Shown one piece after another: positions 1 through 38,377 of a stretch of DNA of 38,377 bases (position 1 is the stretch's first letter; each line of letters opens with the position of its first letter). A program made the translations under genes and the position numbers. The stretch covers positions 1 through 38,377 of the forward strand of contig JAAYUS010000029.1 of NCBI GenBank assembly GCA_012517605.1. The letters are read 5' to 3'. The notes under the pieces were generated by a model, which made no database searches, was not told the DNA's origin, and worked only from the letters and a program-made list of their open reading frames with translations. The stretch is from Bacteroidales bacterium. GTDB taxonomy: Bacteria; Bacteroidota; Bacteroidia; Bacteroidales; VadinHA17.

Positions 1-686
1 CCCTGGGCTATTTTTTCGAGCATCTCCTCAGGTTTGCCATCGCGGCGGGCCTGTTCCTTTCCGATCTCGATCTCCTGGGCTATAACGCTTTCAGGAACAT
101 CTTCCTTATCAACAGCAACAGGGTTCATGGCAGCCACCTGCATGGCGACATCCTTGTAAACCTGAACATCGGCTCCGGCTTTTGAAAAACCTACTATTGT
201 TGCAAGCTTATTACCAGGGTGAATGTAGGCCTGAACATAGGGTGCCTCTACTTTTTCATAATATGAAAGGTTGAGTTTTTCACCGATAATACCGACGAAT
301 TCAATAATTTTCTCTCCGACAGTTGAGTTTTCGAGAGGGAGAGCCTTTAGTTCGTCGAGACTGGCAGGTTTTTTTGCAAGTGCAAGGTCAAGGATCTTTG
401 TTGCAAGGGAGATGAATTCAGCATTCTTTGCAACGAAATCGGTCTCGCTGTTGAGGACTGTCATTGCACCGAATTTGCCGTCGGGTGTCACTTTTGAAAG
501 CACCACGCCTTCAGTGGCTTCCCTGTCAGCTCTTTTGCTTGCAACAGCCTGACCTTTTTTCCTGATTATTTCAATAGCTTTATCGAAATCGCCGTTTGAT
601 TCTTCGAGGGCCTTTTTACAGTCCATCATTCCGGCGAGGGTGATTTTTCTTAGTTTAGCAACATCTGCTGCGCTTATATTGGCCAT
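1..686 (-). CDS. tsf: Elongation factor Ts (C-terminus cut by window edge)
   Basis: Translation elongation factor Ts is the nucleotide-exchange factor for EF-Tu in the cytoplasm. The reading frame starts at ATG 686-684 with MANISAADVAKLRKIT and stays open to base 1, so about 228 residues are visible and the C-terminus lies outside. The N-terminal UBA-like helical domain (KLRKITLAGMMDCKKALEE) is followed by the family core with the NSETDFVAKN segment, which carries the TDF motif that contacts EF-Tu. It is the last visible gene of the minus-strand series rplM-rpsI-rpsB-tsf, 27 bases after rpsB, the usual rpsB-tsf pairing. No frameshift or odd substitution was seen. Confidence 0.96.
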   Translation of the reverse strand, partial: MANISAADVAKLRKITLAGMMDCKKALEESNGDFDKAIEIIRKKGQAVASKRADREATEGVVLSKVTPDGKFGAMTVLNSETDFVAKNAEFISLATKILDLALAKKPASLDELKALPLENSTVGEKIIEFVGIIGEKLNLSYYEKVEAPYVQAYIHPGNKLATIVGFSKAGADVQVYKDVAMQVAAMNPVAVDKEDVPESVIAQEIEIGKEQARRDGKPEEMLEKIAQ

Positions 687-713
687 TTTATATCTTATTA
701 AACAATTTAAATT

Positions 714-1601
714 CTATTCTTCATCGGTTTCGTCAAGCCCGGCGATGATTTCTTCTTCCTCTTCTCCTTCTTCAGCAAGGTTTTCATCTTCAGCTTCTAC
801 CTCTTCTTCCTCTTCAACTATTGCCTGGATGACTGAGTCGGGCAGATCACTTGTTTCAAGCTCTTTTCTTATGAACTTCTTGTCTTTCTGTACCGGTTCC
901 TTGTCCTTTTCAAGTTTTCTTTCGTTAAGACCTTCTTCAATAGCCTGGCAGAGTAAGCCCACAATGAGAGAGATAGATTTTGATGCATCATCATTTGCCG
1001 GGATCGGGAATTCTATATCTGAAGGATCGGAGTTTGTATCAACCATTGCAAATACCGGGATGCCAAGTCTTTTAGCCTCTCTTACCGCGATGCGTTCCTT
1101 GCAGACATCTACTATGAAAAGAGCAGATGGCAGGCGGGTAAGGTCGACGATGCTACCGAGTGTTTTTTCAAGCTTTGCCCTCTGGCGGGTAACCTGGAGT
1201 TTTTCGCGTTTTGACAGGTTGGCGAAAGTTCCGTCGGTTGCCATCTTATCAATTGATCCCATCTTTTTTACAGCCTTGCGGATAGTCGGGAAGTTTGTAA
1301 GCATACCGCCGGGCCACCGTTCAGTAACATAAGGCATATTTACCTGTTTTACTTTCTCGGCTACGATCTCCTTTGCCTGCTTTTTTGTTGCAACGAAAAG
1401 GATCTTTTTCCCGGAACGTGCAATATGCTTCATGGCTGAAGCTGCCTCGTCGAGTTTTACAATTGTTTTTTCAAGATCGATGATGTGGATCCCGTTGCGC
1501 TCCATAAAGATGTAAGGAGCCATCGCCGGGTTCCATTTTCTTTTGAGATGTCCGAAATGAACACCTGCATCAAGTAATTCCTGGAATGTTGTTCTTGGCA
1601 T
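714..1601 (-). CDS. rpsB: 30S ribosomal protein S2
   Basis: Small-subunit ribosomal protein S2. It begins MPRTTFQELLDAGVHFGHL and contains the S2 hallmarks HFGHLKRKWNP, ERWPGGMLTNF and a segment ending VDTNSDPSDIEFPIPANDD. At 295 residues it is longer than the roughly 240 residues of E. coli S2. The surplus is a strongly acidic, Glu-rich tail from about residue 255 to the end, which shows as a low-complexity ctt/tcc-rich stretch near 720-830. It lies between rpsI and tsf. A 125-base spacer upstream contains a small hairpin, so a separate promoter or leader is possible, although one transcript with rplM-rpsI is also plausible. Confidence 0.97.
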   Translation of the reverse strand: MPRTTFQELLDAGVHFGHLKRKWNPAMAPYIFMERNGIHIIDLEKTIVKLDEAASAMKHIARSGKKILFVATKKQAKEIVAEKVKQVNMPYVTERWPGGMLTNFPTIRKAVKKMGSIDKMATDGTFANLSKREKLQVTRQRAKLEKTLGSIVDLTRLPSALFIVDVCKERIAVREAKRLGIPVFAMVDTNSDPSDIEFPIPANDDASKSISLIVGLLCQAIEEGLNERKLEKDKEPVQKDKKFIRKELETSDLPDSVIQAIVEEEEEVEAEDENLAEEGEEEEEIIAGLDETDEE

Positions 1602-1649
1602 TTTAGATTTTTTTAAAGTTTACATTCTGTTCAATCAATCACAAAGTAG

Positions 1650-1667
1650 TTCCGTCAACTGACGGAA
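1650..1667 (-). other. Small hairpin in the rpsI-rpsB spacer
   Basis: A perfect 7-bp stem (ttccgtc / gacggaa) with a 4-base loop lies about 50 bases upstream of the rpsB start. No U-run follows it, so it is not a convincing intrinsic terminator. It could be part of an S2 leader or an RNA-processing site. Ribosomal protein operons often carry autoregulatory leaders, but I cannot match this one to a known class by eye. Confidence 0.3.
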
Positions 1668-1726
1668 GTCTCTGCGATTTAGATACTAAACCTGCATCTG
1701 TTTATGATGACTGATCGTGTTTATTC

Positions 1727-2113
1727 CTAACGTTTGCTGAACTGGAATCTCTTACGGGCTTTTGGTCTTCCCGGCTTTTTTCTTTCAACTTCGCGTGGAT
1801 CACGTGTTACGAATCCGCTTGCTTTAAGCGTTGATTTGTTCTCGGGATCAACTTTAACGAGGGCCCTGGTAATGCCAAGTCTGAGGGCTTCTGCCTGGCC
1901 TTTTACGCCTCCTCCGTCAAGGTTGACTGTGATGTCGTACCTGTCGGTTGCATTAAGTGCAACAAGCGGCTGGGTCACAACATACTGCAATGTCTCAGCG
2001 CCAAAATACTCTTTAAAATCCCTGTCGTTTACAGTTATTTTTCCCTTGCCATCTCTTAACATTACTCTGGCAACGGCTGCTTTTCTTCTTCCTATAGCAT
2101 TAACTGACTCCAT
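1727..2113 (-). CDS. rpsI: 30S ribosomal protein S9
   Basis: Small-subunit ribosomal protein S9, 128 residues, the normal length. It opens with [17 protein letters not shown] (the GRRKxAVARV family signature) and ends with the basic tail [17 protein letters not shown]. That tail corresponds to the S9 C-terminus reaching towards P-site tRNA, here ending KR as is typical. The start ATG is 16 bases after the rplM stop, so rplM-rpsI are co-transcribed, the near-universal arrangement. Confidence 0.97.
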
Positions 2114-2130
2114 ATTTGCTCCTTAGTGTA

Positions 2131-2574
2131 TTATAATTCTATTTTTTTCGGTTTCTGGGCCTCATGAGGATGCGATGCGCCGGCATAAACATGCATGTTC
2201 TTGTAAATAGCTCTTCCGAGGCGGTTCTTTGGCAGCATTCCCTTTACAGCTTCCTCAACGAGGCTTATGGGATTTTTTTTGAGCATCTGTTCTGCGGTTG
2301 TGAATCTCTGGCCTCCGGGATAACCTGTATGCCTTACATATACTTTGTCGGACCATTTGGTTCCTGACAGGGAAACTTTCTCAGCATTGATGACCACAAC
2401 ATTATCGCCACAATCTACATGAGGAGTGAAATTTGTCTTGTGCTTTCCCCTGAGAGTCGCAGCTACCAATGTTGCGAGACGTCCGAGAGGGGCTCCTTCT
2501 GCATCAACTAAAACCCACTCCTTGTTCACAGTCTCCTTGTTAGCTGATATTGTCTTGTAACTTAAGGTGTTCAC
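2131..2574 (-). CDS. rplM: 50S ribosomal protein L13 (GTG start)
   Basis: Large-subunit ribosomal protein L13, 147 residues. The N-terminus reads (M)NTLSYKTISANKETV, matching the usual Bacteroidota L13 start, and GTG at 2574-2572 is the codon that gives it, so a GTG start is preferred. Family landmarks are EWVLVDAEGAPLGRLA, NFTPHVDCGDNVVVINA and VKGMLPKNRLGR. It is first in the minus-strand ribosomal cluster and has a good Bacteroidota-type -7 box about 65 bases upstream. Confidence 0.97.
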   Translation of the reverse strand: MNTLSYKTISANKETVNKEWVLVDAEGAPLGRLATLVAATLRGKHKTNFTPHVDCGDNVVVINAEKVSLSGTKWSDKVYVRHTGYPGGQRFTTAEQMLKKNPISLVEEAVKGMLPKNRLGRAIYKNMHVYAGASHPHEAQKPKKIEL

Positions 2575-2637
2575 TTTTACTTAATTTTATGATTGAAACA
2601 CTTGAACTTAATGTCAAAACCCATTATTTTGGGACTG

Positions 2638-2645
2638 CAAAAATA
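2638..2645 (-). promoter_or_regulatory. -7 box for the rplM-rpsI(-rpsB-tsf) transcript
   Basis: On the minus strand this reads TATTTTTG, a full match to the Bacteroidota TAnnTTTG box. The region about 20 bases upstream is T-rich but has no clear TTTG -33 box. Transcription would start near 2631-2635, leaving a leader of roughly 60 bases that begins with a weak hairpin (ccca/tggg at 2620-2633). Autoregulatory L13 leaders are known in Bacteroidia; whether this short leader is one is only a suggestion. Confidence 0.55.
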
Positions 2646-2709
2646 CAATATATTTCCATAAAAAAAAGAATATTGGCCAGAATTTCTGTTCCGGATCAGA
2701 AACCTTAGT

Positions 2710-2735
2710 TATTTTTGGTCTCTTTTCTAAATTTG
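2710..2735 (+). promoter_or_regulatory. Promoter region for the deaminase-glycosylase pair
   Basis: Two perfect TAnnTTTG boxes occur here: TATTTTTG at 2710-2717 and TAAATTTG at 2728-2735. The second is 25 bases before the ATG at 2760. Neither has a clear TTTG about 19-21 bases upstream, so I cannot say which is used. Confidence 0.4.
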
Positions 2736-2759
2736 GATCAGGAATAAGTTAACCTGGAT

Positions 2760-3230
2760 ATGATGAACGACAAGGAGCTTTTAAGGATGGCAATAAAAAT
2801 TGCCGGCGACGGAATCAGAACAGGTGCCGGGCCATTCGGTGCCGTGATAACCCTTAATGGTGATATAATTGCATCTTCGAGCAACAGGGTGGTCCTTGAT
2901 TCCGACCCCACGGCACATGCCGAAATACTTGCAATACGGAAAGCAGCCGGCATAGTGAAGAGCCACGACCTCAGCAGGTGCGTTCTTTATACCTCATGCG
3001 AACCCTGTCCCATGTGCCTGGGAGCCATATACTGGGCAGGAATTAAGAAAGTTGTCTATTCGGCTTCAAGGCATGATGCTGCTTCTGCAGGTTTCAGCGA
3101 TGATTTCATATACAATGAGATAGCTCTCGATCCGGCTGAAAGGAAAGTGACTTTTTTCAGGGTTAAGGATCCTGAGGCAGGAGAGGTATTCAGGATGTGG
3201 GAGAATTTCGAAGACAGGATCAAATACTGA
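2760..3230 (+). CDS. guaD: Guanine deaminase (cytidine deaminase-like fold)
   Basis: Zinc-dependent nucleobase deaminase of the CDA superfamily, most like the small bacterial guanine deaminase that converts guanine to xanthine. The 156-residue length equals that of B. subtilis GuaD. Zinc site: H53-A-E55 (TAHAEILAIRKA) with E55 as proton shuttle, and C83/C86 in SCEPCPMCLGAIYWAG. The C-terminal half (AGFSDDFIYNEI, then a tail ending near ENFEDRIKY) resembles the GuaD domain-swapped end rather than tRNA adenosine deaminase TadA. ATG at 2760 is followed directly by a second ATG; either could start. The next gene begins 3 bases after the stop, so the two are almost certainly one transcript. Confidence 0.87.
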   Translation: MMNDKELLRMAIKIAGDGIRTGAGPFGAVITLNGDIIASSSNRVVLDSDPTAHAEILAIRKAAGIVKSHDLSRCVLYTSCEPCPMCLGAIYWAGIKKVVYSASRHDAASAGFSDDFIYNEIALDPAERKVTFFRVKDPEAGEVFRMWENFEDRIKY

Positions 3231-3233
3231 ACC

Positions 3234-3743
3234 ATGCCTGACAGACTTGACAAGCAATATTTTACCCGCGACGTTCTTGAGGTGGCTCCGGATCTGTTGT
3301 CGAAATTGCTTGTTATCAGGGGCAATGACAATCAGGTGAGGCGGTTTGTCATAACTGAGACTGAGGCTTACAGGGGTTCGGAAGACCTGGCCTGCCATGC
3401 GTCAAAGGGAAGGACAAAACGGACAGAGGTGATGTACCATGAAGGAGGCAGGCTTTACGTTTATTTCGTTTATGGAATGCACTGGATGCTGAATATTGTC
3501 ACAGGAAAAGAAAATGATCCCCAGGCTGTTTTAATACGGGGGCTCGACGCATGTTCCGGTCCTGGGCGCGTAACAAGGCTTCTTGGGATCGACAGGTCAT
3601 TCTATGGCGAAGATCTTTCCACCTCCGGGAGGATCTGGATGGAAGACTCCGGCATTAAACCGGTTTACCTGACCGGAACCAGGATAGGGATCAGCTATGC
3701 GGGTGAATACTGGAAAAACAAACCCTGGAGATATTATTTATAG
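3234..3743 (+). CDS. DNA-3-methyladenine glycosylase (AAG/MPG family)
   Basis: Monofunctional base-excision glycosylase of the AAG/MPG family, which removes alkylated purines and hypoxanthine. Core motif TETEAYRG at 41-48: by alignment to human AAG, E44 matches catalytic Glu125, Y46 Tyr127 and H55 (DLACHASKGRT) His136. The segment RLYVYFVYGMHWMLNIVTG supplies the intercalating tyrosine, and the C-terminus NKPWRYYL is typical. At 169 residues it is shorter than the usual 190-200; the loop between IRGLD and SGPGRV is reduced. It sits 3 bases after guaD and ends 2 bases before a convergent gene. Confidence 0.92.
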   Translation: MPDRLDKQYFTRDVLEVAPDLLSKLLVIRGNDNQVRRFVITETEAYRGSEDLACHASKGRTKRTEVMYHEGGRLYVYFVYGMHWMLNIVTGKENDPQAVLIRGLDACSGPGRVTRLLGIDRSFYGEDLSTSGRIWMEDSGIKPVYLTGTRIGISYAGEYWKNKPWRYYL

Positions 3744-3745
3744 AA

Positions 3746-4852
3746 TTATCCTGCCCTCAGAGATGCTATCCTGAACAGCTTTCCGAATCTGAGATGCAAT
3801 GTCATTGCATTGTCGAACCTGCGCAGATCAGTATCATAAAAACCGTCGAATGCAAAGGTGAATTCCAAAAAATCCTTCCATGGAAGGGTCAGATTGAATG
3901 ACCCGGTTATCAGGCTTCTCTCTGAAATTACAAGGTTCTCTATATGGTCCGACACCGAGCTGAAGATAAAATTCCCTTCAGGAGCGTAATAGTTGTCGGA
4001 ATGCCAGTATCCGGCTTCAATTGAGGCATTTTTACAAGCTCCAAACAGTTTATACCAGCCTGCATAGCCTTGATTAATTTCCCAGGGTGAATTTTTAGTA
4101 AGTGAATTTCCTGAAAAGTACATACATTCGATTCCAGCCTTGCCATCGCCCGATTTTCCTGCATCGATTCCTGCCCTTATCCCGATCGCCATGTTCAGGT
4201 AAGTCTCAACCTGTTCGTCATAGTCACTGATCTGTCCGCCGTAATGCTTTATCAGAACCTGAAATGGCACCTCTATGTTAATGATCCGGGCTATTGAAGG
4301 CAGGGCATACCTGAAAGATTCGCCGGCGGTAAGGATCTCCCTTTTATTATCACCCCTGAAGATAAAATTCTCCCAGCTAAGCCATGTATCGCTGAAATGC
4401 CTTTTGCCAGTCGTACGGAACTGCAATCCATCCCCGGCGTAGTTCGTATAAAGACGCTCCCTGTTAAAATGAGGATCCTGAAGCCGGTGCTCATCAGAAC
4501 CGGTAAGTGTCCCTATCCTGAAAAAAGTGCTGTCGGAAAAGCTGAAGCTGGTAGAAAATACGGGTTTTATTTTTGAAAACCTGTCCGTACCCGAGTAGCT
4601 GAGCAGATTTGCTCCGAGCGAAACCGCAACTTTTTCATCAGCCTTATAGATTATTTCGGGTTGAAGAAAATATCCGATAAGAGTATATCCCTCAATAATG
4701 GGATTTGAATATTCATTATTCCTGACAAAATTGATGTTGTTAAGCTTAAGATAAATATCTCCTTCAGTGTGCGGCAGACATTGTTCCTGGCCTGCCAGTG
4801 AAAGACCCGCAGTGATCAGGAAAAAGGATACGGTTACGGAGCGCCTCATCAT
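3746..4852 (-). CDS. Predicted outer-membrane beta-barrel protein
   Basis: Exported protein of about 368 residues. The N-terminus MMRRSVTVSFFLITAGLSLA is a clear signal peptide with cleavage likely before GQEQC. The rest alternates polar and hydrophobic residues with many aromatics (Y/F/W), as in outer-membrane barrels. I recognise no specific family. A longer frame exists from a TTG at 4870, but a full -7 promoter box overlaps that codon, so ATG 4852 (or 4849) is chosen. The 3' end faces the glycosylase gene with only 2 bases between stop codons. Function unknown; a porin-like or surface assembly role is a guess. Confidence 0.7.
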   Translation of the reverse strand: MMRRSVTVSFFLITAGLSLAGQEQCLPHTEGDIYLKLNNINFVRNNEYSNPIIEGYTLIGYFLQPEIIYKADEKVAVSLGANLLSYSGTDRFSKIKPVFSTSFSFSDSTFFRIGTLTGSDEHRLQDPHFNRERLYTNYAGDGLQFRTTGKRHFSDTWLSWENFIFRGDNKREILTAGESFRYALPSIARIINIEVPFQVLIKHYGGQISDYDEQVETYLNMAIGIRAGIDAGKSGDGKAGIECMYFSGNSLTKNSPWEINQGYAGWYKLFGACKNASIEAGYWHSDNYYAPEGNFIFSSVSDHIENLVISERSLITGSFNLTLPWKDFLEFTFAFDGFYDTDLRRFDNAMTLHLRFGKLFRIASLRAG

Positions 4853-4867
4853 TTCTGTTCTTAAGCA

Positions 4868-4875
4868 CAAAAATA
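4868..4875 (-). promoter_or_regulatory. -7 box for the outer-membrane protein gene
   Basis: The minus strand reads TATTTTTG, a perfect TAnnTTTG box. A TTG lies 24 bases upstream, slightly too far for an ideal -33. The predicted start site is only about 10 bases before the ATG at 4852, which excludes the upstream TTG codon as translation start. Confidence 0.5.
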
Positions 4876-4978
4876 AGAAAATATATTTCTGGTTAAAATC
4901 AAGTTAAATAAGCGCCGTAATGTTCTCAAATAATATTTTTTTCCGTTCTTTGTTCCGTTTAAATAAAATCCAAAAAAC

Positions 4979-7900
4979 ATGAATTCGATCTGGGGCAACT
5001 TCCGCCGACTGAACACAATAACCGGATGGATCATTTTTGCTGTTTCTTCAGGTGTATATCTTCTTACACTTGAACCGACGGTTAGTTTCTGGGATTGCGG
5101 AGAATTCATTCTGTCGTCTTTCAGGCTTCAGGTGGGTCATCCTCCGGGGGCGCCTCTTTTCCTGATGATAGGCAGGATTGCCACAATGTTTGCAGGCGGC
5201 GATACATCGAAGGTGGCGCTTATGATGAATGCGTTTTCGGCTTTGTCAAGCGGTTTTGCCATAATGTTCCTGTTCTGGACGATCACGCACCTCGTCAGGA
5301 AATTCTATGCAGGAAAAGAAGAGGTTGCATCGCATCAGATCCCAGCCATACTGGGCAGTGGAATAATAGGGGCACTGGCTTACACATTTTCCGATACATT
5401 CTGGTTTTCGGCAGTTGAAGGAGAATTGTATGCTCTTTCTTCTCTTGTCACGGGAGTCGTTCTCTGGGGAATGCTCAAGTGGGAAGAAGAAGCCGATGAA
5501 CCTTATTCCGGAAGGTGGATAATACTGATAGCTTACATAATGGGCCTCGGCCTGGGGATTCACAGGCTTAACCTGCTTGTTCTGCCTGTCATTGTCTTTG
5601 TTTATTATTTCAGGAAATATGAGGTAACGAAAAGGGGTGTTTTAAAAACACTCGCGATATCGGTCATTCTGCTGGGCTTTGTTGTCTTTCTGCTTATTCC
5701 GGGGGTTCCCAAAGTTGCCGGCTGGTTTGAACTCCTTTTTGTAAATGGTCTGGGATTGCCCTACAATACGGGTCTTATTTTCTTTATCTCAGCCCTTGCA
5801 GCTTTGCTTGTGTTTGGTATCAGATACTCTCTTCAGAAAAAAAGGGTACTTTTAAATTACGCCCTGACCATAATCACTGTGATGATGATCGGTTATTCAT
5901 CGTATGCCATGATCATGATAAGGTCTTCGGCACGGCCGCCGATGAACCAGAACAATCCTTCCGACATCTTCTCCCTTTCATATTATATAAACATGGAGCA
6001 ATACGGAAGCGCACCCAAGCTTTACGGACAGTATTACAGCGCACCGGTTGTTGATGTCAGGCGCAAAATTGCCGGATACAACAAGCTTAATGGCAAATAT
6101 GAGCCTTATTACAGGCCTTCCTATGAGTACCGTAAGGAATTCATGACGATATTCCCCCGAATGTACAGTTCTGATCCCGATCATGAACAGGCATATAAAT
6201 TCTGGGCCCGCGTCAGGGGAAAGAAATATACTGTTACATCAGGATCGGACAAGGAAGTGATTGTCTGCCCGACATTCGCTGAAAACCTCAGGTATTTTTT
6301 CAGGTACCAGGTGGGTTTCATGTATCTCAGGTATTTCATGTGGAATTTTGCCGGGAGGCAGAATGATGTTCAGGGTAACGGCAACCCGATCCACGGCAAC
6401 TGGATAAGCGGCATAAATTTTATCGATGAGGCCCGACTTGGAAAACTTGAAAACCTTCCTGATGATCTTAAGGACAACCCAGGAAGAAATACATATTTCT
6501 TTCTTCCTCTCCTGCTTGGTCTTGCCGGGGCATACTGGCATTACAAAAAGGACAGAAACGGCTTCTGGCTTGTCTTTACATTTTTCTTTATGACAGGGAT
6601 CGCCATAATCTTTTATCTTAACCAGTATCCCAACCAGCCCAGGGAGAGGGATTATGCCTATGCCGGATCCTTTTATGCGTTTGCAATATGGATTGGTGTG
6701 GGATTTATGGTGGTTTATGAGAATTTCAGGAAATTCATAAACGAAAAAGCCGCCGCAGCATTTGCATTTGTTATATTGTTGCTTGCCGTTCCGGTTTTAA
6801 TGGCCACCCAGAACTGGGATGACCACGACAGGTCAGGCAGATATACTGCAAGGGATATAGGAGCAAATTATCTTCTGTCGTGCGCCCCGAACAGCATACT
6901 GTTCACATACGGCGATAATGATTCATTTCCTGTATGGTATGTACAGGACGTTGAACAGGTAAGATCCGATGTAAGGGTTGCCAACCTCAGCTACATTCAG
7001 GCGGGCTGGTATATTGACATGATGCGCCAGAAGGCATTCAAATCGGATCCCCTGCCTCTCACACTGCCTTCTGAAAAATACGTGGAAGGAGTCAGGGATC
7101 AGCTTCCGGTAAACAACCGCATTGACAAACCCGTCGACCTTGCACAGATAGTCCAGTTTGCAGGGCAGGATGACAGGAAATATAAAATTGACATAAGCGG
7201 GAGAGGTGATTATCTGAATTATCTTCCAACAAATAAATTCTCAATTGAGGTTGATTCGGCAAAAGTGCTTGCCAATGGGACAGTCAAGGAATATTACCGA
7301 AACCGTATTGTAAATCCCATGATCTGGGAATATACAGAGGGAGATGCCTTCAAGGGTGATCTTGCCATTATGGACCTGATCTCTACGAACAAATGGGAGC
7401 GACCGATTTATTATTCAACCACGGTTCCGTCAAGCCAGTACAAAGGTCTTGAGAAATTCTTTATCCAGGAAGGCATTGCGTACAGGGTTGTTCCGGTAAG
7501 GACCGACAAAGCTGAAGACGGAGAATATGGCATGATCGACCCGCAGGTCATGTACGACAATATGATGAACAAATACAAATGGGGAAATGCCGGAGACCCC
7601 TCAGTTTACCTCGATGAGAACAACAAGAGAATGTTTAGCAATTACAGAAGGTTGTTTGGTAATCTTGGTAAAGCCCTTCTGGCAGCAGGCGATACGGTCA
7701 AGGCTGTTGAGGCCGCCCACAGGAGTCTTGAGATAGTGCCTCCTGAAAAGCTTCCCTACGATTTCTTCACCCTGGGATCTGCCGAAGTGCTTCTGAGGGC
7801 GGGAAAGACTGAGGAGGGAAACAAATTAATCAGCGATGTGATAAAATATGCCCGCCAATATCTCGATTTTGCAGTTGGAATGGGCTCGGGAAGGCAATTC

Positions 7901-8044
7901 GGAATGGATTATCCGACAGGAATAAATATGCAGTCGCTTCTTGACATAAACAATATGGCGATTGCCCTGAATATGGATGACCTTGTGAAAAGTGTCTCGG
8001 CTGATGTGAATAAATATTACAGTCTGCTTTATTCTGATAAATGA
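4979..8044 (+). CDS. DUF2723 polytopic membrane protein (GT-C fold, protein O-mannosyltransferase-like)
   Basis: Large inner-membrane protein of 1021 residues. The N-terminal 330 residues form many transmembrane helices and carry the DUF2723 signature LEPTVSFWDCGEF, then QVGHPPGAPLF; the acidic D39/E42 pair sits where GT-C glycosyltransferases keep a catalytic acidic motif. A second helix cluster spans about 490-620, followed by a soluble domain and a TPR-like helical end (about 900-1000). The family is widespread in Bacteroidota and classed with GT-C enzymes; transfer of sugars from lipid carriers to exported protein or glycan is the likely role, not proven. A polysaccharide deacetylase starts 5 bases downstream, suggesting one operon in envelope glycan metabolism. 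Confidence 0.88.
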   Translation: MNSIWGNFRRLNTITGWIIFAVSSGVYLLTLEPTVSFWDCGEFILSSFRLQVGHPPGAPLFLMIGRIATMFAGGDTSKVALMMNAFSALSSGFAIMFLFWTITHLVRKFYAGKEEVASHQIPAILGSGIIGALAYTFSDTFWFSAVEGELYALSSLVTGVVLWGMLKWEEEADEPYSGRWIILIAYIMGLGLGIHRLNLLVLPVIVFVYYFRKYEVTKRGVLKTLAISVILLGFVVFLLIPGVPKVAGWFELLFVNGLGLPYNTGLIFFISALAALLVFGIRYSLQKKRVLLNYALTIITVMMIGYSSYAMIMIRSSARPPMNQNNPSDIFSLSYYINMEQYGSAPKLYGQYYSAPVVDVRRKIAGYNKLNGKYEPYYRPSYEYRKEFMTIFPRMYSSDPDHEQAYKFWARVRGKKYTVTSGSDKEVIVCPTFAENLRYFFRYQVGFMYLRYFMWNFAGRQNDVQGNGNPIHGNWISGINFIDEARLGKLENLPDDLKDNPGRNTYFFLPLLLGLAGAYWHYKKDRNGFWLVFTFFFMTGIAIIFYLNQYPNQPRERDYAYAGSFYAFAIWIGVGFMVVYENFRKFINEKAAAAFAFVILLLAVPVLMATQNWDDHDRSGRYTARDIGANYLLSCAPNSILFTYGDNDSFPVWYVQDVEQVRSDVRVANLSYIQAGWYIDMMRQKAFKSDPLPLTLPSEKYVEGVRDQLPVNNRIDKPVDLAQIVQFAGQDDRKYKIDISGRGDYLNYLPTNKFSIEVDSAKVLANGTVKEYYRNRIVNPMIWEYTEGDAFKGDLAIMDLISTNKWERPIYYSTTVPSSQYKGLEKFFIQEGIAYRVVPVRTDKAEDGEYGMIDPQVMYDNMMNKYKWGNAGDPSVYLDENNKRMFSNYRRLFGNLGKALLAAGDTVKAVEAAHRSLEIVPPEKLPYDFFTLGSAEVLLRAGKTEEGNKLISDVIKYARQYLDFAVGMGSGRQFGMDYPTGINMQSLLDINNMAIALNMDDLVKSVSADVNKYYSLLYSDK

Positions 8045-8049
8045 AATAA

Positions 8050-8670
8050 ATGCGGCTTTACAGGCCATCAACCGCAATCAGGATGTTTTATCCGGGAGCA
8101 GTGTTCCGGGTAAGGACCAGGCAGAAGGAGCTGTATCTTACTTTTGATGACGGACCTGATCCGGAATCAACTCCTTATATCCTTAAGATCCTGGAAGCAC
8201 ATAATATTAAAGCCGTTTTTTTCTGCAGCGGAAAGATGGCTGAAAAACATCCGGAACTTATTGAATTGATAAGGTCGTCGGGCCACCTTGTCGGCAATCA
8301 TGGCTATGACCATTATGACGGATGGAAGACAGCGGCAAAGGATTATCTTGATGATGTATCCCTGGCTTCGGGCTTTACATCCGGTATTATCTTCAGGCCG
8401 CCATATGGCAGGATCACCCTTTCACAGTTCAGGATCCTGGCAAAAACCTATACTGTTGTCTTCTGGGATCTTATGCCCCATGATTATGATAACAGGATGA
8501 CAAGTGTGAAAATATTAACAATCCTCAGGAGTAAGGTAAGAAACGGATCGGTAATAGTCCTTCATGACAGGAGGGGCTCATCAGTTCTGACCTTTCTTGA
8601 TGATTTTATCCGTGAAGCCGGCGGCATGGGATACGCCTTTCTGAAGCTTCCTGTTTCAGGCAAGGAATAA
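8050..8670 (+). CDS. Polysaccharide deacetylase (NodB homology, CE4)
   Basis: Metal-dependent carbohydrate N- or O-deacetylase. All five NodB motifs are visible: TFDDGPD (31-37, D33 catalytic base and D34 metal ligand), NHGYDH (83-88, zinc ligands H84 and H88, with Gly replacing the usual Ser/Thr), RPPYG (116-120), a DLMPHD region (140-145) and VLHD (170-173, H172 acid). At 206 residues it is a bare catalytic domain with no evident signal peptide, so a cytoplasmic or inner-face role is possible. It follows the DUF2723 gene by 5 bases and its last 15 bases overlap the convergent hydrolase gene. Confidence 0.92.
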   Translation: MRLYRPSTAIRMFYPGAVFRVRTRQKELYLTFDDGPDPESTPYILKILEAHNIKAVFFCSGKMAEKHPELIELIRSSGHLVGNHGYDHYDGWKTAAKDYLDDVSLASGFTSGIIFRPPYGRITLSQFRILAKTYTVVFWDLMPHDYDNRMTSVKILTILRSKVRNGSVIVLHDRRGSSVLTFLDDFIREAGGMGYAFLKLPVSGKE

Positions 8671-9789
8671 TCCTGCCCTTGTGATCATTTTTTCAAAGCA
8701 GCTGTCGACAAGATGATGTTCCCGACCCTCAACCACGGGAAAAGGATTCTCATGCGAATAATTATATGGGAAATCCCATATTTCAACTGGTTCTGATCGT
8801 CCCGTTCCGGCGGGGGCGAGAGTGCTTACAATCCCACCTGCAGGTATTACCCTGTCGTTTTTCAGAGCTATCGAGCGGATCTGTTCACGGAGTTTCGAAA
8901 ACATGCTTTCCCTGAACTGACGGAAACGTGCAAGGTCGATCATAGCCCTGAAGGCCATCCCTATTTGTGTCGATCTCAGAAAATCAGAAAAAGGATTTCT
9001 GTTTCTTATGTCTTCTTCAAAATCATCCATGTAGTAACTATGGATCCTCTTATAGGCCTCACTGTCCATAATATACTTTGAAGTCCCGTACATATTGCTG
9101 AAGACCGATCCTCCGCAAAACATGAAAAGCCTGCTCGAAGAAAACAACTGATCAGGATTTCCGAGCATCAGTATCTCGGAAAGGAAGGCCCCGATAGAAT
9201 ATGCAAAGATATTTACACGGCTGCCTTCAGGAATAAGTTCGTGCTGCCCATTTTTTATCTGGTTCATCAGCTTGACAATGTCAAAAGCAGTCTGATACCC
9301 TGAGTTGAAGAACCTCATCGGTTCTTCAGTGAGCCTGTTGCTGAGTGCGATGTTGGCAAATGTCGACATGCTGACACCGGCGAAACTCCGGTTTCGTTCT
9401 TTGACTATGTCCTGCATGAGCCTTGGATTCGTCCACGACAAAGGCGATCTGTTTATATGAAAGGATATCGGGAAAAGGATCACATAGCTTCCGGTAAAAG
9501 ATGAAAGGCGGTATGCCCAGACAAGATATTTCTGCCAGTTCCTTTCATTCAGCCCATGAAAAAGCAGTATTACTTTCTTGCTTTTTTCATCCTCCGGAAC
9601 AAAGACAGGATAAGAAAATGCAATATTCTCTGCAATGGCAGAATCGTCCTTCTTCAGGAAATTCCCCGGATCAATTTCTGACGTGAAATTCTCATTGATG
9701 ATCCTTATTGATGATCCGGGAATTCGGATCTCCTTAATGACGGGATCGAAAACCGACTTCAGTTTTTGATAGTCTTCAGTGTAACTCAT
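8656..9789 (-). CDS. Alpha/beta hydrolase-like protein (possibly DUF6051 family)
   Basis: Protein of 377 residues with alpha/beta-hydrolase features. An LLFHGLNER strand-turn (75-83) resembles the oxyanion-hole HG motif, AYSIGA (196-201) is a variant nucleophile elbow with S198, and D312 (KNDRVIP) and H358/H359 (GREHHLVD) are suitably placed to complete a triad. No signal peptide or membrane segment is evident. It resembles a family of Bacteroidota proteins annotated DUF6051 whose substrate is unknown; that name is from memory and tentative. It overlaps the convergent deacetylase by 15 bases at the 3' ends. Confidence 0.72.
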   Translation of the reverse strand: MSYTEDYQKLKSVFDPVIKEIRIPGSSIRIINENFTSEIDPGNFLKKDDSAIAENIAFSYPVFVPEDEKSKKVILLFHGLNERNWQKYLVWAYRLSSFTGSYVILFPISFHINRSPLSWTNPRLMQDIVKERNRSFAGVSMSTFANIALSNRLTEEPMRFFNSGYQTAFDIVKLMNQIKNGQHELIPEGSRVNIFAYSIGAFLSEILMLGNPDQLFSSSRLFMFCGGSVFSNMYGTSKYIMDSEAYKRIHSYYMDDFEEDIRNRNPFSDFLRSTQIGMAFRAMIDLARFRQFRESMFSKLREQIRSIALKNDRVIPAGGIVSTLAPAGTGRSEPVEIWDFPYNYSHENPFPVVEGREHHLVDSCFEKMITRAGLFLA

Positions 9790-9988
9790 GATGCAGCAAA
9801 GGAAAACTCAAAAAACCATGCGGTAAAATTTTTGTGTTGCCTCCCTGTCGCAGGTGACGAAAATCAAATATGTGTGACGTAATTCATGAATGAGGGACGA
9901 AAATGGAACGTGGGAATAATGATCAGTGACAATGAAACTGATCAGTCAAAAGGAAAAGTTTAAATTTGTGGATTGTATCGTGACAATA

Positions 9989-10855
9989 ATGGCAGATTTT
10001 CAGAAACCCATACCATCCTATCTTAATGAAAAGGGAAACATAATCAGGCTAATACTTTTTACTTCTCTTTTTGCGCTGGTCTTCATAAATATTTATTCGC
10101 CGTTCGGAGCCGACAAATGGTTTGATCTTAGCCGATGGGAGTTTTTCACGTATTCAAGTCTTGTTATTCTTACCGGAGTGCTGGTTGTGGTCATAAGCCG
10201 GATAATAATGTTCCATTATGGGAAAAAGCACGACATTAATTATTACCGGTATTTTGCATGGATCGCCTCAGAAATACTTATGATGGCCCTATTCTATACT
10301 CTCTTCGAGATATTTGTTCTTAAGGACAGCAGGTTGTTCACTGTCCTTATGAAACAATCGGCGCAAAATACAGCCCTTGTTCTTTTGCTGCCCTATTCGA
10401 TTATGTGGCTTTATTTCTCATGGCGCGATAAGAAGGAGCAGATTGAAAGGATGTCTGACTCTCAGTCGCTTCCCGGAAGCCAGAGGGATATGATACCTTT
10501 TTATGACGAAAAATCAGTTCTGAAGTTTTCAGTCACAAAAGAGAACCTGTTTTACATAGAATCGGCTGAAAACTATGTTAGCATCTGCTATCTTAACAAG
10601 GGAAAAGTATCAAAATATCTGCTTCGAGACACCCTTAAGAAGATGGAGGAGAATTTTGCAGGAACCGAAATAATAAGGTGCCACAGGTCGTTCATGGTGA
10701 ATTTCGAGAAGGTTAAGGTAATAAGGAAAGACAGGGATGGACTGAAACTTGAACTGGATGCTCCGGTGGCAACCGACATCCCCGTATCCCGGACCTATGT
10801 TGACAATGTGATGCAAACCTTCTCAAGGTTCAGCCGGCTTACCGACAATCAGTGA
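9989..10855 (+). CDS. Membrane-anchored LytTR DNA-binding regulator
   Basis: Transcription regulator of about 288 residues. Four predicted transmembrane helices (roughly 18-37, 56-73, 89-111, 128-145) are followed by a linker and a C-terminal LytTR domain (about 175-275) with the ESAENYVSICY, CHRSFMVNFEKV and IPVSRTYV segments of the family. There is no receiver or kinase domain, so sensing is presumably through the membrane part. An upstream GTG at 9926 would add 21 residues, but ATG 9989 gives MADFQKPIPSYLNEKGNIIR, typical of these proteins, and is preferred. It is 71 bases upstream of purD, which has its own promoter box; target genes are unknown. Confidence 0.87.
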   Translation: MADFQKPIPSYLNEKGNIIRLILFTSLFALVFINIYSPFGADKWFDLSRWEFFTYSSLVILTGVLVVVISRIIMFHYGKKHDINYYRYFAWIASEILMMALFYTLFEIFVLKDSRLFTVLMKQSAQNTALVLLLPYSIMWLYFSWRDKKEQIERMSDSQSLPGSQRDMIPFYDEKSVLKFSVTKENLFYIESAENYVSICYLNKGKVSKYLLRDTLKKMEENFAGTEIIRCHRSFMVNFEKVKVIRKDRDGLKLELDAPVATDIPVSRTYVDNVMQTFSRFSRLTDNQ

Positions 10856-10896
10856 AAGGAATTGCAAATCAGACAGGTTTTTTTCTGAAGAAATGC

Positions 10897-10904
10897 TACT
10901 TTTG
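10897..10904 (+). promoter_or_regulatory. -7 box upstream of purD
   Basis: TACTTTTG matches TAnnTTTG, 22 bases before the purD ATG at 10927. A T-rich tract lies about 20 bases upstream but no exact TTTG. It suggests purD is transcribed separately from the LytTR gene. Confidence 0.45.
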
Positions 10905-10926
10905 GAATTCCTATATATATTGCTGA

Positions 10927-12195
10927 ATGAACATTCTTATTCTCGGTTCGGGGGGCAGGGAACATGCTCTTGCATGGAAGCTGGCCCGAAGCACAAAGGT
11001 CAAAAGGGTATTCGTGGCACCTGGAAATGCAGGAACTGCATCTGCCGGCACTAATCTGAATATCGATCCTGAAGATTTTGAAGGCCTCAGAAAAGCCGTT
11101 ATTGCAAATAATATCGGCATGGTGGTTGTCGGGCCGGAAGCTCCTCTTGTCAGCGGAGTTCATGATTTTTTTCTTCAGGATGAAGTTCTCAGGGATGTTC
11201 CGGTTATCGGGCCTGTAAAAAAAGCCGCACTTCTCGAGGGAAGCAAGGATTTCGCAAAAGAGTTTCTTACACGCCATAATATCCCCACGGCGGCATACAG
11301 GAGCTTTGACACGACTAACCTTCAGGATGCAATGCCTTTTCTTATGACGCTGGAGCCTCCTTATGTGATTAAAGCTGATGGACTTGCAGCCGGAAAAGGA
11401 GTAGTGATTCTCAACGACATCAATGAAGCATTTGCCGAGGTGAAATCGATAATTAACGGGAAATTCGGGGCAGCAGGGGCCAAGGTCATCATTGAGCAGT
11501 ATCTTAAAGGGATTGAATTGTCAGTCTTTATTATAACTGACGGGCGGTCATACAAACTTCTTCCCGAGGCAAAGGATTACAAAAGGATCGGGCATGGTGA
11601 TACAGGGCTGAATACAGGCGGAATGGGAGCGGTTTCCCCGGTACCTTTTGCCGATGGAAGGTTCATGAATAAGGTTGTTTCAAGGATAATCGATCCTACA
11701 CTTAAAGGATTGAGGGATGAAAATATTGACTATAAGGGATTCATTTTCTTCGGGCTTATGAATGTTGACGGGGATCCTTATGTTATTGAATATAACGCCC
11801 GGCTTGGAGATCCTGAAACGGAGGCTATAATACCCAGGATAAAATCAGATCTTTTTGAACTTCTTGAAGGTGTTGTCATAGGTGATCTCGACAGCAGGGA
11901 ACTTGTAACTGACGAATGTCCGGCGGCAGCGGTAATGCTTGTATCTGGCGGATACCCCGGGCACTATGAAAAAGGGTATGAAATATCAGGCCTGGACAAG
12001 ACATCCGGTTGCGTTGTATTTCATTCCGGAACGAAAATATCAGGCGGATCTGTTGTGACATCAGGAGGAAGGGTGCTGGCTGTAAGCTCTCTCGGTAAAA
12101 CTATGCAGGATGCCCTTGCAATTTCATACAAAAATGCCGCGATGATAGAATTTAAGGATATCTATTACCGGAACGACATAGGATTTGATCTTTAG
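10927..12195 (+). CDS. purD: Phosphoribosylamine-glycine ligase
   Basis: GAR synthetase, the ATP-grasp enzyme joining phosphoribosylamine and glycine in de novo purine synthesis. At 422 residues it has normal length. Signatures in order are the N-terminal nucleotide-fold MNILILGSGGREHALAW, VVGPEAPLVSGVHD, the ATP-grasp strand VIKADGLAAGKGVVI, GLNTGGMGAVSP and EYNARLGDPETEAI with metal-binding residues. The C-terminal domain is intact. A membrane-protein gene follows 3 bases after the stop and is surely co-transcribed. Confidence 0.97.
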   Translation: MNILILGSGGREHALAWKLARSTKVKRVFVAPGNAGTASAGTNLNIDPEDFEGLRKAVIANNIGMVVVGPEAPLVSGVHDFFLQDEVLRDVPVIGPVKKAALLEGSKDFAKEFLTRHNIPTAAYRSFDTTNLQDAMPFLMTLEPPYVIKADGLAAGKGVVILNDINEAFAEVKSIINGKFGAAGAKVIIEQYLKGIELSVFIITDGRSYKLLPEAKDYKRIGHGDTGLNTGGMGAVSPVPFADGRFMNKVVSRIIDPTLKGLRDENIDYKGFIFFGLMNVDGDPYVIEYNARLGDPETEAIIPRIKSDLFELLEGVVIGDLDSRELVTDECPAAAVMLVSGGYPGHYEKGYEISGLDKTSGCVVFHSGTKISGGSVVTSGGRVLAVSSLGKTMQDALAISYKNAAMIEFKDIYYRNDIGFDL

Positions 12196-12198
12196 TTT

Positions 12199-13197
12199 AT
12201 GCTCTTAAGGAAATTCAGGGAGAATGGTCCGGATGTGTTATTCCTGATCTTTGTTCTGATGGTCTTTACATGGATGGGAGCATTTCTCCATCCACGGATG
12301 CCTTCAGCTGAAGGATTTGACAATATGCCCATGCCGCTCTTTAAAGTTCTGCTGGGAATAACCGGATTCAGCCCATTCATAAGCACATTTTCAGCTTTTC
12401 TTGTAATGCTGCTTATGGCTTTTCTGATGGTAAATTTCAATACAAATGTGTTTTTTATCAGTGAGAGGACTTTTCTTCCTGCCCTTATATATGTGGTCAT
12501 TACAGGCATGAATCCTCAGTATCAGCTTATGAACCCGGTACTTCCGGCTGCACCGTTCCTTATCCTCGGAATCAGAAGGATAATGGATTCCTATAAAGTT
12601 CAGGGGACAGCCTATTCTTTCTTTGATGCCGGAATATTCATTGCCACGGGAAGTCTTTTCTATGCTGGAATGATATGGTTCGGGATTCTTCTGATAGTGG
12701 CAATTATCGTCCTCAGGCCTTTCAGCATGAGGGAGATTGCTATATCACTGGCAGGTTTTTTGACTCCCTTGTTCATTTTTACAGGCTTTTATTATATTCT
12801 CGGGTACGACATGGATTATTTAAGGTCGGCCGTAAACTATAACCTTTTTGGAAGGGAGGCGGCTGCCTCCATGCCATTGCTGAATATTATCGTCCTGTTA
12901 ATTGCAGGAGCAGTTATCCTTATAAGCGTTTCACATCTCCTGGGGGCGCTGAAGGAGAAAAGGATCAAATCACGTAAAACATTTATGCTGCTCTTCTGGA
13001 CTTTCTTTATTTCTGCCGGAATGTTTGCCGTTTTCAAACCGGTTTCCCTTGAGATCTTCTGGATTGCCTCAATACCACTTACATATTTCCTGTGTCATTA
13101 TTTTGTTTTTTCCAGGAAGAAGAAAGTGACCGAGGTACTTTTTATAATGCTTCTTATACTTGTTATCTTCATCCAGGGTGTTAATCTGGCAGGATGA
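12199..13197 (+). CDS. Polytopic membrane protein downstream of purD (DUF6427-like)
   Basis: Integral membrane protein of 332 residues made almost entirely of hydrophobic helices (about 8-10), with short loops such as FLHPRMPSAEGFDNMP. It has no catalytic motif I recognise. A membrane protein of this size next to purD is a recurrent Bacteroidota arrangement, annotated DUF6427 in my memory; that assignment is tentative. The gene starts 3 bases after purD. Its stop lies 2 bases from the stop of the convergent gene, leaving no room for a terminator. Confidence 0.68.
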   Translation: MLLRKFRENGPDVLFLIFVLMVFTWMGAFLHPRMPSAEGFDNMPMPLFKVLLGITGFSPFISTFSAFLVMLLMAFLMVNFNTNVFFISERTFLPALIYVVITGMNPQYQLMNPVLPAAPFLILGIRRIMDSYKVQGTAYSFFDAGIFIATGSLFYAGMIWFGILLIVAIIVLRPFSMREIAISLAGFLTPLFIFTGFYYILGYDMDYLRSAVNYNLFGREAAASMPLLNIIVLLIAGAVILISVSHLLGALKEKRIKSRKTFMLLFWTFFISAGMFAVFKPVSLEIFWIASIPLTYFLCHYFVFSRKKKVTEVLFIMLLILVIFIQGVNLAG

Positions 13198-13199
13198 CA

Positions 13200-13637
13200 T
13201 CACTGTATCATTGAGACAATGCTTACACCCGAACCCGACTGTCCTTCCGTGAAATCAAACCCGACCTGGTAAATTCCGCTTTTATTGCAGATAAAATCTA
13301 TGTAGGAGTATACGGTTCCTGTATCATTATCGACTGAAGAAAGGACAATCTTGTTTGTTTCATCCCATATGGTAAGGATCAGTTTCCCTTTTGAATTATC
13401 GGCAGTGCACAGCGTGAACCTGTACTTGGTATTTTTCCACAGCGACATTTTTGCCTTGTACCTGAAATCATTCTGAGATGTTCCCTGCCCAAGCTGAATC
13501 CTGTAGTCTTTCAGGTATTTTGCAGCCGGCCCTGTGCCCGAAAGGCATCTGCTCATCATCGGGTCCGGTACTGCTTGTCCTGCCGCAACAGTGAATGCTG
13601 GCAGGAGAATTAATAATCCCAGCAATAGTTTTTTCAT
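13200..13637 (-). CDS. Small exported protein of unknown function
   Basis: About 145 residues from ATG 13637: MKKLLLGLLILLPAFTVAAG is a signal peptide, cleaved probably after AAG or nearby. The mature part (PDPMMSRCLSGTG, then a beta-rich region) has three cysteines and reads like a small beta-sandwich, comparable to pre-peptidase C-terminal type domains, but I cannot assign it. A longer frame from TTG 13652 would overlap the upstream stop and is rejected. The ATG lies 1 base after the stop of the lipoprotein gene, so translation is likely coupled. Confidence 0.65.
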   Translation of the reverse strand: MKKLLLGLLILLPAFTVAAGQAVPDPMMSRCLSGTGPAAKYLKDYRIQLGQGTSQNDFRYKAKMSLWKNTKYRFTLCTADNSKGKLILTIWDETNKIVLSSVDNDTGTVYSYIDFICNKSGIYQVGFDFTEGQSGSGVSIVSMIQ

Positions 13638-13638
13638 A

Positions 13639-14550
13639 CTAATTATTTGCAATCAGTTTATTCCTTACAATACCTGTAATGTCAATAATTCCTGCGAGTT
13701 GTTCATCAGTCATCTCAACCCTGCTCGTTTCCGTCTGTGTTATTTCAAGACCACCGTCTTTAACTGTTTTCACCGGAGTTCCTCCTTCGGTATAAGATAT
13801 TCTGACATCCCTGTATTTTTCTGAAATGTCGCCAAGATAGCTGCAAAGTTCACGGAACTGATCATTCATTTCGCAATATGGCTGAACCGATTTTATAAGA
13901 CCTTCAAGGAAGAATTTCTGTTCTCCGATCCGGTCTCTTAACAGGCTGTTTGGATATTGTTTGATGACCTGTGTGGCAAAGTATTGGGCTTCAATCCAGG
14001 CTCCGGCAACCATAAGCGATGAAAGATATCCCCTGTTGTCTTCACGGAGGTATCTGTCGATCTTGTTATAGGAGTCGATCGAGAGATAAAGAAGGGAATC
14101 GAGATTGGAATTATTAAGGGAAAGTCGTTTGATTGTTTCAAAATCAAAAAACTGCCCGACTCTCAGTCCCTCGGCAAGCTTTTTTATCGAAGAAACCAGT
14201 TCAAGAGATGTCGATGTTTTACCATAAATATTCAGGTATCCAAGATCGGCACCCAGGATACCGAGCGACAATGCCTGATTGAATGAACCTGAAAGAACAC
14301 TGGCGTTCAGGGATGTGGCAAGATAAGCCTGGGTAAATGGCACACCCATCACCTGGAAAAGATTTGCTGTTTCAAGCGGTGATGAGAAATTTCTAAAAAT
14401 CTCTTCATCAGCGCTACTTCCTGCTGCGCTTACCGATACCAGCGAATCTGCATCAGTCAGAATAAGATTCTCTGATTGTTTTGAGCTGTTTCTGCATTCC
14501 GGCAGTAAGAGAACTACGCAGAGGACTGTTATGAATATTCTTCCTTTCAT
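13639..14550 (-). CDS. Predicted lipoprotein or exported protein, helical, unknown function
   Basis: 303 residues. The N-terminus MKGRIFITVLCVVLLLPEC is an export signal; the only lipobox candidate is LLPEC with C19, unusual because Glu precedes the Cys. The mature protein is largely alpha-helical with regularly spaced small helices and ends in a Thr/Glu-rich segment. I do not recognise the family. It has its own promoter box, is followed 1 base later by the small exported protein, and lies 59 bases after the large ABC transporter on the same strand. It may be an envelope accessory of that transporter; this is inferred from position only. Confidence 0.65.
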   Translation of the reverse strand: MKGRIFITVLCVVLLLPECRNSSKQSENLILTDADSLVSVSAAGSSADEEIFRNFSSPLETANLFQVMGVPFTQAYLATSLNASVLSGSFNQALSLGILGADLGYLNIYGKTSTSLELVSSIKKLAEGLRVGQFFDFETIKRLSLNNSNLDSLLYLSIDSYNKIDRYLREDNRGYLSSLMVAGAWIEAQYFATQVIKQYPNSLLRDRIGEQKFFLEGLIKSVQPYCEMNDQFRELCSYLGDISEKYRDVRISYTEGGTPVKTVKDGGLEITQTETSRVEMTDEQLAGIIDITGIVRNKLIANN

Positions 14551-14573
14551 TAAGGATAAACTATTGGTAATTA

Positions 14574-14581
14574 CAAATGTA
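14574..14581 (-). promoter_or_regulatory. -7 box for the lipoprotein/small exported protein pair
   Basis: The minus strand reads TACATTTG, a perfect TAnnTTTG, placed 23 bases before the ATG at 14550. No clear -33 box. It implies that the pair can be transcribed independently of the ABC transporter gene. Confidence 0.45.
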
Positions 14582-14609
14582 TTAAAAAAACACTACCATG
14601 ATCTGACGG

Positions 14610-17600
14610 TTACTCGCGGTTTCTGATTTTCCATGAGAAATTCATCAGCCTTCTTATCAGATCAGTGTATAAAATCACGTACAAAAGCAGGGTCCCGGCA
14701 AAAATAAGGCCCGTGTTAAATTTAAATGTATCGATGCGTATCCCAAAAATATTTTTGGAAGGTGCAAAAAAATGCGACCTGAAGCATAGCGGCCCCTTGA
14801 TCTCAGGGTCGAGATATACAGGGTCGGTATTTTGTATAAACGTATCCCTGTACCTTAATATCTTGTCGGTTTCATAATATTTTGTAACTATTTCCTCCAG
14901 CTTGTAATTATAATAATCTTTTTCCATTTCCCTGACCTTTACATTATTGAGTTGCAGGAACTGATCCCTTATCATTTCTGCCCTTTCTGTGATATTCCTG
15001 AAAAACCCTGTGAGTTCATTAATATAGGATTGAAGAGAATCCATTACCTGCGGAGTCAGGGCCGCGGCATTGGTCTTAATTTCGGGGTTGAGAGATGGCG
15101 CACCTGTGAATCCAGCCGCTTTGCCAAGTTCATTTCTTATGAGCCTCATATTATGCTCAATCACCCCCGGATCATGATGACTGTTTTCCAGCATATCTCT
15201 GGTTTGCACCAATACTTTCGACAGTTCAGGAAGTCTGTAAACGTTGTTGAAATCAGCCGCACTTATCTTCTTTTCAAGCGAATAATGAGTATCTCCTTCC
15301 TTGTTATATGGTACCGAATTATACCGGTTATCCCTGAACTGGCTTACCATCAGAGCCTCATAAGTCCAGCGTGTTGGCATCATTTCGGCAATAAGCGGCA
15401 CTTTGTCGGACCTTGTTAAAAGCCTGTTAAGCTTATCGAAAGGGAACATTGCTCCGCTGAGGATCATCATTGGTATGAGCAGAAGCGGGATGACAATATA
15501 AATCGAGATCACCGAGCTTAATGATCCGGAAATTATAAGGCCAAGCATATTGGCACAAAAAGATGTTGCCATAAGGGCAAGCCAGTAATTGAAGAACATT
15601 CCCTTTATCCCGAGAACCGGATTTGCGACGGCAATAAAAAGAAGTGACTGTATTGAAGAAATGACTATCAGGAATGCGATTTTGGCAAGAAGGTAGCTGT
15701 GCCTGTTTAAGTTCAGGAATTGCTCCCTTTTGAGGATCTTCCTGTCGCGAAAGATTTCCTCGGCACTCTGGGTAAGCCCCAGAAATGCCGCCACAATAAT
15801 GCTCATAAATATATAGACCGGAATATTCTCATTGCGGGAAAAGAAATATTCCTTTGAACCAGGGTCCGGTGTATATCTGATTATTGACGAAAGGATAAAT
15901 GCCAGGACAGGTGCAACAAGCAATGTAAGGATGACATATTGCCTGTCGGATATCTTGCTTCTGAAATCCCTCGATATGTAAAGGGCAAACTGTTTCAGCG
16001 GACCGGGCCTGTCAAGGTTTATACTTGGTGGTTCCGATACCTCTGGAGTAACCTGGTCAGGCTGCAGACTCCTGAACTTTTCCGACCATTCCTTGGGTTT
16101 GACCTTTCTCTTTTCAGTATAATGTCCGAACTCATCAACGACCTGAGCCTCGAGGATCTTGAAGATTATTTCCGGATTCAGGCTTCCGCAAGAGGGGCAT
16201 TCTCCCAGACTTGCATTGATCTGCGAATCAATGGTTTTGAAGAATATTACTGAATCCACAGGATTACCATAATATACCATGTATCCTCCCTGATCAAGGA
16301 TAAGCACATTATCGAACATTTTGTAAATCGCGGAGGAAGGCTGATGGATAACAGTAAATACCAGCTTGCCTTTAAGCGTGAGGTCCCTCAGAAGGTCCAT
16401 GATGTTTTCGGCATCTTTTGAAGACAGTCCTGTTGTAGGCTCATCAATGAACAGCACAGAAGGTTCCCTGATAAGTTCCAGGGCTATGTTAAGCCTTTTC
16501 CTCTGGCCTCCGCTTATGGTCTTGTTGAACATGTTTCCGACCTTAAGATCTTTCTTTTCAAAAAGTCCGAGAGAGGTCAGCATCTGTTCGACAAGAATGA
16601 TTATGTCTTCCTTTTTCTTATGCCCGAAGCACTGGCCTGCAGCGTAATAAAGGTTCTCAAAAACCGTCAGGTCCTCAATAAGAAGGTCGTCCTGAGGTAC
16701 GTACCCTATTGCACCTTCGAGCTTTACCTTGTCCCTGAAAGGATCAAGTCCGTTGAGGCTTATACTTCCCGAAGCAGGTTCAAGCATGCCGCTCATAAGG
16801 TTGAGAAGGGTTGTCTTGCCCGATCCGCTTCCCCCGATAATTCCTACAAGATTACCCTGAACTGCCGAGAAGTTGAGGTTTGCAAGCACCTTTTGATTGT
16901 TTGGCAGCCTGTACGAGACATTCTTTACAATGAACGACAGCTTGCAGGTATGGTCGGGCGACAGGAATTTTGAAGTTATATCGCTGTAATAAAAGGTATG
17001 ACCATACTGGGTCCGGAATGCGCTTCCTTTGGGAAATGTATAGATGTATCCCTGCAAGATAGGTATCCCGTTGAGATAAAACTGTTTGTTGGATGAATAT
17101 TTAATGAAATACAGGTCGACGCTTGCTATTCTCAGGATAATGATTGTGGTTTCAGAATATATATCTGACTCCTGGCGGCAAATATCATATTCTTCTTCAC
17201 CGGGCCGCAGAAAAAGAATTGCGGGATGTTTAAGCTTCTCAGCTTCATTGTACCTGACAAATTTTTCTATAACATCAACCTCTTCAGGCAGAATTCGGAA
17301 GACTTCAGTAACGATTGAAATGATGTTCAGCCTGCTGGGAGTAAATCTCCGGCTTACATTGATAAGTTCATAAAGCCGGATAAGAACAACAACTTTTTGT
17401 TCCTTGTTAAGGGTAAGGTTGATTTGTTCACAGATGCTGAGGATCTTCATGTTCCTCTTGATTGACGGCGAACTGCTGTCAGGGTAATTGTAGACCTCAT
17501 CGGGTGATTCGGCAAGTTCTTCAAATAAAAGAAGATACCTTATAAGAACATTCGTTGTTAACTGTTTCTCAAGGAAATTCAGTACATAGTTACGTTCTTC

Positions 17601-17675
17601 TTCAATGATTCCGCCGTCCTGTTTTACCATCAGGGCAAACAGCTCCATCAGTGCTCTAAGTATCCTTTCACTCAT
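14610..17675 (-). CDS. Large ABCG-type ABC transporter (ATPase fused to permease, TerB-like N-terminus)
   Basis: 1021-residue half-transporter with ATPase before permease, the ABCG order. Residues 1-140 form an all-helical region resembling TerB domains (MSERILRALMELFALMVKQD start). Residues 150-240 are a beta-rich, FHA-like insert. The ATPase domain has Walker A GGSGSGKT (281-288), signature ISGGQRKR (387-394) and Walker B VLFIDEPTTG (407-416). A CPSCG segment lies near 505. The ABC-2 permease follows, with about five helices, then an unusually long extracytoplasmic section (roughly 745-985) before the last helix. Substrate unknown. It starts 27 bases after the UPF0104 gene, so both are likely one transcript. 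Confidence 0.88.
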   Translation of the reverse strand: MSERILRALMELFALMVKQDGGIIEEERNYVLNFLEKQLTTNVLIRYLLLFEELAESPDEVYNYPDSSSPSIKRNMKILSICEQINLTLNKEQKVVVLIRLYELINVSRRFTPSRLNIISIVTEVFRILPEEVDVIEKFVRYNEAEKLKHPAILFLRPGEEEYDICRQESDIYSETTIIILRIASVDLYFIKYSSNKQFYLNGIPILQGYIYTFPKGSAFRTQYGHTFYYSDITSKFLSPDHTCKLSFIVKNVSYRLPNNQKVLANLNFSAVQGNLVGIIGGSGSGKTTLLNLMSGMLEPASGSISLNGLDPFRDKVKLEGAIGYVPQDDLLIEDLTVFENLYYAAGQCFGHKKKEDIIILVEQMLTSLGLFEKKDLKVGNMFNKTISGGQRKRLNIALELIREPSVLFIDEPTTGLSSKDAENIMDLLRDLTLKGKLVFTVIHQPSSAIYKMFDNVLILDQGGYMVYYGNPVDSVIFFKTIDSQINASLGECPSCGSLNPEIIFKILEAQVVDEFGHYTEKRKVKPKEWSEKFRSLQPDQVTPEVSEPPSINLDRPGPLKQFALYISRDFRSKISDRQYVILTLLVAPVLAFILSSIIRYTPDPGSKEYFFSRNENIPVYIFMSIIVAAFLGLTQSAEEIFRDRKILKREQFLNLNRHSYLLAKIAFLIVISSIQSLLFIAVANPVLGIKGMFFNYWLALMATSFCANMLGLIISGSLSSVISIYIVIPLLLIPMMILSGAMFPFDKLNRLLTRSDKVPLIAEMMPTRWTYEALMVSQFRDNRYNSVPYNKEGDTHYSLEKKISAADFNNVYRLPELSKVLVQTRDMLENSHHDPGVIEHNMRLIRNELGKAAGFTGAPSLNPEIKTNAAALTPQVMDSLQSYINELTGFFRNITERAEMIRDQFLQLNNVKVREMEKDYYNYKLEEIVTKYYETDKILRYRDTFIQNTDPVYLDPEIKGPLCFRSHFFAPSKNIFGIRIDTFKFNTGLIFAGTLLLYVILYTDLIRRLMNFSWKIRNRE

Positions 17676-17702
17676 TCGGTCCTGTATGCAAGCCTTTCAG
17701 TT

Positions 17703-18806
17703 TTATGCAGGCCGGACCGGATTCTTCTTTGTGATATCAGATTTTGAGAATTTCTTCTGGATCCAGCCTGGTATTAACGAGGCTCCTATTATCAGATATG
17801 GATAATAACTGATAATCCTCCAGATTATTGCAATGGCAAGCGCCAGGCTTCCGATGTCTGAGGGATCAGCCGGAATAGTATCGGAAATATAACGTCCAAG
17901 AATGAGTTCTGCAAAGCCGCTTCCTCCCGGAGTAGGACTGATTATCATCATTATCCATGTCACAAGCTGGCGTGCAAAGATCAGAAAATGATCATTGACG
18001 AAGAAGAATGCCACCAGTATGGCATTCACCACCCAGTAACGCGATGTCCAGGAAAGGAATGTTGCCGTAAAGGCCTTGACCCAGAAGGAAATGCCTTTAT
18101 TCTTCAATTCATGTGAGCTTGATACAATATCATCCCCGGCCCTTACAGCAGCCTCTTTCCATCGTTTTAATAAAGACAGCCCGAATACCCAGATGATTGT
18201 CTTCTTGATCTTTACAGGATCTATAAATAGTCCGTACCCTACAAAAAGCACCCAAAGTAAGATGATTGTGTACCCGATGGCGGTCACATAGACAAGATTA
18301 TCGAGGAGAGCAATACCTGTGCCCTGGAGTGAGGTTGTAAAAAGAGCTTCACCGCCGGCAATGAACAGAATAACCGGCAGCATAATGACAAAATACAGTT
18401 CATCGAGGAATGATGTGGCCAGAACAATGGAGGTGCTTCTTCCGACAGAAAGTCCTTCCTTATGAATGAAGACAATGGCAACAGCTGTTCCTCCGACGGT
18501 GGAAGGTGAGATTGCTGAAGTGAATTCCCATAACATTATTATCCTGAAGGCCTGTCTCCAGTTAAGATCATTATCTGACAAGACCCTGATCCTTATCATG
18601 TAACCAACATCCCGGCCTATCATGCAAAGCCAGGCGACAAAAAGCCAGAAGACAGCCTTCCATGTAATATCGAGAAGTCCAAGCGCCTCAACATCAACTT
18701 CCTTTACTATGAGCCAGCCAACAACAGCCAGGCCAAGAAGTATAGGGATAATTATTCTGGCAGGTTTAAGCCTGCTTACAAGTTCATAATGGCTGTCGCG
18801 GGTCAT
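17703..18806 (-). CDS. UPF0104 / LPG-synthase transmembrane-region family protein (flippase-like)
   Basis: Inner-membrane protein of 367 residues with about eight helices, belonging to the lysylphosphatidylglycerol synthase TM-region family (UPF0104, YbhN/AglD-like). Conserved landmarks are EFTSAISPSTVGGTAVA near residues 92-108 and SPTPGGSGFAELILG near 290-304, both typical. It lacks the C-terminal aminoacyl-transfer domain of MprF, so it is the stand-alone flippase-like form. The protein ends in a basic tail (IQKKFSKSDITKK). The large ABC transporter gene follows by 27 bases, linking the two, possibly in lipid or envelope export. Confidence 0.9.
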   Translation of the reverse strand: MTRDSHYELVSRLKPARIIIPILLGLAVVGWLIVKEVDVEALGLLDITWKAVFWLFVAWLCMIGRDVGYMIRIRVLSDNDLNWRQAFRIIMLWEFTSAISPSTVGGTAVAIVFIHKEGLSVGRSTSIVLATSFLDELYFVIMLPVILFIAGGEALFTTSLQGTGIALLDNLVYVTAIGYTIILLWVLFVGYGLFIDPVKIKKTIIWVFGLSLLKRWKEAAVRAGDDIVSSSHELKNKGISFWVKAFTATFLSWTSRYWVVNAILVAFFFVNDHFLIFARQLVTWIMMIISPTPGGSGFAELILGRYISDTIPADPSDIGSLALAIAIIWRIISYYPYLIIGASLIPGWIQKKFSKSDITKKNPVRPA

Positions 18807-18916
18807 GGATCAATTTAAATCTGAATAAAGATGATATTATTTTGTTTAAATTCAATAATTTTAAATATCTGTTTTTTGGCTGGTTATATGGTTACGGCAG
18901 TTTAATTCCCTGAACA

Positions 18917-21361
18917 ATGAAAACGACCCGATTTTATCATCGCATGTTGCCATCAATAATACTGATATTGACCGCTATGGCAGTTTCGGGCCAGCCTGAG
19001 GGCCGTTCGGTGCAAGACTTCAACGATGGCTGGAAATTCTTTAAAGGAGATATCCCTGACGGCCAGAAAACTGATCTCGACGATTCGCAATGGCGCACTA
19101 TCCGTCTGCCTCATGACTGGAGCATAGAAGGACCTTTCAGCAAGGAGAACTACAGCTGCACAGGATATCTGCCGGGCGGCACAGGATGGTACCGCAAGTC
19201 ATTTGTTATCCCTGAAAATGAGGCCGGAAGAAAGATCTTCATTTGTTTTGACGGTGTCTACAATAACAGTGAAGTATGGATTAATGGTAACCTGCTCGGC
19301 CTTAGGCCCAATGGATATATTTCCTTCAGATATGACCTTACGCCATTTGTCAAATATGGTGCGACCAACCTGTTAGCAGTTAAAGTTGACCACTCATTGT
19401 ACGGAGATTCAAGATGGTATACCGGATCGGGCATTTATCGCGACGTTAAGCTTATAACAACCGAAAGGGTTTTTATTAAACAATGGGGAGTGAGCTGCAA
19501 AACAACTGATGTAACTCCTGAAAAGGCGACACTGACAGCCGATATAGCCCTGACAAATGAGACAAGCCATAATGTGATTGTAAGGGTAGTCAGCACACTT
19601 ATGTATGGTAATGTGCCGGTCGGTAAGACTGCAAAGAGAATTACAATGGGATCAAAGGAAGAATCTGTTGTCAGTCAGGTGTTCAATGTTGAAAACCCAA
19701 AATTGTGGGATGTTGACAAACCGGAACTCTATTCGCTGGTTACAGAAGTAAGGGGCCGGGAATTGCTTGACAACGTCGTCACGGTTGTTGGCTTCCGTAC
19801 TTTAAAATTTGATCCCGAAAAAGGATTTTTTCTGAATGGGAAAAATATGAAGCTTAAGGGCGTCTGCATGCACCATGATGCAGGAACACTTGGGTCGGCT
19901 GTCCCAAAGGAAGAGATTGCGCGGCGTCTGGATATACTTAAGGAAATGGGATGCAATGCCATAAGGACAAGCCATAATCCGTTCTCGACAGATTTTCTTG
20001 ACCTGTGCGATGCAAAGGGATTTCTTGTCATCGATGAAGCTTTTGATGAATGGGAACTCCCAAAAAAGAAATGGCTTTCCGGATGGAACGTCGGTAATCC
20101 CGGGAAGGAGGGATATGCAACTTACTTCAGGGAATGGGCAAAAAGGGATCTCAGGGATTTCATAATGCGCGACAGGAATCATCCTTGTGTGATCATGTGG
20201 AGCATCGGCAATGAGATCGACTATCCCAACGACCCATATTCACATCCGGTTCTGAATACTGAAGCTAATCCTCAGACCTGGGCCAAATACAGCGAGGCTT
20301 TGCCTCATGCCGAAAGGCTGGGTGAGATAGCAAGGGAACTCGTCGGCTTAATTAAGGAGCTTGATACGTCAAGGCCTGTCACAGCAGGTCTTGCCTCGGC
20401 CCTTATGTCGAATGAAACCGGATACGCTGATGCACTTGATGTTGCAGGATATAATTACCAGGAATTCCGCTATGCCCAGGACCATTTGAAATACCCCAAA
20501 AGGCCCCTCTACGGTAGCGAGAACGGAATGACCCTTGAAATGTGGAACTATGTTGCAGACAATGATTATGTGATGGGACAGTTCCTGTGGACAGGCTTCG
20601 AATATATCGGGGAAGCGGGCCGCTATCCTTCCCGTTCAAATACCGCCGGCGTGATCGACCTGGCAGGGAACAGGAAGCCTGAATTCTATTTCAGGCAAAG
20701 CCTGTGGAGTGATAAGCCAATGGTCTTTATAGGTGCATCGGATCGTTCAGTTAAGAGCGGCCCCGATAATCTCTGGTCGCACAAAAGAGTTGAGCCCCAC
20801 TGGAACTGGGAGACTGGTAAAACGATCAGCGTTAATGCTTTCACAAACTGCGGAGAAGTTGAACTTTTCCTCAATGGCAGGTCGCTGGGAAACAAGAAAA
20901 GAACTGATTTCGTAAACCGTGTCATTTCCTGGGATGTTCCTTATGAAAAGGGAACACTTAAAGCTATAGCAAAAAATAATGGGGTAGAGGCTGCCAGCTT
21001 CGAGATTAAATCATCAGGTGCGCCAGCCGCAATTAGGGCTTTTTGCAACGAGAAATCACTTATGGCAGACAACATCGACATCACACATGTTTTTGCAGAA
21101 ATCATAGATTTAGAAGGGAATATAGTCTATTCTGCAACCAATGAAATATCATGTGAGATCGAAGGACCTGCCCGGCTTTTAGGAATGGAAGATTCAAATC
21201 CTTCAAATACTGAGAATTACAAAGATGATAAACAGCATGCGTTTCATGGCAGGCTTCTTATTTATTTGCAGGCTTTGGATAAAACCGGAACTGTAAAGAT
21301 CCGGCTCACATCTCCGGGACTGAAAGAATGTAACCTTGTAATTCCTGTTGTTGAACAGTAA
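18917..21361 (+). CDS. Exported glycoside hydrolase family 2 (beta-galactosidase type)
   Basis: 814-residue secreted GH2 retaining glycosidase. A signal peptide (about 1-25) precedes the sugar-binding jelly roll (DGWKFFKGD, LPHDWSIEGPF, GGTGWYRKSF), the Ig-like domain and a TIM barrel with ICMHHDAGTLG-like and IRTSHNPFS segments. Acid/base is E433 in WSIGNEID; the nucleophile is probably E535 in YGSENGM, a variant of the usual SE(F/Y)G. After the barrel comes a DUF4982-like domain (about 620-690) and a C-terminal Ig-like GH2 domain. Most relatives act on beta-galactosides, but GH2 also holds mannosidases, glucuronidases and others, so the substrate is open. It is monocistronic here, not in a SusCD locus. 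Confidence 0.92.
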   Translation: MKTTRFYHRMLPSIILILTAMAVSGQPEGRSVQDFNDGWKFFKGDIPDGQKTDLDDSQWRTIRLPHDWSIEGPFSKENYSCTGYLPGGTGWYRKSFVIPENEAGRKIFICFDGVYNNSEVWINGNLLGLRPNGYISFRYDLTPFVKYGATNLLAVKVDHSLYGDSRWYTGSGIYRDVKLITTERVFIKQWGVSCKTTDVTPEKATLTADIALTNETSHNVIVRVVSTLMYGNVPVGKTAKRITMGSKEESVVSQVFNVENPKLWDVDKPELYSLVTEVRGRELLDNVVTVVGFRTLKFDPEKGFFLNGKNMKLKGVCMHHDAGTLGSAVPKEEIARRLDILKEMGCNAIRTSHNPFSTDFLDLCDAKGFLVIDEAFDEWELPKKKWLSGWNVGNPGKEGYATYFREWAKRDLRDFIMRDRNHPCVIMWSIGNEIDYPNDPYSHPVLNTEANPQTWAKYSEALPHAERLGEIARELVGLIKELDTSRPVTAGLASALMSNETGYADALDVAGYNYQEFRYAQDHLKYPKRPLYGSENGMTLEMWNYVADNDYVMGQFLWTGFEYIGEAGRYPSRSNTAGVIDLAGNRKPEFYFRQSLWSDKPMVFIGASDRSVKSGPDNLWSHKRVEPHWNWETGKTISVNAFTNCGEVELFLNGRSLGNKKRTDFVNRVISWDVPYEKGTLKAIAKNNGVEAASFEIKSSGAPAAIRAFCNEKSLMADNIDITHVFAEIIDLEGNIVYSATNEISCEIEGPARLLGMEDSNPSNTENYKDDKQHAFHGRLLIYLQALDKTGTVKIRLTSPGLKECNLVIPVVEQ

Positions 21362-21388
21362 AAGAAGAAATAGCAGGTTAGTGTTTTC

Positions 21389-21559
21389 ATGTACTCACCC
21401 CGAACCCCCTCTCTACTTCGTAACGAGGGGGCCAGTTTTCATTCCGGTTTGTGTCCGAAATCTCTATCTGCGGGTTCTCATCCTAACCACAATCCTTCTT
21501 ATTGGGTTCTTCCCCACTCGTTGCGGCAGCAGAGAGGGGGGCAGGGGGGGTGAGTACAT
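21389..21559. repeat. Palindromic repeat element, copy 1 (171 bp)
   Basis: Starts atgtactcaccc and ends gggtgagtacat, perfect 12-base terminal inverted repeats. The arms extend inward about 45 bases as imperfect inverted repeats. Left arm: a C-rich run, ctctctac, ttcgtaacgag. Right arm: ctcgttgcggcagcagagag and a G-rich run. A non-conserved core of about 70 bases separates them. A second copy is at 33998-34122. No transposase frame is inside. It looks like a MITE- or REP-type non-autonomous hairpin element. Confidence 0.85.
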
Positions 21560-21660
21560 CACCATTCAGGGATAACAGGGTTAATACATTCAATATCCGA
21601 ATGCTTACTTCTGACATTCAAATTGATTTATTATTAAATTCACAACCAGAGTAATAAAAC

Positions 21661-22035
21661 ATGAAAAAGCATCCAGGCATAAATACAATTGACGAGTACA
21701 TATCTTCTTTCCAGGAAGAAAGACAGAAAATACTGAAAAAGCTGAGAGAAACTATAAAAAGGGCAGCTCCGGAAGCAGAAGAAAAGATAAGTTACCAGAT
21801 GCCGGCATTTGCATACAAGGGGATACTTGTGTATTTTGCTGCCCAGGCGAACCATATAGGATTTTATCCCGGAGCTGAGGCTATTGAGATTTTTAAGGAG
21901 GATCTTACACCATACGAAACCTCAAAAGGTACAGTCAGGTTTTCGTATGAAAAGCCATTGCCACTTGATCTTATTTCACAGATTGTGAAATTCCGCGTTA
22001 TAAGTAACAGGGAAAAGGAAACACTCAGGAAATAG
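21661..22035 (+). CDS. DUF1801 (YdhG-like) domain protein
   Basis: 124-residue cytoplasmic protein consisting of one DUF1801 domain. The opening (GINTIDEYISSFQEER), the central EEKISYQMPAFAYKG and the HIGFYPG strand are the family's conserved points, with a helix near the C-terminus ending in KETLRK. The fold is shared with B. subtilis YdhG (also called Fra, proposed as a frataxin-like iron chaperone), but the role of most members is unknown. It ends 18 bases before a convergent gene, and the palindromic repeat is about 100 bases upstream. Confidence 0.88.
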   Translation: MKKHPGINTIDEYISSFQEERQKILKKLRETIKRAAPEAEEKISYQMPAFAYKGILVYFAAQANHIGFYPGAEAIEIFKEDLTPYETSKGTVRFSYEKPLPLDLISQIVKFRVISNREKETLRK

Positions 22036-22053
22036 AGGAAATAGGTACCTGCC

Positions 22054-22935
22054 TTATTTCTTTGAACCCATTGGTATTGTGATTCCAAGAAAAGGGATAG
22101 CAACAAAGGTATCCATCTCTGCCCCGATGGGAATCCAGAGGCTGTAATCCAGGCCGATATTCCGAATTATGCTTCTCCCGCCAAACGATAAAATAGCTAC
22201 AGTTACGCCCTCAGTGCTGATAATATAGTTCTCTGTAATAAAATATCCTTTGGGACCTGTCCGGATCATGCTGCTTATGTTGATCACAGGAACATTCAGC
22301 CACTCATCCTGTGCAAATCCGTAAGCCAGTCCGAAGCTTATGTTCTTGTCACGCGAACCGAAAGTGGTGGTCCCGTACAGTAGTCCGAACACTCCTGTAT
22401 CCTCCCCGATAATTGTCCCGAGGAAAGCTCCTGTCCCAATGTTGAACTTGTCCCTGACCACAGGAATTGATAGTTTGGGAACTATCCAGAATGGAGATGA
22501 GGTTCCGCCAAAAAGAAAAAGAGGCAGAAGGCCCGCCCCGATCGAGAAATTGTTTGTCAGCCCGAAGGAAAACTGGTTATAAAGGATCCAGATATTCTGA
22601 TAATAAGAAGTTCCTTTTTCCAGCCCGTATCCGTTCGGAGCCCAGAAATACCTTGAGGACTGGGGATTCGGAAGCCATAATTTCCCTCCTTCATATTTCA
22701 GCTGTTTCAGTATAGTCCTCGACTTAATGTTGTTTTTCTGAATCTTTATCTCACCCAGGGTGGTGGTTTTTAAGACAACTGAAGTGGAATCTTCGGAAAT
22801 AATATTACCGATGAAGATATTTCCGTCGTAGGATTCGATGCGATAGGTGACAGTCGTATCAGCTGTTTCCTGTGAATAACACAATTTGCAGCCAATCGCT
22901 GCAAGCAACAACAGAATAACGGACAGTTTTTTCAT
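22054..22935 (-). CDS. Exported protein with outer-membrane barrel character, unknown function
   Basis: 293 residues. Signal peptide MKKLSVILLLLAAIGCKLCYS; the Cys residues do not form a good lipobox. Residues about 28-75 form a small beta domain (YRIESYDGNIFIGNIISED with VVLKTTTLGEIKI), similar to short repeats that follow signal peptides in Bacteroidota proteins. The remaining part is glycine- and aromatic-rich with alternating hydrophobic strands (FSFGLTNNFSIGAGLLP), suggesting a 10-12 strand barrel. The C-terminus ends ITIPMGSKK. I recognise no named family. A convergent DUF1801 gene ends 18 bases away. Confidence 0.68.
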   Translation of the reverse strand: MKKLSVILLLLAAIGCKLCYSQETADTTVTYRIESYDGNIFIGNIISEDSTSVVLKTTTLGEIKIQKNNIKSRTILKQLKYEGGKLWLPNPQSSRYFWAPNGYGLEKGTSYYQNIWILYNQFSFGLTNNFSIGAGLLPLFLFGGTSSPFWIVPKLSIPVVRDKFNIGTGAFLGTIIGEDTGVFGLLYGTTTFGSRDKNISFGLAYGFAQDEWLNVPVINISSMIRTGPKGYFITENYIISTEGVTVAILSFGGRSIIRNIGLDYSLWIPIGAEMDTFVAIPFLGITIPMGSKK

Positions 22936-23157
22936 TTTCAGGGTTTTTATGAATTCAAAGTTCAGAATATGGTCGATCAGATTCTACCATCATTGTAACA
23001 TAAGCTGTTCATTTTGGTACATCTCATGGAATAATAAACCTGTCACACTGTATCCGTCCGGGGAAAGAACATTTCATAAATTTACGACATTTCTGAAATA
23101 ATCCGGATTCCGCTGCAAATAAACATTGCTGAAAAACAAAAGGATCGCAACGGGAAT

Positions 23158-23292
23158 CTACATCAGTGTTTTGAAGGCCAGGCTTTTCAGAAAATTCCCT
23201 GACTTTTCGACCACGATGGCCGCTGGACTTCCTCCCGGGATGCCGAAGTATGCATCCATGTTCTGGTTTGCAGCAGCTGAATCACCAACCAT
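23158..23292 (-). CDS. Possible small ORF or gene remnant (44 codons)
   Basis: Within the 438-base gap 22936-23373, one minus-strand frame from ATG 23292 to TAG 23158 encodes 44 residues beginning MVGDSAAANQNMDAYFGIPG and continuing through SPAAIVVEKSG. The amino-acid composition looks protein-like, and the IPGGSPAAIVVEKSG stretch faintly recalls the C-terminal strand-turn of thioredoxin-fold proteins. It sits directly downstream of the hairpin at 23303-23347. It may be a decayed gene end or chance. The rest of the gap (22936-23157) shows nothing I can support. Confidence 0.25.
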   Translation of the reverse strand: MVGDSAAANQNMDAYFGIPGGSPAAIVVEKSGNFLKSLAFKTLM

Positions 23293-23302
23293 ATAGAATA
23301 AG

Positions 23303-23347
23303 AAAACTCCTTAAATTATGCTTTTTTGAACATAATTAAGGAGTTTT
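23303..23347 (-). terminator. Strong hairpin terminator after the 23374-23967 gene
   Basis: An 18/17-base inverted repeat (aaaactccttaaattatg with cataattaaggagtttt) has one bulged base and a 10-base loop. On the minus strand it comes 27 bases after the stop codon and is followed by a T-rich stretch (gttttcttattc). It is nearly symmetric, so it could act in both directions. Confidence 0.75.
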
Positions 23348-23373
23348 GAGATTCATTATTAGGGGTCGGCTCT

Positions 23374-23967
23374 CTAGAACCAGAGACCTGCTGATAATGA
23401 AAGAACTCCGTTTTTCACAGTTTCATCCGGATCATTTGACATATTTGCAAGCCCCAGGCCATAGCTTACACCAAGGATCAGTTTTTTGATTTCAACGCCT
23501 GCACCAAAGTTTACGCCATAGTCTATTCTTTTGATCTGGTCGGAATCAGATCCGAAATCCAGAGTTTCTTCCTCACCGCCACCCTTCATTTTTGCTGAGA
23601 TGCCGACTCCGGCATATGGACCTGCCTGTCCGAATAATTTGACAACCCCAAGGTCATATTTATAGGCAAGGTTGAGAGGGATCTCAACGTAATTGACTGA
23701 AAAATCGACACCCATACCCAGGACGTTTAATTTTGTGCCTTTCATTGAGAAAAGCGCTCCTGTATTGATAAAGACATTGTCTGAAAGCGGAACTTCTCCT
23801 ATCAGTCCTGCGTGGAATCCTGTCAGATTTTCAGTAGAGAAGCTTGCATCTGTATATTCATATGTTCCCTTTGCAAGAGAAACCCCGGCTTTAATTCCCA
23901 GCCTCTGGGCATTTACATTGATGAGTGTGAAACTCAGAATGCAGACGGCAATTAATTTGTTTTTCAT
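23374..23967 (-). CDS. Small outer-membrane beta-barrel protein (porin/PorT-like family)
   Basis: 197 residues with signal peptide MKNKLIAVCILSFTLINVNA cleaved before QRLGIKAG. The mature protein is an eight- to ten-strand barrel of the Bacteroidota 'outer membrane protein beta-barrel' family (GIKAGVSLAKGTYEY start, GFHAGLIGEVPLSD, VNYVEIPLNLAYKYD, GQAGPYAGVGISAK), ending in the aromatic LSLSAGLWF. The VEIPLxLKYxF-type strand is characteristic. Specific function unknown. It is monocistronic and ends at a strong hairpin terminator. The neighbour at 24330 is a distinct barrel in the opposite direction. Confidence 0.85.
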   Translation of the reverse strand: MKNKLIAVCILSFTLINVNAQRLGIKAGVSLAKGTYEYTDASFSTENLTGFHAGLIGEVPLSDNVFINTGALFSMKGTKLNVLGMGVDFSVNYVEIPLNLAYKYDLGVVKLFGQAGPYAGVGISAKMKGGGEEETLDFGSDSDQIKRIDYGVNFGAGVEIKKLILGVSYGLGLANMSNDPDETVKNGVLSLSAGLWF

Positions 23968-24329
23968 AAGTTGTTGGTTAATTAATTTTTTACTATGAAT
24001 ACTTGAACTGACCTTTAAAGGATTAAAACGTTAGGTTCGCCAAAATATTACTATGCGGGCCGGATACCTTGAAACAGCTCCGTCATGACACTCATCCCTT
24101 AAATCATGTTTTCATAAAAAATTTTCATTCTCTCGTCAATTAGTGATATTAAGATATTATAAGGTAAGATGAAATTTCATAATTTCGATAATAAGATGAA
24201 TTGGGAAATCGTTTTTGCTTCGCGATAATAAACATCGATATGATTTAATGGAGATTTCTGAAAATCCTTAAAAGAGTAAGATGTGGTTGCCGAAAAACAT
24301 ATGAGTAGGCTTTATTTAAAACTTTACCT
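23968..24329. other. Divergent intergenic region between two barrel genes
   Basis: This 362-base AT-rich region separates two divergently transcribed outer-membrane protein genes and must hold both promoters. I found no perfect TAnnTTTG box at the expected distance from either start, no strong inverted repeat and no credible small ORF. Partial promoter-like words occur (for example TTTTGG near 24045 on the minus strand) but do not decide a start. Confidence 0.5.
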
Positions 24330-24884
24330 ATGAAAAAATTATCAGTATTGCTTTTTGTTCTGTTTTGTTTCTTTTCTTACAACGTCAATGCACAGATTTT
24401 TGGAGGCGCTACAGTAGGCCTTCAGGCTCCGATGGGTGATTTCGGGGACGGTGCAAAAATGGGCTTCGGGATCAATCTTACCGGTAAATACATGCTCAGC
24501 GAAAACATGGCTGTTGGATTGAACCTGGGCTACAACAGGTTCGGAGCTAAAGATTTCGGTTTTGATGAGTATGATATTAAAGCTACTTATTCAATAATCC
24601 CGATTACAGGACTATTTGAATATCATTTTGGCGGCAACGCCGTTAAACCTTATGTCGGAGCCGATCTGGGTCTTTATAGCGTAGGAGCCAAAGTAAAATA
24701 CGCAGGCGAATCGGAAAGTGACAGCGAGTTATATTTCGGACTGGCTCCCGTTGCAGGCATTTTGTATGATATCAGTGACAACCTTACATTCTGCGCAAAC
24801 ATTAAACTGCACAATGTATTCTCCGATGGAGACAGCACATCATGGTTTGGCATCAATGCAGGAGTTATTATACCGCTTAACTGA
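24330..24884 (+). CDS. Small outer-membrane beta-barrel protein
   Basis: 184 residues with signal peptide MKKLSVLLFVLFCFFSYNVNA and cleavage before QIFGGATVG. The mature part shows eight amphipathic strands with glycine turns (GFGINLTGKYMLSENMAVGLNLGY, then TGLFEYHFGG, KPYVGADLGLY) and ends FGINAGVIIPLN, the pattern of OmpA/OmpX-like small barrels. Its specific role is unknown. An excellent rho-independent terminator follows 30 bases after the stop, so it is transcribed alone. Confidence 0.85.
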   Translation: MKKLSVLLFVLFCFFSYNVNAQIFGGATVGLQAPMGDFGDGAKMGFGINLTGKYMLSENMAVGLNLGYNRFGAKDFGFDEYDIKATYSIIPITGLFEYHFGGNAVKPYVGADLGLYSVGAKVKYAGESESDSELYFGLAPVAGILYDISDNLTFCANIKLHNVFSDGDSTSWFGINAGVIIPLN

Positions 24885-24913
24885 TTGTCAATAAGACCGC
24901 TTCAATAATGGTG

Positions 24914-24942
24914 AAAAGGGAGCCCGCCGGCTCCCTTTTTTT
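24914..24942 (+). terminator. Rho-independent terminator after the barrel gene
   Basis: Perfect 11-bp stem (aaaagggagcc with ggctccctttt, loop cgcc) running straight into a run of seven T. It lies 30 bases after the stop at 24884, and the promoter of the next gene begins immediately after it. Confidence 0.93.
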
Positions 24943-24948
24943 AATTTG

Positions 24949-24979
24949 TTGACAATGAACGGGAAATATCGTATCTTTG
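24949..24979 (+). promoter_or_regulatory. Promoter of the small membrane protein gene
   Basis: TTG at 24949-24951, 20 bases, then TATCTTTG at 24972-24979, a perfect TAnnTTTG with accepted spacing. It lies inside the N-terminal part of a longer open frame, so translation must begin downstream, at ATG 25033. Confidence 0.65.
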
Positions 24980-25032
24980 AAGAAGTATATTATTGTGCCG
25001 GCTTAAAAAATTCATTAATTAAGGCGGAAGTT

Positions 25033-25164
25033 ATGGCAAACAAGATTCTTAACGAGTATTCAAAGGGAAACACTGTCGCTTTCTGGCTTACGATCTGTAT
25101 CGGGATTGCCCTGATCCTTTGTATTGTATGGTTGTTCATTAACTATACTGCAATGACATTTTAG
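25033..25164 (+). CDS. Small single-span membrane protein (43 aa)
   Basis: Starting at ATG 25033, after an aaggcggaag ribosome-binding region, the product MANKILNEYSKGNTVAFWLT continues into one strongly hydrophobic helix (about residues 17-37, ICIGIALILCIVWLFI) and a short polar end NYTAMTF. The open frame extends upstream to a TTG at 24946, but a good promoter lies in that part, so the short form is chosen. Such small membrane proteins are often regulatory or structural; I do not recognise this one. No partner gene is close: the next gene begins 280 bases away across a region without clear signals. Confidence 0.55.
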   Translation: MANKILNEYSKGNTVAFWLTICIGIALILCIVWLFINYTAMTF

Positions 25165-25444
25165 CGTGCGGTCAATTACCCGTTCACAGAGCGTGGTACT
25201 CCGGCTTAGACATTAAGCCCTGTTCCGGAAACCTGTGACAGGGGAAGATCATATCTTCAAATTCCGGAGATTTGCAGCTACAAAGGCAAATTGTACTGGA
25301 AGTATCTTGATTACACTTTGTGCTGATCTGTGTGTTAAGTATATATCCTGGTAAATAACATATGTCATGTTTAATTCTGCCGTTACGTGAAATTTAGTAT
25401 AATTGCGGCAACAAAGAAAAAGATTTCTTCAATCTTTTGTATTG

Positions 25445-25843
25445 ATGCGACAAGTAAGAACAGAGATTTTACCTACCGCTAATACTCCATATTTTCTGCT
25501 TGATCCTGAGGGAATTATCAGGATCAAGGGAAAGGGTATGGTAATAAATGAAACAAATACTCTTAATAATATTTATGCATGGCTTGACCTTTATGTTAAA
25601 AGCCCTGCTGAAATCACATATGTCAGTATTTGTCTTGAATATCTTAACAGTTTTTGTACAGGAAAGCTGGTAACGATCCTTAAAAAGCTGATGGAGGTAG
25701 TTGCGGATAAAAAGAAACTGGTGATCTACTGGTACTATGAAGAAGATGACAATGATATCCTGGAAAGGGGTGAATATATTTCCTCAACATTTAACATACC
25801 TTTTAAATTCATAATGACAGACGATATCGGAAATTGCTGTTGA
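25445..25843 (+). CDS. SiaC-like regulatory phosphoprotein (DUF1987)
   Basis: 132-residue cytoplasmic protein of the DUF1987/SiaC family. It opens with the family's TxxTPxFxLDPEGxIxIKGxG pattern (residues 11-31), followed by the helix-rich IYAWLDLYVKSPAE, the ICLEYLNS strand and a C-terminal VIYWYYEEDDNDILERGE. In Pseudomonas SiaC a Thr just after the conserved Asn is phosphorylated by SiaB and dephosphorylated by SiaA. Here the region reads NSFCTGK, with S69 or T72 as candidate sites. The more upstream TTG at 25403 gives an atypical extension and is rejected. No SiaA- or SiaB-like gene lies in the window, so it is an orphan here. Confidence 0.82.
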   Translation: MRQVRTEILPTANTPYFLLDPEGIIRIKGKGMVINETNTLNNIYAWLDLYVKSPAEITYVSICLEYLNSFCTGKLVTILKKLMEVVADKKKLVIYWYYEEDDNDILERGEYISSTFNIPFKFIMTDDIGNCC

Positions 25844-25975
25844 ATAATTAACTGTAAAACCATTATCTGAAGACTAGCAAATCTTAAAATCAACTCCATA
25901 TTCATTCACGCATTTTCCCTTTTTCGATGAACTAAATCCGCGGTTTATACGTTTAATCATAAAAATCATTTGACC

Positions 25976-26491
25976 ATGAAAAAGAATTTGATTGGCTTCA
26001 CAGGAATTATGCTGGTGTTAACTGCCGGGCTGTTTTTTACTTCATGCTCCAAAGATTCGGATCCGGCAGCGGATCTTGTGGGTACCTGGACTTTCAGCAA
26101 TGCAACTTTTGATGCAAAAATAGGTACTAAAACTCTTATCCAGTATTTTATGGACGAAATGGGCCTTACAGAGGCGCAGGCACAGCAGGTGATGGTATTG
26201 TTCAATGCACAGATGCAACAGGCTTTTACCGGGACAATCGAAATGAAGTCTGACAATACCTATACTGCCACAATAGGAGGAGAATCTGATTCAGGTACAT
26301 GGAGTTTAAGCTCCGACAATACTAAGCTTACAATTGATTCAGATACTGAGGATCCTGTTGTTTTTGACATACTTGAACTAACTTCCCATAAATTGGTGCT
26401 TAAAGGTACAGAATCGGTCGAAGAGGACCTCAATGACGATACTGTTCCTGAAACCATTACTGTTACATTAGAAATGACCCTCACAAAGTAA
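25976..26491 (+). CDS. Lipocalin-like lipoprotein
   Basis: 171 residues from ATG 25976 (a TTG two codons earlier is less likely). N-terminal MKKNLIGFTGIMLVLTAGLF with lipobox FTSC marks a lipoprotein; an Asp-rich stretch (SKDSDPAAD) follows the Cys. The mature domain begins LVGTWTFSNATF and contains a KSDNTYTATIGGESDSGTW hairpin and a KLVLKG strand, matching the Bacteroidota lipocalin-like domain family. A helical insert (YFMDEMGLTEAQAQQVM) interrupts the first strands. It probably faces the periplasm or surface; the ligand is unknown. It appears monocistronic. Confidence 0.82.
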   Translation: MKKNLIGFTGIMLVLTAGLFFTSCSKDSDPAADLVGTWTFSNATFDAKIGTKTLIQYFMDEMGLTEAQAQQVMVLFNAQMQQAFTGTIEMKSDNTYTATIGGESDSGTWSLSSDNTKLTIDSDTEDPVVFDILELTSHKLVLKGTESVEEDLNDDTVPETITVTLEMTLTK

Positions 26492-26550
26492 GGTTAAAGA
26501 CATTACAGGACGGAGTTTATGGAGAACAGGTATAAATCCATTGTATCTCA

Positions 26551-26653
26551 TTAACCGAAAAGTTCGCAAAGAATTAGCAAAGTTCTCAAATATAATTTTT
26601 TTACAACTTCTCTTTCTGGCCTTTGCGTAAAACTTTGCGAACTTTGCGGTTAA
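26551..26653. repeat. Palindromic intergenic repeat of the CGCAAAG type
   Basis: Left arm 26551-26582 (ttaaccgaaaagttcgcaaa, then gaattagcaaag) is an imperfect inverted copy of right arm 26621-26653 (ctttgcgtaaaactttgcga, then actttgcggttaa), with a 38-base AT-rich centre. Each arm contains degenerate direct copies of (c)gcaaag about 9-16 bases apart. Sequences like this are scattered between genes of many Bacteroidota. No ORF is inside. Confidence 0.8.
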
Positions 26654-27057
26654 ATACGTCCTAATTTGCTATCCTGAAAGGATTTTACATCCCGGATTAT
26701 CCTGAAAATTTAAGGAATCACTCCAGACCTGTCAATAAAAGTTATGTATTTGTCAAAATCAATAATCCTTCCGCGATTTAGTAAGAGCATCATACATCAT
26801 TTTTATTCACAGCACTTTAGCCACGATGCATATCCATTACCCGGATAAGACGGTCTGATATTCGTAAATTGAGGCTGAAATTTGACGAACGGGTATTTTT
26901 TGAAAGCAAAGAACATTCTACTGTTCATAAATCCCTGCCATAAACAGACTAACCTTCCCTTAACAGCTATCCTTCCGTCAATGACCGGGCCCAGGGGTAT
27001 TGATTACAAGATGTGCTGAACTTACCTTTACCTGTGCATTAATCAATTAAAACTTAA
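26654..27057. other. Intergenic region without recognisable content
   Basis: About 400 bases between the palindromic repeat and the small exported protein gene. No open frame with coding character, tRNA or strong hairpin was seen. The last 60 bases must carry the promoter of the 27058 gene; TTACCTTTA near 27018 is one mismatch from a TAnnTTTG-type box, which is weak evidence. Confidence 0.4.
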
Positions 27058-27282
27058 ATGGGCAGGTCAATAATTCTCATATTTTCTTTTCTGCTGGTTT
27101 TCTTACCTGCTGTTCAGGCATCTGAAAAACCGGTAAAGGCAGGAAAGATAAATTCCAGGACCCACTGCAGGGCAAAAACAGTTGTCAGTCGCTACCCGGT
27201 ATTAAAACTGAATAAAAAAGATTCAGAAAAAAATAAAAACCACAAAAAGTCCAACAAAGGAAAGTATTGTTTTCCTGTCTAA
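27058..27282 (+). CDS. Small basic exported protein (74 aa)
   Basis: The N-terminus MGRSIILIFSFLLVFLPAVQA is a clean signal peptide with cleavage before SEKPVKAGK. The mature part, about 53 residues, is very basic (Lys/Arg about one residue in three: NKKDSEKNKNHKKSNKGK) with two cysteines, one near the middle (THCRAK) and one near the end (KYCFPV). No family recognised. The signal peptide and absence of a competing frame argue it is real. The next gene, another small basic exported protein, starts 88 bases downstream. Confidence 0.5.
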   Translation: MGRSIILIFSFLLVFLPAVQASEKPVKAGKINSRTHCRAKTVVSRYPVLKLNKKDSEKNKNHKKSNKGKYCFPV

Positions 27283-27370
27283 CCGAAAATCGTAACCTTT
27301 TCGCGTATTCCTCGTATAAATATGTTGAAGTCAATGAAAATCCGGAAGGAGAGGATTAAATCGATTCAAC

Positions 27371-27601
27371 ATGAAAAGGATAATCATTATCTGTCTGCTC
27401 TGTTTTCTGGGAACAGTTTTGTTTACAGGCTGTTCAGCAAGCAGGAAAAACTATAGTGAGCTCAAGGGGCTGATGCTTCTCGAAAATACACAATTAGGAA
27501 GGAACAGAGCTTTCTACTCAAAGCATAACATTAAAACCAAAAAGGAAGCTTACAAAAGGTTCAGGAAAAACAACAGTGCCCTTAATGTAAGGAGGAGGTA
27601 A
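27371..27601 (+). CDS. Small basic lipoprotein (76 aa)
   Basis: MKRIIIICLLCFLGTVLFTG leads to a lipobox LFTGC with C21, so this is a lipoprotein of about 56 mature residues. The mature part is helix-prone and strongly basic (FYSKHNIKTKKEAYKRFRKN, ending NVRRR). The purine-rich sequence ggaaggagagg lies 12-20 bases upstream of the ATG. I do not recognise it. A high positive charge on an anchored small protein suggests binding to LPS, peptidoglycan or nucleic acid, but that is speculation. Confidence 0.58.
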   Translation: MKRIIIICLLCFLGTVLFTGCSASRKNYSELKGLMLLENTQLGRNRAFYSKHNIKTKKEAYKRFRKNNSALNVRRR

Positions 27602-27757
27602 TCTTTTTGAACAACCAGGTGCATTGATGAATTGAAGTGTTTTCGATAAAGATGGTTCCGGATTGATTTACTCTGGTTTTGCCCGGTCTTACATTTTGTA
27701 TGGTCTGGTAAAAGGTATTTCGGTTTGCCGGTCCGCCGGCTTAAAGATTGAATGAAT

Positions 27758-27765
27758 TATCTTTG
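27758..27765 (+). promoter_or_regulatory. -7 box upstream of the first DUF1080 gene
   Basis: TATCTTTG, a perfect TAnnTTTG, 20 bases before the ATG at 27786. No TTTG is found at 19-23 bases upstream (one lies at 27724-27727, 30 bases away). Confidence 0.45.
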
Positions 27766-27785
27766 ACAATAAAACCTGCTTACAA

Positions 27786-28526
27786 ATGAAATATTCCGGT
27801 AAATCTTTAAGTATTTCTATCCTGCTCCTCATACTTTTGACAGGAGGAGTTGATGTCTATCCTCAAAAACTGATTGAATTCGGGAAAGCAGAAATTTTGA
27901 AAGGCATAACGCCGTCAGCCAGTCAAAAGGGGAGCACAATTTTGAAATGGGTAAATGTTAATACAGATGAGAATACCTGGAAAAAACATAAATGTGTACT
28001 CATATGTTCAGGCAAACCGATAGGGGTTATGAGATCCGAAAAGCAATATGAGAATTTCATACTTCATATCGAATGGATGCATATGGAGCCCGGAGGCAAT
28101 TCAGGAGTGTTCGTGTGGTCGGATGCCAAACCGGCAGAGGAATCGCGCCTTCCAAACGGAGTAGAGGTTCAGATGCTTGAACTCGACTGGGTTAAGCTCA
28201 ATACAAAAGACGGAGTAGCACCCCCGGAGGCATATGTTCATGGAGAGCTCTTTGGTGTCGGAGGTGTGACAACAATTCCCGACAATCCACGGGGGACAAG
28301 GAGCAAATCGGTTGAGAACAGATGCCTGGGGCGTGGAAACTGGAATGTTTATGATGTAGTTTGTGTCGATGGTACAATCAAACTTTCAGTTAATGGAAAG
28401 TTTGTGAACGGGATAAGCAAGTCAACAAAAAAGAAAGGTTATTTGTGCCTCGAATCGGAAGGCGGCGAAATTCATTTCCGGAATATTAAAATAATTGAGC
28501 TGCCCGGAGGAATCATTACAGAGTAA
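27786..28526 (+). CDS. DUF1080 (3-keto-disaccharide hydrolase-like) exported protein
   Basis: 246 residues: signal peptide [20 protein letters not shown] up to about residue 26, then a single concanavalin-like DUF1080 domain. Its landmarks are [59 protein letters not shown] and [12 protein letters not shown]. Family members are exported, and some hydrolyse 3-keto-glycosides made by an oxidoreductase. This protein is a minimal version without the N-terminal domain of its paralogue at 36679. An aldo/keto reductase is 1.5 kb downstream but in another transcript. It ends 23 bases from a convergent gene. Confidence 0.88.
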
Positions 28527-28549
28527 ATTGAACCGGAACTTCCCCTTTC

Positions 28550-29815
28550 TCAATACATAATAATCATACCTCCTCCACCACCATTGCCGAACCTGGGGTT
28601 GACAACGTTGTTATAAATTGAGCCGAAGGTAAATGTGAATCCGAAACTTGTGAAGTACTGGAACTGTGTTGCGAGCTCTTTCCTTCTGAGCAGTACCTCC
28701 TCCTGTGTTGCTCCGCCTTTTACAAGTCCGAGCTGATCATGTATGAGCGAAGCGCCTCCTCCGAAATTAACAGATAATCCCTTTGCAAGCCTTACATCTA
28801 CATAGCCATCAATCGACAGGTTGTTCTTCGACCAGTCATTCAGATAATTACTGTATTCAAGATTAAGATCTATCGAACCCCATTTCTGAACTACCTCGTA
28901 GGCCGCTTCAATCGACTGGCGGAAGTGACCTTCACGGATCCTGTCGTAGATGGTCGAATCGTTATATGCCGAGAACCTGTACCCTATAGAATATAATAGC
29001 CTTAGTTGTCTTCTTGTTGATTCACGGTAAGGGAAAATATCATACTCGATACCAGGCATAAGTTCCGTTGCGAATTTGAGGTTGTTATAACTTGATGATT
29101 CCAGTTCTAATGAACCACCATAAGACCAATGGTCCGAGATGCTTCTGACAACAAGAGCATCAAAGGATTGTGAATTATTCGAACTTTCAATGAGTTCATC
29201 ATCAATATCAAATTTGTCATGGCGGTAATTATATCTGGCCCTGAGATCGATCTTCCAGTTTTCGGTCACCCGGTTCGCCGAAAAGTTGCCATTGAGATTT
29301 TTTGATTTTATTGATTGTTCGCCGTCAAAAAATCCGTTTACCCTGGCACGGAAAACCCAGCTGTTCCATTTATCAGTTGAAACAGTTTCGGAAATCGGCT
29401 CTGTGAATGTGATCTTCATATATTTCCACAGCGGTGTTTTTGCTACATAACGTGCAAGACCTATCTTAAGTGCATTTACCTGGTCTGATCTTATTTCATC
29501 CTCCGTGGCATCGGGATTTGTTGCGACTGTAATCGTATCATTCATCCCTTTATATTCATGCTGTCCGACAAAGAAGTAGGAGTACTCCCTTCCTCCCGAA
29601 CCTGTATTCTGTGAAGTTGAGATAATATATACTCCGGCATCCTTCAGGTCGCGTACATAATTAACATATGGAATTTCCCTTTTTATGTAATCTGAAGCAT
29701 TCATAAAGACGTTTAGAGCGTCTTTCCTCAGAGAATCGGGCTCTGCACCATAACCTGATGAGAAGGATGTGCTGCAAAACATAAAAAACAGGAATACTGT
29801 AAAGGAACTTTTCAT
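28550..29815 (-). CDS. Outer-membrane beta-barrel protein with N-terminal soluble domain
   Basis: 421 residues from ATG 29815 (a TTG ten codons earlier is rejected because ATG gives a proper signal peptide, MKSSFTVFLFFMFCSTSFSS). Residues about 30-135 form a soluble domain (ALNVFMNASDYIKREIPYVN, DLKDAGVYIISTSQNTGSG, ALKIGLARYVAKTP). From about 150 the protein is built of amphipathic strands, as in DUF481-type barrels, ending near a glycine-rich tail (GNGGGGGMIIMY). I have seen this two-part plan in Bacteroidota proteins of unknown function. It is convergent with the DUF1080 gene. No partner gene is evident. Confidence 0.7.
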   Translation of the reverse strand: MKSSFTVFLFFMFCSTSFSSGYGAEPDSLRKDALNVFMNASDYIKREIPYVNYVRDLKDAGVYIISTSQNTGSGGREYSYFFVGQHEYKGMNDTITVATNPDATEDEIRSDQVNALKIGLARYVAKTPLWKYMKITFTEPISETVSTDKWNSWVFRARVNGFFDGEQSIKSKNLNGNFSANRVTENWKIDLRARYNYRHDKFDIDDELIESSNNSQSFDALVVRSISDHWSYGGSLELESSSYNNLKFATELMPGIEYDIFPYRESTRRQLRLLYSIGYRFSAYNDSTIYDRIREGHFRQSIEAAYEVVQKWGSIDLNLEYSNYLNDWSKNNLSIDGYVDVRLAKGLSVNFGGGASLIHDQLGLVKGGATQEEVLLRRKELATQFQYFTSFGFTFTFGSIYNNVVNPRFGNGGGGGMIIMY

Positions 29816-29974
29816 GGCTGATTCATCGTTTGTTAAAACAGGCAACGAATATACGATAATCGCTGGATCCGGATCAGAGGGATCTTTTAATTAACATATC
29901 GTTAACACTTCACAAAATAACCGGCCGGGATACTGTATGACCTGAACAAATTATTAACAACACTTAAAATTTCT

Positions 29975-29982
29975 TAAATTTG
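29975..29982 (+). promoter_or_regulatory. -7 box upstream of the aldo/keto reductase
   Basis: TAAATTTG matches TAnnTTTG, 40 bases before ATG 30023. It overlaps the start of the open frame upstream of that ATG (TTG 29987), supporting the internal ATG as true start. No clear -33 box. Confidence 0.4.
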
Positions 29983-30022
29983 ATAATTGAGGATACATTT
30001 CAAACCACTTATAATTATAATC

Positions 30023-31081
30023 ATGAAGAAGATCAGCCGAAGGACATTTTTGAGTGACGGCGTTGCAGCTGCAGCTGTAGTCACTGTCGGAAAACCATTT
30101 GTTGAAAATAAAAAAGAAAATGGTATCCCTTTAAAGAAAAATGATGAAGATCTTTTTAATCCGGTAACATTCAGTGCAATGCCGACAAGGTCGCTGGGGA
30201 AGACAGGATATAAGGTTGGCATCCTCAGTCTTGGCGGCCAGGCTACACTCGAGATCAAAGGAATGGAGGAAGAGTCGGAGAAGATAATAAACAGGGCGAT
30301 TGACCTGGGAATAAATTATATTGATACAGCAGCCGCATACGGTCAGGGTGTCAGCCAACTGAATATTGGGCGGGTGATGAAGACACGCAGAAAAGAAGTA
30401 TGGCTTTCCACAAAAACACACGACAGGACCTATGACGGGTCGATGCGCCTGCTTGAAGAAAGTCTTAAAAGCCTCCAGACGGATCATCTCGACCTATGGC
30501 AGTTGCATAATGTCCAAAGACAGGATCAGGTTGATCAGATATTCGGTGAAAACGGGGCAATAAAGGCTCTTGAGAAGGCAAAAGCTGAAGGCATTGTCAG
30601 GAACCTTGGGATAACAGGTCATTTTGAACCAATTGTGCTTCTCGAAGCCATAAGGCGTTACCCGTTCGATTCAATACTTATGGCCCTGAATGCAGCTGAT
30701 GTTCATTACCTTAGTTTCAAAAACCATCTGCTTCCGGAGGCTTTGAAAAAGGGAATTGCGATAATCGGAATGAAGGTCACGACACGAAGCCGCATTCTAT
30801 CCACCTGGACTCCACCACCCCTCGATCAGCAGACAGATGAACGCCTGCGTACACCGAAGCCTGGAACCATCAATATCAGGGAAGCGCTGACATACAATAT
30901 GAGCCTTCCTGTCAGCACTACAATAATAGGAGTCGACAATATTGCCCAGCTCGAGGAAAATGTGAAAATTGCATCTGAGTTCACCCCTCTCAGCCAGGCA
31001 CAGATGGAAGAAATAGAGTACAAAACCCTTCCGGTTGTACGGCAGGCCCTCTATTTCCGAAGATGGGATATCGGAGTATAG
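30023..31081 (+). CDS. Tat-exported aldo/keto reductase
   Basis: 352-residue NAD(P)H-dependent oxidoreductase. The N-terminus MKKISRRTFLSDGVAAAAVV has a twin-arginine motif (SRRTFLSDG), implying folded export to the periplasm, perhaps with bound cofactor. The AKR barrel starts near residue 54 (MPTRSLGKTGYKVGILSLGG). Catalytic tetrad: D101 and Y106 in YIDTAAAYG, K131 in STKTHDR, H162 in LWQLHN. The C-terminal TTIIGVDNIAQLEEN is the NADP-binding part. Substrate unknown; exported Bacteroidota members may act on 3-keto sugars, which would fit the DUF1080 genes, but nothing proves it. It converges with the TonB receptor gene, 33 bases apart. Confidence 0.88.
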   Translation: MKKISRRTFLSDGVAAAAVVTVGKPFVENKKENGIPLKKNDEDLFNPVTFSAMPTRSLGKTGYKVGILSLGGQATLEIKGMEEESEKIINRAIDLGINYIDTAAAYGQGVSQLNIGRVMKTRRKEVWLSTKTHDRTYDGSMRLLEESLKSLQTDHLDLWQLHNVQRQDQVDQIFGENGAIKALEKAKAEGIVRNLGITGHFEPIVLLEAIRRYPFDSILMALNAADVHYLSFKNHLLPEALKKGIAIIGMKVTTRSRILSTWTPPPLDQQTDERLRTPKPGTINIREALTYNMSLPVSTTIIGVDNIAQLEENVKIASEFTPLSQAQMEEIEYKTLPVVRQALYFRRWDIGV

Positions 31082-31114
31082 GCTGGAAATAAAATTGAAA
31101 GAAGTACCTCAGGA

Positions 31115-33541
31115 TCAGAAAGCAAGGTTCAGTCTGAGGTAGGCATTGCGTCCCGGTTCGACACTGATGCTTCCCCTGTTTGTTGAGAGATGGCTTGTGT
31201 AGCTCCGGTCGGTTATGTTGTCAACGCCTGCGAATAACTGGAGCATAGTGCGCCCGAGATTTAGCCGTGCTGAACTAAGTGCGAGGTCGAGGCGGGTAAA
31301 GCCGCCAGTTTCCTTTTCTCCTTCAGCAATCCTGTCCTGGCCTGCTGCTCCGACAATTGTTATTTCAGCCGAGCCAATCCTGCTGTTTGTGTAACGTAAA
31401 CCCAGGCGGCCGCTGAGAGGCGGGATCTGCGGAAGGTCTTTCCCGGCTTCAGTATCTTTTCCCCGCACATACGATCCTGATCCGAGCAACACAAAGTCAG
31501 AATGGAAATTATACTGAAATCCGAAATCAAAACCATAAAGTAAGGCCTTGCTTACATTCTTGTTTACCAGTGCAGGAAGGGTGTCAGTCAATCCTTCAGA
31601 TGCGCCGGTATTGATTGTATAAATAAAGCTTCCCGGAGCTTCGACAATCATATTCAGTATCCTGTTTGCAAAAACATCTGCCTGGAAGTTGAACTTCGGC
31701 TTCCAGACCCTTATTCCCAGATCGGCCGAATAACCACTTTCAGGTTTAAGGTCAGTGTTGCCAAGACGCACGTAATTACCGAGATCGATATATTTGAACA
31801 GTTCTTCAAGTGATGGCGCCCTGAAAGAACGGGCAAGGCTCAGCGACAGGTCTGAATCTTTGAACAGTTTGTAAAGCAAGCCTGCGTTGGCGCTCCACGA
31901 AATATTGTTCCGGCTGCCTGCCTCAAATGTTATACGCTGATTTGGCGGAGTATCATTTCTCACTCCGTTTGTTATCAGGTAATCAATATCGACACCCTGT
32001 TCGTTTTTAACCATTATCTGATCCATTCTTCCTCCTGCGATAAGAGTCATTTTGTCGTCGAGGAGATGTGTTTCATCCTGTATAAATACTCCTGCACTCG
32101 TAAATGAGGATTCAGGTATCGGGGTCTCACCCCGGACTATATTATTTGTTTTTACAACATTCCCTGCCTGATTAAGTATTTCAACCCTGATATCTTTTCT
32201 GCGCGTAGTGGTCAGGTTTCGTGACCATATGTCCAAACCGGCGATAAGAGTGTTATTATCAGAAAGGTTCCAGCTGCTCTGCAGCTTTCCACCCTGAGTG
32301 AAATGATTTCCGACGGGTGTTACCAGTTCGGGAGTAATACGCTGAAAGCCGGTTGGGGTAGGGGTTAAAGTAACAGTATTGGGGATCATGGCAACATCGC
32401 GCTGGATGTACTGCATAAAATAACTCAGTTTTAAAGATGACAGTTTCTCACTGATATTATTGATTTCATAATCTGCTGCCAGAAGTTGTCTTCCTATATC
32501 TGTATAAGTTGCCTGAGCCGGCCCGGGGAATGCATTGCCTCCGGGGATTCCGACATCAGTTGACCAGTTTCTCTGGTACTGAATTCTGAAAATATGATTG
32601 GCATGAGGCTTTATCCCGATTTTTGCAGCCATGTTGCTTGTGGTAAACTGGCTGTTGGGCAGGATGCCTTCGGGTGTTCGCATATCATCAGCCTTGCCAT
32701 AGGCGCCGCTTACCCTGAAATACCATTTTTTTGCACCTGTGCTGATATCTGCATGATTCATGAAGAGTTTGTTGGCTGAAGCAAAGCCTGAAAGGACATT
32801 GCCCGACAGATAAGGTTTTTCTGAAAAATGACCGTCTTTGGTGATTATATTGACAATTCCTCCCATGGCTCCGGTGCCGTACAGGGACGACATTGCACCC
32901 TTGACCACTTCAACCCTGTCGACATCATTTACATCGGTCATGCTCAGTGATGCAGTCAGATCGGTTGCAGTTTCAACCCGGTTTCCGTCGATAAGGGTTA
33001 CCAGCCTGTTTTCATTGAAACCGCGGATATTTATATTAGTCGACCACACGCCATCGTTTCCCATTGTTATGCCAGGCTCGGTGGCAAGTACATTTGACAG
33101 GGTAAGGGCTGAAAGTTTCTTATATCTCGATGACTCCACAACGACGACAGGTGCCGGCAGCTTCTTTACCTGACGATTTACAACAAGGCTCGTGACCTCT
33201 ACTTCGCCAAGATTCACATGCTGGGGCGACATTAAAAACTCCTGCTGAAGGCTGCTGCTGAGATTTATTTCCCAGGATACCGGGCTGTAGCCGAGCATCT
33301 TAAGGACCACCAGATACCTGCCAGCCGGTAGTGAAAGCTCAAAGCGCCCCCTAACATCGCTAATTCCTGCAGCAAATGCTTTTTCTGCCGTGCCTGGACT
33401 GGTTGCCATGGCCACAACACCCTCAAGTGAAGTGTTATTTACAGAATCACGGACAATTCCACGAAGAACATATTTCTGCCCGAATGAGCTCAACGAAATG
33501 AATAAAGCAATAAACGCAGTAAAGATCAATTTTCTCTTCAT
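31115..33541 (-). CDS. TonB-dependent outer-membrane receptor
   Basis: 808-residue receptor for energised uptake across the outer membrane. Signal peptide (1-21), a carboxypeptidase-regulatory-like domain (about 25-110, LRGIVRDSVNNTSLEGVVA), plug domain (about 125-235) with RGFNENRLVTLIDGNRVET and VEVVKGAMSSLYGTGAMGG, then a 22-strand barrel with LARSFRAPSLEELF and NTDLKPESGYSADLG, ending in the aromatic YLRLNLAF. The plan resembles BtuB/heme/siderophore-type receptors rather than SusC, as there is no SusD. The gene starts 1 base after the TM1266-type regulator stop, so the two are translationally coupled. Ligand unknown. Confidence 0.93.
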   Translation of the reverse strand: MKRKLIFTAFIALFISLSSFGQKYVLRGIVRDSVNNTSLEGVVAMATSPGTAEKAFAAGISDVRGRFELSLPAGRYLVVLKMLGYSPVSWEINLSSSLQQEFLMSPQHVNLGEVEVTSLVVNRQVKKLPAPVVVVESSRYKKLSALTLSNVLATEPGITMGNDGVWSTNINIRGFNENRLVTLIDGNRVETATDLTASLSMTDVNDVDRVEVVKGAMSSLYGTGAMGGIVNIITKDGHFSEKPYLSGNVLSGFASANKLFMNHADISTGAKKWYFRVSGAYGKADDMRTPEGILPNSQFTTSNMAAKIGIKPHANHIFRIQYQRNWSTDVGIPGGNAFPGPAQATYTDIGRQLLAADYEINNISEKLSSLKLSYFMQYIQRDVAMIPNTVTLTPTPTGFQRITPELVTPVGNHFTQGGKLQSSWNLSDNNTLIAGLDIWSRNLTTTRRKDIRVEILNQAGNVVKTNNIVRGETPIPESSFTSAGVFIQDETHLLDDKMTLIAGGRMDQIMVKNEQGVDIDYLITNGVRNDTPPNQRITFEAGSRNNISWSANAGLLYKLFKDSDLSLSLARSFRAPSLEELFKYIDLGNYVRLGNTDLKPESGYSADLGIRVWKPKFNFQADVFANRILNMIVEAPGSFIYTINTGASEGLTDTLPALVNKNVSKALLYGFDFGFQYNFHSDFVLLGSGSYVRGKDTEAGKDLPQIPPLSGRLGLRYTNSRIGSAEITIVGAAGQDRIAEGEKETGGFTRLDLALSSARLNLGRTMLQLFAGVDNITDRSYTSHLSTNRGSISVEPGRNAYLRLNLAF

Positions 33542-33542
33542 A

Positions 33543-33788
33543 TTACATATTCTTTAAAAGTACCGACTTAACCTGAATTCCACTCAACCGGCCAAGCTGA
33601 CCGGTAAGTGAACCAATCTCATCGGTGGTACCTTCAAGAACAAGGGAAATGATGCTTTGTCCATTGCTGCGGGGCAATCCAAGGCGTCCAAATATGATCT
33701 GTGAATGCTTCGAAAGGATTTCGTTCAGCTGCTGAACACTTTCGCGTTCCTGAATCATGATTATAGCTGATCCCACTCTCTTTTCCAT
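33543..33788 (-). CDS. TM1266-family putative iron-only hydrogenase system regulator
   Basis: 81-residue ACT/NikR-C-like small protein. The opening MEKRVGSAIIMIQERESVQQ, the QIIFGRLGLPR turn, SIISLVLEGTTDEIGSLTGQ and LGRLSGIQVKS match the TM1266 family closely and at full length. By family knowledge (TIGRFAMs hyd_TM1266), members occur with HydE/HydF/HydG, the [FeFe]-hydrogenase maturases, and are presumed regulators. Here it has a strong Shine-Dalgarno (ggaggt at 33800-33795), rare in this phylum, and overlaps transcriptionally with a TonB receptor 1 base downstream. No hydrogenase or maturase gene is in the window. Confidence 0.9.
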   Translation of the reverse strand: MEKRVGSAIIMIQERESVQQLNEILSKHSQIIFGRLGLPRSNGQSIISLVLEGTTDEIGSLTGQLGRLSGIQVKSVLLKNM

Positions 33789-33803
33789 CAGAATACCTCC
33801 GGG

Positions 33804-33860
33804 TTAGATTGATTTGTCTATCTGCGTGTCCTTGATCTTCCGCAATGATAATGATGCCAT
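33804..33860 (-). CDS. Possible 18-codon leader ORF before the TM1266 gene
   Basis: Minus-strand frame from ATG 33860 to TAA 33804, reading MASLSLRKIKDTQIDKSI. It ends 15 bases before the TM1266 start, with the Shine-Dalgarno in between, a layout seen with leader peptides or with the end of a decayed gene. An in-frame TGA lies five codons upstream. No attenuator hairpin is obvious. Could be chance. Confidence 0.2.
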   Translation of the reverse strand: MASLSLRKIKDTQIDKSI

Positions 33861-33997
33861 CCGGCGAGGATCTCAGACAGGGCAGATTTATTGTTAATTA
33901 TTTCACAAAGGTCGTGATTTTATTTTCAGTTTGCAAGAAAGAAAAGAATTTTAAGCAAAATATATTCCCTGATTGCTGAAAACAGGATATTGGTTTC

Positions 33998-34122
33998 ATG
34001 TACTCACCCCCACTACTTTGTAACGAGGGGGCCAGTTTTCGTCCTTTTTTTAGGTTTGCTACTTTCCTTAAGCCACCCCCCCTCGTTGCGGCAGCAGAGA
34101 GGGGGGCAGGGGGGGTGAGTAC
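33998..34122. repeat. Palindromic repeat element, copy 2 (125 bp)
   Basis: Second copy of the element at 21389-21559. It shares the atgtactcaccc left end, the taacgagggggccagttttc inner left arm and the right arm ctcgttgcggcagcagagag followed by a G run and gtgagtac. The left arm lacks about 13 bases (the ctctct part) and the core is shorter and unrelated. It sits between the divergent TM1266/TonB-receptor and transporter units. Confidence 0.85.
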
Positions 34123-34177
34123 GTACATATTTTCAAAGAAACCCCATAAAAAATAACTTAGTAATTCCCTTTATAGA

Positions 34178-34185
34178 TAGTTTTG
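34178..34185 (+). promoter_or_regulatory. -7 box for the transporter operon
   Basis: TAGTTTTG matches TAnnTTTG, 17 bases before the ATG of the binding-protein gene at 34203. It lies 55 bases beyond the repeat element, so the repeat is upstream of the promoter and not transcribed from it. The -33 region lacks an exact TTTG. Confidence 0.45.
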
Positions 34186-34202
34186 CAATAATAACTTTTA
34201 CC

Positions 34203-35168
34203 ATGCTGAAAAAGCTTTCATATCTGCTGATTATTTTGACACTGCTTTGCGGATGCGGGAAAAGGTCTGCGACTGAAACAGGCAGTTCAAAATATATACT
34301 TGCAACCCTTAAAGGGCCTTCTGCCATGGGCATGATAAAAATGATCGACAGCCTGAATAATGATACCGGGCATTCAGTTGAAGTAAAGATCCTGAGCGAA
34401 CCGTTGCAGGTGAGAAAAATGATGCTTGACGGGTCGGCCGATTTTGCAATTCTGCCAACCACCATGGCCGCTATAATGTATAACAAAGGGTTGAAATACA
34501 AACTGATAGGGGTGCCTGTTTGGGGAACTCTTTATATGGTCGGAAATAATTCCGCCATTAACAGATGGGAAGACCTGAAGGGGAAGCGGATATTTGTTAT
34601 GGCAAGGGGAATGACACCCGATGTCATGTTCCGGTATCTTCTGACTAAAAACGGACTGAATCCCGACAAAGATGTTGACCTTGATTACAGTTTTCCCACA
34701 CATATTGATCTTGCAAATGCTGTGGCGGCAGGACAGGCACCACTGGCAATCATTTCAGAACCCCTTGCAAGTCTGGTTATGAAGAAAAATAAAGATATCA
34801 GACGGATCTTTGATCTTGAAGAGGAATGGGGTAAATTTGAGGACATTGCAGTTGCTGAGACTGCCTTTCTCGGCAAGGAAAGCGTAATTCAGAAAGACAG
34901 GGAGACGGTGAAAAGAATTGTTTCAGCATATGCCCTGTCAACTGAATGGGTGAATAAACATCCCGACAGTGCTGCCGCCCTGATCGTTAAATACGGAATT
35001 TTGCCCGATGCCGAAGTTGCGTCAAGAGCTATACCGGGGTCGCATCTCAGGTTCGTAAATGCTTATGATGCAAAAAAGGAAGTTGAGGATTATCTCTATG
35101 TATTTTATAATTTGAATCCGGATATTACAGGAGGAAAAATGCCTGATGAAAATTTCATTTACAGGTAA
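34203..35168 (+). CDS. ABC transporter substrate-binding lipoprotein (NMT1/SsuA-like)
   Basis: 321-residue periplasmic binding protein anchored as lipoprotein: MLKKLSYLLIILTLLCGCGK with C18 in LCGC. The mature part is a type-2 binding fold of the NMT1/THI5/SsuA/TauA class (YILATLKGPSAMGMIKMID, the DGSADFAILPTTMAAIMYNKG loop, INRWEDLKGKRIFVMARG and AAGQAPLAIISEPLASLVM). This class binds small compounds such as pyrimidine precursors, sulfonates or nitrate; sequence by eye does not identify the ligand. The last 23 bases overlap the permease gene, showing one operon with permease and ATPase. Confidence 0.88.
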   Translation: MLKKLSYLLIILTLLCGCGKRSATETGSSKYILATLKGPSAMGMIKMIDSLNNDTGHSVEVKILSEPLQVRKMMLDGSADFAILPTTMAAIMYNKGLKYKLIGVPVWGTLYMVGNNSAINRWEDLKGKRIFVMARGMTPDVMFRYLLTKNGLNPDKDVDLDYSFPTHIDLANAVAAGQAPLAIISEPLASLVMKKNKDIRRIFDLEEEWGKFEDIAVAETAFLGKESVIQKDRETVKRIVSAYALSTEWVNKHPDSAAALIVKYGILPDAEVASRAIPGSHLRFVNAYDAKKEVEDYLYVFYNLNPDITGGKMPDENFIYR

Positions 35169-35901
35169 ACAATATATAAGCCTCGCCTCAGTGGTTTTCA
35201 TGCTTTTGGTATGGAAGATCCTGTCATTGCATTTTAAATCTGATTTTGTTCTTCCTTCCCCGGAAAAAACCCTGATAACCACATTGAGCCTTTTTCTTGA
35301 CGGCAATTTCCTTAAGACCGTAGGAACGACTATTTCAAGGGGACTTGCCGGATTCATAATATCGGGGATGCTTGGCATAGGAACGGGAATTTTAACAGGG
35401 ATCAATCCGTATGTAAATGCATTTCTTCGTCCTATACTTGTTACAATACGCTCAACACCAGTAGTTTCGATCATTCTTTTAGCCCTTATATGGCTGCATC
35501 CGGGTGCTGTGCCTGTTTTTATCGGCATGCTTACTATGTTCCCTTTTATATGCACGAACGTGAGCGACGGGATAAGGAGTATCGACAATGAGCTTGTTGT
35601 GATGGCTGACTTTTACAGGGTCAGCCGGAAAAGGATAGTACGGGAGTTATATATCCCTGCCATAATGCCATTTATAGTTAGCGGAGCATCGAGTGCAATG
35701 GGCATAGGCTGGCGTGCCATAATAATAGGAGAAGTTCTCAGTCAGCCACGTTACGGAATTGGAACGATGATGCAAAATGCACAGACATTTCTAAATGCAG
35801 ATGCTGTAATTGCCTGGACGATTATCGCGGTTCTCATAAGCTATTTATTTGAGAAAACGATACGCTGGGCTGAAAGTAAATTCATAACATGGAGGGCCTG
35901 A
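35146..35901 (+). CDS. ABC transporter permease (SsuC/TauC-like)
   Basis: 251-residue inner-membrane permease with about six helices, of the binding-protein-dependent transport family (BPD_transp_1) that includes SsuC, TauC and ThiX. The cytoplasmic coupling loop is VVMADFYRVSRKRIVRELYI followed by P and a later GIGWRAIIIGEVLSQPRYGIG, where the usual EAA-type motif contacts the ATPase. The start ATG 35146 overlaps the preceding gene by 23 bases, and the ATPase ATG at 35904 lies just after its TGA, so the three are translated in concert. Confidence 0.9.
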   Translation: MKISFTGKQYISLASVVFMLLVWKILSLHFKSDFVLPSPEKTLITTLSLFLDGNFLKTVGTTISRGLAGFIISGMLGIGTGILTGINPYVNAFLRPILVTIRSTPVVSIILLALIWLHPGAVPVFIGMLTMFPFICTNVSDGIRSIDNELVVMADFYRVSRKRIVRELYIPAIMPFIVSGASSAMGIGWRAIIIGEVLSQPRYGIGTMMQNAQTFLNADAVIAWTIIAVLISYLFEKTIRWAESKFITWRA

Positions 35902-35903
35902 TC

Positions 35904-36614
35904 ATGAGTCTCGAAATCAAAGCCCTTTACAAGAATTTCGACAAGATATCACTTTTCAGTGACTTCAACATTTCATTTCAGGAAGGCACTATCACCTGTA
36001 TTCTTGGTCCTTCAGGTTGCGGCAAAACAACATTGCTGAATATCATGGGCGGAATTATTAAACCCGACAGCGGTCAGCTTTCAGGATTCAATGAAAAATC
36101 AATATCCTATATATTCCAGGACCCAAGGCTTCTTCCCTGGAAAACTGTTGAGGAGAACATAGAATTTGTGCTTAAAAGGGATATTCCTGCTGAACAGCGT
36201 CATAAGGTTACAGGACAACTCATCAGGCTGATGGAGCTTGAAGATTTTGCAGGGTATTATCCCTCCAGGCTGAGCGGGGGTATGCGTCAGCGGGTTTCAA
36301 TTGCAAGGGCTTTTGCATATCCTTCCGATGTGATCCTGATGGACGAACCGCTTAAGGGGCTGGATATTAAACTGAAACTGAATCTTGTCCGTGTGTTTTC
36401 AAGAATGTGGCAGGCCGATAAAAGGACAGTGATTTTCGTAACTCATGATGTAGATGAAGCTCTTTTGCTTGGCAGCGATGTTATTGTTCTGAGCCGTCCG
36501 CCGGCAAAGATCCTTCTTAACAGACAGATTGACCTCCCTTTTGAAAACCGTTCGCCTGATTCCGGGTCGTTGAAGGAGATGAAGGACAGTCTTATTGATG
36601 CCCTTGGGAATTAG
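35904..36614 (+). CDS. ABC transporter ATP-binding protein (SsuB/TauB-like)
   Basis: 236-residue ATPase subunit. Walker A GPSGCGKT (35-42), Q-loop FQDPRLLPWKTVEEN, signature LSGGMRQRVSIARAF, Walker B VILMDEPLKGLD and H-loop VTHDVDEAL are all intact. The DPRLLPW Q-loop and DEPLKGLD are typical of the nitrate/sulfonate/taurine/thiamine-precursor subfamily. Two starts are possible: ATG 35889 inside the permease gene or ATG 35904, 2 bases after the permease stop and 7 bases after ggaggg; the latter is preferred. It completes the importer begun at 34203. Confidence 0.93.
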   Translation: MSLEIKALYKNFDKISLFSDFNISFQEGTITCILGPSGCGKTTLLNIMGGIIKPDSGQLSGFNEKSISYIFQDPRLLPWKTVEENIEFVLKRDIPAEQRHKVTGQLIRLMELEDFAGYYPSRLSGGMRQRVSIARAFAYPSDVILMDEPLKGLDIKLKLNLVRVFSRMWQADKRTVIFVTHDVDEALLLGSDVIVLSRPPAKILLNRQIDLPFENRSPDSGSLKEMKDSLIDALGN

Positions 36615-36642
36615 CATGGTCCAATATATTGCTGAAAAAAGC

Positions 36643-36650
36643 TATTTTTG
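36643..36650 (+). promoter_or_regulatory. -7 box upstream of the second DUF1080 gene
   Basis: TATTTTTG matches TAnnTTTG, 28 bases before ATG 36679. Together with the 64-base spacing from the ATPase stop it suggests a separate transcript. No exact -33 box. Confidence 0.5.
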
Positions 36651-36678
36651 ATGGTTATTTAACATCAGACATAATATC

Positions 36679-37656
36679 ATGAAAAACTTCTTATTGGTTT
36701 CGTCAGTCAGCAGAAATTCCGTCTGCCGGCTAATATCTGCAACCTTTTTACTCTTCGTTGCAGTTAATGCTTTCAACAGTGCTTCAGCCCAGCCTAAACC
36801 GCCGATAACAGGCCGTTGGGATCTTACTTTAAACATGAACGGAAAGCCTGCCCCGTCATGGCTTGAAGTAAAACTCTCCGGCGTGAGTACGCTTGTAGGT
36901 TATTTTGTGGGTGATGCAGGCAGTGAACGTCCAATTTCACAGGTTGATTATGAAGGTGGAAAGGTAACATTCTCTATCCCAAAACAATGGGAATCAGGTA
37001 ACAATGATATGCTTTTTGAAGCCACTCTTGCAAATGAAGAACTTTCCGGGACAATAACCAGCTGTTCAGGGGAAAAGTATCCCTTCACTGGTGTAAGGGC
37101 ACCACTTTTGAAAAGAAGCGGAGATCCGACATGGGGAACCCCTATAACCCTGTTCAACGGAAGGAACCTTGACGGCTGGGTGGCTACTGGTCCTGACAAT
37201 AAGTGGGTAGCTGCCAATGGAATACTGAAAAGTCCGGGATCAGGTGCCAATCTTATGACAACAGCTAAATTCAACGATTTCAAGCTTCACATTGAATTTC
37301 GCCTGCAGCCGGGAAGCAACAGCGGAGTTTACCTCAGGGGAAGATATGAAGTTCAGGTTATTGACTGCAAAGGGGAAGAGCCGTCATCAACATTGCTGGG
37401 AGGAGTTTATGGCTTCCTTACGCCTAATGAGAATGTGGCAAAGGCTCCGGGTGAATGGCAGACATACGACATAACTCTTATAGGAAGGAGGGTCACAATT
37501 GAGGCAAACGGTAAAAAGATAATCAACGATCAGATAATACCCGGAATCACAGGTGGTGCAATCGACAGCAAAGAAGGCGAACCGGGTCCGATACTTCTTC
37601 AGGGGGACCATGGATCGATTGAATTCCGGAATATTGTTCTTACCCCGGCAAAATAG
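36679..37656 (+). CDS. DUF1080 (3-keto-disaccharide hydrolase-like) exported protein, two-domain
   Basis: 325 residues. A signal peptide of about 37 residues ends in NSASAQPKPP. Residues 40-135 are a small beta domain (GRWDLTLNMNGKPAPSWLEV, GGKVTFSIPKQWESGNNDM, LSGTITSCSGEKYPFTGVRA), similar to domains that precede DUF1080 in other proteins. From 145 follows the DUF1080 domain: TLFNGRNLDGWVATG, FKLHIEFRLQPGSNSGVYLRG, YEVQVIDCKG, WQTYDITLIG and GSIEFRNIVL. Likely a periplasmic glycoside-processing lectin-fold enzyme. It is a paralogue of the 27786 gene. No gene of an associated oxidoreductase adjoins it. Confidence 0.9.
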   Translation: MKNFLLVSSVSRNSVCRLISATFLLFVAVNAFNSASAQPKPPITGRWDLTLNMNGKPAPSWLEVKLSGVSTLVGYFVGDAGSERPISQVDYEGGKVTFSIPKQWESGNNDMLFEATLANEELSGTITSCSGEKYPFTGVRAPLLKRSGDPTWGTPITLFNGRNLDGWVATGPDNKWVAANGILKSPGSGANLMTTAKFNDFKLHIEFRLQPGSNSGVYLRGRYEVQVIDCKGEEPSSTLLGGVYGFLTPNENVAKAPGEWQTYDITLIGRRVTIEANGKKIINDQIIPGITGGAIDSKEGEPGPILLQGDHGSIEFRNIVLTPAK

Positions 37657-37756
37657 TTTACGTAGGCTGGGGCTTAACTCCCCTACCGGAATGCAAATTA
37701 TTGTTTTATTACACCTTAAGCAGGTATATTGCGGCAAAACCTTAACATGCCGGATC

Positions 37757-37797
37757 AAAAAAAAAAGAATCCTGCAAACCATTGATTTACAGGATTC
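37757..37797 (-). terminator. Intrinsic terminator after the tRNA-Ala gene
   Basis: On the minus strand an 8-bp stem (gaatcctg / caggattc, loop 15) lies 36 bases after the tRNA 3' end and runs into ten T. Correct orientation for ending the tRNA transcript. Confidence 0.85.
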
Positions 37798-37832
37798 GTC
37801 CATTGTATAGTATTGACTTAATGTCGTTTCTG

Positions 37833-37906
37833 TGGAGGTTAGGGGAATCGAACCCCTGACCTTTAGACTGCCAGTCTAACGCTCTAGCCAACTGAGCTAA
37901 ACCCCC
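37833..37906 (-). tRNA. tRNA-Ala, anticodon GGC
   Basis: 74-base cloverleaf on the minus strand: acceptor GGGGGTT/AACCTCC, D-arm GCTC/GAGC, anticodon stem TTAGA/TCTAA with loop CTGGCAG (anticodon GGC, reading GCC/GCU), variable loop, T-arm AGGGG/CCCCT with TTCGATT, discriminator A. The acceptor stem contains the G3:U70 pair that marks alanine tRNAs, confirming identity. CCA is not encoded. Confidence 0.96.
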
Positions 37907-37917
37907 GATAAACTGCC

Positions 37918-37951
37918 CAAATGTAAGAAAAAAAAGATTATTATAAACAAA
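37918..37951 (-). promoter_or_regulatory. Promoter of the tRNA-Ala gene
   Basis: The minus strand reads TTTG (37951-37948), 22 bases, then TACATTTG (37925-37918), both boxes complete. Transcription would begin near the mature 5' end at 37906. Confidence 0.6.
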
Positions 37952-37973
37952 CATTCTTCACATCCGTCTTAAC

Positions 37974-38004
37974 TTTGACATGAAACACTATTTCTATATC
38001 TTCG
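37974..38004 (+). promoter_or_regulatory. Candidate promoter of the TonB-like gene
   Basis: TTTG at 37974-37977, 19 bases, then TATCTTCG at 37997-38004, one mismatch from TAnnTTTG. Spacing is the phylum's standard. The start codon of the next gene is about 93 bases downstream. Confidence 0.4.
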
Positions 38005-38096
38005 CATTTTATTTGAAAATAAGGACAGGTCTGAATTTTTAAACTGGTCTGATTATTGCCGGAGGTATCAAAATTGACCGAGCTAGGCTCTGCAAG

Positions 38097-38377
38097 GTGA
38101 AAAAGTTGATTCAAAATAATAAGCTAAAAGAAGAAAAAGAAGACAAACCGTTTGAAATAAACAGTTTCGATGATCTTGTCTTTGAGCACAGGAACCGGGA
38201 ATATGGAGCTTACCAGCTGCGAAGGAAATATTACAGGGTTCTTTTCGGTGGTGTTATATTTTCTTCTTTCATTGGAATACTTGCAGTTCTGATCCCTTTC
38301 CTTGCACGGCCGCGCGAAGACCGGGTAATTTCTGGAGGGGGGGGATATTCGGTTTCTGTAAAAATGGAAAACCTTAC
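38097..38377 (+). CDS. Energy transducer TonB family protein (N-terminus only, cut by window edge)
   Basis: 93 residues are visible to the right edge. From GTG 38097 the product reads (M)KKLIQNNKLKEEKEDKPFEI, then FDDLVFEHRNREYGAYQLRR, the N-terminal signature of Bacteroidota TonB-type energy transducers, then one transmembrane helix (VIFSSFIGILAVLIPFLA). The C-terminal TonB domain lies outside. The frame is open back to 38043 and a ggagg at 38061-38065 precedes an ATT at 38073, so a rare ATT start cannot be excluded. It would power TonB receptors such as that at 31115, though a link is not shown. Confidence 0.85.
   Translation, partial: MKKLIQNNKLKEEKEDKPFEINSFDDLVFEHRNREYGAYQLRRKYYRVLFGGVIFSSFIGILAVLIPFLARPREDRVISGGGGYSVSVKMENL

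Follow-up and report, generated by a model that had tools for sequence, protein, structure and literature searches.

A TM1266-headed TonB receptor and ABC importer cassette linked to [FeFe]-hydrogenase in Bacteroidales and its proposed role in H-cluster cofactor uptake

In the window, i.e., the whole stretch of 38,377 nt that was analysed from contig JAAYUS010000029.1 of a Bacteroidales bacterium (VadinHA17; assembly GCA_012517605.1), five genes are located between positions 31115 and 36614 in two divergent units. The leftward unit starts with the gene of a TM1266-like small protein of 81 aa (33543..33788, minus strand), which is separated by a single base (33542) from the gene of a TonB-dependent outer-membrane receptor of 808 aa (31115..33541, minus strand). 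The rightward unit encodes, on the plus strand, a substrate-binding lipoprotein (SBP) with NMT1/SsuA-type fold (34203..35168), an ABC permease (35146..35901) and an ABC ATPase (35889..36614); the SBP and permease genes overlap by 23 bases and the permease and ATPase genes by 13 bases. An earlier note on this DNA had described a TM1266-family gene one base away from a TonB receptor gene and divergent from a complete importer, with no hydrogenase gene nearby, and the coordinates and domains of all five genes bear out this description. No hydrogenase was seen among the ORFs of the window, those before 27786 being judged by eye only, and hydrogenase genes are present in the genome outside the window. 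The intergenic region between the divergent units (33789..34202) contains a 15-nt inverted repeat with arms at 34000-34014 and 34108-34122. An arm of this repeat recurs near 21544 in the window, and the repeat is regarded as a candidate element without an assigned regulatory role. Promoter and terminator scans of the window returned nothing firm, and the Rfam scan of the window identified one tRNA only, which is unrelated.

The TM1266-like protein is a member of its family according to both profile libraries, with 81.8 bits for the Pfam profile PF21699 (cut-off 27) and 87.2 bits for TIGR03959 hyd_TM1266 (cut-off 60.8), and it has a solved relative, 2nzc (E 8.8e-13). Both libraries give the family a merely "putative" name, and a role as transcriptional regulator would likewise be putative. 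PF21699 is the sole Pfam domain and spans residues 6-75 of 81, so that too few residues remain for an additional DNA-binding domain. The sequence is too short for a phylogenetic tree with resolved branches, and in the portions of the literature covered by the search TM1266 appears in a draft-genome paper and as a mention in a gene list only. In the other context observed TM1266 adjoins HydG, whereas in the window it heads a transport cassette, in a genome in which HydG and HydF were not found.

The TonB receptor is identified by its PF07715 plug (82 bits) and its PF00593 barrel (148 bits), both over the cut-off; among the NCBIfam models the haem receptor subfamily TIGR01785 matches it best, with a score under the cut-off of that subfamily. 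The SBP has a lipobox-like start, LLCGC, as judged by eye, and matches PF09084 and PF12974 over cut-off; the permease matches PF00528 (68 bits) and the ATPase PF00005 (101 bits). By these domains and by the SBP fold the importer belongs to the SsuABC/NMT1 type. The permease is SaoP/SsuC/TauC-like and the ATPase SaoA/TauB-like, all under the cut-offs of those families, and the equivalogs SsuA/SsuC, TauB/TauC, SaoX/SaoP/SaoA and NtrB/NtrCD are under cut-off among the matches listed (for the ATPase, the best 25 of 185). The ABC parts are alike in fold and domain make-up to SsuABC, TauABC and NMT1-type importers, from which the cassette differs in staying under the cut-offs of the named families listed and in its partners, a TonB receptor and TM1266. 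Siderophore and B12 importers possess a FecCD-type permease and a BtuF-type SBP; an importer of this FecCD/BtuCD type was considered and rejected, as the permease is of PF00528 and the SBP of PF09084/PF12974. In B12 uptake by BtuB-BtuFCD a TonB receptor is likewise combined with an SBP, a permease and an ATPase, in organisms with or without the biosynthetic genes, but the transporter is BtuCD-type and the binding protein has the BtuF fold. The structure model of the cassette SBP (pLDDT 93) has its nearest folds in 3hn0, 3un6, PqqT and SsuA; it reveals fold kin and not the cargo. 3hn0, which is BDI_1369 of Parabacteroides distasonis, is 27% identical to the cassette SBP; when PDB was searched with the profile of the SBP family, it alone reached E 1e-8 or better, with E 1.7e-46.

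The five genes form a conserved cassette. A search with PF21699 found it in nine of 60 genomes, the genome of the window included, and all nine encode the hydrogenase domain PF02906, as expected for a protein named after the [FeFe]-hydrogenase system. The SBP led to loci in 80 of the 111 relatives in the scan; all five genes are present in 52 of these 80 loci, by which a chance neighbourhood is rejected, and the TM1266 gene in 60. The pairing of TonB receptor and TM1266 recurs in relatives, and the connection of receptor and importer, which had been drawn from position, is strengthened by their occurrence together in many genomes. Clusters of the [FeFe]-hydrogenase type house 21 of the 80 loci (three of the 21 by a Rex-type gene alone), and hydG lies in the flank of 12, all of them among these 21.

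The genome of the window encodes two group A6 [FeFe]-hydrogenases (887 and 899 bits; NCBIfam cut-off 765), both with three of three H-cluster motifs intact, and a third HydA-type protein of 573 aa under the group A cut-off. The expectation that HydE, HydF and HydG accompany TM1266 in its host genome did not hold: in this 94.6% complete draft no HydF over the cut-off was found, and the HydG model, which elsewhere also matches HydE at about 40-75 bits, gave no match. An assembly gap as the cause of the missing HydG was rejected, since the hydrogenase locus is continuous there, with 40 bases from RibF to the next gene; the contig stops short of the far side. Four congeners have the cluster order Rex-RibF-HydG-TM1266-...-HydE; in five other genomes the locus runs continuously from Rex to an acetyl-CoA-synthetase-type gene, without HydG, TM1266 and HydE. 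The missing HydG at these loci is a loss and not an assembly gap, and all six genomes with HydG-less loci carry the cassette; the maturases were lost while HydA and the cassette were kept. For one of the six (G007) a HydEFG set of its own was considered and rejected: the contig that bears HydF and HydG has 61% GC and was judged to be probably foreign, the cassette contig has 43% GC, and the hydrogenase locus of G007 itself is without HydF and HydG. The names Rex, RibF and HydS and the H-cluster motif patterns follow common usage. Seven proteins scored over the cut-offs for the names HydE, HydF, HydG and HydA, and one locus (L269) was checked for domains of the Rex, FAD-synthetase and lyase types. 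HydE was judged via the cross-match of the HydG model, except for six proteins and two others that were checked directly.

The relation of the cassette to the maturases was analysed in 392 genomes of the order, most of them drafts, which are 90% complete or better and were not selected on hydG. Maturase status in these counts is that of the HydG model, with "strong" meaning E below 1e-70 (247 genomes; 246 by the cut-off). Clear SBP relatives are present in 16 of the 24 genomes with HydA and without full HydG, compared with 4 of the 226 with both HydA and HydG (Fisher p 5e-16) and 0 of the 118 without PF02906, and a stricter SBP tier gives 11/24 versus 4/226 (p 6e-10), the tiers having been fixed after the scores were seen. 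Another 19 genomes yield SBP matches that are weaker (E 1e-26 to 1e-5) and lie mostly in ORFs of 560-680 aa, which were taken for another protein; counting all 42 genomes with an SBP match, the figures are 17/24, 15/226 and 6/118. In all seven families of mixed HydG status with any clear SBP, the SBP is confined to the member without HydG (tallied by hand; sign test p 0.016), and in six further families that hold both kinds it is found in neither. If seven genomes are left out after the fact, the SBP is present in 16 of 17 genomes with HydA and without full HydG, and if only six of them are left out, in 16 of 18. The seventh, G119, has a HydG-model score resembling those of G175 and G198, which were both kept. 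Three genomes have HydA and neither full HydG nor the cassette. The second SBP tier comprises eight genomes and differs from the cassette in that neither TonB nor TM1266 adjoins the SBP; a long ORF of the permease-ATPase type comes after the SBP in six of the eight loci, and one of the tier-2 SBPs also matches 3hn0 (E 2.6e-47).

The link between the cassette and [FeFe]-hydrogenase is well supported by the loci within hydrogenase-type clusters and by the complete absence of clear SBPs where PF02906 is missing, and we regard it as highly probable. The arrangement is not absent in relatives, nor do its genes fail to co-occur, and the functional link proposed in the earlier note is not refuted. 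Regarding co-occurrence with HydE, HydF and HydG, the hydrogenase does co-occur with the cassette, but the maturases are mostly distributed inversely, eight of the nine cassette genomes among the 60 relatives being also without HydF over the cut-off. The earlier reading had the linkage right and the purpose nearly right and missed the absent maturases; its further suggestion of a broader role of TM1266 proteins in the regulation of transport is unnecessary, because the TM1266 of the cassette stays hydrogenase-linked.

A set of 50 cassette genomes was picked by the absence of hydG from the flank, and the rates in it are biased by this choice. Strong HydA is present in 45 and missing in five, HydG is present in 9 and HydF in 14. 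HydA with neither HydG nor HydF was found in 30 of the 50, the isolate Mariniphaga anaerophila DSM 26910 included, in which there was no HydG match and no HydF over the cut-off. Four of these 30 have a true HydE alone (over cut-off); the remaining 26 combine HydA with the absence of HydG and HydF over the cut-off, and the HydG model brought up no HydE in them. A further six of the 50 have HydF without HydG. In genomes that lack both HydG and HydF, 25 HydA loci were checked by a strict pattern: the H-cluster motifs are intact in 22, and the other three have a variant of the last motif that keeps the cysteines; in M. anaerophila the third motif was missed by the pattern in one of two HydA proteins checked. 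Cassette and maturases coexist in one other genome (G002), in Draconibacterium orientale and in one family (f92), which means that import does not simply stand in for the maturases. On the cassette tree maturase status needs 13 changes, a count that is inflated by drafts. A MAG of Thermincola, a lineage that has no outer membrane, possesses the ABC part at a locus without TonB together with an intact HydA; no HydF over the cut-off was found in it, and its two sub-threshold matches to the HydG model are ThiH and PylB only.

We propose that the five genes constitute one uptake route serving [FeFe]-hydrogenase, with the [2Fe] sub-site of the H-cluster or a late precursor of it as cargo, and assign this reading, including the nature of the cargo, a probability of about 0.55. 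The TonB receptor would move the compound across the outer membrane, the lipoprotein SBP would capture it, and the SsuABC-type transporter would deliver it to the cytoplasm, the inward direction being that expected of these families. There, the small TM1266 protein would most likely sense or handle the imported compound. The cargo would most likely be released by other cells, and imported [2Fe] would activate apo-HydA without HydE, HydF and HydG, making HydEFG dispensable. That the imported substrate is required to build the H-cluster, which had been suggested from the gene neighbourhood, remains the best reading. The odds appear even that genomes which lost HydEFG import a near-complete or whole [2Fe] made by others through a dedicated TonB-SBP-ABC route and that TM1266 senses or handles that species in builders and importers; HydE alone in four genomes and HydF without HydG in six make a complete [2Fe] cargo fit less well.

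To our knowledge, all naturally active [FeFe]-hydrogenases are built by HydEFG, and we know of no other natural maturation route. Apo-HydA in E. coli, which lacks HydEFG, was matured by added synthetic cofactor (PMC6984386). PQQ scavenging offers a parallel, as the TonB receptor PqqU is described to import a redox cofactor for cells with the enzyme but without synthesis of the cofactor (PMC12124388). The proposed route would serve its cells as PQQ importers serve those having PQQ enzymes but not making PQQ. In the genome of the window the enzyme is present, and the builder genes HydF and HydG were not found in the draft. PqqT, the ABC binding protein for PQQ, is close in fold to the cassette SBP model (Z about 26), whereas the two systems differ in cargo, sequence (the SBP is 14-15% identical to PqqT), TM1266 partner and [FeFe]-hydrogenase linkage. 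None of the literature read documents [2Fe] complexes occurring free in nature, and the titles and abstract beginnings of open-licence PMC papers among the matches listed contain nothing on H-cluster uptake, on salvage of the cofactor, on HydA without maturases or on TonB together with HydF or HydG. The terms hydE and hydF are absent from the main text of a paper on gut hydrogenases (PMC12578642).

Alternatively, the importer could supply [FeFe]-hydrogenase with a helper nutrient, such as an iron chelate or another precursor, while unknown enzymes assemble the H-cluster in genomes without HydEFG. TonB receptors often carry iron compounds, the sub-threshold resemblance of the receptor to haem receptors fits this, and the linkage to hydrogenase clusters is also seen in HydG-keeping genomes; yet we consider it rather unlikely, since it demands alternative maturases as a second unknown, the transporter does not belong to the FecCD type by which siderophores and B12 are usually imported, and the concentration of the cassette where HydG is missing is by itself not accounted for. 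The cargo might also be an earlier maturation intermediate, e.g., the mononuclear Fe-CO-CN product of HydG, which would be completed in the cell by TM1266 or by whichever of HydF and HydE is retained. The six genomes with HydF and the four others with HydE would suit this, but the 26 without HydG, HydF or detected HydE would again need unknown finishing enzymes, and we judge it unlikely. An ordinary nutrient importer (for sulfonate, a thiamine precursor, nitrate etc.), whose spread merely tracks the lineages of HydEFG loss, is suggested by the Pfam and NCBIfam names and by an SBP fold common to SsuA, TauA, NrtA, Thi5 and PqqT; the 0/118 count, the seven of seven one-way contrasts within families, the 21 loci in hydrogenase-type clusters and the TM1266 gene in 60 of 80 loci make it improbable. 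That HydA is inactive or works without a [2Fe] site, the maturases being lost as no longer needed, would agree with HydEFG as the only natural route known to us and with the missed motif in M. anaerophila, but appears very improbable given the 22 intact loci of 25, the cysteines kept in the other three and the NuoF-type partner genes retained beside HydA.

If the import of the [2Fe] sub-site or a late precursor is correct, a diiron cofactor with CO and CN ligands, or its precursor, would be shared among the members of anaerobic communities, and the prediction of H2 makers from HydEFG would be wrong for part of the Bacteroidales. The isolate M. anaerophila and the solved binding protein 3hn0 provide material on which this can be tested, and the reading gives a starting point for explaining the TM1266 family.

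The cassette (31115-36614) consists of five genes, each confirmed by domain searches: a TM1266-like gene and a TonB receptor gene run leftward, and the genes for the substrate-binding protein (SBP), permease and ATPase of an ABC importer run rightward. The close spacing described in the earlier note could be verified, a single base separating the end of TM1266 from the beginning of the receptor gene; the ABC genes overlap one another. An intergenic inverted repeat with 15-nt arms (33996-34126) looks like a small repeat element, an arm of which recurs at 21544-21561, and a 76-aa ORF overlapping it is probably spurious. Matches to the TM1266-like family PF21699 exceed the cut-off in 19 of 60 related genomes, the window's own (G000) included. 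The 20 regions examined, around the matches of these 19 genomes and one weaker match, are of two sorts, with either hydrogenase/maturase genes or TonB receptor, SBP, permease and ATPase as neighbors. The transport-type context is found in nine genomes (G000, G002, G007, G012, G014, G025, G033, G038, and G057), and an SBP search returned the identical nine plus one weak match (G044). A named-genome collection was scanned with the SBP alignment A1 and 80 of 111 relatives were retained, some from genomes within the 60-genome set and two genomes contributing two loci each. By title, 79 loci are of Bacteroidota type, among them those of the isolates Draconibacterium orientale, Mariniphaga anaerophila and Perlabentimonas gracilis; the remaining one belongs to a Thermincola MAG. 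Among the 80 loci, 60 include TM1266, 62 a TonB receptor and 52 the complete set of five genes; some of the incomplete loci are interrupted by contig ends. The arrangement, on whose presence in relatives the earlier note had made a functional link depend, is kept.

The cassette is very probably linked to [FeFe]-hydrogenase. Hydrogenase-cluster genes flank 21 of the 80 SBP loci (three, L152, L174, and L179, counted on a Rex-type gene alone), with hydG among them in 12. At locus L164, a first unit HydE-HydF-HydG-TonB-TM1266 (all but TonB named by family search) diverges from SBP, a small receiver-type gene, permease and ATPase, beyond which come an FAD-synthetase-type gene, Rex, a sensor kinase, HydA and NuoF. 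Further genes accompany some SBP loci. A lone response-regulator receiver gene lies between SBP and permease in some hydrogenase-linked cassettes (L142:11060-11452 and comparable ORFs in L164 and L268). Proteins of 86 aa near HydE/HydG or the cassette (L142:2714-3269, L164:2757-3017, and L268:6801-7061) resemble, on visual inspection, remote relatives of TM1266; a Pfam search of one gave no match at 1e-5. A second, distant TonB receptor precedes SBP at L142:7836-9959 and L156:6693-8813 (Pfam for L142 only), and a Sortilin/BNR-type protein of 844 aa, with a weakly matching secretion tail, does so in L178 (G057), L182 and L174 (Pfam for L182 only).

Co-occurrence with the H-cluster maturases HydE, HydF and HydG, a comparison proposed in the earlier note, proved mostly inverse among the 60 relatives. 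HydF exceeds its cut-off in 37 of 60 genomes but in only one of the nine cassette genomes, G007. There, HydF and HydG lie on a contig of 61% GC (L043, G007:C169, also with TM1266) vs. 43% for the cassette contig and about 43% for the other contigs seen, and L043 is a probable binning contaminant. HydG, searched in 32 of the 60 genomes, gave no match whatever in seven of the nine; G002, which also has the cassette, retains both HydG and HydE, encoded on the contig that carries its hydrogenase. All nine strongly match the hydrogenase domain PF02906 (HydA). Counter-cases are G016 and G044, which possess HydA without HydF or HydG over cut-off and without the cassette. The hydrogenase cluster of four congeners (L033, L034, L036, and L037) reads Rex-RibF-HydG-TM1266-HydE, and in two of these a lyase gene precedes HydE; HydG, TM1266 and HydE are absent from the unbroken stretch between Rex and an acetyl-CoA-synthetase-type gene in G025, G014, G012, G033 and G007. 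In G000, 40 bases separate RibF and lyase and the contig stops one gene later, so that HydE is judged absent there from the genome search. The site is likewise empty in G016, and this genome has no cassette.

Evenly drawn genomes of the order (392, at least 90% complete) were searched for PF02906, HydG and SBP. PF02906 was found in 274, strongly (E < 1e-70) in 250, of which 24 lack strong HydG. SBP matches comprise tier 1 (better than 1e-80, 15 genomes), tier 2 (1e-46 to 1e-55, 8 genomes) and a weaker set in 19 genomes (1e-26 to 1e-5). The weaker set, found mainly in longer ORFs, was kept out of the principal tally. Tier 1 or 2 SBP occurs in 16 of 24 HydA+ HydG- genomes (tier 1 alone: 11), in 4 of 226 HydA+ HydG+ genomes, all of family f92, and in 0 of 118 genomes without PF02906; the three remaining tier-2 genomes (G143, G234, and G311) match PF02906 less strongly, and none reaches the HydG cut-off. 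With weak matches included, a hand tally gives 17/24, 15/226 and 6/118. Eight HydG- genomes are without tier 1/2 SBP: G119, G454 and six (G041, G045, G133, G312, G374, and G448), each of which has a match of partial HydG or HydE size. In all seven families that combine tier 1/2 SBP with HydA+ HydG+ and HydA+ HydG- members (f1, f3, f4, f25, f70, f86, and f91), this SBP is found solely in the HydG-less member (hand tally, sign test p 0.016); in six further mixed families (f8, f11, f35, f49, f60, and f69) it is in neither. The SBP relatives encoded at the tier-2 loci L249-L256 (G143, G268, G336, G234, G184, G175, G198, and G311) are distant ones, and none of these genomes has a full HydG. In six of eight, SBP adjoins a 451-492-aa permease-type ORF, by Pfam a permease-ATPase fusion in L250, the one tested, with a 700-aa ORF, Tex-like by eye, close by; no TonB or TM1266 was found beside SBP.

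Fifty cassette genomes were selected because hydG is missing from the flank, which biases the sample; HydG exceeds cut-off in 9, HydF in 14 (without HydG in 6) and PF02906 in 48. HydA is strong in 45 of the fifty and not strong in the other five. Thirty combine strong HydA with the lack of both HydG and HydF, and four of these keep a true HydE (G077, G089, G092, and G102). In G077 and G102, HydE scores over cut-off on contigs 0.8 and 2.2 Mb long (L285 and L286) and is a maturase retained alone, HydG and HydF both failing to reach theirs. A partial HydF match in G083 (C12:56934-57248, 109 bits) contains an in-frame stop and is perhaps the remnant of a lost maturase gene. The hydrogenases themselves look intact from their sequences. 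G000 encodes two group A6 hydrogenases over the NCBIfam cut-off with the motifs TSC(S/C)PGW, MPC..KK.E and E.MACPGGC.GGGG, one adjoining NuoF- and NuoE-like partners. In genomes lacking both HydG and HydF, 22 of 25 HydA loci (two of the 25, from G016 and G044, without cassette) fit the strict three-motif pattern and the other three keep the cysteines; where HydG or HydF is present, 33 of 35 loci fit.

The SBP structure model (pLDDT 93) is closest in fold to 3hn0 (BDI_1369, Parabacteroides distasonis; Z 34), followed by a group in which zinc-bound 3un6, PQQ-binding PqqT and SsuA are found (Z 25-28); this predicted fold kinship leaves the cargo unnamed. A [2Fe] precursor is suggested by need, because HydA is kept while its builders are gone. 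This reading also draws on two reports: added synthetic cofactor matures apo-HydA in E. coli (PMC6984386), and TonB-dependent import of PQQ by non-producers has been reported (PMC12124388). We consider it somewhat favored, at a probability of roughly 0.55, that the cassette imports an H-cluster precursor, complete or late. Among the open-licence literature matches listed, no precedent for this cargo was found; importers of this build for cofactors are already known.

On a tree from SBP, permease and ATPase (79 rows, root set on L184 by choice), maturase status needs 13 changes. Several deep branches carry hydG (L142 and its neighbors, L160, L171 and L172), but another deep group without it comprises L176, L178, L179 and L182. 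The Thermincola MAG possesses the ABC part of the cassette, with no TonB found in its SBP locus, and an intact HydA; HydF is not over cut-off and the two HydG-model matches are ThiH and PylB. In the favored reading, the importer would have arisen beside HydEFG and later permitted the repeated loss of HydEFG.
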